From an uncultured Candidatus Poseidoniales archaeon (GTDB lineage Archaea; Thermoplasmatota; Poseidoniia; Poseidoniales; Thalassarchaeaceae): 36,917 nucleotides of DNA. The position numbers were made by a program, and so were the translations under genes. The notes below the pieces were generated by a model, which saw nothing but the letters and a program-made list of their open reading frames with translations, did no database searches and was not told where the DNA came from. Location: the NCBI GenBank assembly GCA_902511005.1, contig CABXDN010000011.1, forward strand, positions 1-36,917. The letters are read 5' to 3'. Shown piece by piece: positions 1-36,917 of the stretch; within the stretch, counting starts at the first letter, position 1, and every line of letters starts with the position of its first letter.

Positions 1-226
1 AACCATTCATAAAAGGAGGAATGAACTCAACAACATATCTATGTATTACTGATGAAATAATTACTGTACTATTTTCATCTGGACTCTCTAATAATTCATA
101 ATTAAAGTCCCAATCTGTAAGAATTGTACATTCTGTATTGTTTTCACTATCTGCTAATACCAAAGATGAAAAACTACTGAATAACAGTATTGAGAGAGTC
201 AAAACGACCTTCTTGCGGGCATCCAT
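1..226 (-). CDS. Secreted protein, N-terminal part (cut by window edge)
   Basis: The reading frame begins with ATG at 226 and runs leftwards off the window for 75 codons without a stop. The protein starts MDARKKVVLTLSILL and continues through a hydrophobic stretch rich in L, S and F to a V-L-A-D junction at about residue 25. That is a clear Sec signal peptide: a basic n-region, a hydrophobic core and an A-x-A-like cleavage region. The mature part visible here is acidic and has one Cys in the motif TECTIL; I recognise no domain. The family is unknown because most of the protein lies outside the window. I am confident of a signal peptide but not of any function. Confidence 0.6.
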   Translation of the reverse strand, partial: MDARKKVVLTLSILLFSSFSSLVLADSENNTECTILTDWDFNYELLESPDENSTVIISSVIHRYVVEFIPPFMNG

Positions 227-280
227 AAATTAACTTCCAGAGCCCTACTTTTGAAGATATTGGGATTTTGTTTATCATAA

Positions 281-691
281 CTAGAATAATGGTTCTTCCC
301 AATCATCTTCTTCACCTGATCTTTCTTTCCAGAGATTAGCAGGCATATCATCATAAATACCTGCATAAGGGTCATCATCAACCTTCTTTTTATTCCTCAA
401 ATCCATAGCTGCGAGAGCGAAAGCCTCTGCTGAAGATTTAAATTTCCAATAATGTATTCTCCATTCTCTTCCATCCCAAAGTGTTGTTTCTTCGGATTCT
501 GTGGTCAAAAGATCATAATCTTGTAATTGATAGAACAGATTCCTATCATTAGGTTCCAATGCATTATCAATTATACGATTCGAAAAACCAAAGAATCCAA
601 GAGCATGTTCGGCGATGCCTTCTGCTACAACCGTTTCCATATCTTCATCGACTTTACGACGAATTGCTTGAGTCAACTGTGCCAATGTCAA
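281..691 (-). CDS. Conserved small protein, DUF6015-like
   Basis: A 136-residue soluble, acidic protein without signal peptide or membrane segment. It has a mostly helical N-terminal half (about 1-45) containing FGFSNRIIDN. A central stretch, LEPNDRNLFYQLQDYDLL followed by TTESEETTLWDGREWRIHYW, looks like a small winged-helix-type fold with a two-strand wing. It reminds me of the Thermoplasmatota family catalogued as DUF6015, but that is from memory of motif style, not a search. A DNA-binding or adaptor role would be inference only. The tail is very acidic (GEEDDWEEPLF). It lies upstream of the truncated secreted gene on the same strand, with a 54-base gap. Confidence 0.6.
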   Translation of the reverse strand: MTLAQLTQAIRRKVDEDMETVVAEGIAEHALGFFGFSNRIIDNALEPNDRNLFYQLQDYDLLTTESEETTLWDGREWRIHYWKFKSSAEAFALAAMDLRNKKKVDDDPYAGIYDDMPANLWKERSGEEDDWEEPLF

Positions 692-789
692 ACCGATATT
701 ACCGCCCCCTATATCTATTCTATGGAAGGGTGTGACTTATCAACCATGCTTCAAGATGATTTCAAATTTATTTTTGTAAACCCGAAGCG

Positions 790-816
790 GTTAATCGATG
801 GAGGTCCCTCGATAAC
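790..816 (+). promoter_or_regulatory. Stem-loop presenting the speB Shine-Dalgarno in its loop
   Basis: GTTAATCGA (790-798) can pair with TCGATAAC (809-816) with one bulged A. This leaves a 10-base loop, TGGAGGTCCC (799-808), which carries a strong Shine-Dalgarno core GGAGGT (800-805). The stem ends on the base before the GTG at 817, and an ATG follows at 820. The sequence match is direct; any regulatory role is inference. Confidence 0.4.
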
Positions 817-819
817 GTG

Positions 820-1749
820 ATGGAGATAGAGGAGGTTAAGACATTCTTGGGCCTTGAAGAGAACAAAGAAGGGCCTTTTGATATTGTAATCTTGCCAATT
901 CCATATGAAATGACAACAAGTTATAGAGAAGGAACTGAGTTTGGACCAAAGGCCTGTATTAATGCTAGCATACAGGTCGAAATAAATGATGAATTACTAG
1001 AGAGTGAACTGCCATGTGGTTTCAAAATTCATACATCTAAACCATGGGATAATGATGTCCCTAGCCTCAAAGAAGCTCTCGTGAGTATCACCAACTTCTC
1101 TACACCTTGGATGAATGGCGAACAGTTTCCAATCATTTTAGGAGGAGAACATGGTTTACTACTACCATTAATTGAAGCTGTAAAAGAACACCCTAGTATT
1201 AATCGAGAATTGCAAAAATTAACTATTGTTCAAATTGATGCTCATGCAGATCTAAGAGATGAGTTAAATGGAGAAAAATTTTCACATGGCACAGTAATAA
1301 GAAGAGTCTTAGATGCTGGAGTTGGTAATGTTATTCAGATAGGAGTTAGGACTTACAGTTCGGAAGAAGAAGAAATTATTCAGAATGATGAAAGAGTTAG
1401 AACTTGGTTTGCTAGAGATTTGATTAAGGTGAATCCTAATCTGTCGGATTGGGATTTAATGATTGATGAAATTAAAAGAATAGAGGGGCCAATCTGGTTG
1501 ACATTTGATATAGACGGTCTTGATGGAAGTTTAGTTCCGGCGACAGGTACTCCAGTCCCCGGAGGACTTTCTTATTGGGGAGCAATAGAAATTATAGAAT
1601 CATTATTCTCTGCTAAAGATACTGAAGTAATAGGTGCAGATATTAATGAAATTTCTACATCACAGGGAACGAATTTAACGGAGTTTTCAGCTGCACTTAT
1701 TGCTACAAAAATTTTAGCATGCCATATTGCGAATAATATTTCAAAATAG
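820..1749 (+). CDS. speB: Agmatinase (ureohydrolase family)
   Basis: Hydrolyses agmatine to putrescine and urea, a step of polyamine synthesis. About 309 residues, usual for the family. The binuclear manganese site of ureohydrolases is visible: GGEHG at about residue 110 (GGDHS in many relatives), DAHADLRD at about 140, and DIDGLDGS at about 230 followed by the PATGTPVPGG loop. I chose ATG 820; a GTG directly before it at 817 would add one residue and is equally possible. GGAGGT at 800-805 is the likely ribosome site. The acetyltransferase gene begins 3-12 bases after its stop, so the two are probably co-transcribed. Other ureohydrolases such as guanidinobutyrase or formiminoglutamase cannot be excluded, but the pattern fits archaeal agmatinases best. 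Confidence 0.88.
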   Translation: MEIEEVKTFLGLEENKEGPFDIVILPIPYEMTTSYREGTEFGPKACINASIQVEINDELLESELPCGFKIHTSKPWDNDVPSLKEALVSITNFSTPWMNGEQFPIILGGEHGLLLPLIEAVKEHPSINRELQKLTIVQIDAHADLRDELNGEKFSHGTVIRRVLDAGVGNVIQIGVRTYSSEEEEIIQNDERVRTWFARDLIKVNPNLSDWDLMIDEIKRIEGPIWLTFDIDGLDGSLVPATGTPVPGGLSYWGAIEIIESLFSAKDTEVIGADINEISTSQGTNLTEFSAALIATKILACHIANNISK

Positions 1750-1761
1750 GGAGTGAGCATA

Positions 1762-2169
1762 TTGGTATTTTTATTAATTGAGAAGAGCCCATCGGTTGAA
1801 GATTTCATGAAACTGAGAAAAGCCGCGGGTATGCCATCTAGATCTATAGATGGTGTCCATAGAGGGATCAACAATTCATTATTTTCAGTAATTATTATTG
1901 AAGAAAAAGAAAATCTAACTAGAACTGTTGGTATGGGGAGAATAATTGGAGACGGTGGTACAGTCTATCATATATGTGACATGGTGGTATTACCTGAATT
2001 ACAGGATCAAGGTTTAGGTTCTATGATGATGGATTCAATAATGAATTATATCAGAAAAAACGCACCTAAATCATCCTATGTTAGTTTAATGGCAGATGTT
2101 AGTGGTTTTTATGAGAAATGGGGATTCGAAGATTCGAGCCCGACCAAAGGAATGTTTTACAGGACATAA
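1762..2169 (+). CDS. GNAT-family N-acetyltransferase
   Basis: A small acetyl-CoA-dependent acyltransferase of about 135 residues. The GNAT core is visible: a beta strand ending in CDMVVLPELQ, then the pyrophosphate-binding loop QDQGLG with the following helix (motif A), and a C-terminal FYEKWGFE element (motif B). The substrate is not evident; the compact size fits small-molecule or protein N-terminal acetyltransferases. Start choice: GTG at 1753 sits right on the purine-rich AGGGAG, whereas TTG at 1762 is about 7 bases downstream of it, so I prefer TTG. It directly follows agmatinase. Polyamine acetylation is a tempting role but rests on proximity only. Confidence 0.8.
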   Translation: MVFLLIEKSPSVEDFMKLRKAAGMPSRSIDGVHRGINNSLFSVIIIEEKENLTRTVGMGRIIGDGGTVYHICDMVVLPELQDQGLGSMMMDSIMNYIRKNAPKSSYVSLMADVSGFYEKWGFEDSSPTKGMFYRT

Positions 2170-2171
2170 AA

Positions 2172-2192
2172 ACTTGAATAGAGCGTTCAAGT
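2172..2192 (+). terminator. Hairpin terminator-like element after the speB-GNAT unit
   Basis: ACTTGAA (2172-2178) and TTCAAGT (2186-2192) form a perfect 7-bp stem around a 7-base loop, three bases after the acetyltransferase stop. AT-rich sequence with short T runs follows (AATATTTATTATT). Such stems are suggestive but not decisive in archaea, where oligo-T alone often suffices. Confidence 0.4.
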
Positions 2193-2313
2193 AATATTTA
2201 TTATTAAAATATACAATTCTAGATTAATTATAATTTATATATTATCTAATATTGATTTGAAGTTGAGACTTTAATAAACAATTCTTTGTATAATTGAACA
2301 TAATGGCGTGCTT
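2193..2313 (+). promoter_or_regulatory. AT-rich intergenic region with pepA promoter
   Basis: About 120 bases with no coding potential, over 80 percent A+T. TATA-like candidates are TTTATATATT near 2235 and TTAATAAA near 2271. The second is better placed for a transcript starting close to 2300, just before the aminopeptidase start at 2314. I see no Shine-Dalgarno, so initiation is probably leaderless or short-leader. Confidence 0.35.
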
Positions 2314-3819
2314 ATGAAAGTTACAACAAGTGGTTTTTTAGAAACTGGAAATATAATGGTAATACCTGTTTTTGAAGGTTGCAATAAAGCTCCAAATAAT
2401 GCAACAACAAATCTGAATCGTAGTGCTAGCATTGCAGTAAAATCTGCTTTTGCTAGTGATTCTTTCACCGGTAAGCTTGGTGAATCATTGAGTATCTGGA
2501 CAAAAGAATGTCAAATAATCCTATTAGGAGTAGGAGAAAAAAATGATTTGACAACTAAAAAATCTAGAGATACGGGAGCTAAGTGTTTCGCATCTCTTTC
2601 AAAGAATCATGGGACTAAAATTGTAATTCGATACACTACTGGATGGAATGTTAAGAATATGGCTGCCTTTGCCGAAGGAATGATTCTAAGAGATTATTCA
2701 TTTGATAAATATCAAAAGAAAGAGGATGACAAAAAAGGCCCTTGGTCTCTAATGTGTCAAACCATAGAAAGACATCAAGATGCGTTAAATTCAGCAGTAA
2801 ATAGGGCGTATGAAATAGCTACGGGGGTTCATTTAGCACGTGATTTAGGAAATGAACCTGCGAATAAGTTGTACCCAGAAGAATTTGGAAAAAGAGCTCT
2901 TGAATGGTCCAAAGATAAGCAAAATGTTGAAGTTGAAGTTTGGAATTATGCACGCCTCAAAGAAGAAGGGATGTATGGGCTTATCGAGGTTGGTAAAGGA
3001 AGTATACACAAACCTTGCATGGTATTCTTTCGTTTGAATCCAAGTGCTAATAAAGATTCAGAAGTGCCTTGTATCGTTGGAAAGGGTATTACTTTTGATT
3101 CCGGGGGAATTTCAATTAAAGGCAGTGCTGGGATGGATGAAATGAAACTAGACATGCATGGTTCTGCAACTGTTTTCGGTTTATTTCAGGCACTCCATGC
3201 AACTGGGTATGAAGGACGAATTAATGGCATTACTTGTATGGCAGAAAATATGCCTAGTGCCGAGGCATATCGTCCAGGCGACGTAATTAACACCTATTCG
3301 GGTAAGACAATAGAAGTTTTGAATACTGATGCTGAGGGCCGAAATGTTCTCGCAGATGGTCTATGGAAAGCTAGCGAACTAAAACCCTCTTATATCATAG
3401 ATTTAGCTACACTAACTGGATCAATTGTTGTTGCACTTGGTCACGAGGCAACAGGATTATTTTCTAATAATAAAGCATTATCAGGAAAAATACAGGCAGC
3501 AGGAGATGAAGTAGATGAGATTTCTTGGCCTATGCCACTCCTCCCTGCCTTTGAAAAACAAATGACTTCATCAAAAATTGCAGATGTACGCAACCAAGGT
3601 AAGGGAAGATGGGGGGGCGCCAGCCAAGCAGCAGGTTTCCTAAAGCAATTTGTCCAAGAACGCGAAGATAAAGAAGGGAAAAAGTCACAAATACCATGGG
3701 CACATTTAGACATTGCTGGCACCGCTGGGATCTGGGGTGGGGAAACAAATGTCACAGTTGGACACGGTGCAACTGGAGTGCAGGTACGAGCATTACACTA
3801 CTTAATAACGCAGAAATAA
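2314..3819 (+). CDS. pepA: Leucyl aminopeptidase, M17 family
   Basis: A cytoplasmic two-metal exopeptidase that removes N-terminal residues from peptides. About 501 residues, normal for M17. The N-terminal macro-like domain spans roughly 1-170 and the catalytic domain 185-500. Metal-binding and catalytic residues are present: the K and D of KGITFDSGGISIKG at about 255-268, the D of KLDMHGSA, and NTDAEGR at about 341-347, which supplies the paired D/E ligands and the catalytic Arg. I chose ATG 2314 (MKVTTSGF) over GTG 2308. It converges on the PspC-like gene with only two bases between stop codons. Confidence 0.92.
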   Translation: MKVTTSGFLETGNIMVIPVFEGCNKAPNNATTNLNRSASIAVKSAFASDSFTGKLGESLSIWTKECQIILLGVGEKNDLTTKKSRDTGAKCFASLSKNHGTKIVIRYTTGWNVKNMAAFAEGMILRDYSFDKYQKKEDDKKGPWSLMCQTIERHQDALNSAVNRAYEIATGVHLARDLGNEPANKLYPEEFGKRALEWSKDKQNVEVEVWNYARLKEEGMYGLIEVGKGSIHKPCMVFFRLNPSANKDSEVPCIVGKGITFDSGGISIKGSAGMDEMKLDMHGSATVFGLFQALHATGYEGRINGITCMAENMPSAEAYRPGDVINTYSGKTIEVLNTDAEGRNVLADGLWKASELKPSYIIDLATLTGSIVVALGHEATGLFSNNKALSGKIQAAGDEVDEISWPMPLLPAFEKQMTSSKIADVRNQGKGRWGGASQAAGFLKQFVQEREDKEGKKSQIPWAHLDIAGTAGIWGGETNVTVGHGATGVQVRALHYLITQK

Positions 3820-3821
3820 AA

Positions 3822-4073
3822 TTACTCAATGGGTTCCTGAGGTATCAGTAAAAAAGCAATAATATATACAATTATTAAGCCGCCACCAGAAAACAAAGTT
3901 AGTGCAGAGAATATTAACCTAGAAACAGTAGATGATATTCCTAATTTTCTAGCAATACCCGAACAAATACCTAGGATTATGCGATCGGATCGAAGCCTGT
4001 AAAGAGGTTTTGCGCCAACATTGATTTTTTGTATAGAATTACCAGACAAAAAATCACTCTTCATCTGAATCAA
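3822..4073 (-). CDS. PspC-domain small membrane protein
   Basis: An 83-residue protein. A short polar N-terminus is followed by a PspC-like block: [19 protein letters not shown], then a hydrophobic segment ending in a glycine-rich turn (FSGGGL) and [12 protein letters not shown]. PspC domains are membrane-associated and linked to envelope stress in bacteria; their archaeal role is not established. The start overlaps the dnaK 3' end by 20 bases (or 11 if ATG 4064 is used), so it is almost certainly translated from the dnaK transcript. The pairing suggests a membrane-stress partner to the heat-shock genes, which is inference. Confidence 0.72.
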
Positions 4074-5925
4074 GCACTTCGAAATCTGCTTCTACAACAT
4101 CACTTTCTTCATCTACTGAGATATCTTCTTCTGCCATTTCAGCGGAAGCTGCTTCGTACAGTTTAGATGATAGTTTATGCATTAATTCTTCCAGTTCTTG
4201 AATCCTAGATTGTATACCGTCTTCATCGAGATCATCATCAGAAACGGGTACATCATCATTAATTATCATTGATTCTAGTTCTTTGAGTTTATCTAAAACG
4301 GGATTTACTACATCTTCTGTGAGTTTGTCTTTTGTTTCATCAATTGTACGACGTGTTTGGTAAACGATACTATCGGCCGTATTTCTTAGTTCAACTTTCA
4401 TTTTACGGCGCTTATCTTCCTCAGCAAATTCTTCGGCATCAGTTATTTTTTGTTTTATTTCTTCCTCTGAAAGAGATGTTTGCCCCTCAATCTTAATTGA
4501 TTGCTCAGTTCCTGTTCCAAGATCTTTAGCGGACACACTAACTATCCCATTCGCATCAATATCGAAAGTTACTTCTATCTGTGGAAGACCTCTAGGTGCT
4601 GGCGGAATCCCCATCAAATGGAACCTTCCAAGAGAAGTATTATCATTCGCAAACTCACGTTCGCCCTGAAGAACATGTACTTCTACTGCAGGTTGACTAT
4701 CTTGAGCAGTTGAGAACGTTTCAGAACGACGTGAGGGAATTGTAGTATTTCTTTCAATCATGGTAGTCATCACACCACCCAAGGTCTCAATACCCAAAGT
4801 TAGTGGCGTTACATCAAGAAGCAAGACATCAGTTACTCCTTCGTCACCTACAATAATTCCTGCTTGAAGTGCTGCACCAAGAGCGACTGCTTCATCTGGA
4901 TTTACGCCTTTGAATGGAGATTTACCCACTTCTGACTCGATAGCGGTTTGAACTGCTGGTATACGTGTTGAACCGCCAACAAGAATTACTTTATCGACAT
5001 CTCCTTTACCAATCCCTGCATCTTTCATTGCCCTTCTAGTTGGAGCCATAGTTTTCTCAACTAATTTAGAAGTTAAATCTTCAAATTTAGCTCTTGATAG
5101 TGAAAGATCAAGATGTTCTGGTTGTCCATCTTTCATAGTAATAAAGGGTAAATTAATTTGCGACATAGTAGTTCCAGAAAGTTCTATTTTGGCCTTTTCA
5201 GCTGCTTCTCTAAGGCGACTCATTGCCTGCATATCCTTAGTTAAGTCAATACCGGAAGTTTTCTTATATTCGTCAGTAATCCATTTTACAACTTCATGAT
5301 CAAAATCATCTCCTCCAAGTTTATTATTACCACTAGTTGCTTTGACTTCTATCTGAGGCTGTCCGTCTACCTGATATATTTCCAGTACAGAAACATCGAA
5401 TGTCCCTCCACCCAAATCATAGACGAGAATTGTTTGGTCTTCTGCCTTATCGACACCGTATGCCAAAGCAGCTGCTGTCGGTTCATTGATGATTCTCAAT
5501 ACTTCAAGACCTGCTATGCGGCCTGCATCTTGAGTGGCTTTTCTCTGAGCATCATCAAAATATGCAGGGCATGTGATTACTGCTTGAGTGACCTCACGTC
5601 CTAAATATGACTCGGCATCTGCCTTTAATTTTTGTAAAACAAAGGCTGAGACTTCTTGCGGAGTGTACTTATTCTCATCAATATCCTTCGACCAATCCGT
5701 ACCCATTTCTCTTTTGACGGAAAGAATTGTCCTTTCAGAATTAGTTACTGCCTGACGTTTAGCAGTAACACCGACTAAACGTTCACCATCCTTACTAAAT
5801 GCAACTACAGAAGGAGTCGTTCTTGCTCCTTCAGAGTTTGCAATTACTATCGCCTGGCCACCTTCAAGAGTTGCCACACAGCTATTTGTCGTTCCAAGAT
5901 CTATTCCAATTACAGGTCCACTCAT
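4054..5925 (-). CDS. dnaK: Chaperone protein DnaK (Hsp70)
   Basis: ATP-driven chaperone that binds exposed hydrophobic peptide segments. About 623 residues. The start is ATG 5925 ([15 protein letters not shown]), with GGATGTG about 7 bases upstream; an upstream in-frame TTG at 5946 overlaps the previous stop and is less likely. The nucleotide-binding domain shows phosphate-1 GIDLGTTNS, phosphate-2 [12 protein letters not shown] and the adenosine motif [10 protein letters not shown]. The substrate domain begins at [14 protein letters not shown]. The lid ends in an acidic tail close to the bacterial consensus ([13 protein letters not shown]). Archaeal DnaK is regarded as acquired from bacteria. 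No grpE or dnaJ lies in this window; the preceding gene is an Hsp20-like protein instead. It shares a divergent promoter region with the thermosome gene. Confidence 0.97.
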
Positions 5926-5942
5926 TTTCTCACATCCTTTTT

Positions 5943-6548
5943 TCAATTATAACTTCTTATATCGAATACTACATCTAGAATACCATTATTTAGGCTCCAT
6001 TCTACTATCTGATCCGCTATTTCAGGGAGATCAAACTTCTTGAATGGCCTTAGCTGGGTTTTTCTCATTAATTGAAGAACTTTTCCAGCATCTACCAAAT
6101 TAAGTTCTAATTCGGATACAGTAATATCAAGTTGCCTAGATAAATCTATAGTTGCATACATTCTATCTTCATGGATATGAATATCTGCTTCTAAGAATTG
6201 TTCATCCTCGTTATCCTCATGTTCTAACTCAGCCTCAACAACAGGAGTTGGATTATTTACTTGGATATTAACACCCATGTTCCTAAATAATTCTGAAATA
6301 CCATCAGGACCATTTAGCATAGATTCCATCGTTCTCCGAAAGTCATCTGGGTCGCCATTGATGTCAATTTTCATATCCTTATTTGAAATTTCTTCAGGAT
6401 CTATACCCATCTTCTCGAACTGCTCTCGAACTTGAGACATCATGTTTTTTAGCATAGAAATATCTATCGGCATACCCATTTTACTGAACATATCGGCCAT
6501 TTCTTTGAGCATCTTCTCCTCCCATTCATCTTTACTAGGATCGCTCAT
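5943..6548 (-). CDS. Hsp20/CS-domain-like protein with Met-rich N-terminus
   Basis: About 201 residues from ATG 6548 ([14 protein letters not shown]). The N-terminal third is an acidic, strikingly Met-rich helical region ([18 protein letters not shown] and following). The C-terminal 85 residues look like an alpha-crystallin beta sandwich: [18 protein letters not shown], then a hydrophobic strand, a KFDLPEIAD segment and the edge strand [11 protein letters not shown], matching the Hsp20 order of a pre-FTLP strand and NGVLTI-type strand. The family assignment is by pattern, not search. It abuts dnaK, its TGA lying 18 bases before the dnaK ATG, so they are co-transcribed. This is the slot where bacterial operons carry grpE, but I see no GrpE features. 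A co-chaperone or holdase role is inference. Confidence 0.65.
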
Positions 6549-6572
6549 TAATACCACTACTCAACTTAAGGT

Positions 6573-6579
6573 TGTATAG
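6573..6579 (-). promoter_or_regulatory. TATA-like box for the Hsp20-like/dnaK/PspC operon
   Basis: Read on the minus strand, CTATACA lies about 28 bases upstream of the ATG at 6548. That spacing places the transcript start at or next to the start codon, so leaderless initiation is likely. I see no Shine-Dalgarno before 6548. Confidence 0.45.
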
Positions 6580-6640
6580 TCCGAAGTTGCCTCCCTTTAT
6601 GAACCTCACGTTACTAATTCTTACTGACATTAACAAAAAA

Positions 6641-6649
6641 TTATACAAT
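6641..6649 (+). promoter_or_regulatory. TATA-like box for the thermosome gene
   Basis: TTATACAAT follows an A6 run at 6635-6640. It predicts a transcript start near 6670 and a leader of about 38 bases ending in GGAAGG (6697-6702), 5 bases before the ATG at 6708. Together with the opposite-strand box at 6573-6579 it defines a divergent heat-shock promoter region. Confidence 0.45.
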
Positions 6650-6707
6650 ATTAGATTGGGGCTAGTAGGAGCGATTTCAAATCAGGTTAGTGGGTCGGAA
6701 GGACTAC

Positions 6708-8318
6708 ATGGCAGATGCAGAACATGAAGTTGCTTTGGAAGATACTGACCGTATACATGGCCGTACTGCATTAGTACGTAATGTTGCAGCAGCGGTGTCT
6801 CTTTCAAATGCAGTACGCTCAACACTTGGGCCTAGAGGTCTCGATAAGATGCTTGTAAATGAATCAGGCGAGGCAATAGTAACAAATGATGGAGTAACTG
6901 TTCTTGAAACTGCAAGAGTTGAGCATCCAACTGCCAATCTATTGATCGCGTCATCTAGTTCACAAGATAAATCTGCCAGAGACGGGACCACTACTACAGT
7001 AATATTAATGGCAGAAATGCTACAAAATTCTCTAGAATTAGTTCGTTCGGGAATCCATCCTTCTATAATTACTAAAGGATACAGAATAGCGAATGAAGAG
7101 GCGCTAAAAGAAATAGAAACGTTAGCGCGTGTAGCAGACAATAGAAAAATGAGGCATTCTGTCGTTACTACATCATTACAGGGAAAAATAGATTCTTTAC
7201 TTTCTTCACATTTGACAGAATTAGCATTGGAAGCAGCGGATTCTTTAGTAGACGAAGAGGGCAGCAATGACTTAGAAAGATTACGAATAAAAAGATTACA
7301 AATATCTGGAGGGAAGGCATTGGATAGCGAATTATCCCCCTCTTTAATATTGGCTAAAACGAGAATTGATAGTAATATGCCTAAATCATCTGAAGGAGGA
7401 AATATCGCCATATTAGATGGTTCATTGGAGAATAGAAAGTTAGAATTAGACGCACAAATAGAAGTAGAAAGTCTAGGAGTCTTGAATGAATTTCATGAAA
7501 GAAATAACAATAATCTTGAAATTATGATAGAGCATCTAAAAGAATTAGGGATTGATCTATTAATAGTTAGGGATGGCATTGCTGATGAGGCAATACCTAT
7601 GCTCGCAAAAGCAGGGATTACTGCTTACAGAAGATTTGAACGAATTGACTTAGAACGCCTAGCGAGACTTACTGGTGCCGACATAATTCGTAGTGTAGAA
7701 CGGATTCTTAAGGCCAATCTTGGAGTTTATTCTTCGCGTTCAGAGAAAAATATCGGATCAATTAATTATACCACTATTGAAGGAAAATTAGGGGGAGCCA
7801 TGACGATGGTAATTAGAGGTTCATCACCAGAAATAAGAGAAGAGGTAAGTAGGGCCTTTGACGACGCATTAGGAGTTAGTTATAGACTAATAAAAGAGAA
7901 CCGGATTTTACCAGGAGGAGGAGCGACGCAAACACATCTCGCAAGAAAATTAAGGCAACTTTCAACTACACATTCAGGAAGAGAACAAATGGCAATAGAA
8001 GCTTATGCTGCTGCATTGGAAATTGTCCCTAGAACATTAGCACAGAATGCAGGACATGATCCAATTGACACGCTCTTAGCGCTTTCTGCAGCTCAATCTA
8101 AAAATAAAAAGAATGGAGGGTGGATTGGTATTGATGGAAATTCAGGAGAGGTTTCTGACATGTATGAAAAAGGTGTCTTCGATGCGATTTTTGTAGCAAA
8201 GCATGCTATTATTGGTGCCACTGATGCTGCAATAAGTGTCCTAAGGATAGATGATGTGTTGTGGGCAAAACAAGGCCCTGAAACTCCAGATTGGAGTAAT
8301 CAGATTGATGATAACTAA
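6708..8318 (+). CDS. Thermosome subunit (group II chaperonin)
   Basis: Subunit of the archaeal double-ring, ATP-dependent folding chamber. 536 residues from ATG 6708 (MADAEHEVALED), preceded by GGAAGG. Family motifs: STLGPRGLDKMLV and TNDGVTVLETARVEHP in the N-terminal equatorial domain, DGTTTTVILMAEML for nucleotide binding, the apical segment IADEAIPMLAKAGI, LPGGGATQTHLARKL, and the C-terminal equatorial AAISVLRIDDVL. Odd points: the usual VGDGTT reads ARDGTT, the Glu after GGGA is replaced (GGGATQT), and the C-terminus lacks the Gly/Met-rich tail. Length is normal. It is probably a diverged paralogue rather than the main subunit. Its stop lies one base from the convergent dehydrogenase stop. 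Confidence 0.93.
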   Translation: MADAEHEVALEDTDRIHGRTALVRNVAAAVSLSNAVRSTLGPRGLDKMLVNESGEAIVTNDGVTVLETARVEHPTANLLIASSSSQDKSARDGTTTTVILMAEMLQNSLELVRSGIHPSIITKGYRIANEEALKEIETLARVADNRKMRHSVVTTSLQGKIDSLLSSHLTELALEAADSLVDEEGSNDLERLRIKRLQISGGKALDSELSPSLILAKTRIDSNMPKSSEGGNIAILDGSLENRKLELDAQIEVESLGVLNEFHERNNNNLEIMIEHLKELGIDLLIVRDGIADEAIPMLAKAGITAYRRFERIDLERLARLTGADIIRSVERILKANLGVYSSRSEKNIGSINYTTIEGKLGGAMTMVIRGSSPEIREEVSRAFDDALGVSYRLIKENRILPGGGATQTHLARKLRQLSTTHSGREQMAIEAYAAALEIVPRTLAQNAGHDPIDTLLALSAAQSKNKKNGGWIGIDGNSGEVSDMYEKGVFDAIFVAKHAIIGATDAAISVLRIDDVLWAKQGPETPDWSNQIDDN

Positions 8319-8330
8319 ATTATTTAGTTA
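8312..8330. terminator. Palindrome containing both convergent stop codons
   Basis: TAACTAAAT-T-ATTTAGTTA is a perfect 9-bp inverted repeat around a single central base. The thermosome stop (TAA 8316-8318) and the opposing dehydrogenase stop (8320-8322 on the minus strand) both lie inside it. An ATTTTT tract follows on the plus strand (8332-8337). It probably acts as a bidirectional 3' end element. Confidence 0.4.
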
Positions 8331-9276
8331 AATTTTTAATCATGTCTTTGACTAATGTTTCTAATTGAAATTCAGGTTCCCATTGCCAATCATTTCTTGC
8401 AACCTCATCGTCTACTGAGTCAGGCCATGAATCAGCATAATTCTGACGAACATCAGGTTCATAATTACAAATAAATCCAGGGATATGCTTGACAATTTCA
8501 GAAGATAACTCTTCTGCTGTAAATGAAAGTCCTGAGATATTATACCCGCAACGTGCTGAAGTAAGAGATTCAATAGGTTGGTTCATTAGCGTAATTGTAG
8601 CTCTGATTGCATCCTCCATATACATCATTGGAAGTTTTGTATCAGCCCTCAAAAAGCAATTATACGATTTTTTAGAAGATAATGCTGAGTGAAATATATC
8701 TACTGCATAATCAGTAGTACCGCCACTGACAGGAGATTTCCAAGAAATTAATCCGGGATACCTGATGCCTCTAACATCGACTCCATACTTTTGCCAATAT
8801 ATCATCCCTAATATTTCGCAATCAACTTTAGTCATTCCATACCTAGTTGAAGGATTCAAAGGAGTTAATTGAGGCGCATGTTTAGGAGCATCAGGACCAA
8901 AAACTGCGATTGAAGATGGAACAAATACACGTATCTTCTTTTTCCTAGCGGCTTCTAAGATATTTTTTGTCCCGCCTACATTGATTAGTTCACATAATTC
9001 TGGTTTTTCTTCCCCCTTAGCTGAAAGAATAGCGGCTAAATGATAAATTATTGTAATATTTTCATTTTCAACTAATTTGAATATTTTGTCACTATCCAGA
9101 ACATCAAGAACTGTAAACGGACCACTTGATACACAAGGATGATCTGATATTTCGCGAATATCACTGGCTAGAACCTTTGTAGAACCATAAATATCCCTTA
9201 GACTTTCTACTAAATCAGTACCAATTTGTCCGAGAGCGCCTGTTACTAATATCCGCCCCTCCCCCAACTTCGGCAT
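8320..9276 (-). CDS. L-threonine 3-dehydrogenase, SDR (epimerase-like) type
   Basis: An NAD-dependent short-chain dehydrogenase fold of about 318 residues from ATG 9276 (MPKLGEGRILVTG). The dinucleotide-binding glycine motif is TGALGQIG. The catalytic Tyr/Lys pair appears as YGMTK, with the preceding Ser in PSSIAVFG. The stretch SGGTTDYAVDIFHSAL followed by LPMMYMEDAIRAT is what I associate with the UDP-galactose-epimerase-like threonine dehydrogenases of Thermoplasma and some bacteria. These oxidise L-threonine to 2-amino-3-ketobutyrate. The usual partner, 2-amino-3-ketobutyrate CoA ligase (kbl), is not in the window. The frame stays open upstream to 9372, but that extension would overlap the CTP synthase gene and lacks the fold start. 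A sugar epimerase is the alternative, less favoured. Confidence 0.78.
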   Translation of the reverse strand: MPKLGEGRILVTGALGQIGTDLVESLRDIYGSTKVLASDIREISDHPCVSSGPFTVLDVLDSDKIFKLVENENITIIYHLAAILSAKGEEKPELCELINVGGTKNILEAARKKKIRVFVPSSIAVFGPDAPKHAPQLTPLNPSTRYGMTKVDCEILGMIYWQKYGVDVRGIRYPGLISWKSPVSGGTTDYAVDIFHSALSSKKSYNCFLRADTKLPMMYMEDAIRATITLMNQPIESLTSARCGYNISGLSFTAEELSSEIVKHIPGFICNYEPDVRQNYADSWPDSVDDEVARNDWQWEPEFQLETLVKDMIKNLTK

Positions 9277-9320
9277 ATACCCTCGGGAAGGAAGGAGATA
9301 CTTAGACTTAGCAAAGGCTA

Positions 9321-9330
9321 TTCTATAAGC
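9321..9330. promoter_or_regulatory. Shared TATA-like box between the threonine dehydrogenase and pyrG genes
   Basis: TTCTATAAGC reads as a TATA element on both strands (GCTTATAGAA on the minus). On the plus strand it lies about 25 bases before ATG 9351. On the minus strand it predicts a start near 9300, giving the dehydrogenase a short leader with GAGGGT just before ATG 9276. Confidence 0.4.
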
Positions 9331-9350
9331 CTCGGAGAAGGAATGTTGAT

Positions 9351-11042
9351 ATGCGAGACACGTTGGCTTCAAAACCCGTTGATTGGATGAAGTATGTTGT
9401 TGTAACGGGAGGAGTCTTGTCAGGACTAGGTAAAGGAATAACAGCGAGTAGCATAGGAGTATTGCTAAAATCCGCTGGACTAAGCGTCACTTCAGTTAAG
9501 ATAGACCCGTATCTTAATTGTGATGCGGGGACTATGTCACCCTTCGAACATGGAGAAGTCTATGTTCTAGATGATGGTGGAGAAGTGGATTTAGATTTGG
9601 GTAATTATGAAAGATTCCTTGATATTTCTTTAACTAAAGATAACAACATCACAACAGGTAAAGTCTACCAAGCAGTTATTGAAAGAGAAAGAAGAGGTGA
9701 CTACCTTGGTAAAACCGTTCAAGTCATCCCTCATATCACTAATGAAATACAAGAGTGGATAGAAAGAGTTGCAAATACATCTAGTGACGGAAGTGGAAAA
9801 ACACCTGATGCTTGCGTAATAGAACTAGGCGGTACGGTAGGAGATATTGAAAGCGCTCCTTTTGTTGAAGCATTAAGGCAGTTCCAGTTTAGAGTGGGGG
9901 AAGATAATATTTGTTTTGTACACGTCAGTTTAGTGCCAGTAATGGGCCCTGTAGGTGAACAAAAAACTAAGCCAACACAACATACAGTGAAGGAATTAAG
10001 AGGCCTTGGGATAATTCCAGATATCCTTGTATGTAGATCGGAACATCCATTGAATACCGAGACAAGAGAGAAGTTGGCTGCATTTTGTCATGTATCACCA
10101 GAGGCTGTAGTTTCAGCACATGATGTTTCAAACATATACAGAATCCCGATACTTCTAGAAGAGCAAGGGGTGAGTAAAGTTCTAGCAAAGGAAATTGGAT
10201 TTGAGTTACCAAATTCAAGGCCACTACTTGAAGATTGGATTCAAATGGCAAATACTGTCGATAACTTGGATGAAATAATTAAAATAGCAATGGTAGGTAA
10301 ATATACGGGACTTTCAGACTCATACCTTAGTGTAATTAAAGCGCTACAGCATTCTTCATATGAAGTCAATAGAAAATTAGAAATTAATTGGATCGAATCA
10401 GAAAGTCTGGATGATAAGAAAATGGATGAAGATCCTGAAAAATATTCTGAAGCTTGGAATGTTCTAAAAAATGCTGACGGGATTCTTGTACCTGGAGGAT
10501 TCGGCATAAGAGGAATCGAAGGGAAAATAAAGGCTGCAGAATATGCAAGAATAAATAAAATTCCATATCTAGGAGTTTGTTTGGGATTACAGATTGCAAC
10601 AATAGAATTCTGTAGAAATGTCCTAGGGATGGAAAATGCAAATTCTACAGAATTTGATGAAAATACACCTCATCCAGCAGTTATATTCATGCCCGAAATT
10701 TCTAAGACACATATGGGTGGAACAATGCGACTAGGCGCGAAACCGACTCCTTTTTTAGTTGATGATTGCAAGATAAAAAGGCTTTATGGTAATAAAAAAT
10801 ATGTCGATGAGAGGCACAGACATAGGTATGAAGTAAATCCAGAATTAATAGAACAGATAGAGTCTGCTGGTTTAATCTATGTAGGCAAAGATGAAACAGG
10901 CCAAAGATGCGAAATCATGGAATTAAATGATCACCCGTATTATGTAGGCACACAGTACCATCCTGAATTTAAATCAAGACCAGGTAAACCAAGTCCACCA
11001 TTCTTAGGACTTCTTATGGCGGCTGCAGGAAAAGAAATTTAA
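9351..11042 (+). CDS. pyrG: CTP synthase
   Basis: Aminates UTP to CTP using glutamine and ATP. 563 residues from ATG 9351, or 551 from ATG 9387 (MKYVVVTGG), the usual family N-terminus. The TATA spacing favours a leaderless start at 9351, family length favours 9387, and I cannot decide. The synthetase domain (to about 275) shows [27 protein letters not shown] and [11 protein letters not shown]. The class I glutamine amidotransferase domain (about 305-560) has the oxyanion strand [11 protein letters not shown], the nucleophile in GVCLGLQ at about 409, and the His/Glu dyad in YHPEFKSRP. Its TAA overlaps the convergent stop of the next gene by four bases. Confidence 0.96.
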
Positions 11043-12184
11043 TCCACTGAAACAGGTAAAACTCGAGTAGTTCTGTAGCCTTGTAATACCTTAAGATATT
11101 TTTTACGAGCAAATTTTTCATCCAAGAGAGTATCTCCTGTTTCTATTCGTAAAAGACGTACTGAAAGCAGTTTAGCAGGAGTCACCACTCCAAGGACATT
11201 ATCGATCCCTATCTCTCTAAGCACTCTTGGAGATAGTTGAAGGTTACCTCGGCCAATTAAGAAACCCTGTCCCCCCATAGGAGAGAGAAGTAGGGTCACT
11301 TCTCCTTTGTGTGACGATAATAACTCTAATAATTGTAATTCATTCAAATCTTTACCAACTTGTTTAGACCCTATTGAAGCATCTATTCCTAGTACGGTTC
11401 CTTCAAAACCAATCTGATTAGATATTGTTCTTAGTGTTCCACCAGACCCCCAAATAATTAGCCTACTATCTGAGATTAATATTTGCTTGATATGATCTGA
11501 AAGTCCTTCTATTATCTCTTCTTCACCTGTAACCTCAACACGCATCTTAGCACCCTGCATCCAACGTGGGGAGGCAGGAGTCTTTGCCTCTGCATAAAGG
11601 CGAACAGCCCATTCTCCATCCCTATATTTATCTTCATCTAAATCAAGAACCTCGGTAGATGATATCAATAAATCATCATTAAGCCATGCAGAAAGTACCT
11701 CTGCACCTGCTTTTGGTGAAGATGCGAAACAGCCTGAATGCATTTTCACCCCACAAGGTATTCCAATTACTGGAATCTCAGATTTTTTTTCGGCATCTAA
11801 TACTGAAATTATATCTCTAGTAGTACCATCTCCACCGGCATATAATAGTAAATCAATATCTGACTCTAATAATGAAATTACTAAATCAGAAGTATCGGAT
11901 GCCTTTGTAGAGCCTAAAGATTGATGAATAGTTATGATTTCTCCAATTTCAATATCTTCGGAGATCCAATTAGTACCCATTCTCCCTTGACTAGTAAACC
12001 ACTTTATCTCAGATTTATCACGATGTAAATTAGAAAAATATTCTAATGCATCCTTAACTCTGGGTCCTGAACGGTCTTCTGCTCCTTGGGAACGAGCATA
12101 TTCTGCCTGTCCATCAGAGCCTTTCAAACCCAATCGACCACCTAAACCTGCATCAGGATTCACTAACAGCCCAAGACGAACCAT
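11039..12184 (-). CDS. ATP-NAD kinase-like protein (COG3199 type)
   Basis: 381 residues. The NAD-kinase/diacylglycerol-kinase fold is marked by [10 protein letters not shown] at the N-terminus, [10 protein letters not shown] at about 117 (the GGDGT motif) and [11 protein letters not shown] at about 145. The GVKMHS signature is typical of the archaeal and AcoX-like branch of putative ATP-NAD kinases. The likely reaction is phosphorylation of NAD to NADP, but members of this branch are less well characterised than PpnK. It is divergent from carbamate kinase with a 53-base gap and one AT-rich box usable by both. No Shine-Dalgarno is visible, which fits leaderless translation. The region after residue 20 ([16 protein letters not shown]) looks like a family-specific insertion. 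Confidence 0.8.
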
Positions 12185-12205
12185 AACTACCGCAAAGGGA
12201 GTGTG

Positions 12206-12214
12206 TTAATATCA
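12206..12214. promoter_or_regulatory. Single AT-rich box serving two divergent leaderless genes
   Basis: TTAATATCA on the plus strand (TGATATTAA on the minus) lies about 28 bases before the carbamate kinase ATG (12238) and about 26 bases before the NAD-kinase-like ATG (12184). It is the only TATA-like sequence in the 53-base gap. Confidence 0.4.
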
Positions 12215-12237
12215 ATACAGCCTATCGCTTCACCATA

Positions 12238-13146
12238 ATGCGTATCGTTATTGCACTTGGAGGGAATGCCTTGCTAAGGCGCGGCGAAGATATGACAGCC
12301 GTAAATCAACGTAAAAATATACAAATTGCAGTGAGTGCTTTGGCGCCAATAGTTGAACAGAATGAGTTAGTAATAAGTCATGGAAATGGACCACAAGTAG
12401 GGTTACTCTCACTTCAATCAGCGGCTTACAAAGAAGTTGAAGAATACCCCTTAGACATATTAGGGGCTCAGACACAGGGAATGATTGGCTACATGATTGA
12501 ACAAGAGTTAGGGAATATATTACCAATAGAAGTACCTATCGCCTCAATCCTAACAATGGTCGAAGTTGATCCCGATGATCCCGCTTTTGACAACCCTACA
12601 AAACCAATTGGCCCTGTATATAGCAAAGAAGAAGCTGAGGCGTTGAAAAATGATAAAGGATGGGAAATCAAAAAAGATGGAGAATATTGGAGAAGGGTTG
12701 TAGCCTCTCCTATACCTCATAGAATATTCGAATTAAGGCCAATACACTGGCTTTTAGAGAAAAATACTGTAGTGATATGTGCAGGCGGTGGAGGTATCCC
12801 TACTATCTACAATAAAGAAGGGAATTTAGAAGGTGTAGAAGTAGTAATAGACAAGGATAGGGCTAGTTCTTTACTAGCCTTTGAATTAGAAGCCGACATA
12901 CTGATTATGGCTACTGATACTGATGGAGTCTACTCAAATTGGGGAACGGAGGAGGAAAAACTCATTTCCAAAACTACTCCTGAAGAAATTAGAAAATATG
13001 AATTCGATAAGGGTTCAATGGGGCCAAAGGTAGAAGCCGCATGTTCATTTATAGAACGTTCTGGACAAAGAGCAGTAATTGGTTCTCTGACAGATATTGA
13101 GGGCATGGTAAACGGGACTGCGGGCACTCAATTTATGCTAAAATAA
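12238..13146 (+). CDS. arcC: Carbamate kinase
   Basis: Catalyses reversible transfer of phosphate between ATP and carbamoyl phosphate. 302 residues, usual length, amino-acid-kinase fold. Visible motifs: [13 protein letters not shown] at the N-terminus, SHGNGPQVG at about 48-56, the partial-domain region [12 protein letters not shown], and CAGGGGIPT at about 181. The nucleotide-site residues appear in [10 protein letters not shown] and [13 protein letters not shown]. In this window it may supply carbamoyl phosphate to the PyrB/PyrI enzyme encoded 8 kb away, or run in the ATP-forming direction. There is no arginine deiminase or ornithine carbamoyltransferase here to support an arginine fermentation pathway. 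Confidence 0.93.
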
Positions 13147-13208
13147 CTTTCAGACGAGTAATGGAATAGGCAAGGCATTCATATCATTGTGATGTCGGCG
13201 TAGTTAAC

Positions 13209-13214
13209 GGAGGT
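13209..13214 (+). promoter_or_regulatory. Strong Shine-Dalgarno of thrS
   Basis: GGAGGT sits 7 bases before ATG 13222. It fixes this start over the second in-frame ATG at 13228. Confidence 0.55.
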
Positions 13215-13221
13215 ACAGTGT

Positions 13222-15195
13222 ATGTCTATGATTAATGTAGAAATCAATGATGAAGAGACGCATGAATATGCTTCAGGAATCAGTGCTGGAGAAGTATTGG
13301 AGAATGTATATGGGAAGAGATATGGTGCGGTAGCGGCAGTTGTCGATGATATTGAAAGAGACATGTCATTTATTCTAGATTCCGATTGTAAAATTGAACC
13401 GATTTTAGGAGAATCTGATGAAGGATTGTATATTCTAAGACACTCCTGTGCTCATTTATTAGCTCAGGCAGTTGTAGAAATGTTTCCAGATGCCAAACCA
13501 ACCATTGGGCCACCAATTGATCATGGTTTCTATTATGATTTCCATATGAATCCAATTGGAGATTCGGAACTCAAAGAATTAGAAAAAAAAATGAATAAAC
13601 TTATTCGATCCAATATCAAAATTGAGAGGGAAGAACATGAAAATAACATTCTGAGAGAGATGTTTTCAGATAATAAATTTAAGATTGAAATAATGGATGA
13701 TAAAATAGGCCAAGAGATTGGTTCATCTGTATATAGACAAGGCGATTTTGTTGATCTTTGTAAAGGTCCTCATGTACCTTCAACTTCTCATTTAAGGTGG
13801 TTTAAATTAACTAGTACAAGTCAAGCATACTGGCGTGCAGATCACAATAGAGAGCCTTTAACTAGGATTTATGGGATGTGTTACGCGACTAAAGCTGGGT
13901 TAAAAGAAAGGCAGAGACAGATAGAAGAAGCTGGTAAAAGAGATCATAAGAAAATTGGTAAGGAAATGGAACTTTACATGATTGATGAATTAATTGGTAA
14001 AGGTTTACCGGTATGGCTGCCGAACGGAGAAATTCTAAGATCAGAAATTGAAAAATATGCCTTGGAAACTGAAGAAAGTTATGGTTATCAGAGAGTAACG
14101 ACACCTGCCCTTGCAAAGCAAGAATTATTCGAATGTAGCGGTCATCTCCCTCACTACTCGGATGGGATGTATCCGCCGATGGAAATGGATGATGGGACAT
14201 ACTATCTAAAAGCAATGAATTGCCCTATGCACCATCTAGTTTATCGTAATAAAAAAAGATCGTATCGTGAATTACCATTTAGAATTGCTGAATATGGCAC
14301 CTGTTATCGTAATGAAATGTCTGGGGCTTTAGCGGGACTTTTACGAGTCAGGATGTTATCAATGAATGATGCCCATATTTACTGCACATTGGACCAAGTT
14401 GGTCAAGAAGTCGCTAACAATGTTAAAATGGTACAAGATTACTATTCTAGATTCGGGTTTGAAAACTACCATTTCCGCCTGTCATTATGGGATCCTGAAA
14501 ATACTGATAAATATATCAAACAGCCTGAGAACTGGGCTTCGACACAGAATCACTTGAGAGAAATATTAGATGAACTCGAAGTCCCTTATGTAGAAGCAAT
14601 AGGTGAAGCTGCATTTTATGGTCCGAAAATAGATATTCAATTTACAACCGCTCTTGGCAGAGAAGAATCAATGTCAACGATTCAACTCGACTTTGCTGCA
14701 AAAGAACGGTTTGAATTATCTTATAAGGATGAAAATGGAGAAGAAAATGGAGAAGTATTTGTAATTCATAGGGCCCCATTATCAACTCATGAAAGATTTG
14801 TAGCATTCCTTACAGAACATTGGGCAGGTAACTTCCCAACCTGGCTTTCACCGGTCCAAGTTCAAATAATTACTATTTCGGAAAAACAGAAACAATATGC
14901 ATCAAAAGTTTCTTCGATATTAAAAGAAATGAAAATTAGAGTATCTGTTGATGACTCAGATGCAACAATTGGAAAGAAAATTCGTATGCATAGAAAAATG
15001 CGGCCAGCATATATGGTAATCTTGGGAGAAGATGAAGAAAAAGATAACACAGTATCGATTAGAATAGATCGTAAAGGAGATTCTCGAAGTGGAGATCAAT
15101 GTAATGGTATACCTTTAGAACAATTCATTACAGATTTAACTATTGAAGTGAAGTCGAGAAGTCGGAAATCATCATTAGTAAAAAATGAAAACTGA
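13222..15195 (+). CDS. thrS: Threonyl-tRNA synthetase, bacterial type
   Basis: Charges tRNA-Thr. 657 residues with the full bacterial/eukaryotic architecture. An N-terminal TGS domain (about 1-65) is followed by the SAD editing domain (about 70-230), whose zinc/editing residues appear in HSCAHLL and CKGPH. The class II catalytic core (about 270-540) shows NCPMHH, the motif 2 region FRIAEYGTCYRNE, and the motif 3 region FVIHRAPLSTHERF. The C-terminal anticodon-binding domain begins near PVQVQIITIS. Most archaea have a different ThrRS with a D-aminoacyl-deacylase-like editing domain, so this copy was probably acquired from bacteria, as in some other euryarchaea. The trhO gene starts 9 bases after the stop. 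Confidence 0.96.
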   Translation: MSMINVEINDEETHEYASGISAGEVLENVYGKRYGAVAAVVDDIERDMSFILDSDCKIEPILGESDEGLYILRHSCAHLLAQAVVEMFPDAKPTIGPPIDHGFYYDFHMNPIGDSELKELEKKMNKLIRSNIKIEREEHENNILREMFSDNKFKIEIMDDKIGQEIGSSVYRQGDFVDLCKGPHVPSTSHLRWFKLTSTSQAYWRADHNREPLTRIYGMCYATKAGLKERQRQIEEAGKRDHKKIGKEMELYMIDELIGKGLPVWLPNGEILRSEIEKYALETEESYGYQRVTTPALAKQELFECSGHLPHYSDGMYPPMEMDDGTYYLKAMNCPMHHLVYRNKKRSYRELPFRIAEYGTCYRNEMSGALAGLLRVRMLSMNDAHIYCTLDQVGQEVANNVKMVQDYYSRFGFENYHFRLSLWDPENTDKYIKQPENWASTQNHLREILDELEVPYVEAIGEAAFYGPKIDIQFTTALGREESMSTIQLDFAAKERFELSYKDENGEENGEVFVIHRAPLSTHERFVAFLTEHWAGNFPTWLSPVQVQIITISEKQKQYASKVSSILKEMKIRVSVDDSDATIGKKIRMHRKMRPAYMVILGEDEEKDNTVSIRIDRKGDSRSGDQCNGIPLEQFITDLTIEVKSRSRKSSLVKNEN

Positions 15196-15204
15196 GGCGA
15201 AATT

Positions 15205-16038
15205 ATGAATGATGAAAACATAGTTAACATCGCAGGTTATCGATTTATAGATCTAGATGATCGTGATGAATTAAGGCAACCTTTTCGATATGTGTGTGAA
15301 AAATTAAATCTTAAGGGTACTATTCTTTTGAGTAAGAATGGAATTAATTTCTTTCTAGCAGGAAAGCAAGATTCGATTGATTCGTATATAGAATTCTTAG
15401 AATCAGACGATAGATTCATCGGAATTCCACTAAAAATAAGTTATACAGATTATCAACCATTTCGTAGAATGCTCGTGAGACTAAAGAAAGAAATAATAGC
15501 ATTGGGAATGGATGAAATTAGGCCTTTGGATTATACTGGAGAAAATATTAAACCATTAGAATTTAAGAAAATTCTTGATAATGACGAAGAAGTCATTATC
15601 GTAGATACAAGAAATGAATATGAAACTCGAGTCGGTGTTTTTGAAAATGCTATTGATTTGAATTTATCTACATTCAAAGACTTCCCAAAGGCTATTCAGA
15701 ACTTACCTGAGGAATACAAAAAGAAGCAGATAGTGATGTACTGTACCGGTGGGATTCGCTGTGAAAAGGCGTCTGTAGTCATGATGAATGCAGGATTTGA
15801 AAATGTCAAACAATTAGAGGGTGGAATTTTAGGATATTTTGAAGAAACAGATGGTTCATACTGGAAGGGTGATTGTTTCGTATTTGACCAAAGAGTCGCA
15901 GTAGATACTGACTTAAATGAGACAGAATACTCAATGTGCTTTGCTTGTAGAGAACCACTTACTAGAGAACAACGTAGATCCTCGAATTACAAATTAGATT
16001 CTTATTGTCCTTACTGTGTAGAGAAAAATAAGGAATAA
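15205..16038 (+). CDS. trhO: tRNA uridine hydroxylase TrhO (YceA-type rhodanese)
   Basis: 277 residues with the UPF0176/TrhO layout. An N-terminal acylphosphatase-like domain is seen in LKGTILLSKNGINFFLAG, then a rhodanese domain with the active-site Cys in YCTGGIRCEKAS at about residue 180, and a C-terminal Cys cluster (CFAC ... CPYC) that may bind zinc. Bacterial TrhO makes 5-hydroxyuridine at tRNA wobble position 34 from prephenate-derived or oxygen-dependent chemistry. It begins 9 bases after thrS, so the two are likely co-transcribed, giving a tRNA-function unit. TrhO is mainly bacterial, so transfer along with the bacterial-type thrS is plausible but unproven. Confidence 0.87.
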   Translation: MNDENIVNIAGYRFIDLDDRDELRQPFRYVCEKLNLKGTILLSKNGINFFLAGKQDSIDSYIEFLESDDRFIGIPLKISYTDYQPFRRMLVRLKKEIIALGMDEIRPLDYTGENIKPLEFKKILDNDEEVIIVDTRNEYETRVGVFENAIDLNLSTFKDFPKAIQNLPEEYKKKQIVMYCTGGIRCEKASVVMMNAGFENVKQLEGGILGYFEETDGSYWKGDCFVFDQRVAVDTDLNETEYSMCFACREPLTREQRRSSNYKLDSYCPYCVEKNKE

Positions 16039-16041
16039 TAA

Positions 16042-17766
16042 TTATATTCGTCTTCGTAGATTCTCAATAATCATATCTGTATATCCCAAAGAATCTAGGG
16101 TTGAATCAATATCTCCTTCATCTAAAAATCTCTTACATTCAGAAATGTTTTTTTCAGCATTCAATCGCATTTGATCATTTGCTTTGATATTAGATGATTC
16201 TAGTCTATTCCTCAAACTATTCCATTCACTTTCAATGAATGTATATAATTCTAAAGCTTCTGAGAAGGATTTCTCGTAGGACTGAAGTTGTTCAGTTATT
16301 TGTTTTAGCGAATTAGAAGCCTCTATCCAATCGCCGTTTTCTGCCTTACTTTCTACTTCTTCTAATTGCATTCTCCAGTCATCTCCATTACGGCCTTTAG
16401 GGAATTTTTCTATTAATTTCTTCTTCTGACGTAGCCCCCGTTGGACACTTTGCATGGATTCAGAAGTTAATTTGATGTCTCTTAGAATACTTGTTGCTAA
16501 CCCCTTGGCAAGAGATGAATTGCCTGCCAAAAGAGATTTTTTAGCTTCCTCTAATCTCTCTTTAGTTATTACTAAAATACTTCCAGAAACCTCAGAAATC
16601 GCTTTCTCGGCATTATCTATGGCTATTTCAGCATCAGAAGTTATCGATTCAAGGCTAACTAAATGCCCTGAAACAGACGAAGCTATTTTAATAGCCTCTA
16701 AAGGATCTTCCGAGTCAAGGGAATCACGTGCAGAGGAAATTATAGTGATTAAAGAATCGACTTGTAAATTATTTTTCTGCCTAACTAACTCTTCGGCCGA
16801 ATTAATTTCATCAATTGCATTTTGCCAATGTAATATCACCAAATCTGACTTACTCTTCGAATGCCTATACATAAGTTCAGCCTCTCTTAAAGAACCATGT
16901 TTAGCTTCTCTATCACCGAGAGTAAAGGATTTCCTAGGACCTTGGATACCATTGGCTATAGATTCAGCTTTCTCGACATAAAGTAAGGTATCTTTTCTTA
17001 TAGCATCTAAATCTTGAGAAAGGGCTTTTGTTCTATCAGTATCTTCTTGAGCCGCAGATATTAACTCTAATCCCCTTACAGGGTCATTCCAGCATTCTTC
17101 ACGAGCCTTCTTCAGAAGAGAAGACGCTTGTTCTAACGAAATTCCTTGGCTACGTAGAAGCAAAACATCTGCTTCTGCCTTATCTAATAAATTAATAAAT
17201 TGTTTTCTAGATTGATGATTCTTATCTTTAGATAGAAAATCTGGAATCATTGTGATCATTACAGATGAAATCACAACAAGGTATACTAGCATTTCTGATG
17301 AAATCGAATACATTATTGCTAAAGAAAATAATATCCCGATTATACTTGTTAATCCTCTCCACCTCTTAGAAGAATGAGTTGATGAAAGATTTTTATGAGA
17401 TATATTCCAAAGAAATATTGCTAATATTAAATATATTAAGCTTGAAATTAAAGAATCTCCAATATCAATATCAAAATCTGAGATTGAAAGAGCTAGTATA
17501 CTGGGATAACAGATATTTCCTATGACTGCAATTCTTGAACGCTGTACTGGTCCATAGTCTATCAGATCAATGATAACTAAAGAAGAAATAAAGATTAATG
17601 AGATTGGTCCTAAACGAGGAAGTAAATCAGAGGAGCCAAATAATGCAGATAATAACCACCATGATGCTGCTGATATCAGTAAGAAGGTTGCAAATAATGC
17701 AATTTTCTCAACTCTCATTTTGTGTTCGCGAATAACCCTATCTGGGTAGTCGGGTAGCAAAATCAT
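16042..17766 (-). CDS. Six-TM membrane protein with long helical-repeat domain, unknown function
   Basis: About 574 residues; I chose ATG 17766 because GGGTGA lies 6 bases upstream of it, while ATG 17772 abuts that sequence. Residues about 20-180 hold six hydrophobic segments, for example ALFATFLLISAASWWLLSAL and VYLVVISSVMITMIPDFL. The remaining 390 residues are polar and almost entirely helical. Short units recur of the form A-x3-L-x-D/G-x-A-x-x-A, such as ARDSLDSEDPLEAIKIA, AKKSLLAGNSSLAKGLA and AENGDWIEASNSL. They resemble degenerate TPR-like or spectrin-like hairpins, probably cytoplasmic. I do not recognise a family. The downstream neighbour trhO converges within three bases. The upstream neighbour on the same strand is a surface protein. 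Confidence 0.75.
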   Translation of the reverse strand: MILLPDYPDRVIREHKMRVEKIALFATFLLISAASWWLLSALFGSSDLLPRLGPISLIFISSLVIIDLIDYGPVQRSRIAVIGNICYPSILALSISDFDIDIGDSLISSLIYLILAIFLWNISHKNLSSTHSSKRWRGLTSIIGILFSLAIMYSISSEMLVYLVVISSVMITMIPDFLSKDKNHQSRKQFINLLDKAEADVLLLRSQGISLEQASSLLKKAREECWNDPVRGLELISAAQEDTDRTKALSQDLDAIRKDTLLYVEKAESIANGIQGPRKSFTLGDREAKHGSLREAELMYRHSKSKSDLVILHWQNAIDEINSAEELVRQKNNLQVDSLITIISSARDSLDSEDPLEAIKIASSVSGHLVSLESITSDAEIAIDNAEKAISEVSGSILVITKERLEEAKKSLLAGNSSLAKGLATSILRDIKLTSESMQSVQRGLRQKKKLIEKFPKGRNGDDWRMQLEEVESKAENGDWIEASNSLKQITEQLQSYEKSFSEALELYTFIESEWNSLRNRLESSNIKANDQMRLNAEKNISECKRFLDEGDIDSTLDSLGYTDMIIENLRRRI

Positions 17767-17818
17767 AATCATTCACCCTATCTTATGACTCATGAGTTCT
17801 ACGTAAACATGCTTCATC

Positions 17819-19930
17819 TCACGGCCTCTGTGAGTCAACACCCCAAAGGCGATTTGCTATGATTACAATAAATGATAACAAAAAGAATACGAATAATACT
17901 GTTTGGATAGTAGACTGCCAATATGGTTCAACAGTAATACTAGGATTTATTTCAATCGTACCATTTTGATTAGCATTTTCGCTACTCCACTGAAAATAAG
18001 TACTTATGGAATCAGAATTTATTAACTCATAATTAAGTTCAACATTGAATATACCCGGACCGTTCGAGTTTGCCGCAGGGACCCCTATGAAGGGCCCACA
18101 TTGATTATTGACACAAAACTGACCTGCTGCGGGAGATGCTCTTGTATTCTGTAATATTGCAGAAAATAAGACTGAATTGCCCTCAACTAATTTCCCTTCA
18201 TGATTAGTAGATAATATTTCGATATTTACGCCAACATTAGGTGAAATAGCTAGCCCAAATGCTAGATTTTGATGATTACTAGAGGAATCATAAGAATCTA
18301 TACTAAATACATGAGTGCCAGAGTCAAATGGTCCAAGTACCATTTTATCTATTATTTCCATAGAAACATTCTCGACAATTACCACATCATCTATTGTCAG
18401 TGACCATGAAGTATCTTCAATAGCGTCTAAGTCGTCAAAAGATTGAGATAAAGAAATAATAATTGAATCACCATTTCTTGCAAGATTTGTCGAGGATATG
18501 GAATTATTGTTAATTATTAAATCTGGAACTATTGTAGGGCCGATTCCGTCAAGAACTAGAATTTGCCATTGTCTATTTAGGGTATTACCGGCATTATCTG
18601 AAACTGATAGATTAATCGACCAAGAAGTCTGATTCTTAGATAAATGTCTCTCAGACAGATTAAGATGCATACCATTGACATCTTCATTTTGATAGAAGAC
18701 ATCTGAAAAATCCAGATTATCTTTACTATTATGATAATAATTTGAAGTCTTATCGGAGACTATTGTAATGTCAGTAGGGAGTTCTGAATTTGGGTCATTG
18801 GCAGTAATATTAAATGAAACAAAAGTGTCTGACCTAATACTGAATATATCATCATTAGAGTCTAGAATAATTGTTTCACCTGTTTGATCGATATAAGAAA
18901 TTACTGAGTCCCAAATCGGGAATACAGAATCAATAACTATGTTTTCATACCAAGTACTTGTTGAGTTAAACCAATCCTTACAGTGCATAACAATACTCGC
19001 AACTTGCCCACCTAAAAAACCATAATCTTCAGGTGAGAAATTAAATTTATCTCCATAATATATCTCAACAAGTGTCCCGTTATTAGACAGTGTCCACCAT
19101 TGCTGATTAGTATCTAAAGTACTATCCTCGCAAACACCATTATAATTTGTGGGACTAGTAAGTGGAATCATTGATCCGGACGATTCTCTGAAACCCAGAG
19201 CATTGGGTGGAGAATTAGGAGATATTGTAACCCTAATATTACTTGCAACATTTGCCTCCGAACGATTTACGAAGAAGTTTCCAGGTTCGCCTTCGATAAT
19301 TTCTTCCATTGCACTGTAAGTATATTCCCAATCAGAGGGTAAGATAATATTCAGTGGTATTTCTTCTACTAGAGAACCAAATCTTGGAAAATCTAAAATT
19401 CTAGTTATTCTATTATCAGATAATCCAATTAATTCAGCGGACTCGTCCCACCCCCATTCGGTATCATTAGATTCAATAGAGCCTAATGATACAGGGTAAG
19501 TTACTAAATTAATCCCATTTACAGCATATAGTGGATTATAATCGAATATACAACAACCGCCAACTTCTGAATTGGTCCAATTTCTCTCTAGACGAAATAT
19601 ATTGTCAAAAGAAATCGATTCATTCAAATCTATTAATCCATCTGAATTACCTAAATGGATATCTATTTGTGCTCTCAATCCTAGTTCAGGGTTATCAAGT
19701 AGTTCAGTTCCAATTTGATCTGAAAGAGTAATTGATAATTCCCAAGTTGAATTGAACTGAGAATTAGAGAATATATCATCATGAATAATGAATTTAGAAT
19801 ACCCATTTATCGAGTGCGAGGGGTTTTCATCGTTTATTGCATCATCACTGTCAGCACTAACATTCATACTTAAAATACTTATCAAAATTAGTGAAACAAG
19901 GAAAAGAGATTTACATTTATTTTGATTCAT
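17819..19930 (-). CDS. Large surface protein with signal peptide and C-terminal membrane anchor
   Basis: About 703 residues from ATG 19930 (MNQNKCKSLFLVSLILIS), with GAGGTGA placed four bases upstream. A signal peptide ends near NVSADSDD. The body is acidic, rich in Ser, Asn and Thr with many N-glycosylation sequons. It contains repeated beta-sandwich-like motifs: SDNAGNTLNRQWQILVLDG and VSFNITANDPNSELP have the look of Ig/cadherin-like domains. One transmembrane helix (TVLFVFFLLSFIVIIANRL) lies 12 residues from the C-terminus, giving a large extracellular part and a tiny tail. Cys pairs such as GGCCIF and CVNNQCGPF suggest disulfides. This is the usual plan of archaeal cell-surface proteins of unknown ligand. 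Confidence 0.82.
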   Translation of the reverse strand: MNQNKCKSLFLVSLILISILSMNVSADSDDAINDENPSHSINGYSKFIIHDDIFSNSQFNSTWELSITLSDQIGTELLDNPELGLRAQIDIHLGNSDGLIDLNESISFDNIFRLERNWTNSEVGGCCIFDYNPLYAVNGINLVTYPVSLGSIESNDTEWGWDESAELIGLSDNRITRILDFPRFGSLVEEIPLNIILPSDWEYTYSAMEEIIEGEPGNFFVNRSEANVASNIRVTISPNSPPNALGFRESSGSMIPLTSPTNYNGVCEDSTLDTNQQWWTLSNNGTLVEIYYGDKFNFSPEDYGFLGGQVASIVMHCKDWFNSTSTWYENIVIDSVFPIWDSVISYIDQTGETIILDSNDDIFSIRSDTFVSFNITANDPNSELPTDITIVSDKTSNYYHNSKDNLDFSDVFYQNEDVNGMHLNLSERHLSKNQTSWSINLSVSDNAGNTLNRQWQILVLDGIGPTIVPDLIINNNSISSTNLARNGDSIIISLSQSFDDLDAIEDTSWSLTIDDVVIVENVSMEIIDKMVLGPFDSGTHVFSIDSYDSSSNHQNLAFGLAISPNVGVNIEILSTNHEGKLVEGNSVLFSAILQNTRASPAAGQFCVNNQCGPFIGVPAANSNGPGIFNVELNYELINSDSISTYFQWSSENANQNGTIEINPSITVEPYWQSTIQTVLFVFFLLSFIVIIANRLWGVDSQRP

Positions 19931-19940
19931 TGTCTCACCT

Positions 19941-20945
19941 CTAAGAGTCATTGTGAATAATTGAAGAACCCATGTCATCTATAATCAAAGGAATCATTCT
20001 ATAATTCGATGAGAATTCTAATTCTAATTTCTGGCGAGTTGTAAGGTCACCATGGACCAAGAAAAAGCCACCTCCACCTGCCCCTAGAAGTTTAGCGCCT
20101 GTAGCACCAGTAGAAATTATTCGTTCGTACATTCGATCAAGAAAGTCATTACTAACTGATTTAGAGATTCCTCTTTTCATACCCCATGCCTCATTAAGCA
20201 AAGCCCCTAATTTTGATAAATCTCCTGAATTAATATAATTACTAGCTTCATCTGCTTGTTCACGTATCCGTAAGAGGTTCTCAATAGCAGATTTTCCCTC
20301 ATTAACTGAATTTGAAAGAACTGATGATGCAGAGCGACTTTTTCCAGTGAATATTAATGTGAACTCCTCAGAAATTCTTAAGCGAATACTTTCAGAAATT
20401 TCTATTGGTTCAACTAAAACATCACCATTTTGACAAAAATTTATAGTGTTTATTCCGCCAAAAGAAGCAGCATACTGATCTTGTCTACCGATTGGTTGAC
20501 CAAGTATGTCAATTTCTATTTGACACGCTTCAGAGGCCAACTGAGAGGCAGAAACAGACCTGCCTGCAAAACAGTGAAGAGCGTTAAGTAAACCTACAGT
20601 AACAGAAGAAGATGAGCCTAATCCAGTACCACGCGAGGGAATATCTGCGATTGTAGTTATCTCAACTCCGGAAGTTACTCCTGTCATACGCATAGATTCG
20701 CGTACCAATTCATGCTCGAGATCTTCAAAGTTATCCACTATTTCTAATTTTGAATAAGATACTCTAATTCTATTATCAAAACGCTGATTAACAGTCACAT
20801 GAATATATTTTCCTAAGGCAAGTGATGTCACCATTCCGCCATTTTTATGTGCTTTAGAAAACCAATCTGTATCTGTTCCACCACCACAGAAAGAGACTCG
20901 AACTGGTGTCCGACTGATTATCATCAGATAGGTGGGATTATTCAT
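19941..20945 (-). CDS. GHMP-family sugar kinase, HddA-like (heptose 7-phosphate kinase)
   Basis: 334 residues. The GHMP fold is shown by SRTPVRVSFCGGGTD at the N-terminus, the ATP loop PSRGTGLGSSSSVTVG at about 105-120, and the C-terminal motif GAKLLGAGGGGFFL. FCGGGTDTDWF and the central EIDILGQPIGRQDQYAA match the D-glycero-D-manno-heptose 7-phosphate kinase branch rather than galactokinase or mevalonate kinase. The product would feed nucleotide-activated heptose for surface glycans. The stop lies 10 bases before the start of the surface-protein gene on the same strand, so co-expression is likely. The true sugar substrate is uncertain: fucose or other aldose kinases share this fold. An inner ATG at 20924 (MIISRTPV) is a plausible alternative start. 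Confidence 0.8.
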   Translation of the reverse strand: MNNPTYLMIISRTPVRVSFCGGGTDTDWFSKAHKNGGMVTSLALGKYIHVTVNQRFDNRIRVSYSKLEIVDNFEDLEHELVRESMRMTGVTSGVEITTIADIPSRGTGLGSSSSVTVGLLNALHCFAGRSVSASQLASEACQIEIDILGQPIGRQDQYAASFGGINTINFCQNGDVLVEPIEISESIRLRISEEFTLIFTGKSRSASSVLSNSVNEGKSAIENLLRIREQADEASNYINSGDLSKLGALLNEAWGMKRGISKSVSNDFLDRMYERIISTGATGAKLLGAGGGGFFLVHGDLTTRQKLELEFSSNYRMIPLIIDDMGSSIIHNDS

Positions 20946-21034
20946 TACTCATCAAGACAGCGGAATACGGGCATCAAAGGTTATCTTCCGAGGGCAATGC
21001 ATATGACCAAGATATCTCACGACAGGATAGAGGA

Positions 21035-21970
21035 ATGAGCATGGGCGACCTTATTACAATGGATGATCTTACTAACAAAGAGATATTACAAATTCTTAAG
21101 GAAGCGAATACTCTTTTGCCTGTCGCGAGAGGAGAAACATACCTACCATTACTACAAGGTAAAGTATTAGGGAACCTTTTCTTTGAAAATTCAACACGTA
21201 CAAGAATGTCATTTGAAACTGCAATGAAAAGACTTGGAGGAGAAGTAATTAATCTGAGTTCAATTGGTTCTTCGGTGGCTAAGGGAGAGACTCTTTATGA
21301 CACCATGCAAATGGTTGATGGCTATACAGATATTGCAGTAATAAGGCATCCTAACCAAGGGGCCGCACAATACAGTGCAGATGCAGTTAGTATTCCTATT
21401 TTGAATGCAGGAGATGGAGCCGGCAATCATCCAACTCAAACAATGCTTGATTTATTTACAATTCACGAGGCGCATGGAAGTTTAGAGGGGTTAAATGTCA
21501 TGATGGTAGGGGATCTTAGATACGGTAGAACTACTCATAGCCTATCTCATGCTCTTGTAAGATTTGGCGCCGAACTTACTTTAGTTTCTCCAGAATCATT
21601 GAAAATGCCAGCAGAGATTGTTTCAGATCTTAAGAATCATGGAGCCGAGGTCACTGAAACTGAAGAAATGGCATCTTCTATTGGTTCTGCTGATGTAATC
21701 TATATGACTAGGATTCAGAAAGAGAGATTTCCCGACGAAGACGAATATAACAAAGTTGCAGGTGTGTATAAACTAGATGCCAGCGATATTTCTGAAGCAA
21801 AAGCTGAGATGATTGTTATGCATCCATTACCACGAGTGAATGAATTACATGCCAGCGTCGATTCAACAAAACATGCAAGATATTTTCAACAGGCATTCAA
21901 TGGAGTTCCGACTAGAATGGCTTTGTTATGCAGGGGACTGGGGATTAAAGTACCAAAGAAGGTGAAATAA
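21035..21970 (+). CDS. pyrB: Aspartate carbamoyltransferase, catalytic subunit
   Basis: Condenses carbamoyl phosphate with aspartate, the first committed step of pyrimidine synthesis. 311 residues. The carbamoyl-phosphate site is FENSTRTRMSFE at about 50-61, followed by the swinging-loop SVAKGETLYDT, and later HPLPRVNEL. The aspartate-side segment is LRYGRTTHSL. ATG 21035 follows AGGATAGAGGA; ATG 21041 is an alternative. The regulatory gene pyrI begins at the next base after the stop, the usual archaeal pair. Ornithine carbamoyltransferase is ruled out by the aspartate-type loop and the pyrI partner. Confidence 0.96.
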   Translation: MSMGDLITMDDLTNKEILQILKEANTLLPVARGETYLPLLQGKVLGNLFFENSTRTRMSFETAMKRLGGEVINLSSIGSSVAKGETLYDTMQMVDGYTDIAVIRHPNQGAAQYSADAVSIPILNAGDGAGNHPTQTMLDLFTIHEAHGSLEGLNVMMVGDLRYGRTTHSLSHALVRFGAELTLVSPESLKMPAEIVSDLKNHGAEVTETEEMASSIGSADVIYMTRIQKERFPDEDEYNKVAGVYKLDASDISEAKAEMIVMHPLPRVNELHASVDSTKHARYFQQAFNGVPTRMALLCRGLGIKVPKKVK

Positions 21971-22438
21971 TTGAGTGAAATGAGACGTGTTACCGCAATA
22001 TGCAATGGTACAGCAATAGACCATATTCCCTCAGGACATGCTTTGCAAGTATTGAAAATGCTGAGATTCGATGTAGGCAGATCTAACCCGATTTCGATGG
22101 TAATGAATGTACCAAGCGGTAAAATGGGGAGAAAAGATGTGCTGAAAATTGAAGATAGAGAATTAAATCAAGAAGAACTAGATCGATTAGCATTAATTGC
22201 ACCCAAAGCATCTGTTGCAATAATAAGGAATTATAGTGTTGCAGAAAAAAGAACTATCGAACTAGGTTCAGAATTAATAAATATTGTAAAATGTTCATTT
22301 TCAAACTGTATCACTCAAAATGATCGCGAACCTCTGCCACATAAATTAAAAATTGTATCTTCTGAACCCATGGAAATACGATGTTCATACTGTGGGAAAA
22401 ATCAAGATATCGATGAAATTGTAGACTATATCATTTAA
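21971..22438 (+). CDS. pyrI: Aspartate carbamoyltransferase, regulatory subunit
   Basis: 155 residues. The N-terminal allosteric domain (about 1-100) has AICNGTAIDHIPSGHALQVL, which binds nucleotide effectors in the family. The C-terminal zinc domain has four Cys as CSFSNC and, 25-30 residues on, CSYC. The TTG at 21971 has AAGGTGA five bases upstream and is the likely start; ATG 21980 would be too far from it. Translation is probably coupled to pyrB. The TAA stop shares four bases (TTAA) with the convergent stop of the tRNA thiolase gene. Confidence 0.95.
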   Translation: MSEMRRVTAICNGTAIDHIPSGHALQVLKMLRFDVGRSNPISMVMNVPSGKMGRKDVLKIEDRELNQEELDRLALIAPKASVAIIRNYSVAEKRTIELGSELINIVKCSFSNCITQNDREPLPHKLKIVSSEPMEIRCSYCGKNQDIDEIVDYII

Positions 22439-23430
22439 TTTTCTTGTAACCACCGTTTCATAGTGCAGGCTTGACATATTTCCCTACTTGTCACCTCACC
22501 ACACTCTTGGCATTTCCTTATCTCTGATTTTATAGGATTAATCTCCCTATGCATAGCACGTATCTGATCTAAAGAGTGTAAAAGTCCATGACGAGAACCA
22601 GGAGTAATCGTTTCCATATCTGCAATAATTCCACGACTTAGTTGGCGCATAGCCCCTGGTGCATGCGGGCAGTCTCCATGATGGATAGGCAAACCGGCAT
22701 AAATTGCATGAGCATGAATCTCTTGTTCAGGTATCCAGCGTAATGGGACGACTCTAGGCGCAAGCCCTTCTATCGGGGCGTCTGTATGCGGCGCTAATCT
22801 TACAGATCTCTCAATGTTGCCCTTTTGGAAATTCATAATTATCGATTGAGCCATATCATCTAGATTATGCCCTAATGCCATAATGTCTGCATTAACTTTT
22901 TGTGCCAAAGCATTGATTCCCTGTCTCCTAAATACACCACAGTATGAACAAGGCATCATTCCTTTAGCATCTGGATTATTCTCACCTATTATTGGCATTT
23001 TTTTAACTACATTATCCATTCTATCATAACCAATATCTTCGTATGATAGAGTCTCAAACTGAATATCAAGAGATTCTGCAAGTTCCCGAGCTAATTCTAA
23101 GGAAGGTGAACGGTATCCATCAATTCCTTCATCTATACAACCAGATATGATTTCTACATCTCTTCTACGACCAATGATATCGACCAACATGCTCAATAAT
23201 ACAGCGGAATCTTTTCCGCCAGATATGGCAACAAAAATTCGGAAAGGTGAACCGTCAGAATGGCGAGCATCCTTTGGTAAATTAATCTGTGAACGTATTT
23301 CCTTGGCCACCCTTTTCCTTATAGAAGATGCAAGATGTTTTCCACATAAATGTTGACCACTATACTCTTGAAAAAGAATGGAGGTATCTTTACATTGACT
23401 ACAAGATAGCACTGATAGAGCCCCACTCAT
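22435..23430 (-). CDS. tRNA 2-thiouridine synthetase, TtuA/Ncs6 family
   Basis: 331 residues. A PP-loop ATPase that adenylates and thiolates tRNA uridine: wobble U34 in Ncs6/NcsA, U54 in TtuA. Domains in order: N-terminal zinc finger (CSQC ... CGKH), PP-loop SGGKDSA at about 70-76, the central catalytic/cluster Cys in MPCSYCGVFRR at about 160, DIMALGHNLDDMAQ, and a C-terminal zinc ribbon (CQECG ... CQAC). Which tRNA position is modified cannot be told from sequence alone. With trhO and thrS it is one of three tRNA-related genes in the window. Its stop codon overlaps that of pyrI. Confidence 0.88.
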   Translation of the reverse strand: MSGALSVLSCSQCKDTSILFQEYSGQHLCGKHLASSIRKRVAKEIRSQINLPKDARHSDGSPFRIFVAISGGKDSAVLLSMLVDIIGRRRDVEIISGCIDEGIDGYRSPSLELARELAESLDIQFETLSYEDIGYDRMDNVVKKMPIIGENNPDAKGMMPCSYCGVFRRQGINALAQKVNADIMALGHNLDDMAQSIIMNFQKGNIERSVRLAPHTDAPIEGLAPRVVPLRWIPEQEIHAHAIYAGLPIHHGDCPHAPGAMRQLSRGIIADMETITPGSRHGLLHSLDQIRAMHREINPIKSEIRKCQECGEVTSREICQACTMKRWLQEN

Positions 23431-23523
23431 AATGGGTCGTCAAGGATTCTGCGCTTGAACCCAACGAGTGAAGAGGTAGTGAATAAGCGATGATTTGATG
23501 ACCTAGATGCTCTTGAGATAATT

Positions 23524-23760
23524 ATGTTTGAAGGCGGCCCATTGCCAAATCAGCACGAAAATAAGGGTGAAAGTTTCGGCCCTTGGGGACACAGAATTTT
23601 ATCTGTACTCGTACTTATAATAATATTTTACAGTCAGAATAATATTATGAATATACTCAATGAGATCGGAATTACGAATAATCCGCTCAGAATCATTATA
23701 CAATTTGTGACTATTGTTATTCTATTGGGATTTGGGCATCGTTTACTAAGACGTAATTAA
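23524..23760 (+). CDS. Small two-helix membrane protein, hypothetical
   Basis: 78 residues from ATG 23524. After a polar, Gly/Pro-containing N-terminus there are two hydrophobic segments, about 26-45 (LSVLVLIIIFYSQNNIM) and 55-73 (LRIIIQFVTIVILLGFG), and a basic end (HRLLRRN), consistent with an inner-membrane hairpin. It lies between the divergent thiolase gene and a membrane protein gene whose stop is the very next base. No family is recognised and no Shine-Dalgarno is visible. The 93-base upstream gap is enough for a promoter, but coding status is only moderately supported. Confidence 0.45.
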   Translation: MFEGGPLPNQHENKGESFGPWGHRILSVLVLIIIFYSQNNIMNILNEIGITNNPLRIIIQFVTIVILLGFGHRLLRRN

Positions 23761-24954
23761 TCAACCACGAATTTTAGAAAGTCCAGTTTCAATAAAGCCA
23801 GTAATTCTCTGCCAAGGGATAACAAATCTACCACCTGCTACAACAATCATGAATAATGATGCTGAAATAACTTTACCATAAGTCAATTGTAATTCCAATG
23901 ATTCTTTGACTTGTCCTGACCATTGAGAACCCTCCAGAACTGCAACAAAGGAAATCAAAAAGTCATCAAATTCGAGAGCTAGGGCCGTAGTTATAGCGAC
24001 TACAGTGATTATACTAAATAAATGAGCCATATGGCCATTTATGAGGTTATTAAACTGATTAACATATTCTGGATCTCTTTTGGACGCTTCCGGAAGAATA
24101 GATGCATATTCTAAATTTGTAATTACAGCTAATCCAGATTCTAAGAATAATAATAATAATATTGCTACTGTCAATAAATCAAATGCTAAAGGAGATATTA
24201 GCCCTCCATATAATGTCGCCTCACCTATTTGAGCTGAAAGTGGTTGGAGACCTACGTCAACAGCAGTAGTAACGCCTTCAAATGTTAACATAGCATGTAT
24301 TCCAATTACTATCAAGAAATAACTTGTAGCCCATGTAATCATTCTCTTCGAAAGACTCCATATTCCTATCAAACCTGCGAGTATTGGGGCAAAAACAATT
24401 CCGAGAAATACTAATTCGAAAAAGAATTCTAATGGGGCAAATACGAGATTTATATGATTAAACTTATCTTCATTTTGACCGAATGGAAGATAAAAACCTT
24501 GTGTAACTATGCCGATTAGCCAAGATACAAGAAAAGGAAGGAGAAACCAAGCAGCCATTAAGCCAGAAAATACTCTCTTAATCAATAATTGTAATTTTTC
24601 TCCACGAGTTAGTATAACGACCCATGATCCAGTAATGATAAAACAAAGTATAACAGGTACAGTAAATGTGTCAAAACCAGTTTCATTGACTCCCGTAAGG
24701 AGATCTGGGATTACAGTATCCCCATTAGATTTCATCCAAGCAATTCCTCGAGTATGTTCATATGATGGGCACCAACCTTCTGGGCCTGAATTTGCAACAA
24801 ACTGTCCGGAGCAAGAACCGAATAACTCATTCATTTTACGCATTATTAGCAAAAGAGACATGGTTGAAATTATTTGTAAAAGAAGTACCTGCCAACGTAA
24901 ACGTAACTTCGAAATATGAAGTGTTTTAGATTCAGGGACTACATCCATAACCAT
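23761..24954 (-). CDS. Polytopic membrane protein of the DUF58 cassette, unknown
   Basis: About 397 residues with roughly eight transmembrane helices, including WQVLLLQIISTMSLLLIM near the start and VISASLFMIVVAGGRFVIPW near the end. Between the first two helices is an extracellular loop with two Cys (GSCSG ... GWCPSY) that could form a disulfide. Start: GTG 24963 sits two bases after GGAGAT, and ATG 24954 lies about 11 bases after GGAG; I use the ATG. Its start is 16 bases after the DUF58 gene on the same strand, so it belongs to that operon. I know no biochemical function; a link to envelope assembly is inferred from its neighbours. Confidence 0.72.
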   Translation of the reverse strand: MVMDVVPESKTLHISKLRLRWQVLLLQIISTMSLLLIMRKMNELFGSCSGQFVANSGPEGWCPSYEHTRGIAWMKSNGDTVIPDLLTGVNETGFDTFTVPVILCFIITGSWVVILTRGEKLQLLIKRVFSGLMAAWFLLPFLVSWLIGIVTQGFYLPFGQNEDKFNHINLVFAPLEFFFELVFLGIVFAPILAGLIGIWSLSKRMITWATSYFLIVIGIHAMLTFEGVTTAVDVGLQPLSAQIGEATLYGGLISPLAFDLLTVAILLLLFLESGLAVITNLEYASILPEASKRDPEYVNQFNNLINGHMAHLFSIITVVAITTALALEFDDFLISFVAVLEGSQWSGQVKESLELQLTYGKVISASLFMIVVAGGRFVIPWQRITGFIETGLSKIRG

Positions 24955-24969
24955 TATTCTCACATCTCC

Positions 24970-26223
24970 TTAAATTGTTCTAACTTGTAATAATGCCTGA
25001 GATAAATCAACACTAGGGGTCCAATCGATTACAATAGCGCCATAACCTGAAAGTGCAGTTAGTCTATTTTGTCTTTCAAGTTTTAAGACTTCATAAGCCA
25101 TTCTTGGGATTCTACTTACCAATCTTTCCAGATCAATACTGCTAGGCGATAAAACAATAACTTCATGACCTTTTCCTGAAAGATTTCGTATAGCTGATAA
25201 CGTTGTACCATCTCCTTCTAGGCTACTAATAATAAAAACAGGCGAACCTCTAGAGATTCTAGGGGAAAGGGCGTTTGTTACTGCTTGTAATGGCATACTG
25301 CCTCTAGATTCTACAGCAGCGAGTTGGCTCAAAACTTTGTAATGCTGTTTATCTCCTGTCTCAGGAGGAAGAAAATCCATTCTTTCACCATATGTAACTA
25401 AAGACACAGAGTCTCTTCTTTTTATGAAATAATTTGCAATTGAAGCCGCCGCAACAGTACCCATCTCCAAAGGATTTTTCAGTACTGTGCCTATTCTAGC
25501 CACGTCCCTAGTGTCAAGAATTATGAAAACATCAGTTACCGCATCTCTAGTCTTCTCATTAACCATTAAATCACCGGTTCGTGCGAAGGCCTTCCAATTA
25601 ATCGAACGAAATGAATCACCAGGAAAGTACTCTCTGAGCGAATAAAACTCCATACCCTGACCAGGAGTTTTTAGAGTAGTAGCTCCAGTATACATTTTAG
25701 GAACATTTGATCGAATTAATGCTTCTTCTACATCCCTAACTTGAGGGAATACTGTGATATCTGAACGATCACTTAGGCTAGTTTCTGAAACGAATAAGTT
25801 GAATGCATTTCGATAACGTATAGATGTTGGACCGATTGTATAATGGCCTCTCAATGGACACCTGACTGTGTAACGAATAGTTGTAGTCTGTCCAGGACCA
25901 AGATTCATACGCATAAGATTGACTCCTTTACGCATTTTCATTTCATGAGGAACGTTATCAAAAACTTCTAGTTGCTGAGTACGACGATATGACTTATTTT
26001 TGACGGTCAAAATAACGTTAATATCATCGCCTTTATACACATTAACTGCTGAAACTTCACGAGTGATTTCTAAATCTGAATGCCCCTCTACCCAGCCATT
26101 TATTGCAATGAAAGAGATAAATGTTAGCCCTATAATCATTAATTGGAAATTAGAAATCATCATACCAATTAATATCAAACTTATACCGCTTGTAAAGAGT
26201 ATAGCTGCCTTACGTGTCCACAT
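24970..26223 (-). CDS. DUF58-domain protein with vWA-like fold
   Basis: About 417 residues from ATG 26223 (MWTRKAAILFTSGIS), with GGAGGT five bases upstream. Two N-terminal transmembrane helices (about 5-45) are followed by a beta-rich region (LTVKNKS ... RCPLRGHYTIGPTSIRYRN). The DUF58 core follows: LREYFPGDSFRSINWKAFAR at about 195-215, then FIILDTRD, a MIDAS-like start of a von Willebrand A fold. DUF58 proteins usually pair with MoxR ATPases and transglutaminase-like or DUF4350 membrane proteins. Here the DUF4350-like gene overlaps its 5' end by 14 bases, while no MoxR gene is present in the window. Function is unproven; a scaffold or metal-dependent adhesion-type role is inferred. Confidence 0.85.
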   Translation of the reverse strand: MWTRKAAILFTSGISLILIGMMISNFQLMIIGLTFISFIAINGWVEGHSDLEITREVSAVNVYKGDDINVILTVKNKSYRRTQQLEVFDNVPHEMKMRKGVNLMRMNLGPGQTTTIRYTVRCPLRGHYTIGPTSIRYRNAFNLFVSETSLSDRSDITVFPQVRDVEEALIRSNVPKMYTGATTLKTPGQGMEFYSLREYFPGDSFRSINWKAFARTGDLMVNEKTRDAVTDVFIILDTRDVARIGTVLKNPLEMGTVAAASIANYFIKRRDSVSLVTYGERMDFLPPETGDKQHYKVLSQLAAVESRGSMPLQAVTNALSPRISRGSPVFIISSLEGDGTTLSAIRNLSGKGHEVIVLSPSSIDLERLVSRIPRMAYEVLKLERQNRLTALSGYGAIVIDWTPSVDLSQALLQVRTI

Positions 26224-27862
26224 ATTCAACCTCCTCTTCTGAGTTTGTAGAGCCCCATTCTTTAATTCTCTTTACTATACCAACAAGTTCATCTGGCTTG
26301 TACTTACGATCTTCGAAAATAAATTTCGTAAGAACTGGATCTTCAACCATTCGCTGTAATTCTGCGGCTGGCAAAGCATCAAATTCTTCCCTAGATAATG
26401 TATTTAAATTTCTAACTCTTGTTAACAATACTTGCCTTATTTTTTCAGGTTTTTGATAATATTCATAACGCCTTGCATCACCAAAACCATAGTATATTAT
26501 TCTAAAAACATGGCGCCAATTCTCAGGATCTTCTTTTCTAATTAAAACCGCCTCTAGAGTTATAAATAAACCGAGGAAGAGGAGAAGCATGGCCATCCAA
26601 TCATTTGTAAAATAGATTAAAAGATAGTACATTAAATTGTAAGTATCACCAAATAGAGTAGGCTGCTGATGCCTAGATTCATCGAAAATAACAATAGCAT
26701 TAGATGAACTTTGAGCACTAGAATTCCCAATAAGTAAAGATTCGGCAATTATGTCTAATGCCCACTTACGGTTATCATTTGAGGGGACTATGTCATCAAT
26801 ACCTGAATAGAATGAATCATCGTATAATGAATTTGTCAAAATTGACCCGTCGGCTACAAAATGAACTCGACCAGAGTCCGCACCAACGCACAAGCGATCA
26901 GCACAATAGCGAACATATACTGCAAAAGGGCCTACTTCATCTCCATCAATACCAAAAGCAGAAGAACCTATAGTTAGATTCCCATCATCATTAGTGTCGA
27001 GATATGAGTCAAGAGTAGATTTACCAATATCATACCTATTTTCTACAGGATTATATGAACCCGCATTAAATGCTGAGGGTTGATTCGTCAATAAATTATA
27101 ACTTTCTGAAAAGTCCCATTCAGTTTCAGAAATCCATCTATGGGCGCATAATCCCGCTGATTCTTTTGTTAGGCCAGCAGGGAAGGTGGAAATATCATAT
27201 GGATCAGTATCTAAAATATCTATATATCCATCTGTATCTGTATCTCTCAGGCATGGATGAATACTTGATAATGAACCTGAATTTGTTGTGAAATTAAATG
27301 CAGACGAAGTATTAACCCAAATGAAATTATAATCTAACTCCGTGGCATAAGCTTCGCCATCATACAAAGTGTGACCAGAGAATTCTAAACCAAACTGATC
27401 AGCCAGTGTAGAAGAATACCCTTTATCATCCATTAGCAAGACAGTGCCGCCAGCCTCGACAAATTCGTCAATAGCCAATATTTCTGAAGTTGTGTAACCA
27501 GAACCTTCAGAAAATTCAATTACATTTTCATCACCGGTAAATCTAGGTAAAGAAATAGTATCTTTCTCAACCCCAGAAATAACGAAAATAGCCTCTTCCG
27601 GATAATCAATCTCACTCAGAAGTAGAGGACTTGAGACTAGTGCATTTGTTTCGATGCCCATGCTATTAATTTCTGCTCTAAAACGGCCTAAGTCATTCCA
27701 ATCGTCTCCATAGGCAGATTGCTGAGTTTGTCCCTCTGTAACATAAGTTACCGCTATAGTTGAAACAAGAAGTAGGAGCAATATCCAAAAGGCTCCAACT
27801 AACATATTTCGACGAGTTTTGAGAGCGATTAACTTCTGGCTGTAATCGCGGAAATTTGCCAT
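26210..27862 (-). CDS. DUF4350-like membrane protein
   Basis: About 550 residues from ATG 27862 (MANFRDYSQK), with GGTGGGGAG upstream. One N-terminal helix (MLVGAFWILLLLLVSTIAV) and one near residue 425 (WMAMLLLFLGLFITLEAVL) bracket an extracellular domain. The domain begins like a DUF4350 Rossmann unit: DDWNDLGRFRAEINSMGI, then EFVEAGGTVLLMDDKG. In the middle lies a calcium-loop motif, DTDTDGYIDILDTDPYD, of thrombospondin type 3 style. The cytoplasmic tail is charged. In bacteria and archaea DUF4350 genes accompany MoxR/DUF58. It overlaps the DUF58 start by 14 bases, showing tight coupling. Molecular function is unknown. Confidence 0.78.
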   Translation of the reverse strand: MANFRDYSQKLIALKTRRNMLVGAFWILLLLLVSTIAVTYVTEGQTQQSAYGDDWNDLGRFRAEINSMGIETNALVSSPLLLSEIDYPEEAIFVISGVEKDTISLPRFTGDENVIEFSEGSGYTTSEILAIDEFVEAGGTVLLMDDKGYSSTLADQFGLEFSGHTLYDGEAYATELDYNFIWVNTSSAFNFTTNSGSLSSIHPCLRDTDTDGYIDILDTDPYDISTFPAGLTKESAGLCAHRWISETEWDFSESYNLLTNQPSAFNAGSYNPVENRYDIGKSTLDSYLDTNDDGNLTIGSSAFGIDGDEVGPFAVYVRYCADRLCVGADSGRVHFVADGSILTNSLYDDSFYSGIDDIVPSNDNRKWALDIIAESLLIGNSSAQSSSNAIVIFDESRHQQPTLFGDTYNLMYYLLIYFTNDWMAMLLLFLGLFITLEAVLIRKEDPENWRHVFRIIYYGFGDARRYEYYQKPEKIRQVLLTRVRNLNTLSREEFDALPAAELQRMVEDPVLTKFIFEDRKYKPDELVGIVKRIKEWGSTNSEEEVEYVDT

Positions 27863-27950
27863 GCTGCTCCCCACCTAGTCGATATGACAAACAACGAGCC
27901 CGAAGTTCGACTTAAGACGCTTGTGAACGAATGGACGGTTATGCATCATA

Positions 27951-28193
27951 CTATTCTGATAGTTTGATTACCTTACCAATACTTTCAATTTCTTCAACAG
28001 GAACAGACAGAAGACCATTTACAGTAGGCCAAGGTAGGAGTTGAGGGTTGATACCTGTTTCAATCATCACTAAAATATTAGTAATTTGTCCACTCCCTAT
28101 ATCTATGCGAAAATCGGCAACATTGCCTAATTTATCGCCAGCACTATCATGGACCTCAAGATTGACTATTTCTCGACCAAAGGTTACTGGCAT
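27951..28193 (-). CDS. Single PRC-barrel protein
   Basis: 80 residues forming one PRC-barrel: VTFGREIVNLEVHDSAGDKL at the N-terminus, then NVADFRIDIGSGQITNILV and VPVEEIESIGKVIKL. The start (ATG 28193) lies 10 bases after the Cdc48 stop, so both are on one transcript. Single-domain archaeal PRC-barrel proteins include 16S-processing-like factors and the CdpB division proteins that bind SepF in haloarchaea. Which of these this is cannot be decided without alignment. No membrane segment is seen. Confidence 0.82.
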   Translation of the reverse strand: MPVTFGREIVNLEVHDSAGDKLGNVADFRIDIGSGQITNILVMIETGINPQLLPWPTVNGLLSVPVEEIESIGKVIKLSE

Positions 28194-28203
28194 ATCATGT
28201 CCC

Positions 28204-30435
28204 TCACGCTGATTCTATCCCTGAAAGAGTATCTGGTGTACGACGAACAGATTCAAGTCCACTAGTAAGTCGAGCCTCCATTCGATTGTAATAATCCATC
28301 ATTTCCTCTGTAATTGTAGGCCTGACTCTATTAATTGCTTCTTCAAAATGTTTTTTCGATACACTTTTCTTCCCCGCGCGCATAGAAATTAATGCGGCTT
28401 CTCTACAAATTGCTTCAATATCCGCCCCCGTATAATTAACTAATTTTGGCGCCAGTTCTTCAATCTTGAACTTACCTAGAGGCATCGGTTCAGAATGTAT
28501 CTTCAAAATTGCCTTTATTGAATCAATATCTGGAGGAGGTATATGGAGTACACGCTCAAATCTCCCGCTCCTTAACAAGGCTGGATCTAACATTTCTGGC
28601 CGGTTAGTTGCTGCGACAACAATCACGCCTTCCATCGAGTCGACTCCATCCATAGAACTCAGTAATTGATTGACTACTCTATTCATTACATCAGAACCTT
28701 CGCCAGTATTACTCCTTCTTACGCCGGCAATACTTTCAAATTCATCTAAAAAGATAATTGAAGGACTAGATTGTTTCGCCTTCTTGAATAATTCACGTAC
28801 TGCTTTCTCAGAGTCTCCAACCCATTTAGAAATCAACTCAGGTCCTTTAATCGTAATAAAATTCGCTTTCGCTTCATTAGCAATAGCCTTTGCAATCAAA
28901 GTTTTACCGGTCCCTGGTGCACCGAAAAGAACTATTCCTCTAGGAGGAGTTATGCCGAAATGTTCGAACATTTCAGGCTTCGTTAAAGGCCATTCAATAC
29001 TCTCTTTCAATCTCTCTTTAACCTCTGATAGACCCCCTACTTGTTCCCAACTGACTTCAGGTACCTCGAGATATATTTCTCTCAGAGCGCTTGGTTCTAT
29101 TTCCTTAATAGCTAGTTTGAAATCCGCCATTCGGACTTCCATTTTCTCTAGAACTTCTGCGGGAATATGTTCTTCATCTAAATCAATATCTGGGAGATAA
29201 CGGCGGAGTGCCTTCATAGCGGCCTCTCTGACCAAAGCAGAAATATCTGCACCGACGAAACCATGAGTATTATCTAATAGCCAATCTACATCAAAATCAT
29301 CACTTATTGGCATGCCACGTGTATGGATGCCGATAATTTCTGCACGACCGTTTTTATCAGGGACTCCAATCTCTAATTCTCGATCAAAACGCCCTCCGCG
29401 ACGTAGTGCTGGATCAATAGCATCTGGACGATTTGTAGCACCTATTACAATTACATTATCTCTTCCTTGCATACCATCAAGTAAAGTCAATAATTGTGCT
29501 ACAACTCTACGTTCAACTTCGCCACTGACGTCTTCTCTTTTTGGAGCTATTGAATCTAACTCATCTATGAAAATTATTGCTGGAGCATTAGCGGCCGCTT
29601 CATCAAAAATCTCTCTAAGTTGCTTTTCACTTTCACCATAATATTTCGAAATGATTTCAGGGCCATTGATTGAAGTAAAATTAGCCTTTGTTTCAGATGC
29701 TACGGCCTTAGCTATTAGCGTTTTTCCAGTACCAGGTGGGCCATATAATAACACGCCACGAGGCGGATCTATACCCAGTCTGCGGAACAAAATGGGATGT
29801 TTCAAAGGTAATTCAATCATTTCTCTAACTTTCTGTAATTGTTCACCAATTCCACCTATATCCTCATATGAAATTGTCGAAATCGGTTGACCTCCGTCTT
29901 CCTCCTCATCAACTGGTTCTTCTTTGATAATTATTTCAGTATCTGGTAAAACTTGGACTATCCCCTTCGGAGTCGTTTGAACTATTTGAAAAGGTAATGC
30001 TTCAGCAAAAAGAGTCATTCCTGGGATAAATATCCTATCGCCTGAGACTACTGGCCTCTTGTTCAATCCTCTGCGTGCAAAACCCTCTATCCCAGGACCA
30101 AAACGTACTTTCTGTTGTTTGGCCATTACTGGACTCAGAATTAATTTCTGACAGGGTTGAGTTTCTACTTTACGGATTGTTACTTTATCGCCTAAGGATA
30201 CTCCTGCATTCTTTCTTATGATTCCATCAACTCTGATTACACCTAAATTTGCATCTTCAGGGCGGCATCTCCATACGATAGCCGCTGTCTTCTGCTCCCC
30301 TGTAATCTCTACAATATCTCCTGGTTTTAGATTTAAATCATTATCGAAAGGAACTCTGGCTCGACCATGGCCTACATCACTTGGTATCGCCTTGGCTACT
30401 CTAAGTTGTAAGTCTTCTATTCCCTCATCTGACAT
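28204..30435 (-). CDS. Cdc48/VAT-type AAA ATPase
   Basis: A hexameric unfoldase that feeds proteins to the proteasome or dismantles complexes. 743 residues. The Cdc48 N-domain (about 1-175: [20 protein letters not shown] and onwards) is followed by D1 with Walker A GPPGTGKT (232-239) and Walker [11 protein letters not shown], then D2 with GAPGTGKT at about 508 and [10 protein letters not shown]. Arginine-finger regions are [11 protein letters not shown] and [11 protein letters not shown]. The SD preceding ATG 30435 is GAGGG. The D2 Walker A carries Ala in place of the first Pro, as is common. It is divergent from the aldehyde dehydrogenase gene. It may partner the PRC-barrel gene encoded next. 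Confidence 0.96.
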
Positions 30436-30470
30436 TCGACATCGCCCTCAACAAACCTTTCTATTCATCA

Positions 30471-30486
30471 AGGCATTTAAGGCATT
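30471..30486. repeat. Direct repeat AGGCATT x2 in the cdc48/ALDH divergent gap
   Basis: AGGCATT occurs at 30471-30477 and again at 30480-30486, a 9-base period close to one helical turn. It lies about 36 bases upstream of the cdc48 start and about 90 bases before the aldehyde dehydrogenase start. It could be a regulator site or chance. Confidence 0.25.
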
Positions 30487-30524
30487 GTAATTGTAGATGT
30501 GAAATGAATATTAGATAAAATAGG

Positions 30525-30530
30525 TATAAT
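30525..30530 (+). promoter_or_regulatory. TATA-like box of the aldehyde dehydrogenase gene
   Basis: TATAAT within AAATAGGTATAATATTG. It predicts a transcript start close to 30552, so a start at ATG 30576 has a leader of about 24 bases, while TTG 30549 would precede the predicted transcript start. Confidence 0.4.
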
Positions 30531-30575
30531 ATTGTTTGAGAAGGTTTCTTGATAGAACTGTATTTCGCAAGGTAC

Positions 30576-32204
30576 ATGACTAACGTGCTAGAATCAGGAT
30601 TTGAATTCATGGATGCCACTAATCCCAATGGCAGTCCAAAGATAAAAGGGTATAATATAATCAATGGAAAACTACAATCTGCAAGTAATGGTGAAACATT
30701 TGAAAGTAGAAACCCTGCACTTCTAGCAGACTGTTTAGGAGAATTCCCTTTATCTACAAAAGACGATGTGCATCAGGCACTTAAGGCAGCTAGAGATGCT
30801 TTCTCTTCATGGTCAGCAACACCAGCACCTACAAGGGGGCAGATCATTGGAAATATGGGCAGACTACTTATGGAATACAAAGATGATATTGTGAGAGTTG
30901 AAACAAGGGAAATCGGGAAAACACTCAAAGAAAGTGCAGGTTCAGTTCAAGAAGCAATCGATACATGCTTATTTTTCCAATCAGAAGGAAGAAGGCTATA
31001 TGGCCAGACAGTGAATTCGGAATTACCTGATAAAGAGTTATTCACTTACAGAAGACCTCTGGGAGTTTGTGGAATAATTAATGCTTGTAATTTCCCAGCC
31101 GCTGTTCCTTTCTGGAAAATGATTCCTGCAATAATGTGTGGAAACACTTGCGTTTGGAAGAGTCCACAGGATGCACCTTTACTTTCATTCATGTTAGCGA
31201 GAATAATGCATGAATCAGGATTACCTAATGGAGTAATCAACCTAGTGCATGGAAAAGGTAGTGGAGCCGGGCAGCATCTTGTTGATGCAGTTGATGAAGG
31301 TTTGGTGAATAAGATAAGTTTCACTGGTTCTACATCTGTTGGGAAAATGATTGGAGAAGTTTGTGGCAGAAATCTAGTCTCAGCGAGCCTAGAACTCGGA
31401 GGGAAAAATCCTCTAGTAATTATGCCAAGTGCGAATATGGAAAATGCTGTAGAAGGAGCTTATTGGGCAGGTTTTGGTACAGCAGGACAACGTTGTACAA
31501 GTCTTGGAAACCTAATTATACATGAAGATATTTATGATGAATTTATTGAAAAATTAATGGAGAAAGTTGAATCTACCACGATTGGAGACTCAATGGTTCA
31601 CGAAAATGTTCTATACGGCCCTATGCTATCTGAAAAATATGCAAATGACTTCCTAAAAGACTTACAGTTATGTGAGAAAAGTTCTGCGAGAAAGCTTTGG
31701 GGGAATGGCAGAATAACTTCCGATAACAAACCTAAAAATTTCCTTGGAACACCTGAAGATGGAGTATACATGTGGCCTCATGTTTATGTTGATGTGACTG
31801 AAGACATGGATTGTTTTCATGAAGAAATATTTGGACCGGCTATTACTATTGTGAAAGCAAAGAATTTCGAACATGCATTGCATTTAGCAAATGCGTCTCC
31901 TTATGGCCTTTCAAGTGCTATATACACGAACGATCGTTTAGAAGCATACCGTTATAAAACCGGAATTAAAGCAGGAATGACTGGAATAAATAATTCAACA
32001 ACAGGTGCAGAAGCTCACTTGCCATTTGGAGGAGTGAAGGGAAGTGGGAACGGAACTAGAGAATCGGGAATCTGGGTAATTGAAGCCTATTCATATTGGC
32101 ACGCAGTTAACGATGAATTGTCAGGCAAGTTACAACTTGCTCAGATGGATGTAGAAGATATTGAACTTATTGAAGAAAAGGTAGATTATTCATCCTTGGC
32201 TTAA
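30576..32204 (+). CDS. NAD(P)-dependent aldehyde dehydrogenase, ALDH7-like
   Basis: Oxidises an aldehyde to its acid. About 542 residues from ATG 30576. The Rossmann region shows IINACNFPAAVPFWKMIPA and SFTGSTSVGK. The catalytic Glu is in LELGGKNPLVI and the nucleophile in FGTAGQRCTS. The C-terminal block STTGAEAHLPFGGVKGSGNG with the following TRESG resembles alpha-aminoadipic-semialdehyde (ALDH7) relatives more than betaine or succinate-semialdehyde enzymes. Other starts are possible (TTG 30549, ATG 30609). The substrate is not known; lysine or piperideine metabolism is a guess from the family. The residues after about 515 (LAQMDVEDIELIEEK) form an extra acidic tail. Confidence 0.9.
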   Translation: MTNVLESGFEFMDATNPNGSPKIKGYNIINGKLQSASNGETFESRNPALLADCLGEFPLSTKDDVHQALKAARDAFSSWSATPAPTRGQIIGNMGRLLMEYKDDIVRVETREIGKTLKESAGSVQEAIDTCLFFQSEGRRLYGQTVNSELPDKELFTYRRPLGVCGIINACNFPAAVPFWKMIPAIMCGNTCVWKSPQDAPLLSFMLARIMHESGLPNGVINLVHGKGSGAGQHLVDAVDEGLVNKISFTGSTSVGKMIGEVCGRNLVSASLELGGKNPLVIMPSANMENAVEGAYWAGFGTAGQRCTSLGNLIIHEDIYDEFIEKLMEKVESTTIGDSMVHENVLYGPMLSEKYANDFLKDLQLCEKSSARKLWGNGRITSDNKPKNFLGTPEDGVYMWPHVYVDVTEDMDCFHEEIFGPAITIVKAKNFEHALHLANASPYGLSSAIYTNDRLEAYRYKTGIKAGMTGINNSTTGAEAHLPFGGVKGSGNGTRESGIWVIEAYSYWHAVNDELSGKLQLAQMDVEDIELIEEKVDYSSLA

Positions 32205-32430
32205 ACCATCATCTCTCCACATTACGGACAGGGTAAAGTGGGTAACCAAACTCCGAGCATATACCCACAATTAGTGTAAATTGATGATTCAAGGTCATCG
32301 AAAACATCCATCTTTATCAGATATTTGGACACATTATGCATAATTACACTTATCAATAATTATTATGCTAAGAAGCAATCACTTATTGCTCGCCTTTCGT
32401 TCGCAGCACTAGTAAGGTAGGAGCATTTCA
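32205..32430 (+). promoter_or_regulatory. Non-coding leader/promoter region of the sdh operon, with three dyads
   Basis: 226 bases without a gene. It holds three dyads: TTATGCATAA (32334-32343), AATAATTATT (32355-32364, also the best TATA candidate), and AGCAAT-CACTT-ATTGCT (32374-32390). The last lies between the TATA candidate and the predicted start near 32388, where a repressor would act. The leader ends with TAGGAG (32418-32423), 7 bases before ATG 32431. I see no tRNA or riboswitch fold in the rest. Confidence 0.4.
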
Positions 32431-33231
32431 ATGTCTAATGCAATCAAACTCCCCATGGAAAAAGGATTTGGTAAAACCGATCGTATTGACAAATGGTGGT
32501 CTCAACCTTTTTGGATGGGTTTTGGTCTAACTTTGGCATTAGTATATACAGCCCTCAGAGTTGTAGTTTGGGATGGCGACATACAGTACGAGGACCATAG
32601 AGTCACATCCCCTATTTTTTCTCCTGACGTAATTCATATCTTCGATCTAGATACTCCAAAATGGATGAATTCTGCATTACTAATTCTTTGGATACCTTTT
32701 GGTTTTAGAGGCACTTGTTACTACATGAGAAGAGTCTACCACAGAGTATTTTTCCAAAATCCTACTGCATGTGTTGTTGCAAAACCAGAGATTAACTATC
32801 GTATAGGATACAAAGGCGAGACTGGATTGTTTGTGTTGAATAATTTACATCGATATATGCTATATTTAGCAATAATAATACTCTCAATGAAAGTATATGA
32901 CGTATACCATACAATGTGGTTCCATGGTGATGATGGTACTGAATCATTCGGAATATCCGTGGGAACATTGGTTTTGGCCACTGAATCAATTTTACTATTC
33001 ATGTATGTTGCGTCCTGCCATGCATTCAGACACCTCTTTGGAGGTGGCATGAATCAATGGAGAAATGGAATAAGTGGCGTTGTAGGAAGATTATACATAA
33101 AAATTAGTGACTTGAATGTTGACCATGCATTTTGGTTCTGGACTAGCTTAGTCATGGTATTTTTAGGCGATTTATTTGTTTGGGCTGTGGCAGAAGGAAT
33201 GATCAGTGACTGGAGATGGATAATTACTTGA
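32431..33231 (+). CDS. sdhC: Succinate dehydrogenase membrane anchor, type F (Sdh1-like) candidate
   Basis: 266 residues and the only anchor gene of the operon. About five transmembrane helices: 27-47, 80-98, 139-160, 176-196 and 234-256. GFRGTCYYMRRVYHRVFF and PTACVV are shared, as I recall them, with the anchors of actinobacterial Sdh1. Conserved-looking metal ligands are C96, C114, H140, H160, C196, H197 and H201. Type F complex II of Mycobacterium smegmatis carries a membrane-embedded Rieske [2Fe-2S] cluster bound by Cys and His in this subunit; by analogy, two Cys and two His here may do the same instead of heme b. A dihaem type B anchor is the alternative. Shine-Dalgarno TAGGAG, spacing 7. 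The next gene starts 12 bases on. Confidence 0.8.
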   Translation: MSNAIKLPMEKGFGKTDRIDKWWSQPFWMGFGLTLALVYTALRVVVWDGDIQYEDHRVTSPIFSPDVIHIFDLDTPKWMNSALLILWIPFGFRGTCYYMRRVYHRVFFQNPTACVVAKPEINYRIGYKGETGLFVLNNLHRYMLYLAIIILSMKVYDVYHTMWFHGDDGTESFGISVGTLVLATESILLFMYVASCHAFRHLFGGGMNQWRNGISGVVGRLYIKISDLNVDHAFWFWTSLVMVFLGDLFVWAVAEGMISDWRWIIT

Positions 33232-33242
33232 GAGGTGATGAT

Positions 33243-35069
33243 ATGAACGAAGATTATACTATTCACGAACATGATGTTGTGATAATTGGTGCTGGAGGTG
33301 CTGGATTAAGAGCAGCTATTGAAGCAAGTAAGGCAGGAGTAAGTGTAGCTATGATTTGTAAATCGATGTTAGGTAAGGCACATACAGTAATGGCCGAAGG
33401 AGGAGCTGCTGCTGCCTTAGGGAACAAAGATCCGCGAGACAATTGGCAAACTCATTTTAGAGATACCATGAAAGGTGGAAAATATCTAAATGATTGGCGA
33501 ATGGCAAAGATTCATGCACAACAAGCACCAGATAGAATTAGAGAATTAGAAACATGGGGGGCTGTTTTTGATAGAACACCTAAAGGCCTTACTAATCAGC
33601 GTAATTTCGGAGGGCACACATATCCAAGATTGGCACACATAGGAGACGCAACTGGACTTGAGTTAATCAGAACTTTACAGGAGAAAGGAGTCCATATGGG
33701 CATGGATATCTACATGGAATTCACAGTCCGTAGATTATTCAAAACAGATGGAAAAATCTCTGGATGCTTTGCGTACAATAGGAATGATGGGACTTTACAT
33801 GTATTCAAGGCTAAAACCGTAGTAATGGCTACAGGCGGAGCCACTAGATGCTGGTCAGTTTGTTCAGGATCATGGGAATACACAGGAGAAGGTTACGCAT
33901 TAGCATATTGGGCTGGTGCTGAGATGGGAGATATGGAATTCATTCAGTTCCATCCAACTGGAATGATATGGCCGCCTTCTGTAAAAGGAATTTTAGTCAC
34001 CGAGGGAGTTAGAGGAGAAGGAGGAATGCTTACAAATTCAGAAGGAAAAAGATTCATGTTCGATTATGTTCCTGAAATGTATAAAGATGAATTTGCAGAT
34101 ACAGAAGAAGAGGCTTTAGAGTGGGTTTCTGAGATTGTTGATGGGAAACTAGCAACTGTACGTAGACCTCCCGAATTATTGACCCGAGATGTCGTTGCAA
34201 AGGCAATAAATTCAGAAAGAGATGCAGGTAGAGCAAGTGCTCATGGAGGCGCATATCTAGATATTTCATGGAGAGAACCGGAACAGGTTAGGAAAAAATT
34301 ACCTGGTATGTATCATCAATTCAAAGAACTAGCCGCAGTAGATATCACAACCGAAAAAATGGAAGTTGGACCTACTGCTCATTACGTGATGGGAGGGATA
34401 AAGGTTCATCCTGAAACACAAGAAACTACTGTCCCTAGAATGTTTGCTGCAGGGGAAGCAGCAACAGGACTACATGGTGCTAATCGACTTGGCGGAAACT
34501 CACTTTCTGACTTGATTGTTTTCGGAAAAATTGCAGGAGAAAATGCTGCTATTACCGCTAAAGAATTGACAGAATTCCTCGTAATAAATCCTGTAGAAAT
34601 TGATGAGGCTATTAAAGAAACTATGGCGCCCTTAAATCGTAAAAATGGAGAAAATCCAGCTAAAGTCGTAGAAGATCTAAGGGAAATGATGCAAGAAAAA
34701 GTAGGCATTATTCGTACTGAAAAGTTACTAAAAGAAGCTTTGAAAGATTTGGATGAATTAGAAATCCGAGAAAAAAATACATCAGTAGGGGCTAGTAAAA
34801 TATACAATCCAGGATGGCATCAAGCATTGGAGATAGGTGCTATGATAGATGTTAGTAGAATGTGTGCATTAGCTGCTTTACATCGAGAGGAATCTAGAGG
34901 AGGGCATACCAGAGATGATTTCCCTACACCTGATTACAAGTACTGGGGTAAGATAAATAGTGTCATTGTTAAGAAAGATAGTATGGAAATAGAGCATCGA
35001 AGATACCCAAAGATTGATGATGAATTAAAACAATTATTAGATATTGAAGATTTACATGAGGAGGAATGA
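33243..35069 (+). CDS. sdhA: Succinate dehydrogenase flavoprotein subunit
   Basis: Oxidises succinate to fumarate. 608 residues from ATG 33243, with GAGGTGA four bases upstream. The FAD-binding motif is VVIIGAGGAGLRAA at about 12-25; the His that binds FAD covalently in the family is H47 in GKAHTVMAEGG. Further motifs are NFGGHTYPRLAHIGD at about 117, the substrate-site loop EGVRGEGGML, PTAHYVMGG, and GLHGANRLGGNSL. DNWQTHFRDTMKGGKYLNDW is closer in style to actinobacterial Sdh1 than to E. coli SdhA. It overlaps the following gene region by four bases, supporting one operon. Confidence 0.96.
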   Translation: MNEDYTIHEHDVVIIGAGGAGLRAAIEASKAGVSVAMICKSMLGKAHTVMAEGGAAAALGNKDPRDNWQTHFRDTMKGGKYLNDWRMAKIHAQQAPDRIRELETWGAVFDRTPKGLTNQRNFGGHTYPRLAHIGDATGLELIRTLQEKGVHMGMDIYMEFTVRRLFKTDGKISGCFAYNRNDGTLHVFKAKTVVMATGGATRCWSVCSGSWEYTGEGYALAYWAGAEMGDMEFIQFHPTGMIWPPSVKGILVTEGVRGEGGMLTNSEGKRFMFDYVPEMYKDEFADTEEEALEWVSEIVDGKLATVRRPPELLTRDVVAKAINSERDAGRASAHGGAYLDISWREPEQVRKKLPGMYHQFKELAAVDITTEKMEVGPTAHYVMGGIKVHPETQETTVPRMFAAGEAATGLHGANRLGGNSLSDLIVFGKIAGENAAITAKELTEFLVINPVEIDEAIKETMAPLNRKNGENPAKVVEDLREMMQEKVGIIRTEKLLKEALKDLDELEIREKNTSVGASKIYNPGWHQALEIGAMIDVSRMCALAALHREESRGGHTRDDFPTPDYKYWGKINSVIVKKDSMEIEHRRYPKIDDELKQLLDIEDLHEEE

Positions 35070-35071
35070 GA

Positions 35072-35833
35072 ATGGATGAAAATGTGACATTCAAGATTTT
35101 CCGTGGAGAGCCGGACGAAGATGGAGTTCCAAACGGGGAAATGATTGATTATACAGTAGAAATAGACGAAGGAATGGTTGTTCTAGATGTTATACATCGA
35201 ATACAAGCAGAACATGCACCTGACCTTTCCTGTAGATGGAATTGTAAAGCAGGAAAATGCGGATCTTGTTCGGCAGAAGTCAATGGAAAACCGCGACTAA
35301 TGTGCATGACAAGGATGGAAGAAGTTTTGGAAGAAACACCAGAAGGTGAACCTATTCTTGTGAAACCTATGCAAGCATTTCCTCTAACTAAAGATCTAGT
35401 CACAGATACATCATGGGCATATGAAATGAATAAGAAAATGGTTCCAATAAATGGCCCGGAAGAATTAGACTGGGAATTCAATCAAAATGAAGCAAATCGG
35501 ATCCAAGAATTCAGAGGATGTATAGAATGTATGTTATGCGTAAATACATGCCATGTTTTAAGAGAACATGAAAAGTTTGATGAGTTTGCTGGACCAAGAT
35601 TCTTTGTACGATTAGCAGGACTAGAGATGCACCCTCTAGATAAGGAGAATAGGATTCCCGAAATAAAGGATGACTTTGGAATCGGATACTGTAATATTAC
35701 TAGATGTTGTACAGAAGTATGCCCAGCAGGGATAAATATCACTGATAATGCAATAATCCCTCTGAAAGAAAGAGTAGTTACAGAGTATTATGACCCTATC
35801 GCAATAATAGGACGTAAACTCGGCCTAAGATGA
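35072..35833 (+). CDS. sdhB: Succinate dehydrogenase iron-sulfur subunit
   Basis: Passes electrons from FAD to the anchor. 253 residues from ATG 35072, which has GAGGAGG 7 bases upstream; ATG 35066 overlaps the sdhA stop and is too close to that site. The [2Fe-2S] ligands are C58, C63, C66 and C78 (WNCKAGKCGSC, LMC). The [4Fe-4S] ligands are C150, C153, C156 and C217, and the [3Fe-4S] ligands C160, C207 and C213, in CIECMLCVNTC and YCNITRCCTEVCPAG. An extra Cys at 212 and another at 54 are not standard ligands. All cluster ligands needed for a working chain are present. Confidence 0.96.
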   Translation: MDENVTFKIFRGEPDEDGVPNGEMIDYTVEIDEGMVVLDVIHRIQAEHAPDLSCRWNCKAGKCGSCSAEVNGKPRLMCMTRMEEVLEETPEGEPILVKPMQAFPLTKDLVTDTSWAYEMNKKMVPINGPEELDWEFNQNEANRIQEFRGCIECMLCVNTCHVLREHEKFDEFAGPRFFVRLAGLEMHPLDKENRIPEIKDDFGIGYCNITRCCTEVCPAGINITDNAIIPLKERVVTEYYDPIAIIGRKLGLR

Positions 35834-35844
35834 TATATTTATTG

Positions 35845-35870
35845 CCCTCTACGAGTTTACCCGAAGAGGG
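35845..35870 (+). terminator. Hairpin terminator between sdhB and the MC1 gene
   Basis: CCCTCT (35845-35850) pairs with AGAGGG (35865-35870) around a 14-base loop, then TTTGTGTAATT follows. It lies 12 bases after the sdhB stop, in the only convergent gap of the window with room for a dedicated terminator. Confidence 0.4.
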
Positions 35871-35885
35871 TTTGTGTAATTCCGT

Positions 35886-35892
35886 AAAAAAA
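35886..35892 (-). terminator. Oligo-T terminator of the MC1 gene
   Basis: Seven T on the minus strand, 9 bases after the MC1 stop (35901). A second T7 stands after the next minus-strand gene (36274-36280). Such tracts are the usual archaeal transcription stop. Confidence 0.5.
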
Positions 35893-35900
35893 TAGAAAAC

Positions 35901-36167
35901 TCACAATCGAGTTATTCCAATTTTCTTTACATTGGCCTTATTGATTTTAGGCGGTAACCAAGATGGCCCATTAGCTGGCTTATCAACAACCTCTATCCAA
36001 CCTTCAAAATTGTGAACACGGTTTGTTCCACGCTCACGTAGTTGGATAGGATTAGGCACCTTACGAGTAGCTGCTTTCAGGGCTGCTCCTCGAGGCTGCT
36101 TGCTTACGAACACCTGACTAGTGTCCTGACCATTCTCCATCAATACGAAATATTTTTTGTCTGACAT
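35901..36167 (-). CDS. MC1-family chromosomal protein
   Basis: 88 residues from ATG 36167 (MSDKKYFVLMENG), with GGAGGA about 7-8 bases upstream. The MC1 fold is recognised from VFVSKQPRGAALKAATRK, IQLRERGTNRVHNFEGW and the end KPANGPSWLPPKINKANVKK. MC1 is a small basic DNA-bending, chromatin-shaping protein known from methanogens and haloarchaea. The first 20 residues are less basic than in methanogen copies. An in-frame upstream ATG (36197) exists but lacks a ribosome site. Confidence 0.9.
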   Translation of the reverse strand: MSDKKYFVLMENGQDTSQVFVSKQPRGAALKAATRKVPNPIQLRERGTNRVHNFEGWIEVVDKPANGPSWLPPKINKANVKKIGITRL

Positions 36168-36216
36168 AAAGTAATCCTCCATCACTCCGCCTGTCAAAAG
36201 AGGATATGAAGGTATT

Positions 36217-36226
36217 GTATAAAAAA
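36217..36226 (-). promoter_or_regulatory. TATA-like box of the MC1 gene
   Basis: TTTTTTATAC on the minus strand, about 54 bases before ATG 36167. It predicts a transcript start near 36195 and a leader of about 28 bases that carries GGAGGA. Confidence 0.45.
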
Positions 36227-36273
36227 CGCGATACTGCGCTACAATTGGGGTTAATTAATAAAATCCGACTAGC

Positions 36274-36280
36274 AAAAAAA
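36274..36280 (-). terminator. Oligo-T terminator of the RAM-domain gene
   Basis: Seven T on the minus strand, 4 bases after the RAM-domain stop. It separates this gene from MC1, so the two have their own transcripts. Confidence 0.45.
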
Positions 36281-36284
36281 TAAT

Positions 36285-36518
36285 TTACATTTCCGCGCAG
36301 GCAAGTGTTTTTGTGTTCAAAACACCGGGTATAGCACGTATTGATTCGACAACTAATCTGGCAATATCACCCATATTATCTGCTTCTAATTTAACTATTA
36401 AATCATGATCGCCGAAAAGAAGATTAGCATCGGTAACAAATGATAATATCGAGGCGGCATTGAACACTTCGACTTCTGAACCCGGTTCAACATTTACTAG
36501 TACATAACCCACTGACAT
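36285..36518 (-). CDS. Stand-alone Lrp/AsnC ligand-binding (RAM) domain
   Basis: 77 residues, a single RAM domain: GYVLVNVEPGSEVEVFNA, LLFGDHDLIVKLEADNMGD and IRAIPGVLNTKTL. The helix-turn-helix of full Lrp/AsnC regulators is missing, and no such domain lies in frame upstream. Stand-alone RAM proteins can bind amino acids, or pair with DNA-binding Lrp proteins as effector-binding partners. The target is unknown. Confidence 0.87.
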   Translation of the reverse strand: MSVGYVLVNVEPGSEVEVFNAASILSFVTDANLLFGDHDLIVKLEADNMGDIARLVVESIRAIPGVLNTKTLACAEM

Positions 36519-36616
36519 GAGTTAGGCGTGAGGGTCTTCACGGATGAAATGTTCCCTCATAAACTCAGAAGGGGCAGAAGAAGCATACATATTGCATGGC
36601 CTCCTCTGAGTTAAAT

Positions 36617-36917
36617 ATGGCAGAGGTCATCATAGTTCGAGAATGTAAGTATGGACAAGTGAGAGTCTGCTTTGGAAATGTAGCTCGAGTAGAGGGTGAT
36701 GTGATGGTATTACCTGCAAATAATAGACTCGCAGGTAGAGAGGGACTAGATGAGGTGATGCAACTAGTAGCAGGACCTGAATTAAGAGAAGCGTGTACTG
36801 CCATCGCTAAAGAAAAAAGAAAAACTAATTCTCAACCTTGTGGTGTTGGAGAAGCAGTTACAACGTCTGCCTACAATTTACCGGCAGAACATTTGGTGCA
36901 TGTTGTTGGCCCAGATT
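36617..36917 (+). CDS. Macro-domain protein, N-terminal part (cut by window edge)
   Basis: 100 codons visible, running off the right edge. The start is ATG 36617, with an AT-rich TACATATT about 27 bases upstream; an in-frame ATG at 36596 is possible. The fold signature is VEGDVMVLPANNRLAGREG, followed by VAGPELREAC, GVGEAVTTSAYNLPAEHLVH and the final VVGPD. This order matches ADP-ribose-binding macro domains (VDAIVNAANSSLLGGGG ... AAGPEL ... GEA ... HTVGP). The N-A-A-N element reads P-A-N-N and the glycine-rich loop is AGREG, so ligand binding may differ. Hydrolase activity is not shown. Confidence 0.8.
   Translation, partial: MAEVIIVRECKYGQVRVCFGNVARVEGDVMVLPANNRLAGREGLDEVMQLVAGPELREACTAIAKEKRKTNSQPCGVGEAVTTSAYNLPAEHLVHVVGPD

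Follow-up and report, generated by a model that had tools for sequence, protein, structure and literature searches.

DUF58 proteins and MoxR AAA+ ATPases are encoded together in gene clusters of the MRP subfamily of MoxR, an example being the mycobacterial moxR1 operon (PMC12067865). From the MoxR/VWA couples NorQ/NorD (PMC9976466) and RavA/ViaA (PMC10585395), as these sources present them, the expected shared mode is an AAA+ ring that, together with a VWA-like partner, remodels a membrane enzyme. GIFT-domain proteins, which also bear on the present locus, include GldG, IFT52 and OST48/Wbp1 (PMC7226087). We analysed a stretch of 36,917 nucleotides (the window) from a Poseidoniales archaeon, and found that it carries a split copy of this known kind of system. 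Like the clusters described in PMC12067865, its cassette combines DUF58 with membrane partners, and its genome encodes PF07726 MoxR AAA+ ATPases. Unlike in those clusters, the MoxR gene lies outside the cassette, PRC-barrel and Cdc48 genes are the neighbours, and the partners are a GIFT-like DUF4350-type protein and a polytopic protein without known relatives. Literature searches on MoxR with DUF58 or DUF4350 and Poseidoniales or archaea turned up no description of this split.

The cassette consists of three genes on the minus strand. The DUF4350-like membrane protein D4350A is encoded by an ORF of 554 aa (26210..27874), with a likely ATG start at 27862 that agrees with the end given in the first-pass annotation. 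This ORF overlaps by 20 nt that of the DUF58 protein D58A (24970..26229, 419 aa; 75.5 bits against the DUF58 profile, curated cut-off 23.4), which is separated by 6 nt from the polytopic membrane protein polyA (23761..24963, 400 aa); the three genes had rightly been described as overlapping or abutting. D58A has N-terminal hydrophobic stretches and a DUF11/BatD-like segment. PolyA is predicted to be all helical and had no Pfam or NCBIfam hit and no significant fold match in the PDB. Upstream, on the same strand, are two linked neighbours. One encodes a PRC-barrel protein (27951..28193; 34.9 bits, cut-off 21.2), for which cassette membership is not implied. The other encodes a Cdc48 family AAA ATPase (28204..30435; CDC48_N, 90.1 bits, cut-off 35.1; TIGR01243, 971.8 bits, cut-off 802.65), found where the first-pass annotation had placed it; the PRC gene starts 10 nt past cdc48.

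That annotation had also remarked that MoxR is absent from the window, and our profile search agrees: PF07726 gave no match on the window's contig (C11) and two over the cut-off in the whole genome, on contigs C2 and C6. Its suggestion that MoxR is remote fits these two intact genes, which, like the second cassette and the calcium-type loop at residue 293 discussed below, it could not see. The C6 contig holds a complete paralogous cassette, encoding a DUF4350-like protein (D4350B), MoxR-B, a DUF58 protein (D58B) and a polytopic protein. The second MoxR is solo, located between the gene of an aIF-2/5B-type factor and ParA. In total, the genome contains two MoxR and two DUF58 genes. It belongs to the marine family Thalassarchaeaceae, and is not a MoxR-less genome.

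This layout is fixed across families f1 and f2. MoxR was found in none of 50 orthologous loci of the window-type cassette, from 49 genomes, nor in any of 80 named records. In 39/40 loci of the paralogous cassette, MoxR lies between D4350B and D58B; in the remaining one it is cut by a contig end. The neighbours of the solo MoxR are aIF-2 and ParA in 39/40 loci, while one locus has only aIF-2 next to it. As for MoxR adjacent to the cassette in relatives, DUF4350-MoxR-DUF58 occurs in all 11 fetched cassettes of a third family of the class (f3), for which direct orthology to the window cassette is not claimed. Most genomes of the order encode two or more MoxR together with two DUF58 genes. A solo MoxR match of 80% identity or higher occurs in no fewer than 116 of 148 f1 genomes (rows counted by hand). 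All 39 of 39 solo copies show recognisable Walker A, Walker B, sensor 1 and arginine motifs, 33 by strict pattern and six by reading variants. In genus g7 the solo MoxR is missing from 11 of 16 genomes. We do not take this as evidence against its need, since the identical 11 genomes also lack the adjacent translation factor, so that the absence seems due to a gap in assembly or binning. Two genomes beyond g7 (G030 and G031) encode the translation factor but gave no intact match for the solo MoxR, the factor of G031 lying at a contig end.

Phylogenetic trees were built from all 79 DUF58 rows in one run and 57 in another (nine long-branch and 13 near-duplicate rows dropped), and from 69 of 70 MoxR rows, a split gene (L113) being left out; branching-order tests used hand-chosen subsets of 32/79 DUF58 and 34/70 MoxR rows. 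The solo MoxR copies form one clade with support 100/100. The DUF58 tree of the 32-row subset groups the window-type copy (A) with the paralogous one (B) and the MoxR-bearing cassettes of f7, f11 and f28 (support 96/96). The matching grouping in the MoxR tree is weak (83/69), the DUF58 branching order not being rejected in the 34-row subset (p 0.22). Support is also low deep in the MoxR tree: solo plus B has 84/45, and the tests do not reject a union of the solo clade with one or the other f3 clade (p 0.096 and 0.23). We considered whether an A-like cassette of f3 is a direct orthologue that has kept its MoxR. In the DUF58 tests, A with f3a was rejected (p 0.005) and A with f3b was not (p 0.095), so no orthologous intact copy is claimed. 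An origin from an old MoxR-less lineage of the phylum was rejected as well (p 0.006, with long branches in play and three of the four genomes G202, G221, G235 and G263 in the tree). The trees fit, but do not prove, a history in which a cassette with MoxR was duplicated and one of the two MoxR genes was later displaced.

D4350A has an N-terminal membrane helix, a GIFT-like ectodomain, two C-terminal membrane helices and a conserved C-terminal helical domain. The DUF4350 profile (PF14258) scores 26.1 bits on the window protein, below its cut-off of 30.4, and matches 18/18 aligned relatives at E<=1 (best 2.8e-9). The ectodomain models as a GIFT fold of the IFT52 and OST48 type. The model, whose pLDDT is only 63.9, aligns to IFT52 with Z 13.9 over 199 residues at 3.5 A, and to chain G of OST structures with Z 12-12.7; both rank above GATase1 rows. 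Foldseek gave probabilities of 0.96-1.00, yet its two best rows had E values of 3e-3 to 7e-3. Sequence signals are weak: the IFT52_GIFT profile finds 5/18 relatives at E<=1 (best 0.019), and the PDB sequence search returned only IFT52-type proteins (E 0.73 and 1.6). Compared with the GIFT proteins covered in PMC7226087, the ectodomain model is thus alike in its alignment to IFT52 and OST chain G. D4350A differs from them in its low identity (~10-15%), the lack of a Pfam hit over cut-off, extra calcium-type loops, and its membrane anchoring and partners. The ectodomain has two such loops, at residues 211 and 293. The thrombospondin-type-3-like loop pointed out in the first-pass annotation is present at residue 211 and confined to f1; by counts per row, with some genomes present twice, the loop at 293 is the better kept and the conserved one.

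We lean towards the view that a MoxR/DUF58 membrane system exists here in two differentiated versions and that the three cassette genes belong to one of them, with MoxR displaced from the cassette and the solo MoxR serving it in trans; that some MoxR acts in trans on the window cassette is probable. The partnership, direction of events and activity that we infer would run as follows. An ancestral cassette encoding a DUF4350-like protein with a GIFT ectodomain, MoxR, DUF58 and a polytopic protein would have been duplicated before the split of f1 and f2. The MoxR gene would then have left the window-type copy, to stand alone between the aIF-2/5B-type gene and ParA. Like MoxR rings that act on VWA partners, the solo MoxR hexamer may engage the membrane-anchored DUF58 protein in trans and could remodel or assemble a membrane complex of DUF58, the polytopic protein and a calcium-stabilised, extracellular GIFT protein.

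It is possible, though we doubt it, that the cassette shares MoxR-B in trans and that the solo MoxR does something else, perhaps together with ParA, from which it is separated by 100 nt or less in 35/38 loci. This spacing widens, however, to 752, 831 and 3395 nt in three loci, where MoxR stays in place. Cassettes without MoxR also occur elsewhere in the phylum. G202 (99% complete), G221, G235 and G263 have at least one DUF58 gene without a nearby MoxR, and a single MoxR each, beside another DUF58; a cassette may thus share MoxR or do without. Nevertheless, those MoxR-less cassettes are not kin of the window DUF58 by the test reported above, and most genomes of the order keep at least two MoxR genes along with their two DUF58 genes. 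Rate covariation with D58A was 0.40 for MoxR-B, 0.28 for the solo MoxR, 0.47 for ParA and 0.20 for Cdc48 (34 of 49 genomes, without L196 and L043, a second copy in G020 with unknown bases). The solo MoxR was therefore not singled out as the partner of D58A, in a test whose power is low, as it failed to recover known neighbours: the linked pair MoxR-B/D58B, its positive control, gave only 0.27. Having failed its own control, the test was excluded from our verdict. We consider it unlikely that the cassette has given up AAA ATPases altogether, its GIFT, DUF58 and polytopic proteins forming a static membrane complex. MoxR is indeed missing at every locus and record surveyed, and the VWA metal site of D58A departs from the canonical MIDAS motif, D-x-S-x-S: it reads D-T-R-D in the window, and almost every A copy has D-[STA]-R-[DE]. 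However, D58B keeps its MoxR neighbour with a site (D-S-R-S) that is likewise non-canonical, so the change does not mark MoxR loss; and the conservation of DUF58-A comes close to that of the MoxRs (total tree length 2.95 vs 2.58 and 2.69). In lacking D-x-S-x-S the window DUF58 differs from the NorQ/NorD and RavA/ViaA couples as described, as it does in having partner genes at separate loci.

The first-pass annotation had proposed, as an alternative, that Cdc48 serves the cassette, and had asked about conserved linkage. The order cdc48-PRC-DUF4350-DUF58 is conserved in 47/50 f1/f2 loci (the others being two contig ends and one inversion) and in 78/80 named records (the other two are contig ends), and the gaps are short. 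Linkage beyond general synteny was not found: an unrelated, divergent aldehyde dehydrogenase is linked equally, in 46/46 loci with room, and in f3 Cdc48 and DUF58 lie on different contigs in 10/10 genomes with a CDC48_N hit. Moreover, the cassette of L062 is inverted relative to cdc48-PRC, and the covariation of D58A with Cdc48 reached just 0.20 in the low-power test. A conserved element resembling BRE/TATA (CACAAGCGTCTTAAG, 27911..27925, minus strand), a putative promoter of the cassette's own, lies between PRC and D4350A and is kept, by pattern, in 28/31 cases in f1 and 13/18 in f2. Given this element and the equal linkage of the dehydrogenase, a role of Cdc48 as the cassette's ATPase is unsupported and very improbable; Cdc48 is probably a mere neighbour.

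The modelled tie of the DUF4350-like partner to the GIFT fold suggests what its extracellular part may bind. Rather speculatively, Poseidoniales-type archaea might keep two specialised GIFT/DUF58/MoxR membrane machines for the assembly of cell-surface glycans or glycoproteins, the ATPase being encoded within the operon for the first and at a remote fixed locus for the second. The GIFT ectodomain, coupled to an AAA+ remodeller, would then be an archaeal relative of the OST48/IFT52 fold. A genome in which MoxR is missing beside DUF58 does not necessarily lack the ATPase: throughout two archaeal families, one of the two cassettes is devoid of MoxR and MoxR genes are present elsewhere. The split poses a testable question of pairing, namely which MoxR serves which DUF58, and the natural paralogues of these archaea could be used for finding the residues that set specificity.

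MoxR of this genome is remote, not missing. The window cassette lies on the minus strand behind cdc48 (28204-30435) and a PRC gene (27951-28193), and consists of D4350A, a DUF4350-like protein (26210-27874), D58A, a DUF58 protein (24970-26229), and polyA, a polytopic protein (23761-24963). Cdc48, PRC and DUF58 score above their profile cut-offs; the DUF4350 score of the window protein is under its own, and the DUF4350 profile matches 18/18 aligned relatives at E<=1. The first-pass annotation had described a cassette near Cdc48 without MoxR, proposing that MoxR is remote or that another AAA protein serves it. That observation holds. MoxR is absent from the window and from its whole contig, and the first proposal is supported by a genome search, which gives two PF07726 matches, on contigs C2 and C6. 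C6 carries a full second, paralogous cassette (D4350B, MoxR-B, D58B and polyB). On C2, a solo MoxR is flanked by genes for a ParA-type ATPase and a translation initiation factor, the latter matching the NCBIfam aIF-2 model (642.5 bits vs cut-off 554.75).

The order cdc48-PRC-D4350A-D58A is kept in 47 of the 50 window-type loci fetched from families f1 (taken to be Thalassarchaeaceae) and f2 (probably Poseidoniaceae), and MoxR is found in none of these 50 loci (49 genomes). Two of the remaining loci (L060, L141) stop at contig ends and L062 is inverted: in its genome, G181, the D4350A-D58A-polyA block is flipped relative to cdc48-PRC and reaches the contig end, by inversion or misassembly. Genome G020 has the cdc48-PRC-D4350A-D58A block twice (L042, L043), one copy with unknown bases, from strain mixture or duplication. 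Among 80 named records, 78 have cdc48, PRC and DUF58 in place, 2 are truncated at contig ends and none contains MoxR. Closely related genes occur in named records of Candidatus Thalassarchaeum/Thalassarchaeaceae and Poseidoniales, and a 98% identical protein is present in the record of isolate AG-319-P11, a code that we take to denote a single-cell genome.

The second cassette has MoxR between D4350B and D58B in 39/40 loci (MoxR of L106 is truncated by a contig end), and the solo MoxR lies between factor and ParA in 39/40 (L085 has the factor alone), these 40 loci including L196, a likely contaminant (contig C31 of f2 genome G192, its MoxR 93% identical to that of the f1 genome). This place of the solo MoxR (8700-9683 in L004, and homologous loci) is fixed in two families. 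Seven f2 genomes have solo MoxR and window-type cassette on one contig, about 46-133 kb apart. In genus g7 (G065-G080), 11 of 16 genomes lack the translation factor and the adjoining solo MoxR, as if this region dropped out of assemblies or bins.

Conserved as it is, linkage to cdc48 does not by itself show that Cdc48 is the substitute ATPase, since an unrelated, divergent aldehyde dehydrogenase on the far side of cdc48 is just as linked (46/46 loci with room, after leaving out 2 of 48 that end at a contig edge). In family f3, probably Marine Group III, Cdc48 and DUF58 are on separate contigs in 10/10 genomes with a CDC48_N match, and 11/11 fetched cassettes read DUF4350-MoxR-DUF58. Moreover, the short gap between PRC and D4350A holds a conserved promoter-like element (27911-27925, minus strand), a putative TATA-like promoter. 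It recurs across f1 genera, and f2 has a variant of it; the f1 pattern is found in 28/31 loci and the f2 pattern in 13/18. Upstream of other genes the patterns gave 0 to 3 matches of up to 31, except for CARDBup (6/14), where the displayed matches lie within or close to the terminal part of the gene before it. Given the equally linked dehydrogenase, the unlinked f3 genes and the intervening element, the idea that Cdc48 serves the cassette is not supported. Rate covariation of D58A (solo MoxR 0.28, MoxR-B 0.40, ParA 0.47, Cdc48 0.20) is uninformative, as the linked pair MoxR-B/D58B scored just 0.27.

In the MoxR tree, solo copies form one clade (100/100) and MoxR-B another (95/100). The DUF58 tree unites both DUF58 paralogues with those of the MoxR-bearing cassettes of families f7, f11 and f28 (96/96), and the matching MoxR group is recovered weakly (83/69). 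When the MoxR tree is made to group MoxR-B with f7/f11/f28, the arrangement of the DUF58 tree, the likelihood drops by only 1.26 log units (p 0.22); trees that join the solo copies with f3a (p 0.096) or f3b (p 0.23) likewise escape rejection. Both trees thus allow that a MoxR-bearing cassette was duplicated and one MoxR then displaced, though the weakness of the deep branches for MoxR leaves this unproven. Further MoxR-less cassettes were found in f7, f22 and f26; kinship of the window DUF58 with these was rejected in the DUF58 tree (p 0.006). Genomes G202, G221, G235 and G263 have one MoxR each, plus at least one DUF58 gene apart from it. In G221, G202 and G235 the single MoxR sits at a different DUF58 cassette from the MoxR-less DUF4350-DUF58 ones (L122, L133 and L135, respectively), which form a separate DUF58 clade.

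The most interesting side result is a lead from the predicted structure of D4350A: the ectodomain, about residues 50-390 of a model of moderate quality (pLDDT 63.9), may have a GIFT fold. The ectodomain aligns best, at Z 13.9 over 199 residues (3.5 A), with the N-terminal domain of IFT52, and next with chain G in structures of oligosaccharyltransferase (Z 12-12.7), presumably OST48/Wbp1; both rank above GATase1-like rows. The two best Foldseek rows have E 3e-3 and 7e-3 (probability 0.96 and 1.00), and sequence search gave IFT52-type proteins alone, weakly (E 0.73 and 1.6). GIFT domains take their name from GldG and IFT52, and sugar binding has been suggested for them (PMC7226087). PolyA is helical, and a PDB fold search with it gave no significant match. 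D4350A also carries calcium-type loops, putative calcium sites. The loop remarked on at first pass (residue 211) is restricted to f1, and the conserved one is another, at residues 293-301 (D-x-N-x-D-G), readable in every one of the 77 f1 and f2 rows of the alignment. Two D-x-[DN]-x-[DN]-G loops occur in 56/60 f1 rows and one in 17/17 f2 rows, aligning with the second (residue 293); 10/11 f3 rows have at least one such motif, counterparts of that loop. D4350B mostly lacks it (none in 17/21 f1 and 14/18 f2 rows).

ATPase motifs are kept in 39/39 solo MoxR copies (by pattern or reading). The best objection to D58A as their partner is that ParA adjoins solo MoxR (<=100 nt in 35/38 loci), and therefore solo MoxR may have another partner. 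The VWA metal site of D58A is altered (D-T-R-D); that of D58B is also altered, though MoxR is retained beside it. The DUF58-MoxR relation is described in a review (PMC12067865) as still unproven, mycobacteria included. In NorQ/NorD, according to PMC9976466, a membrane enzyme is remodelled by a MoxR-class hexamer bound to a VWA protein. The mode expected here is alike, a MoxR ring with a VWA-type partner at the membrane. The window cassette represents a known kind of system in split form; by analogy with NorQ/NorD, the solo MoxR would most likely work as a ring on D58A in the membrane and, through D58A, on a complex that would also include D4350A and polyA.
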